From: a virus
IMG/VR virus record: IMGVR_UViG_3300037070_001066
Span: 40,772-104,771 of that record
DNA: 64,000 bases
Direction: 5' to 3' (one strand)
The notes under the pieces are model-generated. The model made no database searches. It saw only the letters and a list, made by a program, of their open reading frames with translations, and was not told the origin of the DNA. This document shows, piece by piece, positions 1 through 64,000 of the stretch; within the stretch, counting starts at the first letter, position 1; every line of letters starts with the position of its first letter. A program made the position numbers and the translations under genes.

Positions 1-312
1 GAATTCTCACTATTTTCATTCTCTAAAAAATATCCAGCACTAAGTTTAGGAGGTTCCACTTCTGTTTTGTTAGAAGTCTATGAGGTTACTGAAGAAATTT
101 TAAAGACAATAGATTACTATGAAGGGTGTAATGACATAGATCCTTATATGAATATCTATAATAAAGCAGAGATTGAAACTCCGTTTGGTGAATGTATTAT
201 CTATATCTACAACAGGATGGTAGTAAACAAGCCGCTTATTGAATCAGGTGATTGGTTTAGATTTAAAAAAGAAGTAAGACAACGAATAGAAGAAACAAGA
301 AAAATAGTATAA
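1..312 (+). CDS. Gamma-glutamylcyclotransferase-like (AIG2/GGACT fold) protein, 5' end cut by window
   Basis: The frame is open from base 1, so the start lies outside the window; a TTG at 67 is not a credible start because the family signature begins before it. The visible part has the order typical of AIG2-like gamma-glutamylcyclotransferases: KYPALSLGGS near the front, LLEVYEV, then IDYYEG with the expected catalytic Glu, an ETPFGE segment and a closing IESGDW. Family members release 5-oxoproline from gamma-glutamyl amines or peptides, or edit isopeptide-like bonds. It lies 3 nt before an ATP-grasp ligase and heads a run of amide-forming and amide-cleaving enzymes, which suggests that it trims a gamma-glutamyl product. 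The fold assignment is fairly firm; the substrate is unknown. Confidence 0.7.
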   Translation, partial: EFSLFSFSKKYPALSLGGSTSVLLEVYEVTEEILKTIDYYEGCNDIDPYMNIYNKAEIETPFGECIIYIYNRMVVNKPLIESGDWFRFKKEVRQRIEETRKIV

Positions 313-315
313 ATC

Positions 316-1194
316 ATGGTAATAAACATTAATTCAAAAAAGAAAGTAGGAGATGTTCTATTATCAGTTGCATTAAGAACTGGTAAATATGTTCCAATGA
401 TTAGAAGCAGACATCCTTCTCATGCAGGTTTAAGAAGAGCTTTACCTAAACTTCCGTTTAGAAGTGTCATCAGACTAGGCTCTCTGACTGTATTAGAGGA
501 CGATAGCAGCAAGAAAGGGAACAGGGTGGAACTGAACAGTGCATTGGCTATAAAGAATAGCTCTAGCAAGCTTAAAATGAAGCAATGTTTTACTCAAGGA
601 GGCGTTAAAACAGCTGAATGGATATATTCTACAAGTGAGAATGATATCATAAATTGGCTGAAGGAATATCCAATTGTGGCTAAAAGCCATATGGGTTCTC
701 GCGGAAGAGGAAATACATTGTTGAAAACTGAAGCTGAAGTAAGAGCTTTTATTAGAAGCAAGGATCTTTCACATTACATTTTTGAAAAGTATTATAACTA
801 CAACAAGGAGTATAGATTGCATGTCAGTGCTGACGGTTGCTTTTATGCTTGTAGAAAAATGCTTAAGAATGAATTTAAAGATCATCCTAATGCGTGGCAA
901 AGACATGATGACAATTGTTCTTGGATACTTGAAGAGAATGAAATGTTTGACAAACCTACAAATTGGGCTAATATAATTGATCATTGCGTTAAAGCATTGA
1001 TTAGTTGTGGTCTTGATTTTGGAGCATGTGATTTGAGAGTTCAAAACAATATTGATAAAGAAGGAGTTAGAAGACTTCAACCTGACTTCATTGTTGTAGA
1101 GATTAATTCTGCGCCATCATTTGGTAAAGTTACTCTTGAAAAATACAAAGAAGTATTACCTCAACTTTTAGTTAAAAAACATGAAAATCGTTAA
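316..1194 (+). CDS. ATP-grasp peptide/amide ligase
   Basis: This 292-aa protein looks like a RimK-like ATP-grasp amidoligase. The nucleotide-binding part has KSHMGSRGRG (a glycine-rich ATP loop) followed by YIFEKYYN and KEYRLHV. The metal-binding end has D239 in CDLRV and the E262-x-N264 pair in VVEINSAPS, the usual Mg-ATP ligands. Such enzymes activate a carboxylate as acyl-phosphate and join it to an amine. ATG 316 directly follows the upstream stop, and the 3' end overlaps the next small gene by 14 nt, so translation is probably coupled. Its neighbours are other amidoligases and amidotransferases. ATP-grasp identity is likely; the substrate cannot be read from the sequence. Confidence 0.75.
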   Translation: MVININSKKKVGDVLLSVALRTGKYVPMIRSRHPSHAGLRRALPKLPFRSVIRLGSLTVLEDDSSKKGNRVELNSALAIKNSSSKLKMKQCFTQGGVKTAEWIYSTSENDIINWLKEYPIVAKSHMGSRGRGNTLLKTEAEVRAFIRSKDLSHYIFEKYYNYNKEYRLHVSADGCFYACRKMLKNEFKDHPNAWQRHDDNCSWILEENEMFDKPTNWANIIDHCVKALISCGLDFGACDLRVQNNIDKEGVRRLQPDFIVVEINSAPSFGKVTLEKYKEVLPQLLVKKHENR

Positions 1195-1402
1195 AAAAGG
1201 AGATGAACCAACTTTTGTTCCTATAACCTTATATATTACTATAGAGAGCAAAGAGGAGCAAGAGACGTTATTATCATTATTTAAAACAATAACTTCTCAT
1301 GAGTTAACAACAATTGCTTTAAAGAATACAAAAGAACATCTTAACCAAAAGGTTATTAGCACATTTATAGGAGGTTTTTATAATTCATTATTAGATAAAT
1401 AA
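1181..1402 (+). CDS. Small hypothetical protein in amidoligase cluster
   Basis: This 73-aa product has an early beta-rich stretch (FVPITLYITIES) and then helices. I do not recognise the family. Short proteins with a similar FxPITLxIES-like opening occur in other phages, but I cannot assign a function. It overlaps the ATP-grasp gene by 14 nt and ends 7 nt before the first amidotransferase-like gene, so it belongs to the same transcription unit and could be an accessory or substrate-like partner. It has no signal peptide, Cys cluster or transmembrane segment. Confidence 0.5.
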   Translation: MKIVKKGDEPTFVPITLYITIESKEEQETLLSLFKTITSHELTTIALKNTKEHLNQKVISTFIGGFYNSLLDK

Positions 1403-1409
1403 AAAAAAC

Positions 1410-2150
1410 ATGAAAAAAATAATTGGAGTTTATGCTGATGTAGCAAATGGTAGAGTTGGTCAAACAGCTCCGTATATGCAATTCTTAGGTCAATTTGGTA
1501 ATGTACGTTTAATACTACCTACTGACAATTTAAGAGAGGTTGCAAAAAGTATTGATATGTTAGTATTGCCTGGAGGTTCTGATATAAATTCTGCCAAATA
1601 TAATCAAGCGCCAGATATTATGACAGGACGTCCTAATATGCATTTTGATTATTTAGATGCTAATCTGTTGCCTTTGGTAATTGAGATGAAGAAACCTATT
1701 TTAGGTATTTGTCGAGGTATGCAAGCATTAAATGTTCACTTTGGTGGTACATTAAATCAGCATGTTATTGGTCATCACCAAGGAGACAATCGTGCTGCTA
1801 CAAAGCAAGAAATTCAATTTGAAGACGGAAAGAAACCGCATATGATTAACTCTATGCACCATCAATCTGTTAACATTTTAGGAGATGGTTTTGAAATTGT
1901 AGCTTATAGCCAATGTTATCAAGGATGTTATTCTGAAAAGAAACATGTTAGAAACTGGTATTTTGTTGATGACAAGAAGAAGAAAGAATTCTTTGAATGT
2001 ATTGTCATCATTGAGATGATTAAGCACAAAAATCTTCCTATTGTTGGAGTTCAATGGCATCCAGAGGAGTTCAATTGTAAAGTTACAGTTGATTGTATTA
2101 ACACTTTATTAAAAGAATATGAAGAAAAAGTTAGCAGTCCTAGTAAATGA
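1410..2150 (+). CDS. C26 / class-I glutamine amidotransferase-type gamma-glutamyl hydrolase (copy 1)
   Basis: This 246-aa protein has the class-I glutamine amidotransferase / peptidase C26 layout. An LPGGSDIN segment forms the oxyanion region, the nucleophile C101 sits in the elbow GICRGMQ, and His-Pro-Glu in VQWHPEEF completes the triad. The GGSD[IV][NDP] signature points to the gamma-glutamyl hydrolase (PuuD-like) branch, which cleaves gamma-Glu amides, rather than a synthetase-bound glutaminase. The triad appears intact. The 3' end overlaps the next, homologous gene by 32 nt, so the pair looks like a tandem duplication that has diverged. Within the cluster it probably supplies ammonia or removes gamma-glutamyl groups. 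The family is confident; the exact reaction is inferred. Confidence 0.8.
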   Translation: MKKIIGVYADVANGRVGQTAPYMQFLGQFGNVRLILPTDNLREVAKSIDMLVLPGGSDINSAKYNQAPDIMTGRPNMHFDYLDANLLPLVIEMKKPILGICRGMQALNVHFGGTLNQHVIGHHQGDNRAATKQEIQFEDGKKPHMINSMHHQSVNILGDGFEIVAYSQCYQGCYSEKKHVRNWYFVDDKKKKEFFECIVIIEMIKHKNLPIVGVQWHPEEFNCKVTVDCINTLLKEYEEKVSSPSK

Positions 2151-2799
2151 TTCAGCAGATTATGAATCTTATGTTGCGTTCCTTAAACTAAAATATGATA
2201 TTGAGCTTGTAAAGCTTTCTTCTATTGCAAAGAAAGAAACGATTCCTGAGATTGATTTAATGTTGTTTACTGGAGGAGAAGATGTTGATCCAGCTTATTA
2301 CAATGAGAAACCTGGAAAAAGAACATTCTATAATCCTTCAAGAGACAATGATGAATCTAAAATGTTTAGAATGCTAAATCAAAAGATTCCAAAACTTGGA
2401 ATTTGTAGAGGAAGTCAATTCTTAACTGTAATGAGTGGTGGTAAATTAATACAACATGTGGAAAATCATGGTATTGGTGGAACTCATTCAATTACATTTG
2501 ATTATATTCATAATCATAAAATGCAGATTACGTCAACGCATCACCAAATGATGTATCCTTTTGATTTATCAAAGAAAGAATATATACTTTGTGCTTATGC
2601 AACCAACTATTTAAGTCCTATATACTTAAATGGTAATGACAGAAACATTGAAGTGCCTGAAGAATTCTTGGAGCCAGAGATTGTATTCTATCCTAGAAGT
2701 AATTCTTTAGCAATTCAAGGTCATCCTGAATCTGGTATTATGTCAGATGATGGAAAAATGTTTATATTGAACTATATAGACAATGTATTAAAGCTTTAA
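2119..2799 (+). CDS. C26 / class-I glutamine amidotransferase-type hydrolase (copy 2)
   Basis: This 226-aa paralogue follows copy 1 and overlaps it by 32 nt. It keeps the same landmarks: TGGEDVDPAYY, the nucleophile C96 in GICRGSQ, and His-Pro-Glu in QGHPESG. All three triad positions are therefore present. The two copies differ clearly outside the motifs and may act on different substrates or form a heteromer. A start at ATG 2119 fits the family because the strand KKLAVLVND begins immediately after it. After the stop there are 25 nt to the next gene with no terminator, so it is co-transcribed with the following ligase gene. Confidence 0.8.
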   Translation: MKKKLAVLVNDSADYESYVAFLKLKYDIELVKLSSIAKKETIPEIDLMLFTGGEDVDPAYYNEKPGKRTFYNPSRDNDESKMFRMLNQKIPKLGICRGSQFLTVMSGGKLIQHVENHGIGGTHSITFDYIHNHKMQITSTHHQMMYPFDLSKKEYILCAYATNYLSPIYLNGNDRNIEVPEEFLEPEIVFYPRSNSLAIQGHPESGIMSDDGKMFILNYIDNVLKL

Positions 2800-2824
2800 C
2801 ATTAAACCTTTAAATTATAAAAAC

Positions 2825-3643
2825 ATGGAAAAAATTGTAGAAAACAAGCATGGAGTTACCTTAGGTAGTGATCCTGAGATTTTTATATGTAATGCTGAAG
2901 AGATCGTCTCAGCAGAAGGTTTAACAGGTGGAACGAAACACGATCCCGTTCCAATTAGCGAGGAAGGACATATGATTCAAGAAGATGGTATTGCTCTCGA
3001 GTATAACATACCAGCTTGCTCCACAGTAGAGGAGTTTATTGCTCATCATGAATTTGTTCAAGACTATTTTAAAGTTTTAATCGCCGCTCATGGTTATGAG
3101 TTTAGCAAAGAAAGAAGTGCGGATATTAATCCAATCTTCTTGCAAACTGAGCAAGCTCAAACATTTGGGTGTGAACCTGATTATAACGTTTATACTAGAA
3201 GCGAGAACGAAGCTCCTGAATCAGGACAGAATTTAAGATGTGTTGGAGGTCATATTCACATTGGATATCCAGATCCAGACCAAGACGTTACTGAGAAAAT
3301 TGTAATGATGTTTGACATGTTTGCAACCTTGCCATCTCTATTTAAAGACAATGATACGCGTCGTAGAGAATTGTATGGTAAAGCCGGTAGTTTTAGGTTT
3401 AAGATTTTTGGATTAGAATGTAGAGCATTGTCTAACTTTTGGATTCATACAAGAGAAGACATGACTTGGGTATGGAATCAAACAATGAGAGCTGTTAATT
3501 GTGTTCTTGACGGAGAGTCTGATGCTTTAATTGAAAAGTATTCTTCTGATGTTAGAAATGCAATTAATACTGCTGATTTAAAATTAGCAGCTGAATTGAT
3601 GATCATGATTGATCATGAAGTACAAAAAGAAGTGGTAGAATAG
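2825..3643 (+). CDS. phiEco32-type COOH-NH2 ligase (type 2 amidoligase, glutamine-synthetase-like fold)
   Basis: This 272-aa protein matches the family described from phage phiEco32 (COOH-NH2 ligase type 2). Supporting features are LGSDPEIF near the N-terminus, the DGIALEYNIPA strand carrying metal-binding acidic residues, and CVGGHIHIGYP with H143 and H145. These glutamine-synthetase-fold enzymes are predicted to form an amide between a carboxylate and an amine using ATP. The natural substrate is not established for any phage as far as I know. It lies between two hydrolase-type amidotransferase genes and a class-II amidotransferase, the kind of neighbourhood reported for this family. The family call is firm. 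Confidence 0.82.
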   Translation: MEKIVENKHGVTLGSDPEIFICNAEEIVSAEGLTGGTKHDPVPISEEGHMIQEDGIALEYNIPACSTVEEFIAHHEFVQDYFKVLIAAHGYEFSKERSADINPIFLQTEQAQTFGCEPDYNVYTRSENEAPESGQNLRCVGGHIHIGYPDPDQDVTEKIVMMFDMFATLPSLFKDNDTRRRELYGKAGSFRFKIFGLECRALSNFWIHTREDMTWVWNQTMRAVNCVLDGESDALIEKYSSDVRNAINTADLKLAAELMIMIDHEVQKEVVE

Positions 3644-3664
3644 ACAAACAAACAAGACTAAATA

Positions 3665-5632
3665 ATGGAAATAAAAATTTTATTACTACTATTATTAGCA
3701 CATTATATACTCTTCTTTCTATTTAGAGGGAAGGGTGATGTGCTCGCTTGCGGTATATTTGGATGGTCTGGAAGCAGAACTACAAGATTTAACAAGCAAA
3801 AATTTGATATTCTAGGACTTTTTAACAATTCAAGAGGTGGAGATTCATGTGGAGTGTCTACAGATGGAGAAATCTATTATGGTACACTTTTAAACAAAAG
3901 TTATGATGACTTTGTTGTTAACAAGAATTATCTTTCTCCTGTAAGAATTCCTGTTGTTATTGGACATTCTCGTAAAGCAAGTGTTGGAGCTGTAAGTGAA
4001 ACAAATGCTCATCCATTTGGATTTGGAGATTTAGGAGAAGGTCATGCTTTTATTGGGTGTCATAATGGTACTTTAAGCAATTATGAGGAACTTGGTAAAA
4101 AATATGAAGTCGAAACTTCTGTCTACAGTGAAAGAAATATGTTCCTAAGGACTAAAGTAGATTCTGAAATACTATTGGAGATACTATATAAAACTAAAGA
4201 TACGGAAGTATTACAAGAATATATAGGAGGAGCTGCTTTATTATTCCAAAATTTAGAAGAACCTAACACATTATTTGCATTTCATGGAGCTTCTAAAAAA
4301 GAAGTTGGAGATAGAGGTGAAACTTTATACGAAGAAAGACCTTTATATTACTATCAAGAAGCAAAAGATTCAGTTTACATTTCTTCAATAGAAGAAGCTT
4401 TAATATTCATAGGTGGAGAAAAAGACAAAACTGTTTTTGAATTTGATCACAATCTTTTGTACAAAATCAAAGATGGAAATGTTGATAAAGCTGTAACTTA
4501 TGAAGTGGACAGGAGAGGAGCTGGCCAAAAGAAACCCTATGGGGGTGCGGGTTTTTGCATGGGTGGGACGGCTACTGGGACTAATACTGCCAGAAACCAC
4601 GGTCCTGCCAAAAGGGGAAAGCGAAAAGAAAGAAGTAAATCTAGACGGTTCAAACAAATAGCAAATGTCGCAAATATATACGATGAAACTGTTATTGAGG
4701 GAGACTTTAAATCTGCAATATATTATAACAAATTAAGATATTGGAGAAATGGTCACTTAATAGATGGTGTTTTCACATATATTAAAGGATTTGGTTTGTA
4801 TAAGATCGGAGATCAAGCTTCTGATTCAAATAATAAATTGTATCAATTGATGGGAGAACACTTTAGTCTTGAAGATGGTATGTTTTTAGATACTGTTTAT
4901 TTAGAACAAAGACTCGCTCTTGATGAAACTATATTTGTACCATTTGAATTTAGTACAAAGGAACCACCTGTATTCTTCTTTCATAATGGAATCATGCTAG
5001 AAACAATGCATGACTTTGCTGCATTAAATGGAGAGTATGCAAGTAAATTTTCCTTTGAACATTTATCGCAAATGTCTAAATACCCTATCTGTAGAATGCG
5101 CAAGAATCGGCCAGACAATAACAGACAAGAAATACTTTATAATGGTCAGCCTTATACCAATAATTTTATACCTTTGCAATGTAATAATTGCTACAATATT
5201 GAAAATGGTAATTTAATCAATATAGATAGGTTAGAAGAAATTGTTGTGAAAGAAGCTGAAATTTGTTGTTCTGTTAAGATTCCTTCTACTAATGAGGTGA
5301 TACAGTTGCCCATGGAATTTGATGCTCCAATTATGGGGCCGAATAGTTTGATCAATGCATATCATCCTGCTAGACCAACTGTTGAATTTCTGGATGAAGA
5401 TCCTCCTATTGAAGATTATTTCCAAAAAAAGGGAGATGATGAAAAGGTTTTGAGCATCATTAATAAGCACATTATGCCAGTTTACACACAATTGCAAACT
5501 TGTAATGAGGATCTTAAAAATGAAGAAGATGAAACTATTCAAGAGCTTATTGACTTAAACAAGGATTACTTATTGAGTGTTGACTGTATTGTTGAATCAA
5601 AATCCAAAGAAAATGAAGGAGAAGCTAGTTAA
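3665..5632 (+). CDS. Class-II glutamine amidotransferase domain protein with hydrophobic N-terminal extension
   Basis: This 655-aa protein has a class-II (Ntn-type) glutamine amidotransferase domain at about residues 29-275, seen in ACGIFGW with C29, RGGDSCGVS, GHSRKAS, NAHPF and CHNGTLSN. The class-II nucleophile is normally the mature N-terminal Cys, but here 28 residues precede it, including a Leu-rich membrane-like run at residues 5-21. They may be a removable propeptide or membrane anchor, or the true start may be GTG at 3740. A Gly/basic linker (about 290-330) leads to a C-terminal region of about 320 aa that I do not recognise. The domain releases ammonia from glutamine, probably for the neighbouring ligases. 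The last 20 nt overlap the next gene. Confidence 0.78.
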   Translation: MEIKILLLLLLAHYILFFLFRGKGDVLACGIFGWSGSRTTRFNKQKFDILGLFNNSRGGDSCGVSTDGEIYYGTLLNKSYDDFVVNKNYLSPVRIPVVIGHSRKASVGAVSETNAHPFGFGDLGEGHAFIGCHNGTLSNYEELGKKYEVETSVYSERNMFLRTKVDSEILLEILYKTKDTEVLQEYIGGAALLFQNLEEPNTLFAFHGASKKEVGDRGETLYEERPLYYYQEAKDSVYISSIEEALIFIGGEKDKTVFEFDHNLLYKIKDGNVDKAVTYEVDRRGAGQKKPYGGAGFCMGGTATGTNTARNHGPAKRGKRKERSKSRRFKQIANVANIYDETVIEGDFKSAIYYNKLRYWRNGHLIDGVFTYIKGFGLYKIGDQASDSNNKLYQLMGEHFSLEDGMFLDTVYLEQRLALDETIFVPFEFSTKEPPVFFFHNGIMLETMHDFAALNGEYASKFSFEHLSQMSKYPICRMRKNRPDNNRQEILYNGQPYTNNFIPLQCNNCYNIENGNLINIDRLEEIVVKEAEICCSVKIPSTNEVIQLPMEFDAPIMGPNSLINAYHPARPTVEFLDEDPPIEDYFQKKGDDEKVLSIINKHIMPVYTQLQTCNEDLKNEEDETIQELIDLNKDYLLSVDCIVESKSKENEGEAS

Positions 5633-7625
5633 AACAATTAAAGGAGAAGATCGTAATGAGAAAGACTGTAGACTTATTGATGGACAATACTATTATATAG
5701 GGGACATCCATAGAGAAAACTCTGGAGATATATATCTAATTAACAATAGATATATAAGAGCGTCTACTGAAAGAATCGTATTCGATCATTTTGAAGGTGA
5801 GTATAAGTTGAAAAATAGCAGTTTAACTCATGGTATAATTGATATTGAAGACGGAACTCCTGTATTTGGTTATTTCTCTAAAAATGATCTTTATAACGTA
5901 AAGGTTATAGTTAAGGATTTGAGCGAAAGAGTTGCAATTTCAGCAAATGTACTTGGATATGAATTCAGAGAAAGAAGATCTGATGGAGTGTTCTATCACA
6001 TTTCCCTTTTAGATGCTAATAAGTTTAACCTGCTTAGAGGTATTTCAAGAGAAATAAAAGAAAGCTTTCCTTATGATTCTAAAGGGTCTATTGCTAAAAT
6101 TACAAAAACATTTGAGTCTAATTACAAACCTGTTATTTGTAGAAATGCAGAAATTGTAGGTAAAACTTTAAAGGATTATACATTTGGATTAGAGTTTGAA
6201 ACATGTGCTGGAATAATACCTAATAATAAATTAGTATACTTGCCATTAATACCATTGAGAGATGGTTCAATTAGCGGTATAGAATATGCTACAATTCCAT
6301 TAAAAGGTCCAGTAGGAGTTCAAGCATTAATTGATTCTGTAGATGAATTGAAAAGAAGAACATCCTATAGTGATGAATGCTCTTTACATATACATGTTGG
6401 TGGTATGCCAAGAACGACTGAGTATATATTAGCATTCTACAAGACTATATCATTGTTGCAAAATGACATATTTTCAATGTTCCCGCTTTACAAGAAATAT
6501 AATTTTGGCGTTAAACGTAAAAACTATAGCGCGCCATTTCCATTTGAAGAGATTAACTTTAGAATGGATCCGATCATAAATTATAATGATAAAAAGCAGG
6601 TTAATAAGAATTTTGATCATTTGTTCACATATTTATCTGGAGGTGTAACTTTCGCAGAATATGGTAATGATTTAAGTCAAGTACTTGTACATCCTCAAGA
6701 TCCTCAAGGAGCTGCTAAATGGAATATTAAGCATAGATATTCTTTTGTAAACTTAATTCCTTTAATATTTGGAAATCATCAAACTATTGAATTTAGAATT
6801 CATACACCAACGTATGATATAAATAAAATATTGGATTTCTTGATGTTGAATATTTATATAATTGATTATGTTAACATAAACTATAAATTGATTCTTGCAG
6901 GCAAAGATACTTTATCTATCATGAGACCAAGCTTGCAGTTTATGTTAAATGATTATGTAAATAACATTGAAGGAAGTAGTAGAAAAACTATATTTAATGA
7001 GTTAAATCGTTATATTAGTGAAAGAAAACATGCTTCTGAAGACATTGCAAGAACAAAAGGTGTTGTTTACCAAGAAGAAGACTTAAGACTTCCTAAAGGT
7101 TTAGGATTTAATACCTACAAATACCATAGATCAAATGGATCTTATTTTTCAGCTTCATATCTTGAAGATATTCTATACGAAAGTAGTCTGAGTAGCTTTG
7201 ACAGCCCTTTTGCTGAGGCTTCTATTAAATTCGAAGATGTAAATCCTTCTGCTAAATTAAAACTTCGCAGTGATGTTGGAGTTTCTCCTAAAAGGAGGCC
7301 AAGAGATTTAGCTAGAGAGAAAGAAGTTTTAGAATCTTCAAGAAAAGCTCTTGAACAGATACAAGCATCTGAAAAAGAACGTTTAGATAAGGGGTTAGGT
7401 GGAGGTTTATATGAGCAAATGAGACAAGCTGCTGAAATTAGATATTCTCTTAAAGACAATGGAACTAGGCCTGTAATTTCAGATCCTGGAACTTTATCTG
7501 GACTTGGTGTATCTACTTTTGGAACTAGCGGCTCTGTTCAAGTTAAAGAAAGTTCTTATGATTGGACTCTTAAGGCTTCTAAGTCTAATGATGATTGGGA
7601 AGAATCTATACATAAACCAGAATAG
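5613..7625 (+). CDS. Amidoligase_2-type putative amidoligase
   Basis: The start is taken as ATG 5613 (670 aa), 20 nt inside the upstream gene, because the TTG at 5577 adds only low-complexity residues. The core at about residues 185-420 has the Amidoligase_2 hallmarks: YTFGLEFET with E194 and E196, a second acidic strand in SGIEYATIP, SLHIHVGG with H259 and H261, and FRIHTPTYD. This is the glutamine-synthetase-like fold of predicted carboxylate-amine ligases. The first 180 residues are a separate beta-rich region; the last 150 are low-complexity, charged and Ser-rich, so probably flexible. It closes the cluster and is followed after 2 nt by the glycosylase-like gene. The substrate is unknown. 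Confidence 0.78.
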   Translation: MKEKLVKTIKGEDRNEKDCRLIDGQYYYIGDIHRENSGDIYLINNRYIRASTERIVFDHFEGEYKLKNSSLTHGIIDIEDGTPVFGYFSKNDLYNVKVIVKDLSERVAISANVLGYEFRERRSDGVFYHISLLDANKFNLLRGISREIKESFPYDSKGSIAKITKTFESNYKPVICRNAEIVGKTLKDYTFGLEFETCAGIIPNNKLVYLPLIPLRDGSISGIEYATIPLKGPVGVQALIDSVDELKRRTSYSDECSLHIHVGGMPRTTEYILAFYKTISLLQNDIFSMFPLYKKYNFGVKRKNYSAPFPFEEINFRMDPIINYNDKKQVNKNFDHLFTYLSGGVTFAEYGNDLSQVLVHPQDPQGAAKWNIKHRYSFVNLIPLIFGNHQTIEFRIHTPTYDINKILDFLMLNIYIIDYVNINYKLILAGKDTLSIMRPSLQFMLNDYVNNIEGSSRKTIFNELNRYISERKHASEDIARTKGVVYQEEDLRLPKGLGFNTYKYHRSNGSYFSASYLEDILYESSLSSFDSPFAEASIKFEDVNPSAKLKLRSDVGVSPKRRPRDLAREKEVLESSRKALEQIQASEKERLDKGLGGGLYEQMRQAAEIRYSLKDNGTRPVISDPGTLSGLGVSTFGTSGSVQVKESSYDWTLKASKSNDDWEESIHKPE

Positions 7626-7627
7626 AC

Positions 7628-8326
7628 ATGAAGGTAATCTATTACAAAGAAGATAGTAGCTTTAATTTGGCTGTTGATTATGGTAAAATGATTGGTAATG
7701 GTTGGTCTAGAAGATTGAAAGAATATCTTCACAGTAAGGATATGCAAGATACTATGTATGAAGTTTCTAAATTATACACTAACAAGCATTTAGCTATGTT
7801 TCCTGCAAAGGATCAAATTTTCGCTTCATTAGGTAAAATGGATCTTACTGAGATTAATGTTGCCATAATAAATTGTAATCCTACGTTTAATTATAGAAGT
7901 AATGGCGTTGCCTTTTCTAATACATCTAAGCACAGAGGAGATATCGACCTTCAATTGTCTAACTTATTTGATAAGATAAACATCTATGAAAGAAGAACAT
8001 CTTCTGCTGAGGATTACACTTTAGACCATTGGATAGAACAAAGTGTGTTTTTATTCAATGTATCATTAACTGGATTCACTAGTTATAACCAACGTTCTTT
8101 ATGGTTTGGATTCTCAAGAGCTGTTATTGAGACCATTAGTAGATGTAGGCAAGGATTAGTTTTCTTATTTATAGGTACAGAAGAACAATGCAAGCTTTAC
8201 AGCGAAAAAGTCGACCAACGAAAACATACGATTTTAAGACACGATACACTTAGCTATGACGCGCTAAATGAAGTCAACCTTGAAATCGATAGTATAGATG
8301 GTAAAGATTATAGAATTAAATGGTGA
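7628..8326 (+). CDS. Divergent uracil-DNA glycosylase-like protein with altered catalytic motifs
   Basis: This 232-aa protein follows the order of family-1 uracil-DNA glycosylases. VAIINCNPTF then NGVAFS corresponds to the GQDPYH water-activating loop and the uracil pocket. LDHWIEQSVFLFNVSLT corresponds to the helix and strand ending in LLNxxLT. GLVFLFIGTEEQCK matches the VFxLWGxxAxxK strand, and HTILRHDTLS sits where HPSP is expected. The catalytic Asp is replaced by N84 and the HPSP loop is not conserved, so normal uracil excision is doubtful. It might bind DNA without cutting, act on another base, or inhibit host repair. The fold assignment is inference from motif order; crAss-like phages are known to carry such genes. 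Confidence 0.6.
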   Translation: MKVIYYKEDSSFNLAVDYGKMIGNGWSRRLKEYLHSKDMQDTMYEVSKLYTNKHLAMFPAKDQIFASLGKMDLTEINVAIINCNPTFNYRSNGVAFSNTSKHRGDIDLQLSNLFDKINIYERRTSSAEDYTLDHWIEQSVFLFNVSLTGFTSYNQRSLWFGFSRAVIETISRCRQGLVFLFIGTEEQCKLYSEKVDQRKHTILRHDTLSYDALNEVNLEIDSIDGKDYRIKW

Positions 8327-8765
8327 AGACTTCCTATTTATACAAGGGAATGTCCCGTCACTTAAAAATGCCAAGATAAAGACTACAAGAGGTATATTCT
8401 CATCGAAAACGGTGCAGAATTACCTTAGGTCTCTTGGTATCCAAAGATACTCTTCAAGTAAAAAGATCGTAGTAAAGTATGCACGCAAGGATAATGAATT
8501 CCAGAAGTGTTCAGCTTATTTCGATAAATACCTTGTTGAAGTTCCTCACGAAGTTGGGTTTCATTTCATTAGAGGTTCTAAGCACAGATTCGATTTCAAT
8601 AATGCTTCACAGATACTAGCAGATTTAATGACTGCTCATGACTTCATAGAAGATGATGATATGGATAATTTCCTTCCATATCCAATGAAAATCGATGGAA
8701 AAGCTTATTCCTACGATAAAGAGAATCCTGGAGTATTAATTAAAATACTTAATAAAAATGGATAA
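8298..8765 (+). CDS. RusA-like Holliday-junction resolvase family protein
   Basis: This 155-aa protein overlaps the upstream gene by 29 nt. It resembles the RusA family: an early IQGNVPSLKNAK segment, a basic region, then RFDFNNASQILADLM with acidic and Asn residues, followed by FIEDDDMDN. This gives the DxxN, D and DD pattern that holds the metal in RusA enzymes. RusA homodimers cut four-way and branched DNA and are common in phages, where they clear branches before packaging. The neighbours (glycosylase-like and PD-(D/E)XK genes) fit a DNA processing role. The family match is moderate because the sequence is divergent. Confidence 0.6.
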   Translation: MVKIIELNGEDFLFIQGNVPSLKNAKIKTTRGIFSSKTVQNYLRSLGIQRYSSSKKIVVKYARKDNEFQKCSAYFDKYLVEVPHEVGFHFIRGSKHRFDFNNASQILADLMTAHDFIEDDDMDNFLPYPMKIDGKAYSYDKENPGVLIKILNKNG

Positions 8766-9006
8766 AACTATATCAAACATCAAAAGCCTAGCTTTATCTG
8801 TACTTAATTATGATGAATATGTCACATTTATGTCTTATATCTATAATGGTGAATACAATCTAGCTAGGTTGTTTTTAAAAAGCTATTATCATCACGATGA
8901 TGCTGAAAACCATAATAGATTAGAAGACATTCTGATCGATTTAATCATGAAGAAGGAAGATGAAGGAGGAGATGAAAGTGAACAAGCTAACAGAGATTCT
9001 GGATAG
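8758..9006 (+). CDS. Small hypothetical acidic protein
   Basis: This 82-aa product is helical with a strongly acidic, hydrophilic tail (KKEDEGGDESEQ). I do not recognise a family. It overlaps the resolvase gene by 8 nt and the nuclease gene by about 47 nt, which places it within a tightly coupled DNA-processing operon. A partner or regulator of one of those enzymes is possible, but nothing in the sequence demonstrates it. Confidence 0.5.
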   Translation: MDKTISNIKSLALSVLNYDEYVTFMSYIYNGEYNLARLFLKSYYHHDDAENHNRLEDILIDLIMKKEDEGGDESEQANRDSG

Positions 9007-9982
9007 CAGTGAAACCATAGATTTATTTGTGTCCTATAGTAAATTATCTGATTTTGATCGAAATGGCCCTAGTTGCTTAGTCCACAAGACCAGTGGAGGT
9101 AAAGAAGCGGTTAAGCTTGGATCTTTAGTAGATGACTTGCTGTTTTTAGACAAATCAGCATTTGATGAAAAGTATTATCTATATGATGGTGACAAGCCAT
9201 CAGCCACATTAGGATTGTTATGTGATGTTATAACCAACAACTACATGGAGATACCTTCTAAAGAAGATGTCATCAAGATTGGTGTTACAAACAATTTCTG
9301 GACAAACATTAAAAAACCTGAATTATATTTAGCAAAATTCAATGTCCCAGAATTCTGGGATTATTTAGATACCATGTTTAAAGTTAGCAATAGAACCATT
9401 ATAACATCGTCTGAACTTAACACAGCAACAGATCTCGCTGAGATCCTTCGAACTCATCCGTATTCAAAGAGTATTCTTGACAATGAACTCGATAACTATT
9501 ACCAAGTTAAATTCCAATACGATTATAATGGTTTTAAAGTTAGGGGAATTATTGATATTTTAAGTGTAGACCATAAGAGTAAAAAAGTCGTTATGACTGA
9601 CTTGAAAACTGGAAAAGGGTCTTCTACAGAATTTGAAGAGAGCTTCGTTAAATGGAGATACTACTTTCAAGCCGCACTATATGTGAAAGCATTCCAAGAG
9701 ATTTGTGATGCATTGGAGCTTAAAGATTATACTCTAGAACCTTTTCAATTTCTATATATTTCTAGATCAGACAAAACACCTTTATTATTTATCACCACAG
9801 ACAAATGGATTAAAGCCGCTTGGAAAGGGTTCCGTATTAGTAAATACATATATAAAGGGATCGACGAGATATTAGAAGAAATATACTGGTGTTGGAAGAA
9901 CAAAGAATACATTATTCCAAAACGTGTAGCAGAAGCTAACGGAGTTGTTGAACTTAAAGATAATTTTATTGAAGTTGACTAG
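8960..9982 (+). CDS. PD-(D/E)XK nuclease of the RecB/Cas4-type
   Basis: This 340-aa protein has the PD-(D/E)XK nuclease core in its C-terminal half. D199 lies in the strand RGIIDIL, D214-L-K216 lies in TDLKTGKG, and Q237 to Y241 in FQAALY forms the QxxxY motif of the RecB/AddB/Cas4 branch. All catalytic residues are present. I see no Cys residues placed for a Cas4-like iron-sulphur cluster. The role is probably DNA end resection, recombination or degradation of host DNA. ATG 8960 lies deep inside the previous gene; a second ATG four codons later is equally possible. It is in a DNA-processing block with the RusA-like gene. Confidence 0.75.
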   Translation: MKEEMKVNKLTEILDSSETIDLFVSYSKLSDFDRNGPSCLVHKTSGGKEAVKLGSLVDDLLFLDKSAFDEKYYLYDGDKPSATLGLLCDVITNNYMEIPSKEDVIKIGVTNNFWTNIKKPELYLAKFNVPEFWDYLDTMFKVSNRTIITSSELNTATDLAEILRTHPYSKSILDNELDNYYQVKFQYDYNGFKVRGIIDILSVDHKSKKVVMTDLKTGKGSSTEFEESFVKWRYYFQAALYVKAFQEICDALELKDYTLEPFQFLYISRSDKTPLLFITTDKWIKAAWKGFRISKYIYKGIDEILEEIYWCWKNKEYIIPKRVAEANGVVELKDNFIEVD

Positions 9983-10544
9983 TAAGAGTAGATATAACAA
10001 GTCCAAAACCTATCTTTTACCATTGATCTCTGAGGTCGTTGGTATAGAAAGTGACTTCATAGACTACTTGGAAGATACTTACTTGTTTGATGAACAAGGC
10101 GAATTTAAAAATTGTATTTTTATAAAGTATGAATCTGATTTTAGGAATCCTGATTTTACTTCATATGAGTATAAATTGACGAATAGTTCTTATTTTGTTA
10201 AGCACGTAGATATTGGAAATAAAGTAGTCTATGTTTTCAACTTTCCAGAAGAATATCTTCCTGAGTATAATCATTTTATAAACGGGGAATATTCAAGATT
10301 TGGAGAGGATGCTAAGATTTTAATCTTGCATTTTTGGACTCAAATGTATGGTAGAACTGCTTCTGGAATCAACGCGATTCTTAAGATAAAACAAGTACTA
10401 TATAGAGACAAAAAACTAAAGCAACAAATAGAAGAGCGTTTAAGTTCAGAGCACTGTCGCATTATCTTAGATGATAATGCTGAATTAGGGGATTTGGTTT
10501 TATTGGAAGATGAAACTTTTAAATTAAATGATAGTGATTTATGA
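9945..10544 (+). CDS. Hypothetical protein between nuclease and ribonucleotide reductase
   Basis: This product of up to 199 aa has no family I recognise. The coordinates use a TTG start that overlaps the nuclease gene; the TTG near 9975 is an alternative, as no ATG lies near the front. The middle is beta-rich with aromatic residues (SYFVKHVDIGNKVVYVF), and the C-terminal half is helical and charged. It ends 13 nt before the reductase gene in the same direction. The coding frame is long and uninterrupted, so the gene is likely real, but its function is open. Confidence 0.55.
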   Translation: MLNLKIILLKLTSKSRYNKSKTYLLPLISEVVGIESDFIDYLEDTYLFDEQGEFKNCIFIKYESDFRNPDFTSYEYKLTNSSYFVKHVDIGNKVVYVFNFPEEYLPEYNHFINGEYSRFGEDAKILILHFWTQMYGRTASGINAILKIKQVLYRDKKLKQQIEERLSSEHCRIILDDNAELGDLVLLEDETFKLNDSDL

Positions 10545-10557
10545 AAGGGGATATTAA

Positions 10558-12426
10558 ATGAATTTGAACTTAGATAAGCAAATATTAAGTGATATAACGG
10601 TACATACAAAGTACGCGAAATACTTACCTGTAGAACAACGTAGAGAGACGTGGGCGGAATTAGTCAATAGGAATATGAACATGCACATTAAGAAGCATCC
10701 AACTTTAGAGGAGGATATCAAATATGTGTATGAACATTACGTAATGACGAAGAAAATCCTACCTTCCATGCGAAGTCTTCAGTTTGGTGGTAAAGCCATT
10801 GAGTTAAATAATAGTAGAATATATAATTGTGCATTCTTGCCTATTGATGATATACGGAGTTTCAGTGAAACAATGTTCTTATTGTTAGGTGGATGTGGAG
10901 TTGGATATAGTGTTCAAGGACATCATATCGATAAGTTACCTGAGATTAGGAAGCCTAACTATAGCCGTAGAAAGCGATATGTAGTACAGGATAGTATAAT
11001 TGGGTGGGCTGATGCTATAAAAACTTTATTTAAATCATATACTGGCTCTATTAATTCACATATTGAATTTGATTTATCAGATATAAGGCCAAAAGGAGCA
11101 CTTTTGGTGACAGCAGGTGGTAAAGCGCCAGGCCCGGAGCCTTTGCGTATTGCCCTTGTTAAAATAGAAGCAATTCTTCGAGAGAAGAATGACACTTCAA
11201 AACTTACAGACATTGAATGCCACAGAATTCAATGTTTTATCGCAGATGCTGTACTAGCGGGTGGCATAAGAAGAGCAGCTATGATAAGCTTATTCGATTT
11301 AGATAGTGATTCTATGTTAAATTGCAAAGCTGGTAGCTGGTGGGAGACTATGCCAGAATTAGGTAGAGCGAACAATTCAGTCGTATTACTTAGACATAAA
11401 ATTGATAAAAAGACTTTTGACAAAGTTTGGGAACGTATAGAAGTTTCAGGTTCCGGCGAGCCAGGTATATACCTTACTAATGACAAAGATTGGGGAACTA
11501 ACCCTTGTTGTGAAATTGCGCTTAGACCTTATCAATTCTGTAACCTATGCGAGATCAATATGTCTAACATACAATCACAGGCCGATCTTAATGAAAGAGC
11601 GAGTGCAGCTTCCTTCGTAGGCACGTTACAAGCCTCGTATACGGACTTTCATTACCTTCGTGATGTATGGAGAAAGAATACAGAAAAGGATGCCTTAATT
11701 GGTGTCTCAATGACTGGAATTGCATCAAAAAGTAATCTTGAATTAGACTATTCAGTAGCTAGTGAAATAGTTGTTGAACAGAACAGAGTTACAGCTGAAA
11801 GGCTTGGAATAAATCAGGCAGCTCGTACTACAGCAGTTAAGCCTGCAGGAACAACTTCGTTGGTCTTAGGTACGTCATCTGGAATCCATGCTTGGCATAA
11901 TGATTATTATATTCGTAGAATTAGATTAGGAAAGAATGAAGCAATTTATACTTACCTTTCTATCTATCATCCAGAGCTTCTAGAAGATGAATATTTTAAT
12001 CCTAAGTCACAAGCAATCATCGCTGTACCACAGAAGGCTCCTGAAGGGGCTATAACTCGTCATGAATCAACGATCGACCTATTAGAGAGGGTAAAGCTCA
12101 TTTCAAAAGAATGGGTTAAAACAGGGCACTTAAAAGGGCAAAACACGCACAATGTTTCTTGCACAGTATCTGTTAGACCTGACGAATGGAAAATAGTTGG
12201 AGAGTGGATGTGGGTTAATAAAGATTATTATAATGGACTTTCTGTATTGCCATTTGATGGTGGTACATATAAACAAACTCCGTTCGAGGATTGTTCTAAA
12301 GAGACTTATGACAATATGATGAAAACATTGAAAGGTGTAGATTTATCTAAAGTTGTAGAGCTTCAAGACAATACATCGCTGAATGAAAATTTAGCGTGTG
12401 GACCAGGAGGATGTGAAATATTGTAA
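10558..12426 (+). CDS. nrdJ: Adenosylcobalamin-dependent (class II) ribonucleoside-triphosphate reductase
   Basis: This 622-aa enzyme would reduce ribonucleotides to deoxyribonucleotides using coenzyme B12. The first redox Cys is in RIYNCAFLP, the thiyl Cys and catalytic Glu are in NPCCEIALRP, the second redox Cys is in QFCNLCEIN, and the tail CGPGGCEIL holds the Cys pair that passes electrons. KPAGTTSLVLGTSSGIH matches the phosphate-binding loop of monomeric class II enzymes. It is shorter than the roughly 740-aa Lactobacillus-type enzyme. The start is supported by AAAGGGG upstream of ATG 10558. Class II enzymes work with or without oxygen but depend on host B12. An mRNA hairpin follows the stop. 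Confidence 0.85.
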   Translation: MNLNLDKQILSDITVHTKYAKYLPVEQRRETWAELVNRNMNMHIKKHPTLEEDIKYVYEHYVMTKKILPSMRSLQFGGKAIELNNSRIYNCAFLPIDDIRSFSETMFLLLGGCGVGYSVQGHHIDKLPEIRKPNYSRRKRYVVQDSIIGWADAIKTLFKSYTGSINSHIEFDLSDIRPKGALLVTAGGKAPGPEPLRIALVKIEAILREKNDTSKLTDIECHRIQCFIADAVLAGGIRRAAMISLFDLDSDSMLNCKAGSWWETMPELGRANNSVVLLRHKIDKKTFDKVWERIEVSGSGEPGIYLTNDKDWGTNPCCEIALRPYQFCNLCEINMSNIQSQADLNERASAASFVGTLQASYTDFHYLRDVWRKNTEKDALIGVSMTGIASKSNLELDYSVASEIVVEQNRVTAERLGINQAARTTAVKPAGTTSLVLGTSSGIHAWHNDYYIRRIRLGKNEAIYTYLSIYHPELLEDEYFNPKSQAIIAVPQKAPEGAITRHESTIDLLERVKLISKEWVKTGHLKGQNTHNVSCTVSVRPDEWKIVGEWMWVNKDYYNGLSVLPFDGGTYKQTPFEDCSKETYDNMMKTLKGVDLSKVVELQDNTSLNENLACGPGGCEIL

Positions 12427-12428
12427 GG

Positions 12429-12468
12429 TTAAAGGGTTGGGGGAATATTTCCCCCTTCCTAACTTTAA
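12429..12468 (+). terminator. Stem-loop after the reductase gene
   Basis: Immediately after the reductase stop, GGGGGAA (12439-12445) pairs with TTCCCCC (12449-12455) across a 3-nt loop, and an outer TTAAAG/CTTTAA pairing closes it beyond an internal loop. No T-run follows, so it may be an mRNA 3' stabilising hairpin or an inefficient terminator rather than a strong intrinsic terminator. Confidence 0.5.
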
Positions 12469-12479
12469 AAAAGATAATT

Positions 12480-12668
12480 ATGGAAATTTTATTTTTTGCT
12501 TTATTTGTAATTTACTCATTAATTACAGCCTTATGGGTGGCTAATCTTGCTGAATCTAAAGGCATTGAATTTTTAAATGCATTTTTGGTATCTTTCTTTT
12601 TAGGTCCAATCATTGGGTTACTGTATGTTGTTGTTAAATCTCTTGATTCAAATTGTAGTTGTAAATAA
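12480..12668 (+). CDS. Small two-helix membrane protein
   Basis: This 62-aa product has two hydrophobic segments at about residues 3-21 and 33-53, separated by a short polar turn (ESKGIEF), and ends in a Cys-containing tail. The pattern FLVSFFLGPIIGLLY resembles short bacterial membrane proteins of unknown role. In phages such proteins can act in superinfection exclusion or lysis timing, but nothing here proves either. It starts 11 nt after the post-reductase hairpin. Confidence 0.6.
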   Translation: MEILFFALFVIYSLITALWVANLAESKGIEFLNAFLVSFFLGPIIGLLYVVVKSLDSNCSCK

Positions 12669-12712
12669 TTATTTTTAGTGGATGCACATGCGTCATTTAA
12701 ACATGTTATTCT

Positions 12713-13993
12713 ATGGAAGCAAATGAATTAAAGAATACTATACAAGATTTTGCTATTGAGAAATGGAAATCCAAAGATAAGGTTGGAACTATAGAAACAC
12801 CTTCATTAAACAGTAAAACTTTTATATTTCTGAAAGCTCTTTATACTATGCCTAAAGACGATAAGAAGACAATTCACTTGTTCTTATCTGAAACTATGAC
12901 TAGGGAAAAAGAAGCTTTGGCTGAGATAGTTAAGTTTGATGAAATTTTTAATTTAGATGTTTTAAGAGATTATAATCTGCAGTTCTTTTCATATGTTGGA
13001 GTTTCATCTTGGCAGAATAGAGAATTTGGCTTAGTTTGTTGTGATAAATTTCAAGAACAATTAACCGTTGGGAATTTTAAATTCCATCTAAATAATAAGT
13101 ATAAAGCTCTAATTGGAGTTACCAATTCTATAAACAAGTATAGTTTCTTTAGTATCAAATCTGATCTATTATTATCATCTTATTTCGATAAGAAAGTGGT
13201 TAGTAAAGAAGAAATGCTTGATAAAATTGCTCCTGTCTGCTTTAAATATAATATTAGAGGTGATTACAAGAAACCAGTCAAGAATAAATTGAACATCTTT
13301 GTTATTAAGAACAAATTAGATGCAACAAATCGTAATGTTAGACATGAAACTTTCAAATCTATAACTTACAAAACTGAAGAAGATTCATACAACCTTATAA
13401 TGAGTGAGATCAATGAACTTAAACTTAGGATTCCTGAAGAGGGAGAAGATTTGTTTGAGTTTACTGAAAATAAGATTGCAAGAATGAAGATACTTCTAAA
13501 TAGAAGAAACAAACTACTTTATACGCTAGGCTCTAAAAAGATATTAGCTGAAGGTCTTTTGTTTAGGCTAAGAGGAAGAACAATGATTTTTGGCAACAAT
13601 CTTCAATCATTGGAAATACTTACTGTAAGTAAGGTATTGTGTATGAAAAATACAGACGAAAGAAACTCTTTAATAAAGAGAACTTTTGATAATGGAAAAT
13701 TGAGAGCAATTAGCAACTATTGTGATATGGAAGAAAATCCTGATATATCAATGGCTGACAATTGTTTATTCAAAGATGTTCCACAATCAAAAGAAGACTT
13801 TGTTGAAAAGATTGCTAGCTTAAGAACTTTAAACAAGGAAAAAGCTGGTAATGTCTTTATTTTTGTAACTGAAGGAACACAAGAAGTTGCGTGGTTGAAT
13901 GAGTCTCTAAAAGGACTTAATGAACACAAATACATGCTTTGTGACAATTTAATTTCAACTTTTAACAAATATTCAATAATTGAAGACTACTAA
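12713..13993 (+). CDS. Degenerate SF2 helicase-like protein
   Basis: This 426-aa protein follows the path of a superfamily-2 helicase. LNSKTFIFLKAL sits at the Walker A position, LVCCDKFQEQ where the DEAD/H box is expected, and KALIGVT corresponds to the SAT motif region. The C-terminal half resembles RecA-like domain 2: RGRTMIFGNN, a KRTFDNGKLRAISN strand, then EKIASLRT where QRxGRxxR is normal. Both Walker A glycines are replaced (T29 and S34; K35-T36 remain), and the DEAD and arginine-finger motifs are lost. ATP hydrolysis is therefore unlikely, and a structural or DNA-binding role is more plausible. The relationship is inferred from motif order; the gene is otherwise intact. Confidence 0.55.
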   Translation: MEANELKNTIQDFAIEKWKSKDKVGTIETPSLNSKTFIFLKALYTMPKDDKKTIHLFLSETMTREKEALAEIVKFDEIFNLDVLRDYNLQFFSYVGVSSWQNREFGLVCCDKFQEQLTVGNFKFHLNNKYKALIGVTNSINKYSFFSIKSDLLLSSYFDKKVVSKEEMLDKIAPVCFKYNIRGDYKKPVKNKLNIFVIKNKLDATNRNVRHETFKSITYKTEEDSYNLIMSEINELKLRIPEEGEDLFEFTENKIARMKILLNRRNKLLYTLGSKKILAEGLLFRLRGRTMIFGNNLQSLEILTVSKVLCMKNTDERNSLIKRTFDNGKLRAISNYCDMEENPDISMADNCLFKDVPQSKEDFVEKIASLRTLNKEKAGNVFIFVTEGTQEVAWLNESLKGLNEHKYMLCDNLISTFNKYSIIEDY

Positions 13994-13994
13994 T

Positions 13995-14294
13995 ATGATT
14001 ACAAAGGAAGAAAAAGATCAAGTGTACCAACACTTGGTTGAAAAGAATTATCATCACTATAATCTTTTAAAAGCTTCTGAAGAACTACAAGAGTTAGCTC
14101 TTATATTGACACAGAAGGTTAATAAGAAGAATAATGTGCCTGATCAAAAGATTATTGATGAAATAGGAGATGTGAAGATAAGACTTAAGGTTTTAGAGAA
14201 AATGTTTCCTAAAGAATTAATAGACGAAAGAGTAAATAAAAAATTAACTTCATTTCAAAGTTATATCCAAACTGAGAAATACAAAAACATTTAA
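13995..14294 (+). CDS. MazG-like nucleotide pyrophosphohydrolase
   Basis: The start is ATG 13995, just after the upstream stop; an upstream TTG would add only five residues. The 99-aa product has the MazG-type metal-binding helices: EELQE in KASEELQEL and the E-x-x-D pair in DEIGDVKI about 30 residues later. This is the EExxE...ExxD pattern of all-alpha NTP pyrophosphatases, which hydrolyse (d)NTPs to monophosphates and pyrophosphate. With the reductase and thymidylate synthase, a role in adjusting nucleotide pools is likely. Host alarmone control has also been proposed for phage MazG proteins. Confidence 0.7.
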   Translation: MITKEEKDQVYQHLVEKNYHHYNLLKASEELQELALILTQKVNKKNNVPDQKIIDEIGDVKIRLKVLEKMFPKELIDERVNKKLTSFQSYIQTEKYKNI

Positions 14295-14298
14295 AAAC

Positions 14299-15117
14299 AT
14301 GAGAACAGTAGAATGTAAAAAGTTAGGAAGCGTTACGTCTTTAACAGTTGGAAAAGTATATAATATCATTGAAGAAACTAATGATCGATTTTCTATTGAA
14401 AACGACAAAGGCGTTCAGATGAGGTATGGTAAGAATTTGTTTAATAATCCTGTAGAAGTTCCTGTAGAAGACAATCCATTATTAGGATTACCAGGAGCAC
14501 CTGTAAGAAGAGGTCCTGGAAGACCAAGAGGAAGAGCAGTAGGTCAAGAAGGTAGAATGCTTGCTCCAGAAATGGCTCAAGTTCCTGCTCCAGCACCTGC
14601 ACCTGTACCTGTTGTTAATCAAATTCAAATTAACACTTCTGCAAGCAATTCTAATGGACTTGTATCATTTAGAGTAGAGTCTATATTCTTGCAAGATGTA
14701 GTTCATACATATTCTACTGGGAATATTATCTCTACAAATGGTATTTCTGCATCTTGTGGTATTCAATCTTTAAGTGGTCTTGATGAATTAAGATATCATA
14801 TTACTCAATTAAGATCTGAATTTACGATCTTCGTAAATGAAAATCGAGGAAGATTTATATTAGCTGGAGATATTGACTTAAATTTACTATTTGAAGAAAT
14901 TGCTGTTGCATTGGTTCAAGACCTTGTAGCTTCTTATCAAGGAGGAGATGCAGACATCAAAGCAGGTATCTTGATTTTATCTACAACAGAAGATTCAATC
15001 AGACAAGAACCTTGTTTAAGAAGAGCACTTAATAATGCCTCTGCTGGAAACATTCCTGTTTACAATCCAAATAGCGGTAATGATATTGTTATGTGGAATA
15101 TACCTGTTGAGGCATAA
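14299..15117 (+). CDS. Hypothetical protein with SH3-like N-terminus and AT-hook-like motif
   Basis: This 272-aa product has three visible parts. Residues 1-50 look like a small beta-barrel (VGKVYNIIEE...RFSIENDKG). Residues 70-85 contain RRGPGRPRGRA, an AT-hook-like GRP core flanked by arginines, suited to minor-groove binding of AT-rich DNA. An Ala/Pro repeat (APAPAPVPV) links to a C-terminal domain of about 170 residues that I do not recognise. DNA binding is an inference from the motif. It starts 4 nt after the MazG-like gene and is followed by a strong hairpin. Confidence 0.55.
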   Translation: MRTVECKKLGSVTSLTVGKVYNIIEETNDRFSIENDKGVQMRYGKNLFNNPVEVPVEDNPLLGLPGAPVRRGPGRPRGRAVGQEGRMLAPEMAQVPAPAPAPVPVVNQIQINTSASNSNGLVSFRVESIFLQDVVHTYSTGNIISTNGISASCGIQSLSGLDELRYHITQLRSEFTIFVNENRGRFILAGDIDLNLLFEEIAVALVQDLVASYQGGDADIKAGILILSTTEDSIRQEPCLRRALNNASAGNIPVYNPNSGNDIVMWNIPVEA

Positions 15118-15124
15118 AATAAAA

Positions 15125-15154
15125 AGCCCTGTAGACAATTAAGTTTACAGGGCT
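15125..15154. terminator. Strong stem-loop between two rightward genes
   Basis: AGCCCTGTAGAC (15125-15136) pairs with GTTTACAGGGCT (15143-15154) over 12 bp with one G-T pair and the loop AATTAA. The run of A before it would give a T-run only on the leftward strand; on the rightward strand it is followed by ATAATACC. It could end or weaken rightward transcription before the small-gene group, or act as a leftward terminator. Confidence 0.6.
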
Positions 15155-15195
15155 ATAATACCTTCTAAATAGATAATAACAAAAACAGTGACAAA

Positions 15196-15417
15196 ATGGC
15201 AAATCGTGTTTTATTTACAAATGTTAAGTACTGGGTTGGAGGTGGTAAAAGTGGGAAGCCTTTAAGGATTCGAAAACACCAAAACATTCATTTGACGATT
15301 CATATGCCAGTTGATGGAATAAAACCATATTACTTGGATATACTGTCTGATGGAAAATACATGTCTACAAAACTAACCAAAATTAAAATTAGAAATCATG
15401 AGCAACTACAAGAATAG
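15196..15417 (+). CDS. Small hypothetical basic protein
   Basis: This 73-aa basic product has a beta-rich pattern (VLFTNVKYWVGG ... IHLTIHMPV) and is not a family I recognise. It starts 42 nt after the strong hairpin, opening a new group of small genes, and overlaps the next gene by 20 nt. Confidence 0.5.
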   Translation: MANRVLFTNVKYWVGGGKSGKPLRIRKHQNIHLTIHMPVDGIKPYYLDILSDGKYMSTKLTKIKIRNHEQLQE

Positions 15418-15652
15418 ATATACTAATAGATTGATTACGGAAACTGAATATTACAATTTGTTTCCATCTGAAAGAGGTGATTATGAAAGAATTAGTATTC
15501 ATGATGTTCCTCAAAGAGATTCTGGTGGAGATTTTATGACATCTGCTGTGATTGGAGCTGTAACAGATTCTGCATTCCTAGGAGGTTTTATTGGAGGAGA
15601 TATGCTAGGAGGAATTGTTGGAGATATAATTGACGGTGATTTAGGAGACTAA
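15398..15652 (+). CDS. Small glycine-rich hypothetical protein
   Basis: This 84-aa product has a polar N-terminal half and a hydrophobic, glycine-rich C-terminal half (AVIGAVTDSAFLGGFIGG, then GDMLGGIVGDII). The Gly spacing resembles glycine-zipper helices that pack in membranes or oligomers, although acidic residues interrupt it. Its TAA stop shares one base with the ATG of the phosphoesterase gene, so translation is coupled. The function is unknown. Confidence 0.5.
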   Translation: MSNYKNRYTNRLITETEYYNLFPSERGDYERISIHDVPQRDSGGDFMTSAVIGAVTDSAFLGGFIGGDMLGGIVGDIIDGDLGD

Positions 15653-16143
15653 TGAGCGTCGTTAGATATATTTCTGACCTTCATCTTGGACACTTAAATA
15701 TGGCTACTAAAAGAGGCTTTAAAGACCAACATGAAATGAATGACCACATTATTAAGAGCTGGAACTCTGTAGTTGGAAGGAAAGATGTCACTTGGATACT
15801 TGGAGACATAACTATGGAGAAAGCGGTTCACTATCATATGTTAAACAGACTTAATGGACTTAAAAAAGTTGTATTAGGAAATCATGATAGACCAGAACAT
15901 GTGCCTCATTTACTAAATTACGTAAATAGTGTTTGCTCAATGAAATATCATAAAGATAAAGAATTTGGCAACGTTATATTTACACATGCTCCTATTCATC
16001 CTTGTGAATTAGACTATAGATTTACTATAAATATTCATGGTCATGATCACGAGAGAAATCTTAAGGATGAAAGATATATAAATATTTGTGCAGAATTTAT
16101 AGACTATAAACCTAAATTACTAAGTGAATTGATATGTCGATAA
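15652..16143 (+). CDS. Calcineurin-like metallophosphoesterase
   Basis: This 163-aa protein has the full metallophosphoesterase series: SDLHLGH, GDITMEK, GNHDRPEH, FTHAPIHP and HGHDHE. These residues hold two metal ions. Compact phage members hydrolyse phosphodiesters or nucleotide-derived substrates, including 2',3'-cyclic ends and cyclic nucleotides; the substrate here cannot be deduced. A counter-defence role against nucleotide signals is possible but only inference. It is coupled to the preceding gene and followed by a 43-aa overlapping frame. Confidence 0.8.
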   Translation: MSVVRYISDLHLGHLNMATKRGFKDQHEMNDHIIKSWNSVVGRKDVTWILGDITMEKAVHYHMLNRLNGLKKVVLGNHDRPEHVPHLLNYVNSVCSMKYHKDKEFGNVIFTHAPIHPCELDYRFTINIHGHDHERNLKDERYINICAEFIDYKPKLLSELICR

Positions 16144-16265
16144 TAAAATCAATAATTAATGGCAATGAAGTTTATGTATATTGGAATGGTGAATTGATTT
16201 ACAAGAAATGGTTTAATCAAGAACACGGTGTTGTTTTTCAAAATTACAAAAGATGGCATACATAG
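16134..16265 (+). CDS. Very small hypothetical gene (43 aa) bridging phosphoesterase and thymidylate synthase
   Basis: ATG 16134 overlaps the end of the phosphoesterase gene, and the stop at 16263-16265 overlaps the start of thymidylate synthase. The frame reads MSIIKSIINGNEVYVYWNGE and continues to a Trp/Tyr/basic end. It fills a 109-nt space that would otherwise be empty in a very compact region. Beta-hairpin-like spacing of aromatic residues is visible. The overlap at both ends supports a translated gene; the function is unknown. Confidence 0.5.
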   Translation: MSIIKSIINGNEVYVYWNGELIYKKWFNQEHGVVFQNYKRWHT

Positions 16266-17335
16266 ACAGAGAATACCATAAATTGCTAAATGCAATTAAA
16301 AGAGATGGTTATACGTACGAAGATCCTAACAGAGAAGGAGTTTTTAGGACAGAGATTACAAGTTTTACAATAAGGCATTTGTTTAAAAATGGATTTCCAT
16401 TGATAAGTACAAGGGAGTTGAATTATAATAATATTATAGTCGAACTTCTTTGGTTTCTTAAAGGAGATACAAACATTAAATATTTAGTTGACAGAGGTTG
16501 TAATATTTGGAATAAAGATGCTTATAAGTATTATTTAAAAAAAGGAGGACACGCTTCTGAAAAAATGTTTAAAACTTTAGTATCACAACAAGATGAATTT
16601 GACTCAAGGATTAAAGATTATAAGTATGGTGATTTAGGTCCAGTTTATGGTAGACAGTGGCGTAATTTTAATGGAGTTGACCAAATAGCTAAGTTGATTA
16701 AAGGTCTTAAAGAAAAACCTTTAGGAACTGAACATATTGTAAACTCTTGGAATCCAGCAGATATTCCTGATATGGCTTTACCTCCTTGTCATTATGGATT
16801 TCAAGTTGTAGTTAGACCATTAACCGTATCTGAAAGGTTTCATGCAACTCCTGGTGCTAATCTAAAAGATGTTGATGTGTTTGTTGAGAACGCACATATT
16901 ATTTATTTAGATGGAATAGGGGCGCCTAAATATGGCTTCGAATTACACTGGGAACAAAGATCTGTAGATACCTTCTTAGGTTTACCCTATAATATAGCCT
17001 CCTACGCTTCATTAGCGTTGATCTTAGAGAAGATAACAGGTCATGTGGCACTAGGTATCCAAGGAAATTTAAAGAAGGTGCATTTGTACGATAATAGCCT
17101 CAATGCAGTAGCTCAACAATTGAAGAATGATCAGTATTTGAATGACGAATGTAAATTAGTATTTCCTGAAGACGAAGTTAATCCAGATGGACTTGATTTT
17201 AATCTTAGAATGGGATATTTAAGGGGGAATTTGAGCCTAAATGATTTCATTGAGGAAATGAAACCTGAGTGGTTTTCTATTGAAGGGTATTCACCTTATC
17301 CTTCAATTAATGTACCAATGTTAGCAAAAGATTAA
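16253..17335 (+). CDS. thyA: Thymidylate synthase (ThyA family)
   Basis: This 360-aa protein would methylate dUMP to dTMP using methylenetetrahydrofolate. Matching blocks are NREGVFRT near the N-terminus, ELLWFLKGDTNIKYL, GDLGPVYGRQW, the nucleophile Cys in LPPCHYGFQ, QRSVDTFLGLPYNIASY with the Asn that selects dUMP over dCMP, and a C-terminal YSPYPSINVP. Two insertions make it longer than the 264-aa E. coli enzyme. The Arg-Arg pair that clamps the dUMP phosphate from the partner subunit is not seen where expected (GTEHIVNSWN). A thymidylate role is most likely; the missing arginines leave some doubt about the exact substrate. Confidence 0.85.
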   Translation: MAYIDREYHKLLNAIKRDGYTYEDPNREGVFRTEITSFTIRHLFKNGFPLISTRELNYNNIIVELLWFLKGDTNIKYLVDRGCNIWNKDAYKYYLKKGGHASEKMFKTLVSQQDEFDSRIKDYKYGDLGPVYGRQWRNFNGVDQIAKLIKGLKEKPLGTEHIVNSWNPADIPDMALPPCHYGFQVVVRPLTVSERFHATPGANLKDVDVFVENAHIIYLDGIGAPKYGFELHWEQRSVDTFLGLPYNIASYASLALILEKITGHVALGIQGNLKKVHLYDNSLNAVAQQLKNDQYLNDECKLVFPEDEVNPDGLDFNLRMGYLRGNLSLNDFIEEMKPEWFSIEGYSPYPSINVPMLAKD

Positions 17336-17337
17336 TT

Positions 17338-17391
17338 ATGTGGTGGATTGTTATTATTATAATTGTGTGGATATTATTATCTGAGGATTAA
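17338..17391 (+). CDS. Possible 17-aa hydrophobic micropeptide
   Basis: The ATG follows the thymidylate synthase stop by 2 nt and the frame encodes MWWIVIIIIVWILLSED, a single perfect membrane-spanning segment with an acidic end. It sits right before the terminator. Translation is possible by coupling, but a chance AT-rich frame would also encode Ile/Leu, so support is weak. Confidence 0.3.
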   Translation: MWWIVIIIIVWILLSED

Positions 17392-17398
17392 AAATGGA

Positions 17399-17443
17399 AA
17401 AACCGCTAGAAGACCTTAATTGGTTGTCTAGCGGTTTTTTTTT
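17399..17443. terminator. Bidirectional intrinsic terminator at the convergence point
   Basis: A perfect 12-bp stem (17399-17410 with 17427-17438, core ACCGCTAGA) has a 16-nt loop. On the rightward strand it runs into nine T; on the leftward strand it is followed by five T. It ends both the rightward metabolic half and the leftward late half, whose last gene stops at 17457. Confidence 0.9.
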
Positions 17444-17456
17444 GACTTTTCAGAAG

Positions 17457-20400
17457 CTACTCTAATATCGTGTATAATTGATAATAATCTTTATCTAACT
17501 GAGACCATATTGGCACAAGTCTTTTAGTTGCTTTAACTAATTCATTCTTGTGTTTAGCGTCTTCATCTAAATATGAAAAGAAATTTTCATCATCCTCTGG
17601 GAAGAAGTTAATTGGAGTTACAACTTGTTGTATAAAGTCTAAACCTGTTTGTATTAATTTAATACCTGCAACAGGATTTGTTAAAATCTTAGCTGTCTCT
17701 CTAGGATCTCTAAATTGAGATAATTCAGACTCTAATCTTCTAAGTTGATATACTAAGAACCATAATTCATCATCATCAGGGGCTGCTGCTCCTGCAATTA
17801 ATGCTCCAATAGCTGGTAAAATTACAGATGTTAACATTATCTCAAGAGTTGCTTTCTTTAAATTAGCCTTCTCGTGGTCTGATAATGAGTTATATACATC
17901 TTTCATATACATCAATTGCATAGACTTCATTGATGGAACAACTCCATTTACGAAATATCTAGCTAAAGATGTGTAAATACCTTCAGTATATTCTTTCTTA
18001 GCAGAACTATAGTTTAATTCATCTTCAGTTAAGTCTTCTCTACTTTTAAGTGATGTAGATATACCTGTATATCTGTAAGCAAGAGCGCCTAAGAAGAAGT
18101 TTTTAAACATCATCACTAGTTTACCTGAGATAGTTTTAGACAATTCATTCTTAAAGTTATTATCATAAACACCATACAAGTCAAATACTTTGCTCTTAAT
18201 CAAAAGATTTATATGAGTTTTACCTCCTTTAGCATATTCAGTAGTAAGATTGTGTTTGGTAAATTTAACTTTATCGTCCATTACTAACTTACCTTTGTTG
18301 TCCATCTTAAGCATATCTAATAATGAAGAAGCTTTAGATTCATCTACAACTTTACCATTCTTATCTATAAATTTATTGTCAGAATTCATCACTTTAAGAG
18401 AGTCTAGTACGGCCATAGTAAGTATAGAGTTCATCATGTGCTCTCCAACTTCGTTTATACCATTCATATTCTTTCTAGAAGCTAACTTCTTTGCCAATGT
18501 ATTTCTAAGATATTCTTGTGTAGCAGGATCAAATCCTCCAAATACATCATACATTTCTAAAGTTTGATTTACAAAAGATGTTTTAACTGGATTACTTAAG
18601 TCAGACAATGTGTTAGGAAGTTCAGTTCCATAAAGTTTCTCAGCTTTAAGTAAATTCTTAGGACTAATAACGTCTCCTCCAAATGACTCTATAAACAATT
18701 GAGTGAATCCATTGAATAAGTTAGCAGTTCCTGATGCTACGTTTAGAGACATAGCAATACTTGCAGTAGCTCCATTTACGTAAGATACAATCTTATTTCC
18801 ATCTAAAGGACCTAATCTTCCTCCATGTTCATGAAATACATCATATATCATCCTGTCCATTAAACCTTTTATTCTCTTATATTCATTAGTAAATTCACCT
18901 GGAATAGTTACAACTGGCTGATTCTTGTTCCAAATATTCATTAAAGGAAGTCCAGTTTTAGTAGAAGTTTGAAAATACCTTTTACTTTTAGATACATCTG
19001 CCAACATAATAGCATTAGTTTCGACCTTACTTTTCTCTCTAAAGCTAATAACATTGAAATATTCTTTTCTCAGCATTGTAGCTACGTCTAAAGATTGAGT
19101 TTTTGGATCTATATCACCTCTATAATGAACTTTAACACCGCGAACAGACTCACCTGTTTTGTTATCTATAGCTTCACCATATCCAACATCATCTGGTTTA
19201 ATCTCAGTAGCATCTGTCCACTTTTGTTTAACTAAGCCTTTAAAGTCTTTCTCTACACCTCTTTCGAAATCAGATTTAGTTATAGATGGAAACTTATAGA
19301 AACTTACTTGGCCTGTCTTTCTAACAAGACTCCTACTTCCGCCTGTAGTTGTGTGACCTAATTTGGCTAAAGAAACTGCTTCTTTAAGCATTTCAGCACT
19401 AGCTCCAGTTGGTTTAGTATTTCTATATTTGTCTTTAGGATACCATTTAAGACCATGTTCATCAGATTGATCTCTAACTGTATGCTCTTTCATCCAGGCT
19501 TTAGTCTTCTGATACAATGCTTTGTATTCATCATTCTTCATGAAATCTTTAGCCATTACAGCTCCTTCTGCTTTAAGTTTATCCTTCAATTCACTAAGCT
19601 CTAATTCCATAGGTTTGTATTCTTCTAAATAGATATCTCTAAATTTTACACTATAAATACCTTTAAAGAAGTAATTACCATCTTTGTCTTGCTCATATAT
19701 ATCTTTATATAACTCAGACGGAGCAAGGTTACCTTTTTCTTTAACTAAATCATTAAAAACATTTTTAAGAGCTAAATCATAATCTTTGTACAAATCTATA
19801 ATAGTATCTCTTGCTGCACTAATCATATTAGTGATTATTTGTATAAGTTTACTGTTAGTATTTAAAGGGTCTTCAAAGTTCTTTTTAAATGAACTTATGT
19901 CGAATGCTGGATTGTATACAATTTTCTCTGCAGCTTTAATTAAATCTTCTTCAAATAAATCTTTATCTCTAGTAGTCAACATTCTAGATGCATATTCAAT
20001 TCTAGATTCACCAGTTATTTTCTTATCTACATATTCTTTGTAAAGTCTATTTCTGTGATCTGTCTCTACTTGTGTATTAAACTTTGGATTAGCAAGAAAT
20101 TTAACAGCTTGTTCGTTTTTTATAGCGTGAAACTGAGATTTAAGTGATTTACTTTCACCTGCAGCATAAGATATAATCTTTCTTATAGAATTAAAATCTT
20201 CAACTTCCTCTTCAGTTAAGTCTTTTTTAAGGACAGAGGCTCCAACAAGTTTACTTATATCATCAATAAGATCATATGCGGCTAGATACTCTTCATAACT
20301 ATTTATAGTCTTAAGTAGATCTTCGTCTCTATAGTCTTTTGTTTTCTTATGAAGTCTTTCTAAACCTTTTGTAACTTGAATAACAGTTTTGTTTAATGTA

Positions 20401-21593
20401 TTAGCATAACCTAAAATAACTTTAACTTTTTGAGTCTCAGACATTTTGTCCATCTCTTTAATTAAAGCATCTATATTCTTCAAGTGATCTTTTTTGTCTT
20501 TCCTTGATATAGGTTTTTTTGTCTTAGCAGTTCTAGCTCTAGCTTGAGCAATTCTATCTTTAGTTTCTTTTACAAGCTCATCAAGTTTGTTTTCAAAACT
20601 AGTCATCTCTGGTTTAACAAATTCAAGCTCTTTAGCAAACACACCTTTATATTGAGTCTCTTCATTTTCATCCTGAACATTTTGTTCATTGAAGTCCATT
20701 ATCGTGTTGAATAAGGTTGTATATTCACTATTTAGTGGTATATTGAAAAATCTTCTTATTGCGTTAATGAATTGATTCCACAATCCTTCAGATTCAGATT
20801 TAACTTGATCTCTAAATTCAGGATTAGAATAAAACTCAGCAACAAATTCAAATTCATTTTTAAATCCATATTCCTCTGCTAAATCACTATCTTTGTATTT
20901 CTTCATAAACTTGTCAACAACTTCAACAAGTTCTTTCTCTGCAAGAGTTCTATTCTTAGGATCTTTAGCTAAAGCATCAGCAGTAATACTATGAACAACT
21001 TCATGAAGAAAAGCTACAACAACATCTTTCTCACTAAGACCTTTAATTCTCTCTGAAGAAACTTGAATTTTCTTAGATACTGGGTCATATTGCATAACTG
21101 CAGAAGTAGATATCATGACTTCTTCATCAACTAATTCAACTTTTGCTTTCGATCCACCCATAATACGTGCCGCTCTAGTAGCTAAATCTTGCGCGTAAGG
21201 CGTTAAATCAGAAATTCCAGTACTTATATTAGATAAAATATTATCGACGCTTAAATCGCCTTTAAATAGGTTTTCAGTAAATACTTCAACTTCAGGATCA
21301 TATGAAATTTCTTCATCAAGAGTATTTGGAGCATTTTCATCAACTAAATCATGAAAATTTACTTCATCTGACAATCCTATCTCACTAATTGGTTCTGTTA
21401 ATTTTTGTTCAGGTTTTGCATTTTCTTTAACAACTGATGCAGTATGTAGTTCGTCTACTGTAGGAAACTTTTCAAGTCCATTTACTTCTTGCCACAAAGA
21501 TATCTTAGCAGCAGCAATTAGGGGACTAACCCCTAACTCGCTAGCCAAATCAATAACAGCATGACTCTTATGATTAACACAATGTATTGCCAT
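17457..21593 (-). CDS. Giant virion-associated protein with zincin (HExxH) motif
   Basis: This 1378-aa protein is the last gene of the late half. Near the N-terminus is a zinc metallopeptidase-like motif, H197-E198-V-V-H201 in FLHEVVHSI, followed by FEFVAEFYSNPEF, where a third ligand would be expected. The middle is long and charged, probably largely helical. Near the C-terminus are hydrophobic stretches (TASIAMSLNVASG and TSVILPAIGALIAGAAA). By position and size it belongs to the crAss group of large proteins thought to be packaged in the tail and capsid and ejected. A protease acting on the host envelope or on virion proteins is possible; catalysis is unproven. It begins 6 nt after the 120-aa gene. 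Confidence 0.6.
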   Translation of the reverse strand: MAIHCVNHKSHAVIDLASELGVSPLIAAAKISLWQEVNGLEKFPTVDELHTASVVKENAKPEQKLTEPISEIGLSDEVNFHDLVDENAPNTLDEEISYDPEVEVFTENLFKGDLSVDNILSNISTGISDLTPYAQDLATRAARIMGGSKAKVELVDEEVMISTSAVMQYDPVSKKIQVSSERIKGLSEKDVVVAFLHEVVHSITADALAKDPKNRTLAEKELVEVVDKFMKKYKDSDLAEEYGFKNEFEFVAEFYSNPEFRDQVKSESEGLWNQFINAIRRFFNIPLNSEYTTLFNTIMDFNEQNVQDENEETQYKGVFAKELEFVKPEMTSFENKLDELVKETKDRIAQARARTAKTKKPISRKDKKDHLKNIDALIKEMDKMSETQKVKVILGYANTLNKTVIQVTKGLERLHKKTKDYRDEDLLKTINSYEEYLAAYDLIDDISKLVGASVLKKDLTEEEVEDFNSIRKIISYAAGESKSLKSQFHAIKNEQAVKFLANPKFNTQVETDHRNRLYKEYVDKKITGESRIEYASRMLTTRDKDLFEEDLIKAAEKIVYNPAFDISSFKKNFEDPLNTNSKLIQIITNMISAARDTIIDLYKDYDLALKNVFNDLVKEKGNLAPSELYKDIYEQDKDGNYFFKGIYSVKFRDIYLEEYKPMELELSELKDKLKAEGAVMAKDFMKNDEYKALYQKTKAWMKEHTVRDQSDEHGLKWYPKDKYRNTKPTGASAEMLKEAVSLAKLGHTTTGGSRSLVRKTGQVSFYKFPSITKSDFERGVEKDFKGLVKQKWTDATEIKPDDVGYGEAIDNKTGESVRGVKVHYRGDIDPKTQSLDVATMLRKEYFNVISFREKSKVETNAIMLADVSKSKRYFQTSTKTGLPLMNIWNKNQPVVTIPGEFTNEYKRIKGLMDRMIYDVFHEHGGRLGPLDGNKIVSYVNGATASIAMSLNVASGTANLFNGFTQLFIESFGGDVISPKNLLKAEKLYGTELPNTLSDLSNPVKTSFVNQTLEMYDVFGGFDPATQEYLRNTLAKKLASRKNMNGINEVGEHMMNSILTMAVLDSLKVMNSDNKFIDKNGKVVDESKASSLLDMLKMDNKGKLVMDDKVKFTKHNLTTEYAKGGKTHINLLIKSKVFDLYGVYDNNFKNELSKTISGKLVMMFKNFFLGALAYRYTGISTSLKSREDLTEDELNYSSAKKEYTEGIYTSLARYFVNGVVPSMKSMQLMYMKDVYNSLSDHEKANLKKATLEIMLTSVILPAIGALIAGAAAPDDDELWFLVYQLRRLESELSQFRDPRETAKILTNPVAGIKLIQTGLDFIQQVVTPINFFPEDDENFFSYLDEDAKHKNELVKATKRLVPIWSQLDKDYYQLYTILE

Positions 21594-21599
21594 ATATTT

Positions 21600-21962
21600 T
21601 TATTTTAAAAATTTTAATTTATATAGCGTACTATATATTAATTCTAATATGTCATCAATTATTTGTTGTAGATATCCGCAGTCACTTAAAGACTCTCTAA
21701 AGGATTTAAAAGACTCAATAAATCCTTCTAAATAAGAAATTGGACTAATGCTTTCAGAAATAGAAAACGACTTATAGCCTTTTATAATTCCATATTCTCC
21801 TTGGTAAGACTCAATGAATCTATCTCTAAGATCTACAATATCTCTATATAATCCATCTAAAGCTTTATGCTCTGCAAAACTAGATGTTTGCAAGTGAGCA
21901 ATATGTGCATTTACTTCTATTGCAAATAGGTTAGACACAAACTCTTGTACTTTATTTTCCAT
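21600..21962 (-). CDS. Small hypothetical late protein
   Basis: This 120-aa product is predicted to be mostly helical and has no family I recognise. Its ATG overlaps the 3' end of the giant polymerase gene by 11 nt (ATGGAAAATAA). It is followed by the 1378-aa gene after 6 nt. By position it could be a chaperone or small virion component linked to the giant proteins. Confidence 0.5.
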   Translation of the reverse strand: MENKVQEFVSNLFAIEVNAHIAHLQTSSFAEHKALDGLYRDIVDLRDRFIESYQGEYGIIKGYKSFSISESISPISYLEGFIESFKSFRESLSDCGYLQQIIDDILELIYSTLYKLKFLK

Positions 21963-24900
21963 AACATTCTATTAATTTTTCTTTTTCATCGTCACTTAAC
22001 GCCATGAATGACTCCTTAGTCATAGTAGGATCTGCTTGTTGGAAAGCCTTAGAATGCTTATTCCATGAATCTTCAATAAACTTATCATAATCTTGTTCAG
22101 TAGTCTCTTCTCCAGTTAAATTCAATGCTCTTGAGGCATTTCCTTCAATAGTCTCAGCTTTGTTACTAATTCCAATTACAGTAGTTTTAGCTCTAGTTAA
22201 AGCCGTATAAATACTTCTAGATTTAGATTTTGCTGATAAAGGACCAACACTATTGATGTCTTGGATATCTACTATAACACTATCATATGTAGAACCTTGA
22301 GATTTATGTGAAGTTATAGCATAAGCATAATCTATGTTAGCAAAAGACTTTTTAAGTCCCCATGCTTGTGCATACATTTGCTTTCTTAATGCTCCAGGAG
22401 GCATTTGTTTAGCCTTAGCGAACATCTCAGCTACTCTTTCATTAAACTCAACTTTAGATTCATCTGCAAGTACTGGAAATGACATATCAGTATTAGTTCC
22501 ATCACCACGCTCTACAGTAACTGCATAAGCTTGAAAACCATTATATGTAGTCTTTCTAACACCTTTTATAGAGAATTCATCACTATTAGATACCTTAGTT
22601 CTAGAATCAACATCAAAGTTGTCTTGGAACATTATAATATCATTCTCAATTAATTGAGGCACATCTTCTCCGAATACAGCTTTTCTAATATCATTATTGT
22701 AAGCAGTTCTTGTAGCGTTTCTATATGTAACAACTTTGATTACATTAGGGTTTTGCTCAAGTATACCTCTTTTAAATGAGTCTACTACATCTTCAAATAT
22801 ATGACCAAATGATCTTACAAATACTAAATTACCTTTAGGAGATAATGTATCTTTCATAACTCCATCTGGAACAGGATCTTGTTGAGAAGTTTCTAACTCA
22901 GAGTTATCCCAATAATAATCTGCAAATGGAAGTATAGGAGACTCTTCTCCTTGACGAACACGTTCAGTTAGGCTAGCTTTATTCTCAGAATCAAATACAG
23001 GACTAATGCTATCTAAATCAGTTTTAGACCATCCATGATAATAAGGATTTTTAAGATCTCTAATAGGAGGCAATTGACCTCTATCTCCCAAGAACACTAA
23101 TTTAGCAGATCTTCTTTTCATCTCCATCATCATCTCAATAGCCTCTTCATTAACCATAGAAGCTTCATCTATAATAATAATATCATGTTTAGTAATCTTA
23201 GCATCTTCAGAAAATGAATCAGTAAACTCACCTGTCTCAACATCCATAGTCTTGCCTAATATACCAGCTATACTTCCACTTTCAATCTTCCCAGGATATC
23301 TATTGTCAAGCTTCTCTGATAAAACTAACTTAGCTTTATGAGATAATGCTGCAATTAAAATCTTTTTACCTGCATTTACAAATGGGGCAATAGCTTCTTG
23401 TACAATAGTAGTTTTACCAGTACCAGCCTTACCTTCAATTACAAGTATCTCTCCTGGATTACCATTCTTAACAAACTCTTGAATTACGTTAATTGCATTC
23501 TCTTGTTGTTCATTTGCAGGTTTAAATACTTGCTTATTATTAATGCTGTCATAAGGAGGGTTTGTTATAATATCAACTTTAGGTGTTGCAAGAATACCAT
23601 GTTCAGCTAAACTAAGTATGTTCCTTCTTTCAGAAGATTCATCTACCCATTTCATTATCTTATTATTAGTAAGAGAAATAATTGTATTATTAGGAGTAAC
23701 AACATAATCACTACCTAAGTAAGTAACAAATTTACCTTTCTCTTTTCTACTTGTAAGTTTAGATTTAGATACAGACAGCTTAGCTAAAGCACCTTCCATT
23801 CCTGGATTATATATTTGAACAGTTCCTATTGCATTAAATTGAGTAACTATATATGGAACTCCATTATAATCTACAAATCTACCAATTTCTAAAGGATATT
23901 CGCTAATAGGTTCAATTTTCTTGATATTAGTACCAGCTTCTCTTTTAACTGCTTCATATTCTTCTTCGGTTAACTCATGAGGAACAACATCTGCATCAGC
24001 TGCGTCCATTATAGCCTCTTCAGTTCTTTTATACAAATCTCTAATGGCTTGTTTTGCAGCTTCTTCTTTTTTAGTTCCTAAATACTCTTGTCTAGGAGTC
24101 CATTTATTAGTAGATTTATCTAAAGTATTATAATTTTCTATATCTCTAGTTCCAACACCTGCAAAATCCTTAGTCAAAATAGGTGGTTTATGTAGTTCAA
24201 AATACTTACCATTCCATCTATTCCACTTTTCAGTTTTAGTGTCCCATACGTAAACAGGTTTTCTTAACTTAATACCTAATTGAACTGCAGTATTAGTTCC
24301 TCCATGTACAGCTGTTGAATTGAATTTATCATTAATATCTAAAGGAGCTACAGCAAATACAGCATCAGAATTAGCTACTTGATAGTAATTTCTAACTTGA
24401 AGATTGCCTTGAACTGTATTTGGGAATTTTTTACCAAGCAATCTCTCAACTTCAATCCTAGCAGTTTCCATTTGTTCATCTGTTAATACAGTTGCTTCTA
24501 CTTTGCTATTTTTAAGTTTTTGAGATAGTCCAGTATTTTTGCCCTCTCTATAATGTTTATGTTCAGTAACACCAAATTCTCTACCAATAATATCAAAGTA
24601 TGTATCTGCACCATAAGCTCCACCACTATGATTAGTTATTTCAGACATAGAAGATACTTCTAGTACAGGTTCTTTTAATACTATAGAATCTTTTATATCT
24701 TCAACTTTACGATATACTGGAGCAAGTTCTTTAACTTCAACAGGTTTCCCTGGCTCTTCAATTCTTTCATCAACCTCTGATAATTCAAAGTTAGGATTAA
24801 AGTTTTCTCTTTCAGTTACAACCATATTCATTAAATAGTCAATTTCTTCTTTATTACTTAATTCTGGTCTCTTAATGAATCTATCTCCATATTCTATAAC

Positions 24901-27900
24901 AACACTTCCTTTAAGTTTCTTACCAAGAGGATTTACTCTTGTATAAATTCCTTTGTTTTCAGAATCATATCCTTCAAGTTTATAAATATGATTATCATCT
25001 AATTGAACATAGAATCTAGACTTACCAGATTCTTTCTTAATGAAGCCAGATTCTTTATCTCTAGTAACCATTTCATTCTCGAATACTAAAGGAACATATT
25101 TGTACTTATGTGTATTGTTTAAATAGAATTTATCTATGAAATCTTCTTGATTTGCTCTAGAAAATTTAGGAACAAAGTAATTTACACCTTCATTTATCAT
25201 ATATTCATGAGGAATATATGTATAGAACTGATTAGAGTTCATTCTAAATCCTGAAGTAAGAAATGAATACTTTATTAAATCTTCAGCAAATTGAACATGG
25301 TCTAATCTTAAATCTCTCCATGAATCAGTAAACTTCTCTTCAAATGATGTAGATTTCTTTCTATTATTCAAAGATATGATCTTAACTTTACCATCTCTTT
25401 TAATTTGAAGCTCATCTAAGATCATATACTTACCTCTATATTCCTTTCTAAATTCATCAAATTTAGCAGGAAGATTATTAAGTAAATCTCTAGACTCTTC
25501 TTCAGATAAGTTAAATGGATTAAAGTTAGACATTACATAAGTGTAGTAGTTTTTCTCTAAATCTGTAGTAAGCTCTTCATTTGTAGCAGGCATACTATAT
25601 AAATCATCAGAAATTGTATTAAACATTTTCTGAACTTTCTCCTGTCCTTGAGGAAATAAACTTGGATTAGATTGGACTATTCTCATCATCTCTTTAAGAG
25701 ATTCAAAGTAATGTCCTAATGTAGTATTGTCAAACTTAGATTGAAGTCCATTTAAAGCCTTGTAATTATCATTCTCTTCTTTACCTAAAATATATTGTTT
25801 TAAGTTAAAAATAGAATATAATGAGTTAATATTTTTACCCATACCATTAGTGTCTAATTTAGAGACATCAACATTCTCTTTCATAGTTTTACTAACTTCT
25901 TGCAATTCTAAGAACTTTTTATATACAGCTAATTGAAATGGACCATCTGGCTTGCCAGTAATTTGTTCTCTAAAGAATTGTAAGTCATATTCTTTACTAG
26001 TTATATTAACAGTTTCTTCCTTAAAGATTTCATTATGAGCATCTCTAATCTCATCCAATATTGGATTTATTTCATCAAATGTAGCTTTCTTTCCAAGAAC
26101 TTTTTTAATCTCACTAACTCCTTTATCTAGTGCCTTATCATTAAGAATCCCATCTGCTTTCATTTTTTGATAAACAACTCCATAAGGAAATCCTTTTTCA
26201 TCTTGAAGCTTGATAAGATTTTCTAATACAAGATTTCTTTTAAATTTAGTCTTAGTGTCTCCACTATTCTTAGATGTAATTGATTCAAGACTAGATTGAT
26301 ACTGAACATATTGCTTTATTATTGGCTGAGCCATAAATGCAGTAACATACAAAGGATGTGTGCCTGATCTTAACAATAAGTTTCCTATATTAGTTGTAGA
26401 TGTAGTCCAGTTTCCTCTAGTAATATAAGGGTCTTTGGCTATATCCACAAATGCATTAAGAATTGCAGTTAATGAATCGCCTATCTTAACTTTACTAATT
26501 TCGTTAGCAAGTTCTTCAGATCCATTCATTGCTTTAAGATAATACTCTAAATCAGATGGACTTAATTGTTCAGAAAACTCTTTATCAAATACTGTCTCTC
26601 TAATATTATTTCTAACTTCACTATGTCCCCAACCAATGTAGTATTTATTTAGACTTAAATTACCTATTCTATTAATATCAACCAAAGCGTTAGCTTCTTG
26701 ACCAACACCTGCTTTACCCCCAATAAATTCATATCTAAGTTTGATATCACTAACAGCGTCAAAGTGAAACATAGGTTTACTTGTATCAGCCTTCACAAGG
26801 TCTTTTATCTCGTTCTCAATGAACTTAATATCTACGGGCTTCATAACATCCTTAATTACTTTTGGATTCGTTAAAACAGCCTTATATAGCTCCACAAGCC
26901 TATTCTGAACAGCTTCCTTAGATTGTTCTTCATTGGACAACTCTGGATTGTATTCAGTGTACTTAAGTTTGCCTTCTGATAATGTATAGTTAGACATCAT
27001 AATGAACATCTTATCAATATCAAAATCCGATCCAGTTTTAGTTGTAATACCTGTGTAAGCTACAATTGTATCGCCATTCTCTTCAGGAAGGATTCCTACT
27101 ATTTGTAATGCATCATTAGATGAAAGTCCTTGATTTGGAATACGATATCCTACTATATTACTTAAAATTCTATCATCTATAATCCCTTCAACTTTATTAC
27201 CATCTTCATCTGTATATCCAAATAATTCTTCAGCTTTATATTTTTTGTAGTCAGGAATATATTTAGCAATAAACGATCCTGATATTAATATACCTCCTGG
27301 TCTAATCTTAGTTTTACCAGTATCTTCATCTACATATATTGTAGGTTCAAATGTGGTATCTCCATTGTTTAATACAGGACTCCATATAATACCTTTGTCT
27401 CCATTTTCTTTAGATATGCCAAAGTTAGACATCTGAATGAATGCTCCACCATTAGTTTTAATCTTAATCAGCCTATCATTCATAATAGAAGAATAGATGC
27501 TTATGATCTTGTCTATAGACTGTGGCATTCCATATAAAGTAACTTGTTTATTAAGAGCATCAATTATATTTTTAGATCCACCTCTTTTTTCAAGCTCTTT
27601 AACTAAAGCGTTATATAATCCTTTTACATTGTTTATCTTACCACTCTTACCTATACTAAACTCTTTGTTAACTTCTTCAAGTCCTTTACCTATAAGGCCT
27701 TTAACTATGTCAGAAATTCCATCTGAAATCTCCTTTCCAGTTACATCTTTTCCATCTAAATAGAAACCTTTTTGTTTTGCATTAAACTTTAGACCTGCAA
27801 ATATATTCTTTTGAATTTGAGATCCTACATCAGTTTGTTTAAATGTTTTAATAGGAAGATCTTGTTGCAATTTCCATCCATAATTAGACAGACTTACCTT

Positions 27901-30900
27901 ATTAAAAGTAACATTATCTATCTCTCCTTTAGCATTATGAATAGTAGTTGGAGTAGGAGAACCTACTTTAAATCCATCTATTGTAATAAGCTCATCAACA
28001 CCTTGCTCTTGCATTCCATTAAACAACTTCTCTAGTCCAGTATTTTTAACTAAACCTCTAGTTAATACAGCTTGAGAGTATTTAAGGTATGTAGGAGTTT
28101 TTCCATTCATATAAAAGTAAACACCCTTTAATGGTTGTGCCATTATCTTAAGTTCGTCTTTAGTATAGATTGGATGTGTATCTGATGTCATTTTCTCATA
28201 CACAGCATTGTGAGTTTTATTATCCCACTTACCAAGTCTTTCAAGTAAGAATCTCCATCTTTGAGGAGTTATCCAAGCTTGAGCATCAGCAGAGTTAATT
28301 TTTTTGTATGGTTTAGCACCATCTTCTCCAAGCATTTCAACTAACTTATCAAATACAGGAGATTCTATTTCTATACTATTAATTGTAGCAGCAGTAAAAG
28401 TTTCTTCTCCCTCTTTCAATCTCAATTGAAGTCCATCAGTATATGTACCAGGAATACGTTTCTTATAATCAACCATGTTTTTATAGAAAGCAACATCTCC
28501 TGTAAACAGTTTAGAGTACTCTATATTTTGAATTAATCCGTTAATATAGAAGTCAGATGCTGCAGATGTAACTGCATTAGTTGTATCTCCAAAATTATTT
28601 TCTAAATACTTTTTAAAAACGTCTTTATCTATTCTTTTATTAGAATAACCGTCTTTATTTATTTCTACAACTTCTTGGTTAATCAATGAGAATACAGTTT
28701 CTTGTATACCACCTTGTAGCATATCATTAATATATGCTTCTATCTCAGATCTTAACTCTGGATTAGTAGACAAGTCAGCAGTATGTTTAATACTACCATC
28801 ACTGTTATATAACTTACTTTTAATTTCATTAACAGCACTATTGTCAGATTTCTCTGAGAAAGATAACTCTGGAAAGTATTGAGAATTAAATGCATTACCA
28901 TTCTTTGAGTAAATATCTGAACCTGCTTTGTAATGATAATGTATTCTAAGATTCTCAGGGTTCTCACCAGCAACATCTACTTCAGCATTAGCCTCCTTCA
29001 TTCTATTGAATTCAGAGTTAAAGTAGTTGAAGAACAATCTTAATGTTCTATCATTAATAGAAACCTCATCATTTCTAATAGTAGTTGTATCTACAAATAG
29101 TCCAGTTCTAATTTGAAGATCTGTAGTCTTATCAGCAGGAGTTGTTGTTCTTACATATGAATTTGATAATACCTTATTTAAGTTATCATTAAAGTAATCA
29201 TTGTAAGATATATCACTTGCAGACACATAGTCTCCGTCTTTCTCTTGAAATGTATTGAACACGCCTAAATTTAAACTATCAAGTCTTTCTTTAGATACTT
29301 TTCTTCTTTCTTCTTTTAGTCCATCTTTAAGAACTTTTTTATTTCCAAATTCATCTTTAGGATTAATATCTAATGCTAGTAAGTATTTTGCAAGTTCAGA
29401 TCCTTTATTATATGCAGATTGGTCATACCAATTTCTTAACAATTCAGGATTTTTCTTCCATTGTAAAATTCTAGTAGAGATATATGACGGATATGAAAAC
29501 AACCATTTATTCTTACCTGAAGTCCATATACTTGCATCAGAACCTTCTGACAAAAAGAAAGACTCTGCTTTAGCTAACTCTTTAAATATACTTTGAGTTT
29601 CAAAAGGATTGTTAAAATCTTTATGAGCTTTTTTAAAATAGTTTAAAGATTTCTTTAGAACATAACTAGTTCTTTGAACAGATTTAGTTAACTTACCTTT
29701 CTGATGTTCAATATTGAATGATTTGGATCCATTATCATCTAAATAGTTAATAAAACCATTCTTTGTCAATTCAACTCCTAACTCTCTAGTTAAAGCAACA
29801 TATTCATTAGAGTATTTAGTAAATTCCTCTTCGGACATATCTTTAGAAACTAAATTAAGAAGTGAATCTAGCTCACTTATAATACCTTCTAAATTAGCTT
29901 TAGCTCCTTCTTTAAATGAATTATCTTCTTTCAAGAAACTTAGTCTAAAGTTATTACCCCATTCTGATTCAACAATAGATGCCTTAGATCCAGACTCTGA
30001 AACTTCTTTCACGTCTAACTTAAATGTCTTTTCGACATTGCTAGTTTCCGTATCTACAACTTTAGTTCTTATCTCAGATACAAGAAAGTTTTGCTTATGT
30101 AAGTTAAATGCTTGAGCAAATTGATTCTTATCGCTTTCAGTAAATCTCTTATCGTTAAAGAATCCAATCAATTGATTTAGGTATTCTTTTTTGTAGGCTA
30201 TTTTCTTAATCTGAGTTCTTTGCAATTCAAACATATCTTCACCAGGAAGAGCAACTTGATTTGAAATGTTGTTTAAAAGAGTTGAGTATACATCATTAAA
30301 TGGAACAAACGTAGGTTCATTCCATACAGGATCTCTTTCTTCGTTGTTTTCAAGCAAAGACAATCTAAGTTTAATGTTGTTACTTAAAGAATTCTTACTG
30401 TCTTGTTCAAATGAAGCTTTGTTGAATACAGGATCTTTACCTTCTTCACTTATCGTTTGTAAGTCAGAAGCTTCGTCGTTATCAACTCTTTTAATACTTA
30501 TCTGTTTGTAAAAATTGTCAATTCTATCTACATATTCATCTAAATAATCTAATGACTTTCCGAGAGATCTAGACATAAATTTCCCTTTAGGACCTTCTGT
30601 TTGAAGAGAAGCTATCTTCTTTTTTATTTCAGATTCAACATGATCTCTTAATCTAGGAAGTTTTTCTCCTTCTTCGAATTCAATGTTATTGAAGTTAATA
30701 TTAGGAGATTGTTTAAAGTAATTTAAAGCAAGTCTAGAAACAATTCTATCCATTTGTTTATAGTCAAAAACAGAACGAAGTCCTCTTTTTTCTATTGGAT
30801 ATGGTATCTGTTCATCATTTTTACTAATGAAGTAATACTTTTTAGACTCTTCACTATAAAACAATTTAGGTTCTCCATTATCGTAAACTCTTTTACTGAA

Positions 30901-31092
30901 TGAAGGATCTCCTTCTTTATATCCTTCAACCCAATCTCCAAATTCTTCTACAAATGCAGATTGTTCACCAGGAACAACATCAAAATAAGCATAAGCTTCC
31001 TCAGCTTTAAACTCATTACTATAGATATGCTCTAATGTTTTAATCAATTTCGATTCAGAACCATTTGTTCTTGTGATCTTTTTACACGCCAT
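21952..31092 (-). CDS. Giant virion RNA polymerase fused to SLOG-like domain and SF1 helicase
   Basis: This 3046-aa protein combines several domains. The RNA polymerase signature is KTGSDFDIDKMF with D1356, D1358 and D1360, the metal-binding DxDxD loop of the YonO/crAss single-chain polymerases, preceded by LSNYGWKLQQDLP. At about residues 2150-2330 a nucleotide-binding SLOG/cpYpsA-like part begins with SGGAYGAD (2157-2163 for GGAYGAD). Two short beta-barrel repeats follow. Residues from about 2520 form a RecD-like superfamily-1 helicase: Walker A GKAGTGKT ending at K2560-T2561, IIIIDEAS with D2642, GDRGQLPPI, SHKSQGST and YTALTRAK. All motors look intact. Family knowledge says that such polymerases enter the cell with the DNA and transcribe early genes. 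A promoter lies just upstream. Confidence 0.85.
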   Translation of the reverse strand: MACKKITRTNGSESKLIKTLEHIYSNEFKAEEAYAYFDVVPGEQSAFVEEFGDWVEGYKEGDPSFSKRVYDNGEPKLFYSEESKKYYFISKNDEQIPYPIEKRGLRSVFDYKQMDRIVSRLALNYFKQSPNINFNNIEFEEGEKLPRLRDHVESEIKKKIASLQTEGPKGKFMSRSLGKSLDYLDEYVDRIDNFYKQISIKRVDNDEASDLQTISEEGKDPVFNKASFEQDSKNSLSNNIKLRLSLLENNEERDPVWNEPTFVPFNDVYSTLLNNISNQVALPGEDMFELQRTQIKKIAYKKEYLNQLIGFFNDKRFTESDKNQFAQAFNLHKQNFLVSEIRTKVVDTETSNVEKTFKLDVKEVSESGSKASIVESEWGNNFRLSFLKEDNSFKEGAKANLEGIISELDSLLNLVSKDMSEEEFTKYSNEYVALTRELGVELTKNGFINYLDDNGSKSFNIEHQKGKLTKSVQRTSYVLKKSLNYFKKAHKDFNNPFETQSIFKELAKAESFFLSEGSDASIWTSGKNKWLFSYPSYISTRILQWKKNPELLRNWYDQSAYNKGSELAKYLLALDINPKDEFGNKKVLKDGLKEERRKVSKERLDSLNLGVFNTFQEKDGDYVSASDISYNDYFNDNLNKVLSNSYVRTTTPADKTTDLQIRTGLFVDTTTIRNDEVSINDRTLRLFFNYFNSEFNRMKEANAEVDVAGENPENLRIHYHYKAGSDIYSKNGNAFNSQYFPELSFSEKSDNSAVNEIKSKLYNSDGSIKHTADLSTNPELRSEIEAYINDMLQGGIQETVFSLINQEVVEINKDGYSNKRIDKDVFKKYLENNFGDTTNAVTSAASDFYINGLIQNIEYSKLFTGDVAFYKNMVDYKKRIPGTYTDGLQLRLKEGEETFTAATINSIEIESPVFDKLVEMLGEDGAKPYKKINSADAQAWITPQRWRFLLERLGKWDNKTHNAVYEKMTSDTHPIYTKDELKIMAQPLKGVYFYMNGKTPTYLKYSQAVLTRGLVKNTGLEKLFNGMQEQGVDELITIDGFKVGSPTPTTIHNAKGEIDNVTFNKVSLSNYGWKLQQDLPIKTFKQTDVGSQIQKNIFAGLKFNAKQKGFYLDGKDVTGKEISDGISDIVKGLIGKGLEEVNKEFSIGKSGKINNVKGLYNALVKELEKRGGSKNIIDALNKQVTLYGMPQSIDKIISIYSSIMNDRLIKIKTNGGAFIQMSNFGISKENGDKGIIWSPVLNNGDTTFEPTIYVDEDTGKTKIRPGGILISGSFIAKYIPDYKKYKAEELFGYTDEDGNKVEGIIDDRILSNIVGYRIPNQGLSSNDALQIVGILPEENGDTIVAYTGITTKTGSDFDIDKMFIMMSNYTLSEGKLKYTEYNPELSNEEQSKEAVQNRLVELYKAVLTNPKVIKDVMKPVDIKFIENEIKDLVKADTSKPMFHFDAVSDIKLRYEFIGGKAGVGQEANALVDINRIGNLSLNKYYIGWGHSEVRNNIRETVFDKEFSEQLSPSDLEYYLKAMNGSEELANEISKVKIGDSLTAILNAFVDIAKDPYITRGNWTTSTTNIGNLLLRSGTHPLYVTAFMAQPIIKQYVQYQSSLESITSKNSGDTKTKFKRNLVLENLIKLQDEKGFPYGVVYQKMKADGILNDKALDKGVSEIKKVLGKKATFDEINPILDEIRDAHNEIFKEETVNITSKEYDLQFFREQITGKPDGPFQLAVYKKFLELQEVSKTMKENVDVSKLDTNGMGKNINSLYSIFNLKQYILGKEENDNYKALNGLQSKFDNTTLGHYFESLKEMMRIVQSNPSLFPQGQEKVQKMFNTISDDLYSMPATNEELTTDLEKNYYTYVMSNFNPFNLSEEESRDLLNNLPAKFDEFRKEYRGKYMILDELQIKRDGKVKIISLNNRKKSTSFEEKFTDSWRDLRLDHVQFAEDLIKYSFLTSGFRMNSNQFYTYIPHEYMINEGVNYFVPKFSRANQEDFIDKFYLNNTHKYKYVPLVFENEMVTRDKESGFIKKESGKSRFYVQLDDNHIYKLEGYDSENKGIYTRVNPLGKKLKGSVVIEYGDRFIKRPELSNKEEIDYLMNMVVTERENFNPNFELSEVDERIEEPGKPVEVKELAPVYRKVEDIKDSIVLKEPVLEVSSMSEITNHSGGAYGADTYFDIIGREFGVTEHKHYREGKNTGLSQKLKNSKVEATVLTDEQMETARIEVERLLGKKFPNTVQGNLQVRNYYQVANSDAVFAVAPLDINDKFNSTAVHGGTNTAVQLGIKLRKPVYVWDTKTEKWNRWNGKYFELHKPPILTKDFAGVGTRDIENYNTLDKSTNKWTPRQEYLGTKKEEAAKQAIRDLYKRTEEAIMDAADADVVPHELTEEEYEAVKREAGTNIKKIEPISEYPLEIGRFVDYNGVPYIVTQFNAIGTVQIYNPGMEGALAKLSVSKSKLTSRKEKGKFVTYLGSDYVVTPNNTIISLTNNKIMKWVDESSERRNILSLAEHGILATPKVDIITNPPYDSINNKQVFKPANEQQENAINVIQEFVKNGNPGEILVIEGKAGTGKTTIVQEAIAPFVNAGKKILIAALSHKAKLVLSEKLDNRYPGKIESGSIAGILGKTMDVETGEFTDSFSEDAKITKHDIIIIDEASMVNEEAIEMMMEMKRRSAKLVFLGDRGQLPPIRDLKNPYYHGWSKTDLDSISPVFDSENKASLTERVRQGEESPILPFADYYWDNSELETSQQDPVPDGVMKDTLSPKGNLVFVRSFGHIFEDVVDSFKRGILEQNPNVIKVVTYRNATRTAYNNDIRKAVFGEDVPQLIENDIIMFQDNFDVDSRTKVSNSDEFSIKGVRKTTYNGFQAYAVTVERGDGTNTDMSFPVLADESKVEFNERVAEMFAKAKQMPPGALRKQMYAQAWGLKKSFANIDYAYAITSHKSQGSTYDSVIVDIQDINSVGPLSAKSKSRSIYTALTRAKTTVIGISNKAETIEGNASRALNLTGEETTEQDYDKFIEDSWNKHSKAFQQADPTMTKESFMALSDDEKEKLIECYGK

Positions 31093-31106
31093 TTTTTATA
31101 GTTTAT

Positions 31107-31139
31107 GTAAATATACAATTTTTTTATTTAATATGCAAA
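31107..31139 (-). promoter_or_regulatory. Bacteroidota-type promoter before the polymerase gene
   Basis: On the leftward strand TTTG (31139-31136) is followed after exactly 20 nt by TATATTTA (31115-31108), close to the TAnnTTTG -7 box. The motif then continues ACAT. It sits in the 47-nt gap before the 3046-aa gene and shares wording (TTTGCATAT, TATATTTACAT) with the promoter at 50.6 kb. Confidence 0.65.
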
Positions 31140-34100
31140 TTAAAATCCACATATTTGTTTTATATCGTCAATAGACTTGTTATTTTTCTTAGCAACATCT
31201 ATTAGCTCATTAAAAGTCTTATTAAGATTCTCTGAAGAGAAAGATTCATCAGAAGTGTATTTATCTAAAACGTTGAATTTGTCAGCAAGACTAAATATAA
31301 CTTCTGCCTTAGTATCATCATCAACTTTATTAAATAAAATTTCTAATTCATTGACATTAGTTTTAACATCTTGTTTACTATTAGGAGCTTCTTCTTTCTT
31401 TTTCTTGGCATTAAGCATATCTTGAAATAATTGACTAGTTCTAGCAACTTTACCTTCTTCATTAGACTCTACAGTAATCTCCTTCTTAACTTCCTCTTTA
31501 ACTTTCTTAGCAACAGGTTTGCTATTTTTAACGTCCTGATTAAGATATATATTACTATATCCTTGAAATGTAGGTTGATTAACTACAGCATTTGTTGTCA
31601 ATAGTGGCATATTCTTATTTAGAAGGTATTCTACATATGCTGGGTTATTGAAAACAAACTGACCTGGAGCATCTCTAGTTATAAGAATGTTATGTCTCTT
31701 ATATTGAACATATCTCATTATAGCCTCTCTAGCTTCAGGAGAAGCTAACTCTTCTTTAGTTATAGACAATTTATGTTCAAATCCAGAACCATCTAATAAA
31801 TGCATTGCTAATGAACCTAGAATTAAATTACCGTCAGGCATTAAATTAAAACCAGTTTTAGGATTTAAACTTTTATGATATATGATTAAGTCTAATAACC
31901 TAGAAAGACTTTCATTCCTTTCATCACCTTTAGCAGTTCTTTTAACAAATCCTATCTCACCTTTCAAAGCTTCTTGTAATGAAGCACTAAGATCTGGATC
32001 TATTTCATCTAATTGTTTAAAGAATTGTCCTACAGTTAAAGCTTGAAAACTAGTCTTCTTGCCTATAGACTGAGATACTTGACTTAAAGATTTAACAATC
32101 TCATATACAGCTTCAGCTTTCTCTTCATTTATTCTAGACACATTTAGCTTTAAAGGGAATGGAGTTCCATTGTTTTGATTGACCATAAGGAAAACTTCTC
32201 CCTTAGACTTTATACCAATATTAGTTTGCATAATATGATCTTTGTCTAATGTACTAACTAAGTTTCCTTCCCAGTTAACATAACCAGTATTCTTTTGAAA
32301 ATATTCAATCTTCTGAGCTTTAGTCATACCATCAAATACCTGTAAATCAAGTACACTGTTCATTGGAACAGGACCATCCTCTTCTCTCTGAGTTATTTTA
32401 AGGACTCCAGGGAACTGATCTATTACGTTTGATGATATACCATCAAAACCTTTATTTAATACAGCCTGAGCGATTATATTGCGTCTGAGAGGCATAGTTT
32501 GCTTCTCTAGTATCTCTTGAGAATCAGGATGAGCTTGATTGTCTTCAGTTTTGTTTTCTATAAAAGAATGTACTTTTTTCTCTTTACCATCTTTCTTGTA
32601 TGTAAACGTAACTCTAATAGGTAATTCATCTTCAAGTAACTTAATGTCGCTTGCTGTGGCAATACCAGAAACTAAATTATTAAATGCAGCTTCGACTTCT
32701 TTAGTAGTTGTCTTAATTACTTTACCAACATTATTAGGATCTGCTATAGAACTTACAAATGAGAAAGTTACTCCGTCACCAGATTTATCTCTAGGAGTTC
32801 TTTCATATTCAACGAAAGATTCTAAATTAGGATATAAAGCTTTGCCAGTTTTTCTTTTTGTACTAATAACTTTAGCTCCAGCTTGAGGAGAATCTAAATC
32901 ATCGTCAATTTCTTTCTCAGTTTTGTTAGCTCCAGTTTCAACTTCTTCATCTTCAACTTCATCTTCTCTAGTAGGTAATGATTCAGATTGATAATCTCCT
33001 TCTTCATCTTCAGTTACAGGAGGAACTACGATTTCTACAACTTCTTCAGGTTCGTCTATCTTTTGAGTTTCTTCTAGTTCTGTTTGAATGTTTTTCTCTA
33101 CCTCTTTTTCTACAGCCTCTTCTTCGTTTAATTGATCTTCTTTTTCTTTAATCTTCTGAGCTATAACAGGATTCTTGACTAGAGGATTAACCTTCCTATC
33201 TTTAAGATTCTGTATATCTTCCCAAAACTCTCGTTCATTATTTAATGAATTAAGAGCTTGCTTATTAATTACAGCCTTATTTATCCTATTAAGTTTATCT
33301 TTAGTGTCTTTTAAATCAGATTTAGCTTCTTGTAAGTTTTTAGATGTTCTAAGAAACTCATCTCTAACATACTTATAATCTTCCATATTAGTACCAGGCT
33401 TAATCTTGCCTAACATGTCTGCATATGTCTCAAGTATACCTTTAAGTACAGTTCTATATCCATCTAATGAATCTACAGCTTCTTCAAGTTCTTCAACTCT
33501 ACGTTCTGTACCTAATTGATGTGTTAACAAAACTCCTAAGTCTTGACGATGATCTTTAAATAGATCTGAACTTTTATTTAAGTAATCTACAATATCCTGA
33601 ATGGTTTCTAATTCAAGATTATTCACTTGATTATACCTGTCAAAGATATAGTTAATTTCTTTATTTAGTTGTTTAAGTTCACCTTCAAGGTCATTGATAG
33701 CTTTTTCATACCTAGAGATGTCTTTATTAACCTCTTCTAGCTGGTTTTCAGCCTCTCTAATGAGTTGTTTTAATATTTTGGCATTACGACCTCTAGGAGA
33801 TTTATTCTCTTCTTGTAGAGCCTTAATTAAAGCCTTCTGAATTGATATAAGATTGTTTAACTCGTCTTGATGTTTAGATAAAGTCTCTTGAACTTCTTCA
33901 GCATGACTATAATATTCGTCTAATACATCTTCTAAAGTATCTTTAAAAGCTTCTTGCTCTTCAATTCTTCCTGACAATGTATCTTCTATATCATCTATTA
34001 AGTCATTAATTGCAGATGAAGTCATATTCAATGCTTTCAACTTATCTAAATTTGACTTTAAATTAGAAGTAGAATCATCATTTGATATACTTTTAGAAAC

Positions 34101-36578
34101 TTGACTAACAACATGTTCTTCTGTTGCTCTATCATAATCTTCATTAGATACATGAGCAGGAAGCATCAACATATTTAACTCATCTTTTGATTGAGCAGAA
34201 TCAACATTGTCTATAAACTCTTGAGCCTTAGCAACAGCTTCAGGTGAAGATGCATTTTCTTCAGCTTTCTCATGACCTATGAACTTATTAAAAGCTTCTT
34301 GAATATTGTCTCCACCTTTCCAAATATCAGCAATATCTTTCTTATGTTTTTCAACTTCTAATTTTTTAGCTTGATAATCTTTATCTATATTTTTAATTAA
34401 TTCATTTGATTCTAAGGCTTCTTTTGTTTTAGTAGCTCTTTCTTCTAATTTTTCATCAGTTACTAATCCTGGTTTCATTTTACTAGTAGGGAATTCAGAA
34501 GTAGGATCATATAATTCATCTACTCCAGCTTCATCATAAGCTTTTCTTCTTTTATCTTCTAGTTTTTTTAAGTCATTTTCAGCGTTTCTAAGGGCATATT
34601 TTGAGTTAAGGTAACTTGCACTAAGTCTTTCAAAGAATTGTTCCTTATGCGCCTCCGTACCATCTCTATTGTCAAGTCTAATGACGTCTCTACTAAAGTC
34701 TTGAAACCTTTCTTTTTGAGACTGTAACCATTTAGCGCTTTCTAATGTTTCTTTAACAAAGTTTTTAGAGTTATCTTTAGAGTCAGACTTAGCATCTCTT
34801 TCTACAATTTCATTGAATTGAGCATCTTGATTAAGCTTTTGTTCTAACGCTTTTAAGCCAGCCTCTCCATTATGAATAGCTGGCATTATTAAATTAAATA
34901 TTGCTTGTCTCTTAATTTGATCAACAACTTCTGTATTGCCAGATTGAACAGCTAAATCGAAAAGTGCAGATTGTCTCTCTGTAAAGTTTAAATTCTTGGC
35001 AACTCTTCTTACTTCTTTGTTGTCTAAAATTCTTTCAGTAGTTTCTTCACCATTTTCATCTAACTTGTATTCAAAAGAACCGTCTTCTTTCTTTTTGTAT
35101 ATGTTATTTTCAAATGTAGTGTTGAAATTTAATATCTCACTATCTATGTTATCAAGAATTGCATTAGTTCTTTTTCTATTTTTAACATCTTCTTTTCTTC
35201 CTTGATAAGACATCATTGGTCCTCCAAGAACTCCTCCTAAGAATATAGCTTTCTGTCCTTCTACTGTAGATAAAGTATTGGCATACTCTTTAGTAAACTC
35301 TCCAATTAAGTCAAATGAATTAGCATCTTTCTTTCCCAATTCACCTCTCATTGCTTTGTTTACAAACATATTCTCTACAGTGGTTTGAGAACCTTCTTCC
35401 CACAAACCTTCAGATACTCCTGCTTCTCCCCATCTTAGAGCAGCTTTACCAGCTCTTTTTGCAATACCTTTAATTCCTACTTCAGCAGTTTTTTCAAACT
35501 TCTCTGCAGCTTTACCCCATATGGCCTTATGCATTATAGCATTAGGCCCTAACAAGATAGCGACGTTAGATACAAATGTGTCTCGCATTGCTAAAGCACG
35601 TTGAGCGCTAAAAGCTTTTTCTGCCTCTTCACCTATATTTTGAGATAATTCATTATATTGGTCTATGCTTATTTGACCTGATCTTCTTTGTTGATCAAGC
35701 TCTGTCATTCTTTTTTTATTGTATGTTTCTACAAATTGTGGCTTTTTAGCATCTAAATCATCACCAACACCTTTAGCCTCAGCTCCTGCTTCTAATAATG
35801 TATTTCCTGTTACAGATAATGCTGTGTCTATATTTCTACCAGTCATTCCCATAAGCTTAGCAACTTGTGTGCCTTCTTCAGCTTTACCTGCCATATTAGT
35901 TAACCATCCTAATTTCTTAGAATTAGCTGCAGATTCAACAAGTTTACTTCCTAAGCCTAACTTTTCAAATGCCATTCCAGGGGCCATCATTCCTACAAGA
36001 AATCCAAGTCCATCAGCACCATCAGTTGCCCAAAAAGCTGTGGAAGATATATTGTCCCAAAGGTTACCTTCTTTCATTGCTTTAGACGCATAAACAGGAA
36101 GTAAATCTTCATTTACATTCTTGTTTAATTTATCTACACTTTTAACCCATTCATTATTAAATATAGTGTCAAAACCTTCACCATCTTCAGCAAAAGGAGC
36201 TGCAATAGCACCAGCAATTACTCCAGGAATTTTAGCAACCTCAGCTGCAGCTTTAGCTACTGCTCTTGTAGGAAGTTTACCTAATTGCTCCCATCCAGAT
36301 TGGTTCTCAGCTCGTATATCTTCATATGGATCTTCAGCGTTTAAATTAGCGAATTGATCAAGTAATGGATTTGTGCCAGGAGTTACTTCATCTTGATTAG
36401 ACGAATTAATATTAACACTATGTCTTTCTGTATCAAAAGCATTAGAAGTAGCTGTTCTTAGTTTGCCTTTTTGAGATGACCATTGTTTATACGCATTTGT
36501 ATTAGCAAGACTATCTAAAAACTTATCATCATAACTACTTGCTGTCTTCTTTCCTTTAGGCGGATCTATTTCACTCAT
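31140..36578 (-). CDS. Giant late protein with long coiled-coil region, probable virion cargo
   Basis: The start is taken as ATG 36578 (1812 aa), one base after the preceding stop; a TTG upstream adds only ten basic residues. The N-terminal 300 residues hold amphipathic and hydrophobic stretches (AKIPGVIAGAIAAPFAE; FLVGMMAPGMAF). The middle, roughly 600-1200, is rich in Glu, Lys and Leu heptads and looks like extended coiled coil, followed by a highly acidic spacer (EEVVEIVVPPVTEDEEGD). The C-terminal part is globular with no motif I recognise. The position between the polymerase and the pilot-like genes marks it as one of the packaged, ejected proteins of crAss-like phages. No enzymatic function is visible. 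Confidence 0.6.
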   Translation of the reverse strand: MSEIDPPKGKKTASSYDDKFLDSLANTNAYKQWSSQKGKLRTATSNAFDTERHSVNINSSNQDEVTPGTNPLLDQFANLNAEDPYEDIRAENQSGWEQLGKLPTRAVAKAAAEVAKIPGVIAGAIAAPFAEDGEGFDTIFNNEWVKSVDKLNKNVNEDLLPVYASKAMKEGNLWDNISSTAFWATDGADGLGFLVGMMAPGMAFEKLGLGSKLVESAANSKKLGWLTNMAGKAEEGTQVAKLMGMTGRNIDTALSVTGNTLLEAGAEAKGVGDDLDAKKPQFVETYNKKRMTELDQQRRSGQISIDQYNELSQNIGEEAEKAFSAQRALAMRDTFVSNVAILLGPNAIMHKAIWGKAAEKFEKTAEVGIKGIAKRAGKAALRWGEAGVSEGLWEEGSQTTVENMFVNKAMRGELGKKDANSFDLIGEFTKEYANTLSTVEGQKAIFLGGVLGGPMMSYQGRKEDVKNRKRTNAILDNIDSEILNFNTTFENNIYKKKEDGSFEYKLDENGEETTERILDNKEVRRVAKNLNFTERQSALFDLAVQSGNTEVVDQIKRQAIFNLIMPAIHNGEAGLKALEQKLNQDAQFNEIVERDAKSDSKDNSKNFVKETLESAKWLQSQKERFQDFSRDVIRLDNRDGTEAHKEQFFERLSASYLNSKYALRNAENDLKKLEDKRRKAYDEAGVDELYDPTSEFPTSKMKPGLVTDEKLEERATKTKEALESNELIKNIDKDYQAKKLEVEKHKKDIADIWKGGDNIQEAFNKFIGHEKAEENASSPEAVAKAQEFIDNVDSAQSKDELNMLMLPAHVSNEDYDRATEEHVVSQVSKSISNDDSTSNLKSNLDKLKALNMTSSAINDLIDDIEDTLSGRIEEQEAFKDTLEDVLDEYYSHAEEVQETLSKHQDELNNLISIQKALIKALQEENKSPRGRNAKILKQLIREAENQLEEVNKDISRYEKAINDLEGELKQLNKEINYIFDRYNQVNNLELETIQDIVDYLNKSSDLFKDHRQDLGVLLTHQLGTERRVEELEEAVDSLDGYRTVLKGILETYADMLGKIKPGTNMEDYKYVRDEFLRTSKNLQEAKSDLKDTKDKLNRINKAVINKQALNSLNNEREFWEDIQNLKDRKVNPLVKNPVIAQKIKEKEDQLNEEEAVEKEVEKNIQTELEETQKIDEPEEVVEIVVPPVTEDEEGDYQSESLPTREDEVEDEEVETGANKTEKEIDDDLDSPQAGAKVISTKRKTGKALYPNLESFVEYERTPRDKSGDGVTFSFVSSIADPNNVGKVIKTTTKEVEAAFNNLVSGIATASDIKLLEDELPIRVTFTYKKDGKEKKVHSFIENKTEDNQAHPDSQEILEKQTMPLRRNIIAQAVLNKGFDGISSNVIDQFPGVLKITQREEDGPVPMNSVLDLQVFDGMTKAQKIEYFQKNTGYVNWEGNLVSTLDKDHIMQTNIGIKSKGEVFLMVNQNNGTPFPLKLNVSRINEEKAEAVYEIVKSLSQVSQSIGKKTSFQALTVGQFFKQLDEIDPDLSASLQEALKGEIGFVKRTAKGDERNESLSRLLDLIIYHKSLNPKTGFNLMPDGNLILGSLAMHLLDGSGFEHKLSITKEELASPEAREAIMRYVQYKRHNILITRDAPGQFVFNNPAYVEYLLNKNMPLLTTNAVVNQPTFQGYSNIYLNQDVKNSKPVAKKVKEEVKKEITVESNEEGKVARTSQLFQDMLNAKKKKEEAPNSKQDVKTNVNELEILFNKVDDDTKAEVIFSLADKFNVLDKYTSDESFSSENLNKTFNELIDVAKKNNKSIDDIKQICGF

Positions 36579-36579
36579 C

Positions 36580-38559
36580 TTATTTCTTTTTAGCTTGATT
36601 CTTGGCAATTCGTATCATCAATGCTTCTCTTGCATCTGAATCTACTTCTGCTCTTTGAACTAATTCTTTAGTTGGAATATTAGCGTATTGATTTTCTATT
36701 AATGCATTAGAAACTTCTGATCCTTGAAAATTACCAGTAACTTCATTTCTACCTCCCTTATCTTTCCAGAAATCAGCTATAGCTCCAGATAAAGATTTAT
36801 ATCCAGCTGCTGATCCTGCATCAAAAGAGTTAGAGAATTTTTTAAGTCTAAATGTTACAGTAACAGGTTTCTCTGCTCCTCCATATTGATCGTCTTCTCC
36901 TTGAATTCCTTTTAAATCATAATCACTAGCACCTTTTCCAGTGTTAAATGTCATTGTAATCTCAGGAGTTTTACTATCTCCATATGTTTTAATATTGTTT
37001 ATTTTAAATGATTTTGGATCACCATTTTTCAACAACTCTTGTATGTTAGAAACATCTTTACTATTAACATCTTTTCTATTACCACTAGGAGTTGAAATAC
37101 TTGTTAAATCTAATACGTTTCCTAAACTAGGAATACCTCTTAATGTATTATAAACACCTTCATTATGTAAATTCCAAATACTTTCCTCTTTAGGATTAGT
37201 TGGCATATATGAATAGTTATGTCTAGTTGAAGAAGATTCTTTCCAAGCAGCATTTTTTATTTCAGTATATTGACCATCTATTTGCCTAAGATCATTTCTT
37301 AATTTAGCTGTTTTAATTCTTGAACTCTTACCATTAAAGGTTGGAGCATTATATTCTATTTCAGCTAAATAATCATTATCACTCATTCCAGGTTTTCTTG
37401 GAACTTTGAATTCTTCTCCAAGTTTTTTAGCTTCTTCTTGTATTTTCTTTCTCTTCATATTAAGAGCAACATATTCTTTATTCTGATTTAATTTAGAATC
37501 TGCATTTCTTCTTAATTCATTTAAGTCTTCTAATTTAGCGGCATCTGCTGCACTAAGAGCTCCTTTTGATCCAGAAAGTCTTTTGATTTCAGTAAGAGCA
37601 TCTGTGTAAGTTTTGTTGTCTACAGCATTACTTTGTAATGTACTATCATTACTTATAATGGTTCCACTTCCAAAACCTTCTTCTGCTTTAGGATTTAAGG
37701 ACTCTGGTATGCTAAAATTTTCTCCTCTAGTGTCTTCGCTTCCTGTAGATACCATAGAACCAAATTTACCTTTAGCTTGATTTTGTAAGTTTTGTAAATC
37801 TAGTCCAGCATGTTCTGCCCACTTACGTCCTTCTCCTTCTTTTTCAAACCATCTGGCATTAAATGCCTTAATAGCGTCATTAACTTGAGGAACATTAGTT
37901 GAAGTTGTAAGATTACCTTTTCTATCAGCAAACATCATTTTACCTGTAGTAGAGTCTTGGAACACTCTATACCCGCTATTAGCTAATGCTGTAGAGTTAT
38001 GTCCTAAGATAGACTTAGCTTCCAATATATCTTTATCAAAGTCTTGCTTAGCAGGTGCTCCGTAAGCTCCTATATTAGATATTTTGTTATTACTATCAAA
38101 TCCTGTATAGTTATCTTTAGCATATTTAGCCCAATTCTCTTCAGCTCTAGCTTTACCTATTCCAGATTTATCTACAGCATCTTTAATATAAGCTTCTTTT
38201 TCTTTTGCATAAATTTCTTTAGCTGTATTAATTCTACCAATCTCTCCAGTAGGAGAAACTAAATCTTGTATTTCTCTATTTAGTCCTAAGGTCTTGCCTA
38301 TCATATCAGGATTAACTCCTTGAGAAGCAAGTTCTGCAGCAGTGGCGTCCATTTTACCTTCAATACCTTTCTTTAACTCAAGAGCTCTTTGATAATGAAC
38401 GTCTAACGGATCTACCTTAGCTAATCCACTACGTATTGCTTCTTGCTGAGCTATTACAGCATCATGCTGCTTCCGCTTCATGGCAGGAAGCATGGCTATT
38501 TCTTCCAAAGTTAGAGGAGTGTATGCGCTAGGCGATAAATTTGTGTAACGGTTAGCCAT
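36580..38559 (-). CDS. Late structural or cargo protein (659 aa)
   Basis: This protein starts MANRYTNLSPSAYTPLTLEE and has helical, Ala/Lys/Glu-rich content over its first 250 residues, then a beta-rich C-terminal part (PVTVTFRLKKF) before a basic tail. I do not recognise a named domain. The opening (N-terminal ~60 residues with PLTLEEIAMLPAMKR) looks like that of other crAss-like proteins placed beside the large cargo genes. The start overlaps the end of the GIY-YIG gene by 8 nt. Its first five residues equal those of that endonuclease, with different codons. Confidence 0.55.
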   Translation of the reverse strand: MANRYTNLSPSAYTPLTLEEIAMLPAMKRKQHDAVIAQQEAIRSGLAKVDPLDVHYQRALELKKGIEGKMDATAAELASQGVNPDMIGKTLGLNREIQDLVSPTGEIGRINTAKEIYAKEKEAYIKDAVDKSGIGKARAEENWAKYAKDNYTGFDSNNKISNIGAYGAPAKQDFDKDILEAKSILGHNSTALANSGYRVFQDSTTGKMMFADRKGNLTTSTNVPQVNDAIKAFNARWFEKEGEGRKWAEHAGLDLQNLQNQAKGKFGSMVSTGSEDTRGENFSIPESLNPKAEEGFGSGTIISNDSTLQSNAVDNKTYTDALTEIKRLSGSKGALSAADAAKLEDLNELRRNADSKLNQNKEYVALNMKRKKIQEEAKKLGEEFKVPRKPGMSDNDYLAEIEYNAPTFNGKSSRIKTAKLRNDLRQIDGQYTEIKNAAWKESSSTRHNYSYMPTNPKEESIWNLHNEGVYNTLRGIPSLGNVLDLTSISTPSGNRKDVNSKDVSNIQELLKNGDPKSFKINNIKTYGDSKTPEITMTFNTGKGASDYDLKGIQGEDDQYGGAEKPVTVTFRLKKFSNSFDAGSAAGYKSLSGAIADFWKDKGGRNEVTGNFQGSEVSNALIENQYANIPTKELVQRAEVDSDAREALMIRIAKNQAKKK

Positions 38560-39112
38560 TTGTTAAAAATTTAAAAGTTGTTTTATTAATTGTTTGCCCT
38601 CTTAAATATTGACTTAATGTAATCATTACAAAGCCATTTTCATTTGCACAATCTGCAATCGAGTCCCAAATTTTCCCAGTCTCAGTGCAAATAACTTTTT
38701 TAGCCATTCCACTATTTTTTTTAAGATTTTCTTTATGATATTCAGAATGTTTTATTCCTTTATTCCATGAAGGTTTTCCTAATTTATTTTTTGACATTTT
38801 CTTTTTAGATTTATCTGAATGTTTTAATCCAAAAGAACCTTCTCCTCCTAATGTTATATTACATAAAGTTCCGGTTCTAGAAGTTTTTCTTCCATAATAA
38901 TCAATTAAAATAATCTCTAATTCTTTAGCATCTTCTAATTCCATATCTTTTTTCAATATTTCAACTAAATAATCAGGATATTTTTTAATTGTTTTAGACC
39001 AAATATCATTTCTATGTCTTCTTTCATATGGTCTTTTTATATTACCTATGCCTATATAAAAGACTTCTCCATTTGGTTTTATATGTCTATATATGCAATA
39101 TCTATTTGCCAT
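38552..39112 (-). CDS. GIY-YIG homing endonuclease (second copy)
   Basis: This 186-aa protein has an N-terminal GIY-YIG domain (YCIYRHIKPNG, VFYIGIGN, RPYERRHRN) with the catalytic Glu expected in LEIILIDYYG. It continues with a NUMOD3-like basic segment (GLKHSDKSKKKMSKNK) and a C-terminal NUMOD1/helix-turn-helix-like DNA-binding part (ICTETGKIWDSIADCA). Free-standing enzymes of this kind cut an empty allele and spread by repair. The gene is wedged between two structural genes, overlapping the upstream one by 11 nt and the downstream one by 8 nt. It is probably a selfish element tolerated because it does not break either gene. Confidence 0.85.
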   Translation of the reverse strand: MANRYCIYRHIKPNGEVFYIGIGNIKRPYERRHRNDIWSKTIKKYPDYLVEILKKDMELEDAKELEIILIDYYGRKTSRTGTLCNITLGGEGSFGLKHSDKSKKKMSKNKLGKPSWNKGIKHSEYHKENLKKNSGMAKKVICTETGKIWDSIADCANENGFVMITLSQYLRGQTINKTTFKFLTNG

Positions 39113-42100
39113 AACTTCTTCTTGTTAAAAATCCACCATATGCTGAAACGGTAACTTCTTTACCTTCTGCATTTAAATATTTGTCTCCAGCTTTAAGTGT
39201 AGGAGGAGTTTTTCCTAATGCAGCTTCTTTCATTTTAGAAATCTCTTCTGGAGTTGCAACTTTACCTGTCTTTTTATTTACAAGATAATTACCTCTTCTA
39301 TCGTATCCATACATATTAGCAACTTGATCCATTCTGTCATTTTCTAATCCAATTGCTCCAATATCATTACCTATTTGAGATGTAAACTTAGATCTTTGTG
39401 AATCATAATTTGCAATATCTTTATCATAAGTTTCTCTATCATAGTCAGATTTACCTGCATTATATTGAGCAATTTGACTTTTGTATTGTTGTTCTTGCAT
39501 TGCTCTGTTTATTCTAATATTCTCAAGACCTTCTTGCGTTTTAGATATAGCCTCATTTTGCTGTGCGCCTATACCTAACATTGCTGCTCTTTGTTGTGCT
39601 TGACTACCTCCCATTTGACCTAAAGCTCTATACTTATTATTGTATGCAGCATTTATATCTCTCATTGCTCTAGCTTCATCTACTTGAGGCACATTGTAAG
39701 CATCATTAAGTCTAGCAGAATATGTTCCTGTAGGTTTAGTTATTTTATCTCTTTCTATGTAGTTAGATATAGCAGGATATAATCTCATTGCTGAATTAGC
39801 TGCGCCTTTTAAATCTCCAGCATTTTCACCTAAAAATGAACTTGCATTTGGATTACTTGCATTTGCACTTATATTACCAAAATCATTTTGTAAAGTATTT
39901 CTATTTAAATATTGACTAGCTAAATCATCAGTTATGCCTTTATCTGTTAAAATACCTTCTTCGCCATATTTACCTCCTCCTAAATATTTCTTTTTAATCA
40001 ATCCACCATTCTTGGCATAAGTAGGAGTAGTCTTGTCTTTATTTTGAGCTATTGTGTTTACTGCTTTCACTATATTATCATTATCATATGTTCTATAAAA
40101 ATTTTCAGATTCAGCACCTGCTGCTTTAGTTCTAGCTTCAAGATCTGCTCCGTCTTTGATAACTTCTCCAGGTTTTAAACCAAGTTTAGTTCTAAATTGA
40201 TGAAAGTTCCCATAAGTCTCTTCAGGAGTTTGCATGTATCTTTTTACATCTCTCTTGGCATTTTTCACCTTTTGATCATAAGGACTTCCTAAAACTTTCT
40301 GAGTTGCTGGTCCTAAGATAGAATCAACTCCCATTCCATGTGCAATCTCATGATCTACTACACCTTTACCTGCTCCTTTTTCAAATACTGTATTCTCATT
40401 TGGATATCTAGAGAATTGAGCTTGAGTTCCATCTCCAGGAGTTCCTGCGCTTATTGGCACATTTAGACCGTGAGCTATTAAAGGATTTAATACATTAGAA
40501 TCCATTCCTGTATTCTGAGTAAATCTTCTTCTAGTTTCAGGATTGTTGTACCAGTTTTGAATATTATTTCTTGCAGAGATAACTTCTTGGTCGTTGCCTG
40601 TGTATGGTTTTATTTTTTCATTTAAACCAATTCTTCTAGGTTCTTTTCTAGTTCCTGAAGCAGTTGCTTGAACTATTCCAGTTGTGCTTGGTATTGCATA
40701 CATTCCATATTCTTGTGGCAATGTAGGTCTAGACATTTTGTTTACACCAAGTATATCATTAGGTTTATTGTAGAAATCATTAGCATTATATTTAGGAGGA
40801 TTTATATGACCACCATCTGCAAAACTATCTTTAACAGTTGAATATCTTTCTTTTAATTCTATTTTAGGATTTATTTTTCTAGCTTTTTTAGCATATTCAT
40901 CAATCATTCTTTTTTCCCTGCTGCCTTGATCAATTGTTTCTGACAACATTTGAGGAACTCCTCCTGGTAATATTCCTATAATATCAGCAGGATTGTAAGA
41001 TTTATTATTATTATACGAGTCATAAATACCATACATAGATCCAACATTACCTGGAAATTTTGAAAGGACACCTCTATTTAACAATTTACTTGACACTTGC
41101 AATGCGTCTGCACCTCTTTGTACTGTATTAGTATCGTCTTCTGAAGTAACTTTTCCTCCACTTGCATATTTAGAAGGCTTATGTGTAATATAACCACCCA
41201 TTGCAGCTACACGTTCTTCTGCAGGACCACCTATACCTGTCCATGCACTTGAATTAGGCATACCCGCATTAACTTTATTAATCAACATATCTTGGCCTTC
41301 AGCTATATTCTTTTTAGCCTTTTGTGAACCAAAATATCCTGACGCTCCACCTATAACTGCACCTGCTGCTGCACCCCAAGGCCCAAACATCATACCAGCT
41401 GAAGCTCCTTGTACAGCTCCTGACGCTATAGCACTACCAGCCTTTGGTGAAGTATTACCAGTTTTAGCAGTATTGTATAGATCAAATGCTGTTCCAGCTG
41501 CTTTCATATAACTTCCAGCACCACTTAACATCCCTGACGTAGCATCAGCTCCGCCTGCAGCAGCTCCGGCTCCAGATCCAGTTAAACTAGTTGGCATAGC
41601 AGGAGCCTCAATAGACTGAGGCATAGATTTACTTTGATCATACATACTACTAAACATACTACCATAAGAACCTCCATTATCAAATGATTGTTGTTCTCCA
41701 GCATATTCTTCCATTCCTTCAGGAACTTCTGTATTTTCAGGAGCAACTTGCTGAGAGTTCATCTGCATAGCTTGTTCTAGTTGCTCTTGCTGAATTCTCT
41801 TTTGTTCAGCTAACTGTGTGGCTCTTTTTGTAAACGCATCTAAAGTTTCTTTATCAGCTTTACTACCAGCTTTATCTTTAAACTTACCACTAAGTTTACC
41901 CATGTATTCACCAGCAGTTACAGGAACTCTACTAGATGGTAGTCCAGCTGCTTTAATCTCTTCAGGAGACCATACTTGTCTATCTGAAAATATATACTTA
42001 GATCCTGTAGGTTTTTCTGTAGGAACGCCACTTTGATCAAGATTTACAGAAGTCTCTCCTTGCTCAACTAATGAATCTTCACCTAAAGGAATTCCTGAAT

Positions 42101-42218
42101 GTGGGTTAGACTCATGACTTCCACCGACATTATATGTAGTAAAAGGCCCTCCATTATCATATGTCTTTCTAGGATTTAGATAATCATTATATTTGTCTTT
42201 AATGTTATTATTCTGCAT
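39102..42218 (-). CDS. Large ejection/pilot-like protein with HExxH motif
   Basis: This 1038-aa protein has an N-terminal segment typical of crAss late proteins (GGSHESNPHSGIPLGE ... YIFSDRQVW). A glycine/alanine-rich hydrophobic stretch near residues 265-300 (SGAVQGASAGMMFGPWGAAA and onward) could insert into or cross a membrane. A zincin motif is H623-E624-I-A-H627 in VVDHEIAHGMG, surrounded by a Gly-rich and Asn-rich region. The C-terminus includes Ala/Gln-rich helices (QMGGSQAQQRAAMLG). Such a mixture suggests a protein released into the cell envelope during DNA entry; peptidase activity is suggested by the motif only. It overlaps both flanking GIY-YIG genes by 11 nt. Confidence 0.6.
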   Translation of the reverse strand: MQNNNIKDKYNDYLNPRKTYDNGGPFTTYNVGGSHESNPHSGIPLGEDSLVEQGETSVNLDQSGVPTEKPTGSKYIFSDRQVWSPEEIKAAGLPSSRVPVTAGEYMGKLSGKFKDKAGSKADKETLDAFTKRATQLAEQKRIQQEQLEQAMQMNSQQVAPENTEVPEGMEEYAGEQQSFDNGGSYGSMFSSMYDQSKSMPQSIEAPAMPTSLTGSGAGAAAGGADATSGMLSGAGSYMKAAGTAFDLYNTAKTGNTSPKAGSAIASGAVQGASAGMMFGPWGAAAGAVIGGASGYFGSQKAKKNIAEGQDMLINKVNAGMPNSSAWTGIGGPAEERVAAMGGYITHKPSKYASGGKVTSEDDTNTVQRGADALQVSSKLLNRGVLSKFPGNVGSMYGIYDSYNNNKSYNPADIIGILPGGVPQMLSETIDQGSREKRMIDEYAKKARKINPKIELKERYSTVKDSFADGGHINPPKYNANDFYNKPNDILGVNKMSRPTLPQEYGMYAIPSTTGIVQATASGTRKEPRRIGLNEKIKPYTGNDQEVISARNNIQNWYNNPETRRRFTQNTGMDSNVLNPLIAHGLNVPISAGTPGDGTQAQFSRYPNENTVFEKGAGKGVVDHEIAHGMGVDSILGPATQKVLGSPYDQKVKNAKRDVKRYMQTPEETYGNFHQFRTKLGLKPGEVIKDGADLEARTKAAGAESENFYRTYDNDNIVKAVNTIAQNKDKTTPTYAKNGGLIKKKYLGGGKYGEEGILTDKGITDDLASQYLNRNTLQNDFGNISANASNPNASSFLGENAGDLKGAANSAMRLYPAISNYIERDKITKPTGTYSARLNDAYNVPQVDEARAMRDINAAYNNKYRALGQMGGSQAQQRAAMLGIGAQQNEAISKTQEGLENIRINRAMQEQQYKSQIAQYNAGKSDYDRETYDKDIANYDSQRSKFTSQIGNDIGAIGLENDRMDQVANMYGYDRRGNYLVNKKTGKVATPEEISKMKEAALGKTPPTLKAGDKYLNAEGKEVTVSAYGGFLTRRSYGK

Positions 42219-42855
42219 TTGCTAAATATATAAAATTAGTATTATTTTTTCTAGAACCACTTAATTTTCTAGACATATTTTTTGGATTTAAATTATTTTC
42301 AATACAACATTCGCTTAAAGAATTCCATATTTTTTTGGTGTCCAAGCATATTACTTGTTTAGATGCTGGATTATCCTTTCCAGTTTTTCCATACATTCCA
42401 TTTTTATCTCCTTTTTTTGCTTCAGATATATTTTTACGAACATCTATTGTTCTTTCTGGTCTTTTTTTACCTTTTCTTGATAAACTCATTTTTTCACAAC
42501 ACTCTTTTGATCTTTTTTTCCCTTTATTAGAATTACTTATTTTTAATCTAGACTCTTCACTTAATCTAATTGGTAAAATATCTGTTTCTGTTAAAACGCA
42601 GTTTAATCCATTTTCACTTAAAACATTGTAATAGTCTTGCCAATATCTTTCTTTAATGTTTAAATCATCAAAAATACATTCATCAATAAATTCAAAAACA
42701 TGATTATCGTATCCATATTTGTATAAAGAGCTATACAATTTAGGTTGACCTTTACAACTTAAGTTTTTATAATATGAAATCCTCTTTTCATAATTAGAAC
42801 TTTGTCCTATATATATCTTTCCAGATGGACTTGTTATTTTATATATCCCTATCAT
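42208..42855 (-). CDS. GIY-YIG homing endonuclease (first copy)
   Basis: The start is ATG 42855 (215 aa), because MIGIYKITSPSGKIYIGQSS is the standard opening of the domain and the upstream TTG lies in a terminator. After the GIY-YIG domain come NUMOD3-like repeats (ISNSNKGKKRS, KMSLSRKGKKRP, GMYGKTGKDNP) and a C-terminal NUMOD1-like part (ICLDTKKIWNSLSECC). It is inserted between the tail protein gene and the 1038-aa gene and overlaps the latter by 11 nt. A promoter and a terminator lie in the 140-nt space before it. Confidence 0.87.
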   Translation of the reverse strand: MIGIYKITSPSGKIYIGQSSNYEKRISYYKNLSCKGQPKLYSSLYKYGYDNHVFEFIDECIFDDLNIKERYWQDYYNVLSENGLNCVLTETDILPIRLSEESRLKISNSNKGKKRSKECCEKMSLSRKGKKRPERTIDVRKNISEAKKGDKNGMYGKTGKDNPASKQVICLDTKKIWNSLSECCIENNLNPKNMSRKLSGSRKNNTNFIYLANAE

Positions 42856-42870
42856 ATTAATATATTTATA

Positions 42871-42908
42871 CAAAAAATGGGAAGAAAGTTTTTAGCTCTC
42901 CCCCCATT
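42871..42908 (-). terminator. Intrinsic terminator upstream of the first GIY-YIG gene
   Basis: On the leftward strand a 13-bp stem (42908-42896 with 42888-42876, three G-T pairs, core AATGGG/CCCATT) with a 7-nt loop runs into six T. It lies after the ~1530-aa tail gene but also only about 30 nt downstream of a promoter, so it could end the tail operon or a very short RNA. Confidence 0.7.
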
Positions 42909-42936
42909 GTATTTGGTTGTTTAGTAAGTTGTTCTG

Positions 42937-42968
42937 CAAAGATAATACATTTTTGTTTGCAAACCAAA
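42937..42968 (-). promoter_or_regulatory. Consensus Bacteroidota promoter in front of the first GIY-YIG gene
   Basis: TTTG (42968-42965, leftward) is followed after 20 nt by TATCTTTG (42944-42937), an exact match to the TAnnTTTG -7 box. It faces the endonuclease and 1038-aa genes and lies in the 158-nt gap after the tail protein gene. Its transcript would meet the terminator at 42871-42908 almost at once. Confidence 0.7.
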
Positions 42969-43013
42969 CTTTTTAGGAGTTATTTTATTATAAAATATTT
43001 GATAACGCATTAA

Positions 43014-46000
43014 TTACACAGTATAGTACACGTTTAGTGGGTGTAAAATCAACTTATAATCAATATTACCAGGATTATTATAGGTTTGATCAAAGTCAAT
43101 TTCTAATTTAATCCATGGAGCTCTTATTCTATTACGTCCTTCTCTAGGTATTAATGCATTCCAATCTCTAAACTTACGTCTAAGATTATTATTACGTCCT
43201 AATATTAAGTCCTCATATCCTGAATCTTGATAATCATTATATGCTCGTATATGAGATATTGTTTTGTCAGGAGCGTCTAACCCACTAAATGTATTATATA
43301 CCTCAGATTTGAAATTGATATTATCAAATACACAATCTAAAAGTGGTTCTGGATTCACATTGAATATAACAGAAGATTTATACTTAGTTCCAAAGAACTC
43401 ATTATAGTTTCCTTCATATTGTCTATACAATCTTAAGTCAGTTGGATCAATTGCTATTAATACAGATCCTTTACTTATATACATTGTAGGTAGATAATCA
43501 TAGAATGATACAAATGATGCAGACTTCTCATTATAAGACAACGTAAAGTCTAGTCCATTAGGTTGATGAAATGTCATCAGTACATCATCATTGATATAAT
43601 CATACCCAGAAGATATACCATCTAGCAATAAAGGATTATCTGTTTTAAGCTCATTTGCGACCACATTATTTAAAAAGAATGTATGGAGACCTTTTATATC
43701 AGATAGTGGCTCTATGCCACCTTTAAATACCTGAAACGACTGGTTTAACGTATCATAGTAGTATACACCTGAAGGCGCGACTACAACTCCCCATTTATTT
43801 AATGTTCCAGAGTTAGTTGAAGCATAACTATAGTTGTTCAGAACTTGACCTGTACCTAACTCAATTGCAAGACCATCTTGACCTTGAACTTGAACTCTAG
43901 GATTAATAGATAAGAAAGCAAATGCTTTATCTTGTAACGCATATAAGTAGTCATTGAAGCTAATCAATGCATTAATAGCTCCATATTTACCATCTAAAGT
44001 TAATACTTCATTTTGCAATATATCTGTCCAACTATCAATTATTTCTCCTGCAGACTTCTCTTTAGACGCAATTACATTAGTGTCAAATCCATCTACCTTC
44101 TTAACATTGAAATCTAACTCTCGTTTTGATATCAGGTTAGGTAATTGTGAATAAACTTTATTGTATTTATGATATTCAGCATCTAAATAATGAAATTTAC
44201 TATCCCATGTTGTGAAACTTGCATCGTTTCTATTCTTCATATCTACAGTAGATTCTGAAGCAAACTCAACTATCTCTTGCCATGATGGAACACCTTGTGA
44301 GAATGTAGCAGGAGTCTTAGGAATAACTCTAAGGAATTTAAAGAAGTTTACGAATGTATCTCCAGGTGAAACGATTAAGTTTACAGGAGTTAATTCATCA
44401 AAGTTTTTAAAATCCCCTATCTCTATATATTTAGTTCTTTTCTTATCTTCCCAACTGTTACCTCCATATATATTACCTAAATATATTTGATCTCTTGGCT
44501 TTATAATTTCACCTACAATTCCTAAATTTGTTATACCTGATCCAAATGCAGCATCTGTAAATAAGTTTTCAGCTAATGGCCTGTCATACCAGTTAGTTGC
44601 TGTAGGAGTTTTATCTAATACAAATGTTATACATCTGTTATTGTCACTATTCCCTGAAATTATAGCTCTACCATATTTACCTCCTTCTGCATAATAATTA
44701 TTTTTATCTGAGCGTATGTCTAGAAATGTGTTAATATACTTATACTTAGAATCACCATTGTATGACGTCACATTCTGCCCTTTAACGGTCAATTCTGGCG
44801 TCCCATATATATTATATACACTTTGTGTAGTTGATGGCTTAAACGCGTCCGTAGGAGGTGCAGGAGCCGCTAATGTAGCTGATATCGCATTGTTAATTGA
44901 GTCAACACCTACTAACATAGGAGATCCACTTACATCTCTGATTTCTGCATGTATATCTACATCGAAGACCATGTCAGCAGTTGGTACAATTTTAAAGTAA
45001 TAATGATATTCTTTATAGATTCCACCAAAGTCTGGTTGATCTATTATAGGTAATGATACAACTGAGTTGCCTACACCAGTAAATGATGCTAAAACATTGT
45101 TTCCTTCAGAGTCAGCACATATAGCTGCAGTATAACTTATTGCTCCATTAGTTGGAGTTAATGTATATGTAAGTACAAATTCTCTATCATTATCAACTGC
45201 AATAAAAGTTATATCTCTATTGTTAGATTGAAATCTAATAGCTTCTGCAGGATAAGGAGGAATTGCTGGCATTGGCGGACTTGGAGGAACTGTAGACAAT
45301 ACAAATGGAACCAAGAATGAAACTATGTAGTTGTTTGCAGTAAATGTGTCATTAATGGAAACATTGCCATAACCTCTATACCAACTCAAAAATGCAACCC
45401 TATTTGGATCACTTCCTGCAGGATGACATATAAGACCTAAATTTGTAGGAGATTCTCCATTACCAGTTATTGTGACTTTTGTATCTGCATATGTTAAAGA
45501 CAATCCATTAAGTCCTTTACCTTCGTCTATAAGCTCTTGATTCTCTTTAAATGACTTACCCCATACAGCATTATATTTATTTTCAAGACCACCTTTCATT
45601 CTAAATTGATATCCCTGACTTAATTGAATAGATTCGTTAAATACAATTTCTGGAGAGTATAGTTGATACATTGCATTATACTGGTAAAATCTACCCCTAG
45701 TATCATCGTCTCCTTGATTAGCTCTTTGAATTTCATTGTCAGTACTCATTTTCACATTACACATTTCTTGTAAGTTTTGAGAAAGTTCTAGTGGTCTTGT
45801 GTTAGACCCAAAATGTCTGCTAAAGTCATTAAAGAAAGGGCCTATATTTCTAAATAGAATGTTAGGAAGTTTTGGTATAGAGTCGGCTTTAGTTTTTAAA
45901 TATGTAAGGTCAGCTGCATTTGGTAGATTGACATTTTTAGTGTTTTTGTCATTAATCATAACTGGAGTTACAAGTCCATTAGCCACAATAGTCTTATCAT

Positions 46001-47606
46001 TAACAGTTCTTTCTGCAATTAAAACTCTATAACCTACTGGCTTATCGTATTCAGTTTCAAAGTTACTAGCGTCGTTTAGCCAAACGAAAAATTCTGGTTT
46101 GAGTGTAAATATCAAAGCATTATAAAAACCTCTTAAATTGCCCTCTCTGGCCTTGAAATCAGCTACCCAACTAGGTAGCGAGTATTGTCCAAATCCATTT
46201 ACAAATTCTATTCCTAATCTATATATCTCATCATCCTTAAAGTATCTTGCATCTGCGCTATACACAGTTGTTTGATGAAGCTCATATTTTAAATACAAAC
46301 CTTCTCCTCCAAACGTTATACCATTCTTTTGAAACTTATATATACTATAGTCTAGATTGACAGAATCATTCTTTTCATCTGGTCCTAGAAATGTACTTGG
46401 ATTAACAACTGTAGGATCGCCTGTAAGGCCTCCTACATCTGGTGTAAGATCTCCAGGTAACCATAACTTTACATTGTCATAAACTGTAGATAATCCTCCT
46501 GCGGTAAAGCTATATGCTCTTGTATCTAAATTAACATCATAATTTCTTTCCTCATAGTTAGCTAAAAACATTCTATTGTCTTTAGAGTTAATATGTCTTG
46601 GTATAAGTATATCAGATCCAAGGAAAAGAAACTCTTCTAGTGATATTGATGTTATAACATTACCATCATCAAACACTTCTATTTCTCTAGATGAAGGAAC
46701 TTCTCTGTCATCTATAATAGATATTGTAGGAGATTGATTGTATGAAGTATATTTAATTGCGTATACTTTTATATGTGTGTAGTCTTCATCTATATCTCTA
46801 ATTGAAACTACTGGAGTAGATCCTACAACTTCGTTTAAAGCACCACCACCTAATGCATCTTTATCTAAAGACACTAATTGACTAAGCGGACTTAATCTAG
46901 TTTGAGATGAGTTAACTCTATATAAGTTGTAAGCATATTGTATCATACCTGCAGTATGTATACCTCCAGTAAGTATTCTAACTATAATTGGTTGTGACAC
47001 ATCATATTGTCCTACCATGTCAATAGTAGTTAAAGATACGTCTATTAAATTCTCTAGATCTTCGTTCTCAATAGAATGCTCTATGTTAATGAATCTCATT
47101 TGATGAACTCCATCTACCCAATATACTTTATCTATCGCTTTGTTTTCAAAGTTGTTTATAGCTTGAATAGGATAGTCTCTTTTAAATCCCATACTTCTTA
47201 AATATAGAAGAGTGATCTCATATCCAGGTTTCTCTATATCTATTTTCCAGATACAATCAAAGCCATTCTCATCAGATGTGAATAGTATTGCATAATGTCT
47301 TGTAGTAGTGTGCCCTATAATGTATTGAGGTCCTGACGAACCTGTTAAATCATCTAATTCATCTGTTGTAAATGGCAATTCTTCATCTAAGTATGTTATT
47401 TTACTATTTGTATGGTCTACTGTAACTATTGGTATGGTGTAAATAAACTTGTTGCCTTTCTCATTTGATATTGCACCTGTAGATTGAGAATCTGTTGCTA
47501 CAATCCTTATGTTTTTACCTTCGAAATAGAAGTTACTTCTAAATAGAGATTGGGCAACATCTTGATTCATCCCTTGGTAATTAAATTGTGTTGCTTTATT
47601 TGCCAT
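43014..47606 (-). CDS. Large tail protein, muzzle/stabilisation type of crAss-like phages
   Basis: The start is taken as ATG 47606 (1530 aa); an in-frame TTG two codons earlier is unlikely. The opening (FNYQGMNQDV, FYFEGKNIRIVA, IYTIPI) has the MNQD and GxNIRIV pattern seen at the front of very large crAss-like tail proteins. Much of the protein is beta-rich with repeated short strands and turns. The segment PYIVSFL-like plus a proline stretch (TVPPSPPMPAIPPYP) lies mid-protein. Position fits the distal tail (muzzle) protein, which closes the short tail. It is preceded by small connector-type genes. Assignment rests on size, opening motif and gene order. Confidence 0.6.
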   Translation of the reverse strand: MANKATQFNYQGMNQDVAQSLFRSNFYFEGKNIRIVATDSQSTGAISNEKGNKFIYTIPIVTVDHTNSKITYLDEELPFTTDELDDLTGSSGPQYIIGHTTTRHYAILFTSDENGFDCIWKIDIEKPGYEITLLYLRSMGFKRDYPIQAINNFENKAIDKVYWVDGVHQMRFINIEHSIENEDLENLIDVSLTTIDMVGQYDVSQPIIVRILTGGIHTAGMIQYAYNLYRVNSSQTRLSPLSQLVSLDKDALGGGALNEVVGSTPVVSIRDIDEDYTHIKVYAIKYTSYNQSPTISIIDDREVPSSREIEVFDDGNVITSISLEEFLFLGSDILIPRHINSKDNRMFLANYEERNYDVNLDTRAYSFTAGGLSTVYDNVKLWLPGDLTPDVGGLTGDPTVVNPSTFLGPDEKNDSVNLDYSIYKFQKNGITFGGEGLYLKYELHQTTVYSADARYFKDDEIYRLGIEFVNGFGQYSLPSWVADFKAREGNLRGFYNALIFTLKPEFFVWLNDASNFETEYDKPVGYRVLIAERTVNDKTIVANGLVTPVMINDKNTKNVNLPNAADLTYLKTKADSIPKLPNILFRNIGPFFNDFSRHFGSNTRPLELSQNLQEMCNVKMSTDNEIQRANQGDDDTRGRFYQYNAMYQLYSPEIVFNESIQLSQGYQFRMKGGLENKYNAVWGKSFKENQELIDEGKGLNGLSLTYADTKVTITGNGESPTNLGLICHPAGSDPNRVAFLSWYRGYGNVSINDTFTANNYIVSFLVPFVLSTVPPSPPMPAIPPYPAEAIRFQSNNRDITFIAVDNDREFVLTYTLTPTNGAISYTAAICADSEGNNVLASFTGVGNSVVSLPIIDQPDFGGIYKEYHYYFKIVPTADMVFDVDIHAEIRDVSGSPMLVGVDSINNAISATLAAPAPPTDAFKPSTTQSVYNIYGTPELTVKGQNVTSYNGDSKYKYINTFLDIRSDKNNYYAEGGKYGRAIISGNSDNNRCITFVLDKTPTATNWYDRPLAENLFTDAAFGSGITNLGIVGEIIKPRDQIYLGNIYGGNSWEDKKRTKYIEIGDFKNFDELTPVNLIVSPGDTFVNFFKFLRVIPKTPATFSQGVPSWQEIVEFASESTVDMKNRNDASFTTWDSKFHYLDAEYHKYNKVYSQLPNLISKRELDFNVKKVDGFDTNVIASKEKSAGEIIDSWTDILQNEVLTLDGKYGAINALISFNDYLYALQDKAFAFLSINPRVQVQGQDGLAIELGTGQVLNNYSYASTNSGTLNKWGVVVAPSGVYYYDTLNQSFQVFKGGIEPLSDIKGLHTFFLNNVVANELKTDNPLLLDGISSGYDYINDDVLMTFHQPNGLDFTLSYNEKSASFVSFYDYLPTMYISKGSVLIAIDPTDLRLYRQYEGNYNEFFGTKYKSSVIFNVNPEPLLDCVFDNINFKSEVYNTFSGLDAPDKTISHIRAYNDYQDSGYEDLILGRNNNLRRKFRDWNALIPREGRNRIRAPWIKLEIDFDQTYNNPGNIDYKLILHPLNVYYTV

Positions 47607-47627
47607 CTTCAAAATGTATAAATATTA

Positions 47628-48389
47628 TCATCGGAATTTTCTAAGGCGTTCCTTCTCACCCATTTTTTTGTAAAAGTTTTCGTGCATTGTTGTATTAAGA
47701 ATAAGCCTATTGATACCATTCATGATAGATTCCATTCCATCGTAGTTTGGCATTTGCAATGATGTGTAAGCTGAAGGCATGTAGAAGTATCTCTTTTGTT
47801 GTATGTATTCAAAAGCCTTGTCAGTTATTTTGCCCATCAACCATACTGGTTCTAAGTATCTTGATAATATATAGTATTCCATTGCTAGAGCCACCTTCTC
47901 ATTATCAGGTATAAGTGGGAATCCATCTTCATCTGTAGCAAGACCTTTATAAGCCATCTCTATACAACCATCTCTCATAGATGTAAAGATAACTCCATTC
48001 TGAAGTTTATATGTGAACTCAGCTCTTCTATGATTTCCTCTTAAATTGAACTCAGTATCTTGTTCACCTGCATGTTCCATTGGATCAAAGTGATAGATAT
48101 CCGTAGCTTCTCTCATTGCTATAAATCTAGACGCATGAGACGTTTCTGGCTCACTGGTGTCAAGATAACGTACTCCATCTACTTTAAGTATATCGCATGG
48201 AATTGGTGCCTTATAATTGACTAAATCAACTGAATAAAGCTTGTTTTCTTGTGCCGCTGGAGCTCCTAATAGTTTTAAGAATTCCATTGCATATTCTGCT
48301 GCTTCTTCATATGTTAGTTCCTCACATAATCCATGCTTCATTACTTTCCACATTATTGTACCTAATGAGGTATAATGTCCATTTGTCAT
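47628..48389 (-). CDS. Tail/connector structural protein (253 aa)
   Basis: This protein has an N-terminal helical part and a core with YKAPIPCDILKVDGVRYLD followed by ESETS-like polar turns, with aromatic-rich strands later (YIQQKRYFYMPSAYTSL). I know no enzyme motif in it. In crAss-like genomes, small structural genes just before the giant tail gene code for ring and hub proteins of the tail barrel, and this is the best guess here. It starts 19 nt after the preceding gene, with an AT-rich start region and no Shine-Dalgarno sequence. Confidence 0.5.
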   Translation of the reverse strand: MTNGHYTSLGTIMWKVMKHGLCEELTYEEAAEYAMEFLKLLGAPAAQENKLYSVDLVNYKAPIPCDILKVDGVRYLDTSEPETSHASRFIAMREATDIYHFDPMEHAGEQDTEFNLRGNHRRAEFTYKLQNGVIFTSMRDGCIEMAYKGLATDEDGFPLIPDNEKVALAMEYYILSRYLEPVWLMGKITDKAFEYIQQKRYFYMPSAYTSLQMPNYDGMESIMNGINRLILNTTMHENFYKKMGEKERLRKFR

Positions 48390-48408
48390 TGTATTATTTA
48401 TTTAGTTG

Positions 48409-48927
48409 TTAATATAGAAGAAACGAGTCATATTTATCTTTATCTTCATCCTTTATTCTTTTAGCTAATCTCCTTGAAAAGTATCTAGAAGATTTATAAC
48501 TATAGTATTTCTTATTCATAAAAGGATATACATTCTTTTTAAATGATACTTTGAAGACATATTTAGATGTATGGTTGTTTAGATACCTAACAAGAAGCTT
48601 CTTTTCTTTAGCCTCTTCATCTTCATCCCATAGTTTGTTAGTAGCAACCCAGTCAACTGGTGTAGGATTATACAACTTACCATCTTTAATCCTAGGAACA
48701 CTTTTAGTTTTCTTTATAGATAGTGTAGCTCCAACATGTGGTAAGGCATACTCTAAATTATTCTCTATAATAAGGTCAATAAGTCCTATATTAAATTTAC
48801 TAACTATCTCAGAGAACTCTCCTTTAGATATCTTTATTCCAGGATTATCCTTCTTAAAGAACTTATAGTAGTCTCTCATGCCATAATGTACAGGTATCTT
48901 ACCTTCTGTTCGTTTGTTCTTGCTCAT
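48409..48927 (-). CDS. Tail/connector structural protein, basic (172 aa)
   Basis: This basic protein contains YGMRDYYKFFKK near the N-terminus and IENNLEYALPHVGATLSIKK in the middle, ending in a Tyr/Lys/Arg-rich tail (YYSYKSSRYFSRRLAKR). A similar arrangement accompanies the tail genes of crAss-like phages. I cannot assign a domain. Its start overlaps the previous gene by 29 nt, which favours fixed stoichiometry of the two products. Confidence 0.5.
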   Translation of the reverse strand: MSKNKRTEGKIPVHYGMRDYYKFFKKDNPGIKISKGEFSEIVSKFNIGLIDLIIENNLEYALPHVGATLSIKKTKSVPRIKDGKLYNPTPVDWVATNKLWDEDEEAKEKKLLVRYLNNHTSKYVFKVSFKKNVYPFMNKKYYSYKSSRYFSRRLAKRIKDEDKDKYDSFLLY

Positions 48928-49600
48928 CGTCTGAATCGTTTTCTCTGTCTTGAGGCGTATTAACGCTTATTGTAAGTTCTTTTATGATTTCAGCTTTAAT
49001 GAAATCTATATAGTGTGGTTGTAATGGATAGTTTGTTGTATACATATCATAACACGGTTTAGCATCATCACATCCACAACATGTACTATAATCCATCAAT
49101 GCCAAAGGATCTTCAAATATTCCTGTAACAGTTACGCATTCAATTAAGTTTAACTCTGCTTGTTTACCAACTATATAAATATACATATCATTATCTAAGA
49201 ATGCATATACAGTATTGAATGGAGAGTACTTGCTATACACGGCTTTCTGTTTAGTTGTAAAGCTAAAAGGAACTGCTAGTCTAGTAGTCGGTTTAATGGC
49301 AATTATAGCTGATTTAAGGTGCAAATCTAATGGAGTTGGTATTTTATCTACAGTTCTTAAAATAGTCTCGCAATCGTACTCTAAACCACATTCATTGGCA
49401 GATACAACTTCAGTTGCCATACAGAGTGTTTGTGTTACAGATATATCTGTAGTATGTTGGTAATTGTTAAGATCTTGTCTTAGATATCTAGCTCTCTTTA
49501 TATTATATAGATGTATAATATATCTATCGTCTATATCTCCATCATCTGAAAACTGTCTTAATTGTTCACGGACATCGTAAACGATTCTTTCTATGATCAT
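48899..49600 (-). CDS. Head-tail connector or ring-like structural protein (233 aa)
   Basis: The product begins MIIERIVYDVREQLRQFSDD, a helix-rich opening like that of adaptor proteins that bind the portal, then has beta-rich parts and a Cys-rich stretch (STCCGCDDAKPCYD) that might bind metal or form disulphides. The C-terminal part (FIKAEIIKELTISV) is helical and is followed by a polar tail. The helix-first plan and the position next to tail genes suggest a ring/adaptor role; I cannot confirm it. The preceding exonuclease has its own terminator, so this gene needs read-through or an unseen promoter. Confidence 0.5.
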   Translation of the reverse strand: MIIERIVYDVREQLRQFSDDGDIDDRYIIHLYNIKRARYLRQDLNNYQHTTDISVTQTLCMATEVVSANECGLEYDCETILRTVDKIPTPLDLHLKSAIIAIKPTTRLAVPFSFTTKQKAVYSKYSPFNTVYAFLDNDMYIYIVGKQAELNLIECVTVTGIFEDPLALMDYSTCCGCDDAKPCYDMYTTNYPLQPHYIDFIKAEIIKELTISVNTPQDRENDSDDEQEQTNRR

Positions 49601-49613
49601 ATTTATTTAAATT

Positions 49614-49648
49614 AAAAAAGCTCCCCAACATTTGAGTCAAGAAGCTTT
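49614..49648 (-). terminator. Intrinsic terminator after the exonuclease gene
   Basis: On the leftward strand, 49648-49636 pairs with 49629-49617 (core AAAGCT/AGCTTT, several G-T pairs, loop of 6) and runs into six T. It sits in the 53-nt gap between the exonuclease stop and the 233-aa gene. Confidence 0.7.
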
Positions 49649-49653
49649 ATATA

Positions 49654-50580
49654 TTATTGGTTTGATTTATATTTTAAATAACTTGTATTTGACATATTAA
49701 AATATTGTCCAGTTTCAAGATCTTTCATTGTATGTTTAATAGTTCCTGCAGGTGTAGTAGCTACACTTATGTGTTCTAAATTACTAGTTCCACTATATGG
49801 AGAAGTTTCTTTAGACCTTTCATTCAATACTCCTGCATGATAATAAGGACCTTCATGATACATTAATTTGCAGTAAACTTTCTCAAGTAGCTCTACATCT
49901 TTATTACAATACTCAATCATCTTATTTAAAGCATCATCTGATTTTCTAAGAATAATATCATCCCATAAAGACATATCTGTTTTAATCTTATTACCAAATC
50001 CTAAGAACTCAGAAATGTAATCAAGTTTATTTGAATTGAAGTTAAACTTACGTCTACATACTTTTAATGTATCAAACTGCTTGTAATCAATCTTCATTGG
50101 AATATTGTGTAGTAATGCTCTTGTTCTAATCCAAGGTAGATCATATCCATCTCCATTATGAGCTACAATAAGATCTGCTTTATTTAGAACTTCAACAAAT
50201 CTTTCTACTAATATAGCATCATCTTGTTTACTATTCCACGCAATTGAGTGAACTTTATCTTCACCTAACCATTTATATGATACACATATAATCTTACGTT
50301 CACTTATAATGTCACCTGGTTGTATAGTCATATTATAACCCACTCTCCAAGACTTTACAATATTATAAGAAGTTTCAATATCATAGAATAACACCTTAAG
50401 TTTTTCTATAGGAGAATATCCTTTTTTAAATTCTGCATTCACTTCTCTCAAAGCTGTTTTACAGTTATTTGTAGTGGTAGTAAATCCTTTATTATTTAGA
50501 TGGTTTCTTAATCTCTTAGATCCTTCTTTCAAATAGCCTGGCTTATTCCTTAAAAATTCCTTAATTTCATTCAGTTCCAT
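49654..50580 (-). CDS. DnaQ/PolB-type 3'-5' exonuclease-like protein (RNase H fold)
   Basis: The start is taken as ATG 50580 (308 aa): an in-frame ATG further upstream would place coding sequence over the promoter. Exo I is VLFYDIET with D67 and E69, Exo II is VAHNGDGYDLPWI, and Exo III is YCNKDVELL with Tyr and Asp correctly spaced. This is the DEDDy exonuclease set found in the proofreading part of family-B polymerases, here without polymerase. The first 60 residues look like a small helical DNA-binding segment (FTTTTNNCKTALREV). It stands alone inside the structural region with its own promoter and terminator, so it is a moron-like gene. The activity is likely; the role is unknown. Confidence 0.78.
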   Translation of the reverse strand: MELNEIKEFLRNKPGYLKEGSKRLRNHLNNKGFTTTTNNCKTALREVNAEFKKGYSPIEKLKVLFYDIETSYNIVKSWRVGYNMTIQPGDIISERKIICVSYKWLGEDKVHSIAWNSKQDDAILVERFVEVLNKADLIVAHNGDGYDLPWIRTRALLHNIPMKIDYKQFDTLKVCRRKFNFNSNKLDYISEFLGFGNKIKTDMSLWDDIILRKSDDALNKMIEYCNKDVELLEKVYCKLMYHEGPYYHAGVLNERSKETSPYSGTSNLEHISVATTPAGTIKHTMKDLETGQYFNMSNTSYLKYKSNQ

Positions 50581-50602
50581 ATGTTTATTTTTTAAGATAA
50601 AT

Positions 50603-50635
50603 GTAAATATACGAAATATATTTAACATATGCAAA
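50603..50635 (-). promoter_or_regulatory. Bacteroidota-type promoter before the exonuclease gene
   Basis: On the leftward strand TTTG (50635-50632) is followed after 20 nt by TATATTTA (50611-50604). The text TTTGCATAT at the -33 side and TATATTTACAT at the -7 side repeats that of the promoter at 31.1 kb. The exonuclease ATG lies 23 nt beyond. Confidence 0.68.
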
Positions 50636-50651
50636 TATTTGCTTACTTATT

Positions 50652-51614
50652 TTAACAATAAGCTGTTTCTAAAATATTACCACTAGCATCAACTCTGAAA
50701 CTTTGCATTGTAGTTATACAGCTATGCCATCTATTGTCGCCACCTCCATTAAATCCAACATGTAAAGCGAAATCTGTACAAATTCTGTTTCCTACATATA
50801 AAACTCCTTCTGAATTTGGTGTAGAACAATACCACACTCCTGTTTGAGTGCTATCACAATAATGTAAAGTAGTACTTGATCCACCATGATTATATACTCC
50901 TACTCCACAAGTAGCAGAATCTGTAACATATCCATTAACTATTTTCCATAAGTAACCAGTACTTATATCTTTATACCAGTTTTGTTGTAATTCATCTTGA
51001 CCAAAAGGTATCGTAAATGCGGCATCATGAAATACTTTTTTAGTAATTCCTAATTCAGGAGAAGGAGAATAACCTATTGGCATAACTTGAGTTTCTGTAC
51101 AAGCTTCTACAGGATCAGAATATCCAAATCCAAATCCAGTTTGATATACTAGACATGAAAATTCAGCTAAAACCAATCCATCATCATTTACATAATATGA
51201 CTTCCGTTGAGGGACAGCTTGAAACCAAGTTCCATCTCCAAACAAAGGACCTGTTAAATTGCTATTATGATATAATATTGTTGTGTTTACTACTATAGTA
51301 GGTGTGCTAGTATATAAAACCATTGTTGGCTCTAAAAATTCACAAGCTTCCCATTCACTACCTATTCCATTAACTGGAGTAAAGTCCCATTTAGTCAAAC
51401 CTACTGCTACATCAATATAATTTGTACAATTACCCGCTGATTTAATTCTAACATAATTTGAAAAATCAGGAACAACTGATGAAGTATATCCTGCAACCAA
51501 AGAAGATTTAGGAACGCCTGTTGCAAAAGCAGTAGTATATCCATCTAAATTAGAATACAAATTAAAAGGACCTACGTCTGTTCCTGCAGCTGTTAATGTT
51601 ATTATTGCTGTCAT
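50652..51614 (-). CDS. Probable tail or head appendage protein (320 aa)
   Basis: This protein is rich in Thr, Ser, Gly, aromatic residues and Cys, with short beta-strand repeats and no charged helices. CDSTQTGVWYCSTPNS and YVGNRICTDFALHVGF are examples. The Cys spacing suggests several disulphides or a compact beta-prism fold. No enzyme motif is present. Together with the following 330-aa gene and the S74 fibre gene it forms a small group of appendage proteins that probably determine surface binding. The gene sits directly upstream of the exonuclease promoter. Confidence 0.5.
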   Translation of the reverse strand: MTAIITLTAAGTDVGPFNLYSNLDGYTTAFATGVPKSSLVAGYTSSVVPDFSNYVRIKSAGNCTNYIDVAVGLTKWDFTPVNGIGSEWEACEFLEPTMVLYTSTPTIVVNTTILYHNSNLTGPLFGDGTWFQAVPQRKSYYVNDDGLVLAEFSCLVYQTGFGFGYSDPVEACTETQVMPIGYSPSPELGITKKVFHDAAFTIPFGQDELQQNWYKDISTGYLWKIVNGYVTDSATCGVGVYNHGGSSTTLHYCDSTQTGVWYCSTPNSEGVLYVGNRICTDFALHVGFNGGGDNRWHSCITTMQSFRVDASGNILETAYC

Positions 51615-51631
51615 AGTTTAAATTTTTTTTA

Positions 51632-52624
51632 TTAGCATAAACGCTTAAAGTCCCATTTTGTTCCTCCTGCTGGTCCTGTTACTCTTATTTTTACTGTATT
51701 ATTAATATTAAAATCTGCTGTTGTGTATTTCCACCAAATAAGTTGAGTATAAAGACCTCCTGGCCAAGGTATAGTAGATCCAGTTTCTGCTCTATATTCA
51801 GCTTCTCTTGATGGAGTATTTCCACTATGAACATTACTTTCTGAACCAATAAACTGTGGTACATTTCTTGATTGACTAGTTTGTGGAATATTGTTACTAG
51901 GCTCTGTTCCCCATGAATTGTCAAAAGGTCCTGCATTTGTTCCTGTCATCCCAGATGTTGCTTTTTTAACTCCATTATGTATTATTTCTATTTTATCAGG
52001 TTCCTGATTTGGATTCATAGCAATAGTAATAAATCCTCCTCCTTGAGATAGCCCAATACTTGTATCTTGAATACCTTCTCCTCCAGAAGGAGTAACTGTA
52101 TTACATCCAGCATCAACTAATGATGTCATAGTTATTGGATTACTAAACCCAGTACTACCAGTTTTAATTGCCCTGATTTGATAATTATAAGGTGTGCCTG
52201 ACACTACTGCATTATCAGTATAACTTCCTGTTGAAGCGGATACTGTAGTAAGTAAGTCACCACCTTTAAAAATTTGATAAAAAGTAACACCTCTTGTTGA
52301 ATTAGGCACTAAATCCCATGAAAAAGATAATGACGTATAGTTAACTGCGCCTGCAGTTAAATTGAATGAAACTAATTCAACAGGACCAACAGTTATTTGT
52401 ATAGCACCTGCCAAGATACAATCATATGCAGGATTAGGTGGATAACACCACCAATCATCAGGAAGAATATATGGACCTCCTTGATTAGCTTTAAGTTTAG
52501 GTGTTGAATTAGGCACAGCTAGTGCCCATAAAGCACCCCATTCTATGTATTGTACACCAATACCAAGGCCGTTTGGGCCCATTATATCATCTGTACTTAT
52601 TGGTCCGCTACAATTTAGTGCCAT
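51632..52624 (-). CDS. Appendage protein with fibronectin type III-like domain (330 aa)
   Basis: Residues about 80-170 resemble a fibronectin type III domain: SLSFSWDLVPNS, VTFYQIFKGGDLL, then GTPYNYQIRAIKTG and FSNPI, i.e. the usual Trp, Tyr and Tyr-x-Ile-x-Ala landmarks. The rest is Gly/Ser/Thr-rich with beta character and ends in WDFKRLC. FN3-like domains occur in phage surface and fibre proteins, often binding carbohydrates or acting as spacers. The gene follows the S74 fibre gene by 1 nt, so the two are produced together and may form one appendage. Confidence 0.6.
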   Translation of the reverse strand: MALNCSGPISTDDIMGPNGLGIGVQYIEWGALWALAVPNSTPKLKANQGGPYILPDDWWCYPPNPAYDCILAGAIQITVGPVELVSFNLTAGAVNYTSLSFSWDLVPNSTRGVTFYQIFKGGDLLTTVSASTGSYTDNAVVSGTPYNYQIRAIKTGSTGFSNPITMTSLVDAGCNTVTPSGGEGIQDTSIGLSQGGGFITIAMNPNQEPDKIEIIHNGVKKATSGMTGTNAGPFDNSWGTEPSNNIPQTSQSRNVPQFIGSESNVHSGNTPSREAEYRAETGSTIPWPGGLYTQLIWWKYTTADFNINNTVKIRVTGPAGGTKWDFKRLC

Positions 52625-52625
52625 A

Positions 52626-55600
52626 CTACTTAGATTCTAATGTTAATACTCTTTGTTCCAACTCTTTAATCGCTTCAACTAATACAGCAACCATTGCTTG
52701 GTAATTAACTGATTTTATTTTTTCTTCTGAATCATCAGTTTTAACCAACTCAGGAAATACTTTCTCTAAATCTTGTGCAATGAAGCCAATTTGATTTTTA
52801 TCTTCATTATCAGTTCTATCAAAATTAACACCTTGAGTTTTCAATACTTTTGACAATGAGTTTTCAAGTGGCTTTATGTTTGTTTTTAGTCTAATATCTG
52901 AAGAGGCTGTTACTGTTCCATTAACACTAAGTCCGGAAGCAGTTATAATCATTCTTTGAACAGGTGTGTTCCCAACCCAAAAAGCAATTCCTTGAGCTAC
53001 AGATGATAAGCCTAAACCAACACCGCTTTGTGGAAATATACAATAACCTACGCCAGATGGAGGCGCAAGTAAACCACCTCCACTAAATTGTATGTTACCA
53101 GTAAAATCAGCAATACCATCATAACTTAATCTTAGTCTTTCGCCTCCGTTAACATAAACTATAAAAGGAGCTAGACCATCTCCGTAAAGAACATTTGCGT
53201 ATGGTATGCTTCCAAGCGATGTTCCTGTAGAATTATTTTTTCCAAAGTAAAAATTACCATTATCATTTCTTGTATTTATAAAAGACGTTTCTGTAGATTG
53301 ATTAAAAGTAGCTCCACCATAAACTTGTAGCTTTCCTCCAATATCAGAAGTCATTCCAATTAAAACATTTCCTGATGAATTAACTCTTAATCTTTCAAGA
53401 CCAGTTGTATGAATGATAAAATCATTACCGGTTACCCCTATAAATGGAGTATAAGTTGTATTTGCTGCTTCAAATAATATACCTGATAAATTTGTAGTTC
53501 CATTTGTACTAGATAACAACAAAGGTTCAGAATAAATACCTTTAATATGTAACGACCTATTTGGAGTATCAGTTCCGATACCAACATTACCACCCATTAA
53601 CGCTAATGAGTTAGTGAAGTTAATATATCCAGTAGATTTAACACTATCTGTAATTCCAATTTCTGCATAGCCACCAGACGTATTACTTGCTCTTATAGAA
53701 GTAGCGCCATCAGTAGGTTTTCTTACATCAAGTTGAGCTAATGGACTATTAGTTCCAATACCAACACTTCCGTTAGAATTAATAAACATTTTATTACTAC
53801 CGTTAATATTGAAATACAAAGCCCCTGTACCACCTACACTATCAATAGCTGCACCGCCTCCACCTAATGCGTTTAAACGAATAGTTGAACTATATGCACC
53901 AGCAGAACTACTAAGAGTTAATATAGCATCAGCTGTAGCATGAATATGTAAGTTAGTACTTGGTGTTATAGTTCCAATACCAACATTACCACCTAATGGA
54001 TTTAAAATTAATTGTCTTGGAACATCAGAATTATCAATAACACCTTGTATAGAAGGCTCGCCACCATCAGCACCAAATACCAGTCCTCTATTTGTAGAAG
54101 TTGAACTTACTTTAAACCCTAGGTTACTAGTTGTTGATACGTGAAGTTTGTAAAAAGGTGAATTTGTTCCAATCCCAACATTGGCTCCGTCATCGTACAT
54201 TACTCCAGTACCTAAATTTGAAGCTGATCCCCATTTTGCTATATAATTTGGTGACCCAGAACCTGAAGGTTTAGAATTCCAAATTCCTATGTCTGTTGTA
54301 GTAACATGTTGAAATGCAACATTATCATTCTTTCCTGTTAAAGCATCATGAGCAGTTACTCCTACAGAAGAACTTGAAGATGTTGCTGTTATTGGTCTAA
54401 AATAGAAATCATTTGGATCTCCTAATAGCGAACCATTTGCTGGGGTACCAGCTCTTAAATAGAATGTACCTAAAGCTATACTGTCTCCTGCAGGTAATAC
54501 ATCTGCAAATACTGTTGACGTTAAACCAGCTATTGCATCATCTCTATTTGCAAAGATTGCGTTTACTCCAAATGCAGGAGCATTACTTGTAGAAGCTTTG
54601 GTTTGTATAACCATTGTTCCAGTTACAGTGACAAGTAATTTATATACTTGGTAATTAGTATTTGCAACGGCTCCTGCTCCTACAGTACCTCCAGCATTAT
54701 ACCATTGTGTTGGATTGATAACTGTTGATAAAGCAATACTAGTTGCTAATGAAGATAAGTTTGGCAATGCAAATAAGAACTGCATTGGAGTAGGATTAAC
54801 TGTGTCTGCAATAGTTAAATAGTTTGGGTCTAATTTGTTGTTAGCATAGTTAATTGAATTCTTACTAAAAGTAACTCCTCTGTTCCCAAATGATATAGAT
54901 GCTGCTCCAGATGGAACTATTGTTCCTGAAGAAAGGACAAGTCTGTCTCTATTGTTGACTCTATTATTAGCTAAATCAGGAAAGTATTTAAACGAAACAA
55001 TGCTATAAACTCCTGCTGTATTTGCAACAATCATACGAGCTAGATAACAAGTATCTTGGTCATAAACTTTAGAACCTTGAAATACTGCATTGCCTAACTT
55101 GTTTATCCCTACATAGAATACACCTCTTGTATTAACAGCTAAAGGAGTATTAGTAGCATTAACTACAAATGATTTATTCCCAAAACTTAATAAAAAGTTT
55201 GCTATTTTATTTGCAGGAGTATCAACTACTATCTCATTAATGAAAAGTATATTGTCAACTGCAGTTATATTTAATGTATCAGCAGGAGATATAGATAATA
55301 CAGATACATCTGTATCTGGTCTACTTCTACCTGTTTGATATAAGTTTTTAAAATCTGTCTTATCAGTCTTAACTAAAGCTATTAATGAAGTCTCAGTTTG
55401 ATCTAATTGAGTCTGAACATTTGATCCTGTAAGATAATCTACATGAGGAGTTGCTGGTACTTGTAATGCTGTTGTATTATGAGGATTAGACATATTTGCA
55501 ATATGTGCATCCAATACAGATTTATCTCCTTTTAAAAGTAATCCTTCATACACAGCTTCTCCACTAGGAGCATGTGTTGTATCTCCATCAGTAATTGTTT

Positions 55601-55859
55601 GCGTAATAATAGCACTACCTCCTAAATCAGTCCAATTCAAAGCATTGGTCCAGTTTGGATCAGTAACATCTAATCCATCAAATCTTGCAGTAGTTCCTGA
55701 TTGAGATACAATGTGTCCAATAGTTCTTTTGTTAATTGGAATAGTATTTCTTTCGCTTATAGATGAAACTGCAAGAGCTCCACCTTTAAGTGAACTAGAA
55801 TTCATTAAAGGATTTGCTGTGTTGTTATGTTCGAGTATGTCTGGATAAAAAATTGCCAT
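52626..55859 (-). CDS. Tail/appendage fibre with repeated GNVGIGT motifs and S74 intramolecular chaperone
   Basis: This 1077-aa fibre has an N-terminal part that probably anchors it, then five spaced repeats of a VGIGT-type unit between about residues 560 and 860 (NVGIGTNSP, NVGIGTITP, SVGIGTNSP, NVGIGTDTP, NVLIGMTS), as in trimeric beta-helical fibres. The C-terminal 91 residues are a peptidase S74 chaperone with S987 in SDIRLKTNI and GFIAQDLEKVFPELV. Family knowledge is that this domain drives trimer folding and then cuts itself off. Release leaves a receptor-binding tip. The gene ends 2 nt before the FN3-like gene. Confidence 0.8.
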   Translation of the reverse strand: MAIFYPDILEHNNTANPLMNSSSLKGGALAVSSISERNTIPINKRTIGHIVSQSGTTARFDGLDVTDPNWTNALNWTDLGGSAIITQTITDGDTTHAPSGEAVYEGLLLKGDKSVLDAHIANMSNPHNTTALQVPATPHVDYLTGSNVQTQLDQTETSLIALVKTDKTDFKNLYQTGRSRPDTDVSVLSISPADTLNITAVDNILFINEIVVDTPANKIANFLLSFGNKSFVVNATNTPLAVNTRGVFYVGINKLGNAVFQGSKVYDQDTCYLARMIVANTAGVYSIVSFKYFPDLANNRVNNRDRLVLSSGTIVPSGAASISFGNRGVTFSKNSINYANNKLDPNYLTIADTVNPTPMQFLFALPNLSSLATSIALSTVINPTQWYNAGGTVGAGAVANTNYQVYKLLVTVTGTMVIQTKASTSNAPAFGVNAIFANRDDAIAGLTSTVFADVLPAGDSIALGTFYLRAGTPANGSLLGDPNDFYFRPITATSSSSSVGVTAHDALTGKNDNVAFQHVTTTDIGIWNSKPSGSGSPNYIAKWGSASNLGTGVMYDDGANVGIGTNSPFYKLHVSTTSNLGFKVSSTSTNRGLVFGADGGEPSIQGVIDNSDVPRQLILNPLGGNVGIGTITPSTNLHIHATADAILTLSSSAGAYSSTIRLNALGGGGAAIDSVGGTGALYFNINGSNKMFINSNGSVGIGTNSPLAQLDVRKPTDGATSIRASNTSGGYAEIGITDSVKSTGYINFTNSLALMGGNVGIGTDTPNRSLHIKGIYSEPLLLSSTNGTTNLSGILFEAANTTYTPFIGVTGNDFIIHTTGLERLRVNSSGNVLIGMTSDIGGKLQVYGGATFNQSTETSFINTRNDNGNFYFGKNNSTGTSLGSIPYANVLYGDGLAPFIVYVNGGERLRLSYDGIADFTGNIQFSGGGLLAPPSGVGYCIFPQSGVGLGLSSVAQGIAFWVGNTPVQRMIITASGLSVNGTVTASSDIRLKTNIKPLENSLSKVLKTQGVNFDRTDNEDKNQIGFIAQDLEKVFPELVKTDDSEEKIKSVNYQAMVAVLVEAIKELEQRVLTLESK

Positions 55860-55860
55860 G

Positions 55861-56841
55861 TTATGTAATTGCTAAAGTTGTACCTGATGCAAACGCTTTG
55901 TCTGAATTAGATTTATAAACTGTCATATTTAAAACCACTCCTTTAGAGTTGGTATAACTGAAACTTCCAATATTAGTGAAAGCTGATAACACTGATAATG
56001 CTCCGTTCATTATTATGTTGGATAGATTACCATATGTGCTTGCATAAGCGATATAAGTAAAGTTTCCTGTAACATCATTATATGCTCCTGCTGTATAGTT
56101 TGCTGCTTTACCTCCAACTAAAACTGATTGTTGTAATGCATTTATAACACTAGCTACTTGAGCAGGCGTAGAAGCGCCAGTCAATACAGTGTTTGATGCT
56201 CCAAAAAAATGTCTAAAGAACCATGTTCTTGTTGTAGATACACTTGATATAGGAACGTTGTTATCATCTGTACCAGATATAGTCCATGTTTTAGTTACAG
56301 AAGAATTGCTTGTCGAAGGAGCAGATCCTAAGTATGGAGAAGTTTCTGCCATAATACTTCTGTTATATCCATCTCCAGTTATGAATCTATTTTTAGGTTG
56401 ATTACCTAAACTGTCATTTACAGCTGTATATGTTATAGACAAACTATTAAGTATCTCTCCAACTTCTATTGGATTAGAGTTAGGAGCAGCTGTTAATGTA
56501 ATGCCTGTGTACGCAGGCTTAACATACTCAAGAGCAATGTCTTTGAATAATTCAATAATAGTCATTCCTGTTGAATGAATAGTTGTTACACCTTCATATT
56601 TACCTAAAGTTTTTCCTGCAGATAATACAACAGGTATATCTTCAGTAAATGTAGATCCAACTTGTATTTTCTCAAAATCTCCAGGAGATAGTAATCCAGC
56701 ATTAATGCTATTAGCTAAAGGAATAGTCGCGTCTTCTCCTCCTGTATTGGTAACTATACCATCTATAGGGGAAGCTATGTATCCAAGATCTATAAACGTT
56801 AATCCTGAATTTGATAATATATTTACTACTTTAGCGCACAT
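55861..56841 (-). CDS. Head or tail appendage structural protein (326 aa)
   Basis: This protein is Ser/Thr/Asn/Gly-rich, with beta-strands and few charged residues. It opens with VVNILSNSGLTFIDLG and has LTAAPNSNPIEVGEIL and RTWFFRHFFGAS later. It has no recognised catalytic motif. The composition resembles trimeric fibre or decoration proteins of crAss-like phages. The start is coupled to the preceding gene (ends overlap by one base) and it ends 1 nt before the S74 fibre gene, so it may be the fibre's attachment partner. Confidence 0.5.
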   Translation of the reverse strand: MCAKVVNILSNSGLTFIDLGYIASPIDGIVTNTGGEDATIPLANSINAGLLSPGDFEKIQVGSTFTEDIPVVLSAGKTLGKYEGVTTIHSTGMTIIELFKDIALEYVKPAYTGITLTAAPNSNPIEVGEILNSLSITYTAVNDSLGNQPKNRFITGDGYNRSIMAETSPYLGSAPSTSNSSVTKTWTISGTDDNNVPISSVSTTRTWFFRHFFGASNTVLTGASTPAQVASVINALQQSVLVGGKAANYTAGAYNDVTGNFTYIAYASTYGNLSNIIMNGALSVLSAFTNIGSFSYTNSKGVVLNMTVYKSNSDKAFASGTTLAIT

Positions 56842-57242
56842 TATATTGTCTCTATTATGTATTGAACATATACTTTTGAATTAGCTTTAACTGTAAATGT
56901 GTAAACTGTTTGATTTAAGGTAGACACTTCTAAATTAAGACTTGATCCTGCTGGAAATGTAACATTATCTACTCCTACTTGTTTATATATTCCACCTTCC
57001 ATTACATTGATTGATATAGAGTGAAATGTGTTTACTGGATAGGATACAACTAAGTCTGCTAATGGTTCGAATATCTCATCAACAACAGTACTATAATCTG
57101 CTCCACCATTTGCACAAGAACTTACAGCAGCAACTAAATCTACTAATTTTCTTAAATCTGAATTCTTTATTTTATTACAATCTTGAAAGGCTATAAGTAA
57201 TTCATTTATTACTTGGTCGATTTCATTACACTCTATAACCAT
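56841..57242 (-). CDS. Small structural protein (133 aa)
   Basis: This small protein has a helical N-terminal half (DQVINELLIAFQDCNK, KLVDLVAAVSSC) and a beta-rich second half (NVTFPAGSSLNLEVSTL). I do not recognise the family. It is joined to the next gene by a one-base overlap and lies in the block of appendage genes, so a small adaptor or decoration role is possible. Confidence 0.45.
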   Translation of the reverse strand: MVIECNEIDQVINELLIAFQDCNKIKNSDLRKLVDLVAAVSSCANGGADYSTVVDEIFEPLADLVVSYPVNTFHSISINVMEGGIYKQVGVDNVTFPAGSSLNLEVSTLNQTVYTFTVKANSKVYVQYIIETI

Positions 57243-57267
57243 CTTGTTTTATTTTAAATTATTTATT

Positions 57268-58095
57268 TTATATCTGTACAACTTCTAAATGAATTTTTAA
57301 GTTCTGAGCTCCAGTAGAACTCTCTCTTAGTCCAAAGTCAAATTGTGTTGCAGTTATTACTTTTAGAACTCCTTGTAATACTCTACTATCTGCATCATAA
57401 GGAGATGCCGCTAAAGTTTCTACACATTGTCTAAAGAAGTAACTTGTATTAGTCATAGAATTAGCTACAGTACATCTAACTACAGTCAATCCAGCTACAT
57501 CATTAAACGTAACTTCTGCAACAGTTATATCTCCAAATACAGGCAAAAACGTTCCTACAGGTGTGCTTCCTAAATTCAATCCACTAAATCCACCAACATT
57601 AAATACTTTGTTTACTGGACTAGTACCTGGAATTCCTTGTGGACCTATAGGTCCTTGTGGACCAGTAGCTCCTTGAGGCCCAGTTGCGCCAGTATTACCA
57701 GTATCTCCTTTTGGTCCAGTCGCTCCAGATCCTGCAGGTCCAGTTGGCCCTGTTGGTCCTTGAATACCTTGAGGCCCTTGAGCGCCTGTTGGTCCAGTTT
57801 GAGATGGAAAGAAATTGAATATTCTATTAGAATAGTCTATACCAAAAGAAGTTACTCCATCAGGATATGTAAAGTTAGTTGAACGTAGCCCTACTTCAGC
57901 ACCTACAACTTCTCTCCATTCCCATCTAGATTTCTCTTCTATACATAGCACAACTAATCCTTCAGGATATACATATGCTAAATTATCATTAACACCTAAA
58001 TCTTTAAGTGCTGCTTCGCTTAATGAATACTCTTTTACACTCAGTGGTATTTGGTTCTGTGTTCTTAAGCCTAAAGGTATATTTGCGTAATCCAT
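57268..58095 (-). CDS. Collagen-like (Gly-X-Y) appendage protein
   Basis: This 275-aa protein has residues 101-156 (57628-57795) made of 17 Gly-X-Y triplets, interrupted once by GSGAT. Residues 1-100 form a folded N-terminal part with aromatic strands ([18 protein letters not shown]). The C-terminal 120 residues are beta-rich and end in IHLEVVQI, likely a trimerisation head. Collagen-like triple helices in phages form flexible spikes or head fibres. Pro in X is frequent, but Pro in Y is rare. The gene follows the 215-aa gene immediately, sharing one base. Confidence 0.78.
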
Positions 58096-58742
58096 TATAT
58101 TTGTTTTATTTTAAATTTCATAGTTCCAATAGAGTATAAATTATTACCAATAAATATTCTAGTTTTTAGTTCGTCATTATAATGAGATTGAAATCCTTCA
58201 GTTACATTATTTCCAAGAACATCATATATTTCGTATTCAGTATCTTCTTCTGAGCAGTTCAATGCGAATGCAATTAAACCTATATCTTCATATACTATAT
58301 CAATACCTTCAGCAAATACTTCTCTAGTTGCAGCATCTTTTGTTTCTAAGTAAGTGCCTGAAGCAACTAAATCAAGAATGTTTTGATAGGTGATACCTAG
58401 AGACTCTTGCCAATATACTACAGAAGGAACTGGAAGAACAACAACTTGTTCATTCTTGTCTGCTACAACAAACTTAGTATCTAAATTAACTGGGAATCCA
58501 GTAACTGTTTTTACTTTGCATATATATTTAGAATTATTATACAAAGTTATGTATAAGCATTCTAGTTGTTTTCTTTGTTTATTAGAGATAGTGACATTGC
58601 ATTCATTTAAAAGATTGAATATTAAGTTTAATACATATAAATCTTCTGATTCAAGTTTTCCGTTTAGTCTTGCTTGATTGTGTAGTTTTTTTAATGAAGC
58701 ATTCAGAACTAACGCATGGTTGTTTTCTGTTATTTCTATCAT
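58095..58742 (-). CDS. Structural protein of the appendage block (215 aa)
   Basis: The protein is helical at its N-terminus ([27 protein letters not shown]) and then beta-rich ([27 protein letters not shown]), ending in [14 protein letters not shown]. No domain is recognised. It joins the next gene by one base and the previous by one base. Consecutive one-base overlaps suggest that the whole block is translated as one coupled unit. Confidence 0.45.
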
Positions 58743-59323
58743 TACTCTATCTGTTTAAATCCGCCACATGTAGTGCATTTACTTGACTCACATGACACGC
58801 AATTATTATTTAGACTACAAAGCTTCTTCAGCATATTTATGTTGTTCATAGCGTCTGAATAGAAGCCTAATTCTATACTTTTAAGTGTTGCATCAATTAG
58901 TAATCCTACTTGAATTACTAAATTTGAATTTAAATTTGGTTGATAGTTTGTACAGTTAGCTGTATTAGCTTTCATAAATTCATTCAACAAACATATGTAG
59001 TAATCGTATAAGTTATAAGTAATGGCCAATGCAGGAGAACCACATGTAGAACAGTTTTCTTCTGGAACATTATCAGTTATTTCAACGAACCATAAGTCCT
59101 TGAAAAAGTCAGTTGATAACTCTGTATTCGTATATATAAGAACTTCTTTATTGTTAGTTCCTACAATTTTGTAAGAACCATCTATAGCTAGAGAATAGTC
59201 TTTAAAGGTATTCATGTTCCAGAATTTTATAGATACAATTTGATAACCTACTAATGTTTCTACATCTAAGGCTATTTGACTACCATCTTCTATTATTGAA
59301 AAGTTATTTACAATTATTGCCAT
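58742..59323 (-). CDS. Structural protein with Cys-rich C-terminal knot (193 aa)
   Basis: The N-terminal half is beta-rich with DG/KxW turns (YQIVSIKFWNMN; IYTNTELSTDFF). Two CxxC-like pairs appear: CSTCGSPA in the middle, and a C-terminal NCVSCES then KCTTCGGF. This arrangement could bind zinc or form disulphides in an extracellular virion protein. It is preceded by a strong terminator at 59341-59372, so it requires read-through or an unseen promoter. Confidence 0.5.
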   Translation of the reverse strand: MAIIVNNFSIIEDGSQIALDVETLVGYQIVSIKFWNMNTFKDYSLAIDGSYKIVGTNNKEVLIYTNTELSTDFFKDLWFVEITDNVPEENCSTCGSPALAITYNLYDYYICLLNEFMKANTANCTNYQPNLNSNLVIQVGLLIDATLKSIELGFYSDAMNNINMLKKLCSLNNNCVSCESSKCTTCGGFKQIE

Positions 59324-59340
59324 TTATATATTTTTTAGTC

Positions 59341-59372
59341 AAAAAAAAAGGAGAGGAAAAATATCCTCCCCT
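59341..59372 (-). terminator. Intrinsic terminator between the 331-aa and 193-aa genes
   Basis: On the leftward strand, AGGGGAGGA (59372-59364) pairs with TCCTCTCCT (59357-59349) with one G-T pair, a 6-nt loop and a run of nine T. It is in the 71-nt gap after the 331-aa gene. Confidence 0.85.
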
Positions 59373-59394
59373 TAATTTCATTAGGTTATTGTTA

Positions 59395-60390
59395 TTACGG
59401 TGTTGGTGTTACAGGTACTGGAATTCTTCCATCAACTGCAGTAGCAATTTCTGCCAATATTAAGTCAGCAACTGTAGAAGAAATTCCATCAGGAGTTTCA
59501 GCAAAAATTGTCAATACTTTGTATTGTCTTTCAACACTAGTCTCTTTACGCGGCATGTAGTAAATGATATTGATAGTATCATAAAATGCAGCCTTGTCTG
59601 CGTAATAAGGAGTATCAAAGTTTGCAGGATAACCTACTTCTCTTGCAGGATCATACTTGTATCCTTTAACGAACCATTCGTAGTTAACTGCTTGTTTACC
59701 AGTTCCATTTCCAGGATTAGGTTGAACAGTAGTAGCTACTGTAAGTAATCCTAAGTTAACTGCAAGAGCAGTCAAACTATAAGCATTACTAAATGATTTC
59801 CCAAGCGCACTAAATTCAATTTGTTTTCCGATAATTTTACCAGGAACAACGTCTTGATATTTACCAGTAACAGTGAATTGTGCTGCACCTACTGTTGCTA
59901 CTACAAACTCAGAGTTTCCTCTTTTAATTAAATTTTGATTCAAAGATAGAACTAGTCCATCACGAATTGTAGTAGTAGTGTCTCCAGCTCCTGACACATA
60001 AAATCCTTGGATAACTGCAAAGTTTTCAGGAGACAATGATCCACCATCATTATATAAAACAATCTCTGCTTCATATGTAACTTCTGGTGTTGCTGTAACA
60101 ACTGTATAGGTTACTTGCTTTTGTACTTCAGCCACATAGTTATGTGCTGTAACTTTTTCTATATACTGTGAATAGATAGTATCTGAGAATTCAAAATTTA
60201 AATTCTTTACAGGATCACCTGCGGTTCCCTGATAAAATTTAATAGTAGAATTTGCAGTTACTGGAGATCCAGATGCAGAAAAGGCTTGAATATATCCAGG
60301 TAAGGCGTTAATTAAAAAGGCCTGTAAGTTTACGGCTCCAGCATATGTATCCCCAATTATAACTTCGCCAACTTGATTTGGTCCAAACAT
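59395..60390 (-). CDS. Structural protein, auxiliary capsid or tail candidate (331 aa)
   Basis: This neutral, beta-rich protein opens MFGPNQVGEVIIGDTYAGAV and has EAEIVLYNDGG, QFTVTGKYQDV and YEWFVKGYKYDPAREVGY in order. It contains many Gly, Thr and Val and no catalytic motif. Strong terminators bracket its transcript, which is typical of genes expressed in excess, such as capsid decoration or tail tube proteins. I cannot distinguish these. It lies three genes after the major capsid gene. Confidence 0.5.
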   Translation of the reverse strand: MFGPNQVGEVIIGDTYAGAVNLQAFLINALPGYIQAFSASGSPVTANSTIKFYQGTAGDPVKNLNFEFSDTIYSQYIEKVTAHNYVAEVQKQVTYTVVTATPEVTYEAEIVLYNDGGSLSPENFAVIQGFYVSGAGDTTTTIRDGLVLSLNQNLIKRGNSEFVVATVGAAQFTVTGKYQDVVPGKIIGKQIEFSALGKSFSNAYSLTALAVNLGLLTVATTVQPNPGNGTGKQAVNYEWFVKGYKYDPAREVGYPANFDTPYYADKAAFYDTINIIYYMPRKETSVERQYKVLTIFAETPDGISSTVADLILAEIATAVDGRIPVPVTPTP

Positions 60391-60418
60391 AATTTATTTT
60401 GTTTTAATTTTATTATTA

Positions 60419-61156
60419 TTACTCATTTCTTTGATCGAGTTGAATCTTTGATTCAAGGTTCGAAGGTTTATAATCTCTTAAGGCCAGTTCTACTGCCCTG
60501 TCTAAAATTTCTCTATGAATTTCTTCATTGAGTTCACATGGAGTTTCTGCAGTTATATTATCAATTGAAAGTCCTTCATCTGGGAATGCCGCTTCTAGAT
60601 CTGTTAAAACTATTGGCATTGGATACTTTATGTATCTGACCTTATACTCTACAATATTGTAAGGACTTATTAATTCAACAACTTTTTTGTTACTTAATTC
60701 AGAATAGTCCATTCTCCAAACATGTTCTTGATCAGGTCTTTTAAATGGGTTTTTAATATTCGTATTAAATTCATCATGTGTTTTAGGATATACATCAATG
60801 TATTTCCCATTCAAACAATCGTCAGTAGATACTTTTGCTAGCTCTTGCACAATTACAAATACATTATTTGGTATTCCGAAAAACTGTGATTCTGGTACTA
60901 TACCTAGTGTGCTGATAAGCTTATCAATAGATGCATAGGCAACCAATAACTCTCTTAGATCATTTCTTCTTTTTTCTGAATTTTCAAATCCGTCTCTATA
61001 TTTATTTCCTAAAGGATTATAATAGTTCTTTACTAACTCTAATTGCGCTTTAGTTAAGAATACACTAATCTCATAGTCATCTAGGCCTGGAGCACTATTA
61101 GTCGCAATCGCATTATAATGAATAAGAAACTCATTTTTTAACTCAGAATTTGTCAT
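60419..61156 (-). CDS. Head-tail connector/ring candidate (245 aa)
   Basis: This protein has a helical N-terminal half (MTNSELKNEFLIHYNAIA, TKAQLELVKNYYNP) followed by beta segments (YKVRYIKYPMPIVLTDLE) and a C-terminal helix with LDRAVELALRDYKP. The helix-rich opening that begins with an N-terminal targeting segment and ends in the RAVELAL helix resembles ring proteins beneath the portal in crAss-like virions. No catalytic motif is seen. The gene sits between the two structural genes flanking the major capsid block and starts 2 nt after the preceding one. Confidence 0.5.
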   Translation of the reverse strand: MTNSELKNEFLIHYNAIATNSAPGLDDYEISVFLTKAQLELVKNYYNPLGNKYRDGFENSEKRRNDLRELLVAYASIDKLISTLGIVPESQFFGIPNNVFVIVQELAKVSTDDCLNGKYIDVYPKTHDEFNTNIKNPFKRPDQEHVWRMDYSELSNKKVVELISPYNIVEYKVRYIKYPMPIVLTDLEAAFPDEGLSIDNITAETPCELNEEIHREILDRAVELALRDYKPSNLESKIQLDQRNE

Positions 61157-61158
61157 AT

Positions 61159-62022
61159 TTATTTAGCGTTTAAAATTTTAGCTTCTATAAAGCCTCTAAC
61201 GTCTTGATGCTTTGGATTATCTAAATAATTAATGGCATTATCAAATGTAGCAACTTGACTATTTTCACATAAATCTAATCCATCTTCAGTTTTGTATTTG
61301 TTACCATGTTTGATAATAATACCTTTCTCTTCAGCTGTATGTAGTAATAATTTAGTTTCAAATTTAGTGTCATTCAACAATGCAATAAATCCTGCTGGTT
61401 TAGTATCAATAAATTCTTCAACTTTAGTTTGTAACCATTTTAAAGGCGATTCTTTTGATATAGGTTTGTTTGTTAACAATTTCAATATACCAACAAGCTT
61501 TTCTCTATCATCCTCGATTTTACCATAAAGTTTAAAAGCATTTTTCTTATTGTCATAACCAACTTTCTTTTCAGTTATTTCTTCATCTGGTGTAGTTATT
61601 ACAAAACGATATGTTTGTTTGTCATTTCTCTCTGCCCATGATTGAGCAATATCATCTTTCAAGAACAACATAATCTTATAAGATATGTAATCCAGTGGAT
61701 TACCTAGATTAAATCTATTGTCATCTTTATATAAAGATACGAAATGTTCATTCCAGAACTCTCCATAAACAGACAAGTCTAACCCTGTTAACTCTTCGAT
61801 TGCGGCTTTCTCTTCTTTAGTAAGAACATTTGCAATTGAACCATTTCTTAACAGAGGTGCTTGATATTTATTTACAGCTCCTTCTAACATACCACCTGCA
61901 ATAACGTGATCATCATTCACGCTAGATGCCATTCCTTGTCGTCTTTTAATAAACTTAACTACAATCTCTTTTTGAGGTAATTCAAATTTATCTAAGACTT
62001 CTTCTTTTGCTTCTCTTCCCAT
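61159..62022 (-). CDS. Conserved-looking structural protein next to the capsid gene (287 aa)
   Basis: This charged protein opens GREAKEEVLDKFELPQKEIV and has GLDLSVYGEFWNEHF and YKIMLFLKDDIAQSWAERN in order. It ends with a helical segment. I recognise no enzyme motif. Genes of this size and opening accompany the capsid gene in crAss-like genomes, where they may be capsid-associated or scaffold-like. The start (ATG 62022) follows AAATAGGGAGAA. A terminator lies between it and the capsid gene. Confidence 0.5.
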   Translation of the reverse strand: MGREAKEEVLDKFELPQKEIVVKFIKRRQGMASSVNDDHVIAGGMLEGAVNKYQAPLLRNGSIANVLTKEEKAAIEELTGLDLSVYGEFWNEHFVSLYKDDNRFNLGNPLDYISYKIMLFLKDDIAQSWAERNDKQTYRFVITTPDEEITEKKVGYDNKKNAFKLYGKIEDDREKLVGILKLLTNKPISKESPLKWLQTKVEEFIDTKPAGFIALLNDTKFETKLLLHTAEEKGIIIKHGNKYKTEDGLDLCENSQVATFDNAINYLDNPKHQDVRGFIEAKILNAK

Positions 62023-62034
62023 TTTCTCCCTATT

Positions 62035-62059
62035 TAAGAAAAGGGGAATTGCTTCCCCT
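62035..62059 (-). terminator. Weak intrinsic terminator after the major capsid gene
   Basis: On the leftward strand AGGGGAA (62059-62053) pairs with TTCCCCT (62048-62042) over a 4-nt loop, followed by TTTTCTTA. It sits directly after the capsid stop codon; partial read-through would give more capsid than downstream protein. Confidence 0.7.
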
Positions 62060-62072
62060 AATCAATTTATTA

Positions 62073-63575
62073 TTATCCTAAAATTGTTGGTTTCAATGTA
62101 AGAGTTCTTGATGGATCTTTTACCATTGCACCTGTACCACACATTGCTGTCATAGTAGCAGAATCTTCCATTAATTGCATAATTCCACCTCTACGTCCAG
62201 AGAATGGATCTCTAATACCCGCCATGTACCCACGTAACTCATCGTCACCACGTACTTTAATTTTCTGGATATTAGGTTCTTCCATTGAGCCGATATACAA
62301 GATGTCATATCTGTAAGATTCAGCTACACCTCCGTCTGGGTGAAGGATTTTATTACGAACTTTATCATCATACATTGGATCAACTTCCAACATTACGTGA
62401 ATGTTATTAGGAGCTCTCCATTCTACGAATTGGAACCCTGCAATAAATGCGTTATCGTTAAATTTAGAAGAAACTTTTCCGATTGCATTTTGATTTGTGT
62501 TATCGAACAATTCTTTCCAACCAGATGCTGCTTGTGTTGCTGCTCTATTGAATTGAGCTGCTCCACGTTCTCCAGTTCTCATCATGAACTTTCTTTCACT
62601 GAAATCTAACTTACCTTCTGACAACTCAGACAATACATCTTCTAAAAGACGAATTGTAAATTTGTTGTAAGAGATAGTGTTAGATACCTCCATTTGTTCA
62701 CGAATTCCAGAACCTGCTTTAATCTCGATATTAGAATTACCTTTGTTCAAGTAACGTCCTTTTTCATCACGGTTAGTTCTACCAAACATAATAGTACGTG
62801 ATTTAATTCTTGAGAATGCTTTTTCAAACTGCCAATATACTTCTTGCATCCAAGTAGTAGATTTGTGAACTTTTCCTGTATTAGGATCACGTGTCTCAAT
62901 ACCTGCAAAATATACAGGCTCTACTTTACAATCAATCATTGCTCCAGACACTTTATGTTCCATACGTAATGTAGAAACTGAGTTTCTCATTAAGTAAGGA
63001 GAAGTGAACTGGATTCCAGCACCTTGAATAGACAACTCGTCTTCAGCATAAGCAGACTCGATAGAGAATCTGTTACCTGGAGTGAACTCGTCAAATGGAA
63101 TACCTGCTAAGGATTCTTGACCACCCCACACTTCACAGGTATATGTATAACTAGTTCCGTTTTCATATGGCTCTTCTAAAATTCTTACCTGATAAGTGTC
63201 AGGTCTTGGACCTGCAATTACATGCATTTTAGTAAACCATTTTTCAGCGAAAGTCAATTGGAATTGAGTACGACCAGCACCTACATTCCCTGTTATAACA
63301 TTTACACCATCAACTTGTGCGTAGCCAGCGATAGGGATGTTTCTCTCATCACTACCAACTACTTTCCATACAAAATCATCTGCTGTATTTAATACTTTCT
63401 CAGGGAACAAAGACAAGGTTGTGTCAAGGTTTTTCATCCCTGAGTTTTGTAGCAATACAGTTGTCAATGGAGAAATCAATTGTGGTTGTGTACCAAAAAT
63501 TGCTCCAATGTGATTTTTTAATGTAAGGCCAGACCATGCCTTGCCTTTAATCATTACAAACTTGCCTAAACTCAT
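62073..63575 (-). CDS. Major capsid protein (crAss-like)
   Basis: This 500-aa protein is of the length and style of crAss-like major capsid proteins. It opens MSLGKFVMIKGKAWSGLTLK, has SGMKNLDTTLSLFPEKVL, and contains RTQFQLTFAEKWFTKMHVIAGP, GRTNRDEKGRYLNKGN and FVEWRAPNNIHVMLEVDPMYDD in order. These blocks are typical of the HK97-fold capsid proteins of this order as I remember them. No catalytic motif is present. A terminator follows its stop. The upstream gene continues off the window. Assignment by family resemblance and position is strong. Confidence 0.82.
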   Translation of the reverse strand: MSLGKFVMIKGKAWSGLTLKNHIGAIFGTQPQLISPLTTVLLQNSGMKNLDTTLSLFPEKVLNTADDFVWKVVGSDERNIPIAGYAQVDGVNVITGNVGAGRTQFQLTFAEKWFTKMHVIAGPRPDTYQVRILEEPYENGTSYTYTCEVWGGQESLAGIPFDEFTPGNRFSIESAYAEDELSIQGAGIQFTSPYLMRNSVSTLRMEHKVSGAMIDCKVEPVYFAGIETRDPNTGKVHKSTTWMQEVYWQFEKAFSRIKSRTIMFGRTNRDEKGRYLNKGNSNIEIKAGSGIREQMEVSNTISYNKFTIRLLEDVLSELSEGKLDFSERKFMMRTGERGAAQFNRAATQAASGWKELFDNTNQNAIGKVSSKFNDNAFIAGFQFVEWRAPNNIHVMLEVDPMYDDKVRNKILHPDGGVAESYRYDILYIGSMEEPNIQKIKVRGDDELRGYMAGIRDPFSGRRGGIMQLMEDSATMTAMCGTGAMVKDPSRTLTLKPTILG

Positions 63576-63603
63576 TTAATTTTAATTTTAATTTATTATT
63601 TAT

Positions 63604-64000
63604 TTATAACACTAATTCAGAACCAAAAGTGCCTCCGTAAGTATTAGGATCTGTCATGAAGTCTGGTGTCTTACCATCTCCTTCGAAACTAGTTTTACGT
63701 AAAGCTTTCTCTAAGTTCTTCGTTGCCTTAGATGTAACATTAGCTTGAAACTTACCTAAATCAGTAAATCCATTAGTTAACTCATAAAAGTAATACATCT
63801 TGGTATCAAATTTAATTGGGTCTAATGAACGTTCTTTCATTAACTTGTTTTCAAGCTCACCTGTATTTGGGTTCTTACTTACAATTTCAGTCATACTTTT
63901 ATAAACAGCATTCTGCATTGCTTTTGTATTTGGAACACCTTTTACTATTTCTGGAGAGTCAAAAATATAACTCTTAATAGCCGTGTCAATTTGCTCTTGT
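63604..64000 (-). CDS. C-terminal part of structural gene upstream of the capsid gene (continues beyond the window)
   Basis: The frame is open through position 64000, so the gene is cut off at its 5' end; an internal Met at 63918 is not its start. The visible 131 or so residues begin QEQIDTAIKSYIFDSPEIVK and end GGTFGSELVL. They are charged and helical. Its place directly before the capsid gene suggests a capsid assembly, scaffold or maturation factor. I do not recognise the domain. Confidence 0.5.
   Translation of the reverse strand, partial: QEQIDTAIKSYIFDSPEIVKGVPNTKAMQNAVYKSMTEIVSKNPNTGELENKLMKERSLDPIKFDTKMYYFYELTNGFTDLGKFQANVTSKATKNLEKALRKTSFEGDGKTPDFMTDPNTYGGTFGSELVL

What the first reader, a model, noticed from the sequence alone, without database searches (positions are those of the whole stretch)
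38552..39112. Homing endonuclease insertion with repeated but recoded MANRY start
The endonuclease and the following 659-aa gene both begin M-A-N-R-Y, but ATG GCA AAT AGA TAT became ATG GCT AAC CGT TAC: all four following codons changed synonymously. The end of the upstream gene overlaps the endonuclease start by 11 nt. This looks like a junction copied during insertion, followed by recoding that could prevent re-cutting. The target site may therefore be the original gene junction.
Basis: partly seen in the sequence, partly recalled or inferred. Interest (0 to 1): 0.6.

Follow-up and report, generated by a model that had tools for sequence, protein, structure and literature searches.

The report
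Homing nuclease that steals gene starts
In a crAss-like phage, a selfish DNA-cutting gene has inserted itself a few codons into a virion-region gene, taken over that gene's start, and put a differently spelled copy of the start behind itself so the gene still works; the same trick turns up at several unrelated genes in other phages.

Summary
A GIY-YIG/NUMOD3 endonuclease (38552-39112, minus strand) and the next gene both start MANRY; all four following codons differ synonymously; it overlaps the upstream gene by 11 nt and the downstream gene by 8 nt.

None of 11 insert-free crAss-like relatives has the recoded codons. Five start MANR[FY], 12-14 of 15 nt like the endonuclease start and 9-11 like the downstream start. 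A second phage has the same endonuclease at the same junction and the same unusual AAC-CGT-TAC-ACA codons after it, although the window's capsid gene is an outgroup to that phage's clade.

It recurs. Among 92 related endonucleases, several begin with a copy of the next gene's start (score >=20: 6 seen, 0.7 expected; >=25: 3 seen, 0.08 expected). At one tail gene, two endonuclease starts match insert-free relatives (18/18 and 23/24 nt), while the gene behind is changed.

Best reading: a free-standing homing endonuclease enters the first codons of a gene, uses its start, and carries a resistant copy of the lost start, like a natural home-and-rescue drive. Anatomy is well supported. That recoding blocks re-cutting is inferred; import of a diverged donor allele is the main rival.

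The parts
38552..39112 (-). GIY-YIG + NUMOD3 free-standing homing endonuclease ORF, 186 aa (HEG1)
   Evidence: ortholog at the same junction in L011 (66% aa)
39098..39112 (-). Captured start ATGGCAAATAGATAT (MANRY): first five codons of the endonuclease, read as the original start of the 659-aa gene
   Evidence: 14/15 nt to the insert-free gene starts of L007, L022 and L027, 12-13/15 to L002 and L024
38545..38559 (-). Recoded (rescue) start ATGGCTAACCGTTAC of the 659-aa gene
   Evidence: not found in any of 11 insert-free relatives; CTAACCGTTACACA shared with the other endonuclease+ phage L011
38552..38559 (-). 8-nt overlap: endonuclease stop TAA lies inside the recoded start; the same TAA in an 11-nt overlap in L011
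39102..39112 (-). 11-nt overlap between the end of the 1038-aa gene (YGK*) and the endonuclease start
36580..38559 (-). Target gene, 659 aa, no Pfam or PHROG match; conserved N-terminus M(A)NR[FY] in crAss-like relatives
39102..42218 (-). Upstream gene, 1038 aa, weak match to crAss_CARG1 (cargo protein 1 domain, below cut-off)
42208..42855 (-). Second GIY-YIG + NUMOD3 endonuclease (HEG2, MIGIYKI...), overlapping the 1038-aa gene start by 11 nt; no start copy, but its homolog in L007 shows one-sided replacement of the target's 5' end

Best explanation
HEG1 is a free-standing GIY-YIG homing endonuclease gene that inserted about five codons into the 659-aa gene. Its reading frame is fused to that gene's original ATG and first codons (MANRY), so it is translated from the target's own start. 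Its 3' end carries a diverged copy of the lost start (ATG GCT AAC CGT TAC), which restores the target gene and also supplies the endonuclease's stop codon. The likely target site is the original, uninterrupted 5' end of the 659-aa gene. On mixed infection the enzyme would cut the insert-free allele there, and repair from the endonuclease-bearing phage would copy in the endonuclease together with the recoded 5' end, which is no longer cut. Shown: anatomy, insert-free relatives, recurrence at other genes, one-sided replacement downstream of the neighbouring HEG2. Inferred: cleavage, site position, immunity of the recoded copy.
For: Eleven insert-free relatives in IMG/VR have the 1038-like and 659-like genes directly adjacent; the 659-like gene starts M(A)NR[FY] or close variants and never uses AAC-CGT-TAC. 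L011 has the orthologous endonuclease at the same junction (66% aa) and the same AAC-CGT-TAC-ACA spelling; by window codon usage AAC+CGT+TAC together has probability 0.005. In capsid-gene identity the window is an outgroup to L011 and its insert-free relatives, yet the first 60 codons of the 659 gene are most alike between window and L011. Survey: HEG N-terminus vs next gene's N-terminus, 6 of 92 pairs score >=20 (0.72 expected on re-pairing), 3 score >=25 (0.08 expected). Direct empty/filled comparisons: the L072 endonuclease start AATTGCAACGAAATACAA equals the insert-free start in the closely related phage L002 (L231), and the gene behind reads AATTGTTCAGAAATACAA; the L273 endonuclease start is 23/24 nt identical to insert-free L233, and the gene behind reads MATITCLE instead of MATIQCNE. 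L097 repeats the pattern with MANTY, L138 with KICVYA, L143 with an endolysin start.
Against: No near-isogenic empty/filled pair exists for HEG1 itself; the nearest relatives are about 50% identical in the 659 protein. AT-biased codon usage alone makes any MANR start look like the endonuclease start. The L011 ortholog begins MNNNY, so either its captured codons drifted or the window match is partly luck. Most surveyed endonucleases (over 80 of 92) show no start copy. No cleavage data.
Confidence: 0.77

Rival explanations
1. Start capture is real, but the second start differs only because the endonuclease arrived with the 5' end of the target gene from a diverged donor phage (co-conversion); the codon changes were not selected for resistance.
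For: L002 and L007 differ by HEG2: the upstream flank stays about 93% identical up to the HEG2 start, while the first ~240 nt of the gene behind it fall to 67-80% before returning to 95-98%. In parallel cases the second start also has amino-acid changes (CSE, TCLE, endolysin), as expected of a diverged allele.
Against: All four window changes are synonymous; three of the four new codons are the less used ones in this genome (CGT 9%, TAC 24%, AAC 26%), and the spelling is kept in L011. The rival is not exclusive: a donor allele must still escape cutting.
Confidence: 0.45
2. The two MANRY starts are a coincidence: the endonuclease family often starts M-A-x-x-Y and the 659 gene happens to start MANRY.
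For: In this family A is residue 2 in 47% and Y residue 5 in 63% of members; ortholog L011 starts MNNNY.
Against: Expected joint frequency about 3e-4; the same pattern recurs at unrelated genes far above shuffled expectation, with direct insert-free counterparts.
Confidence: 0.12
3. The endonuclease inserted between the two genes and its start evolved later to resemble the neighbour for translational reasons (A-rich, ATGGCA context favouring initiation or coupling).
For: ATGGC starts are common in this phage; overlaps of 1, 4, 8, 11 and 14 nt are common in the family.
Against: Does not explain copies of 8 to 14 residues (L072, L273, L143) or 18-23 nt identity to insert-free alleles.
Confidence: 0.06

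Closest known systems
Fungal mitochondrial mobile endonuclease ORFs with carboxy-terminal gene duplication (Allomyces macrogynus atp6; Glomus sp. atp6, atp9, cox2, nad3; PMC3630166)
   Same: Endonuclease ORF inserted into a coding sequence carries a diverged, largely synonymous replacement of the interrupted gene end, making a working hybrid gene.
   Different: There the 3' end of the gene is replaced and the native C-terminus is left as a relic. Here, in a phage, the 5' end is replaced and the native start becomes the endonuclease's own start.
T4 free-standing seg/mob endonucleases (PMC2988022)
   Same: Free-standing phage endonucleases between essential genes, often overlapping the upstream ORF (segF by 11 bp), with co-conversion of flanks.
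   Different: No captured target start and no recoded copy of the downstream gene's start in the passages found there.
Intron-encoded endonucleases of phages and mitochondria
   Same: Insertion within coding sequence; insertion itself breaks the site.
   Different: No sign of an intron here: the target gene is restarted from a second copy, not spliced.
Synthetic home-and-rescue drives (PMC7968924)
   Same: Homing into a gene while supplying a recoded, uncut rescue copy.
   Different: Engineered CRISPR system in insects; only an analogy of logic.

Membership tests
GIY-YIG homing endonuclease (free-standing) | GIY-YIG catalytic domain | tested here: met
   PHROG 314 homing endonuclease E=3e-18; Pfam GIY-YIG E=0.004, 17.8 bits, below the 22.6 cut-off; motif CIY...FYIG present
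GIY-YIG homing endonuclease (free-standing) | Modular DNA-binding C-terminus (NUMOD) | tested here: met
   NUMOD3 23 bits, above cut-off 20.4
GIY-YIG homing endonuclease (free-standing) | Presence/absence polymorphism at one site among relatives | tested here: met
   present in window and L011, absent at the same junction in 11 relatives
GIY-YIG homing endonuclease (free-standing) | Cleaves the allele that lacks it; not the allele that has it | not testable with these tools
   needs purified enzyme
Mobile ORF with gene-end replacement (fungal mORF type) | Interrupted gene end is re-supplied by a diverged copy carried with the endonuclease | tested here: met
   window/L011 recoded start; L072 vs L231; L273 vs L233
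Mobile ORF with gene-end replacement (fungal mORF type) | The replaced end is the C-terminus | tested here: not met
   here it is the N-terminus
Group I intron | Self-splicing RNA flanking the endonuclease | not tested
   Rfam was not run; both neighbouring ORFs are complete without splicing and insert-free relatives show the genes directly adjacent

The most novel reading that the evidence does not exclude
A recurrent class of phage GIY-YIG elements are natural 5' home-and-rescue drives: they cut and enter the first codons of a gene, take over its translation start, and carry a selected, cleavage-resistant copy of that start, so that element and target form one compact overlapping unit.
Probability: 0.45. 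Interest if true: 0.8.

Novelty: new variant of a known kind. Interest (0 to 1): 0.66.

Why it matters
It explains how an intronless endonuclease can enter a coding sequence without killing its host phage, predicts the cleavage site from sequence alone (join the captured start to the gene body), and gives a simple signature, endonuclease N-terminus equals neighbour's N-terminus with different codons, for finding more. It is a natural counterpart of recoded-rescue gene drives and the 5' mirror image of the fungal mitochondrial case.

Tried and rejected
Isolate phage records (INPHARED) hold no relative of the 659 protein, so all relatives come from IMG/VR. Looking for more HEG1 orthologs by profile gave only the window's own phage and L011. 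Genome contigs gave one locus only. PDB sequence search gave no meaningful hit. HEG2-family loci (80) show no start copy, as expected because that family has no residues before the catalytic core. L294 and L118 were considered and not counted: low-complexity or too short. The second endonuclease of the window does not repeat the MANRY trick.

Full report
Observation. On the minus strand, the 186-aa ORF 38552-39112 starts ATG GCA AAT AGA TAT and the next gene (36580-38559, 659 aa) starts ATG GCT AAC CGT TAC; both are MANRY. The upstream 1038-aa gene ends in the same 11 nt. The endonuclease ends inside the next start, ATGGCTAA (8 nt), so the recoded GCT-AAC also supplies its stop codon. The ORF is a GIY-YIG/NUMOD3 protein. 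The window is part of a 104,771-bp virus record; the upstream gene has a weak crAss cargo-protein match and the capsid protein is 46% identical to crAss001, so this is a crAss-like phage. L001 is the same phage or nearly so.

Insert-free relatives. Profile scans of IMG/VR gave 13 loci with the 659-like gene. One is the window's own phage (L001/L015), one is L011 with the orthologous endonuclease, and 11 have the two genes directly adjacent. Their 659-like genes begin MANRF, MANRY, MNRY, MNRF, MPINRY or MSTVNRY. The five MANR starts match the endonuclease's first 15 nt at 12-14 positions and the recoded start at 9-11; over the N-R-Y/F codons of all 11, mean matches are 7.7 and 5.2 of 9. None has AAC-CGT-TAC. 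Codon bias contributes: AGA, AAT and TAT are the common codons, so this test alone is not conclusive.

A second phage with the same element. L011 carries the orthologous endonuclease (66% aa, 71% nt) at the same junction. Its start is MNNNY and its target gene starts ATG GCA ACT AAC CGT TAC ACA. The 14 nt CTAACCGTTACACA are identical to the window and contain the endonuclease stop codon in both. AAC, CGT and TAC together have probability 0.005 from codon usage. In the capsid gene the window is an outgroup (0.78 nt) to L011 and its insert-free relatives (0.82-0.83), but over the first 60 codons of the target gene window and L011 are closest to each other. This fits transfer or joint inheritance of endonuclease plus recoded 5' end. 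The signal is moderate.

Recurrence. I surveyed 80 loci from a profile of this endonuclease family and 80 from a second profile. In 92 distinct cases with a downstream gene, the endonuclease's residues before its catalytic core were aligned with the start of the next gene, and pairs were re-dealt as control. Scores of 20 or more: 6 observed, 0.72 expected; 25 or more: 3 observed, 0.08 expected. Dropping one homologous case and one low-complexity case leaves four different targets. L072: endonuclease MINCNEIQ-, gene behind MINCSEIQ. L273: MATIQCNE-, behind MATITCLE. L097: MANTY-, behind MANTY with ATGGCTAACACTTAC against ATGGCAAACACCTAT. L138: MKICVYA-, behind KLKICVYA of a glycosyltransferase. 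L143: MTKVTKASQKGLDL-, behind MKITKTSSKGIDL of an endolysin; an insert-free relative starts MAKIVKASEG.

Direct empty sites. L072 lies in the same record as L007, which is about 93% identical to L002 in the region compared. L002's copy of the same tail gene (L231) has no endonuclease and starts ATGAATTGCAACGAAATACAACAAAATATAAATGCA. The L072 endonuclease starts ATGATAAATTGCAACGAAATACAA, then its own body; the gene behind restarts ATGATTAATTGTTCAGAAATACAACAAAATATAAATGCA. So the captured start is the insert-free sequence (18 nt identical) and the restart is changed at TGC-AAC. (L072 also has an extra gene upstream, so the pair is not perfectly clean.) L273 in another phage: its endonuclease start is 23/24 nt identical to insert-free L233, while its gene behind is TCLE where insert-free relatives read CNE or CSE. 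L072 and L273 endonucleases are 58% identical and use the same gene, so they count as one target.

One-sided replacement. The window's second endonuclease (42208-42855) has a homolog in L007 but not in L002. Upstream the two phages are about 93% identical to within a few nt of the endonuclease start; the first ~240 nt of the gene behind are 67-80% identical and then 95-98%. That gene has another diverged patch further on, so this is supportive rather than proof. It shows how a foreign 5' end can arrive with such an element.

Mechanism. Shown by sequence: insertion a few codons into a gene, takeover of its start, restart from a diverged copy, overlap of the endonuclease stop with the new start. 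Inferred: cleavage of the uninterrupted 5' end, repair from the endonuclease+ phage, and immunity of the recoded copy. Whether the changes were selected or came with a donor allele is open; both can hold.

Known systems. The nearest parallel is the fungal mitochondrial mobile ORF that replaces the 3' end of atp6, atp9, cox2 or nad3 (PMC3630166). A T4 review describes overlaps with the upstream ORF (segF 11 bp) and co-conversion, but the passages found do not mention start capture (PMC2988022); in a 2023 survey of phage endonucleases the terms 'start codon' and 'overlap' do not occur (PMC10448857). Literature searches found no phage report of this arrangement, but only open-licence papers are held.

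Noticed in passing
window 42208-42855: A second GIY-YIG/NUMOD3 endonuclease sits directly upstream of the 1038-aa gene; homologs at the same place in L007 and L011, absent in L002. In all three the stop TAA lies 11 nt into the next gene.
   Followed up: partly
L002:4358-4600 vs L007:4343-4590: Near-isogenic phages with and without HEG2 show a one-sided ~240-nt divergent tract in the gene after the endonuclease, while the upstream flank is unchanged.
   Followed up: yes
L104, L242, L100: Three related endonucleases each sit at the start of a phage GroEL-like gene (EARDK...); in L104 a possible KEI start copy.
   Followed up: partly
L273:3013-3417 and L230: Restarted genes behind endonucleases carry amino-acid changes (TCLE, CSE) at a position that is N in most insert-free relatives (CNEI), suggesting that the copy behind the element changes even the protein.
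   Followed up: partly
L011:3554-5365: The 659-like gene of L011 is a mosaic: N-terminal part like the window, middle like L002/L007 or L021, C-terminus of another type.
   Followed up: partly
window 36580-38559: The 659-aa conserved crAss-like protein has no Pfam, PHROG or isolate-phage match.
   Followed up: no
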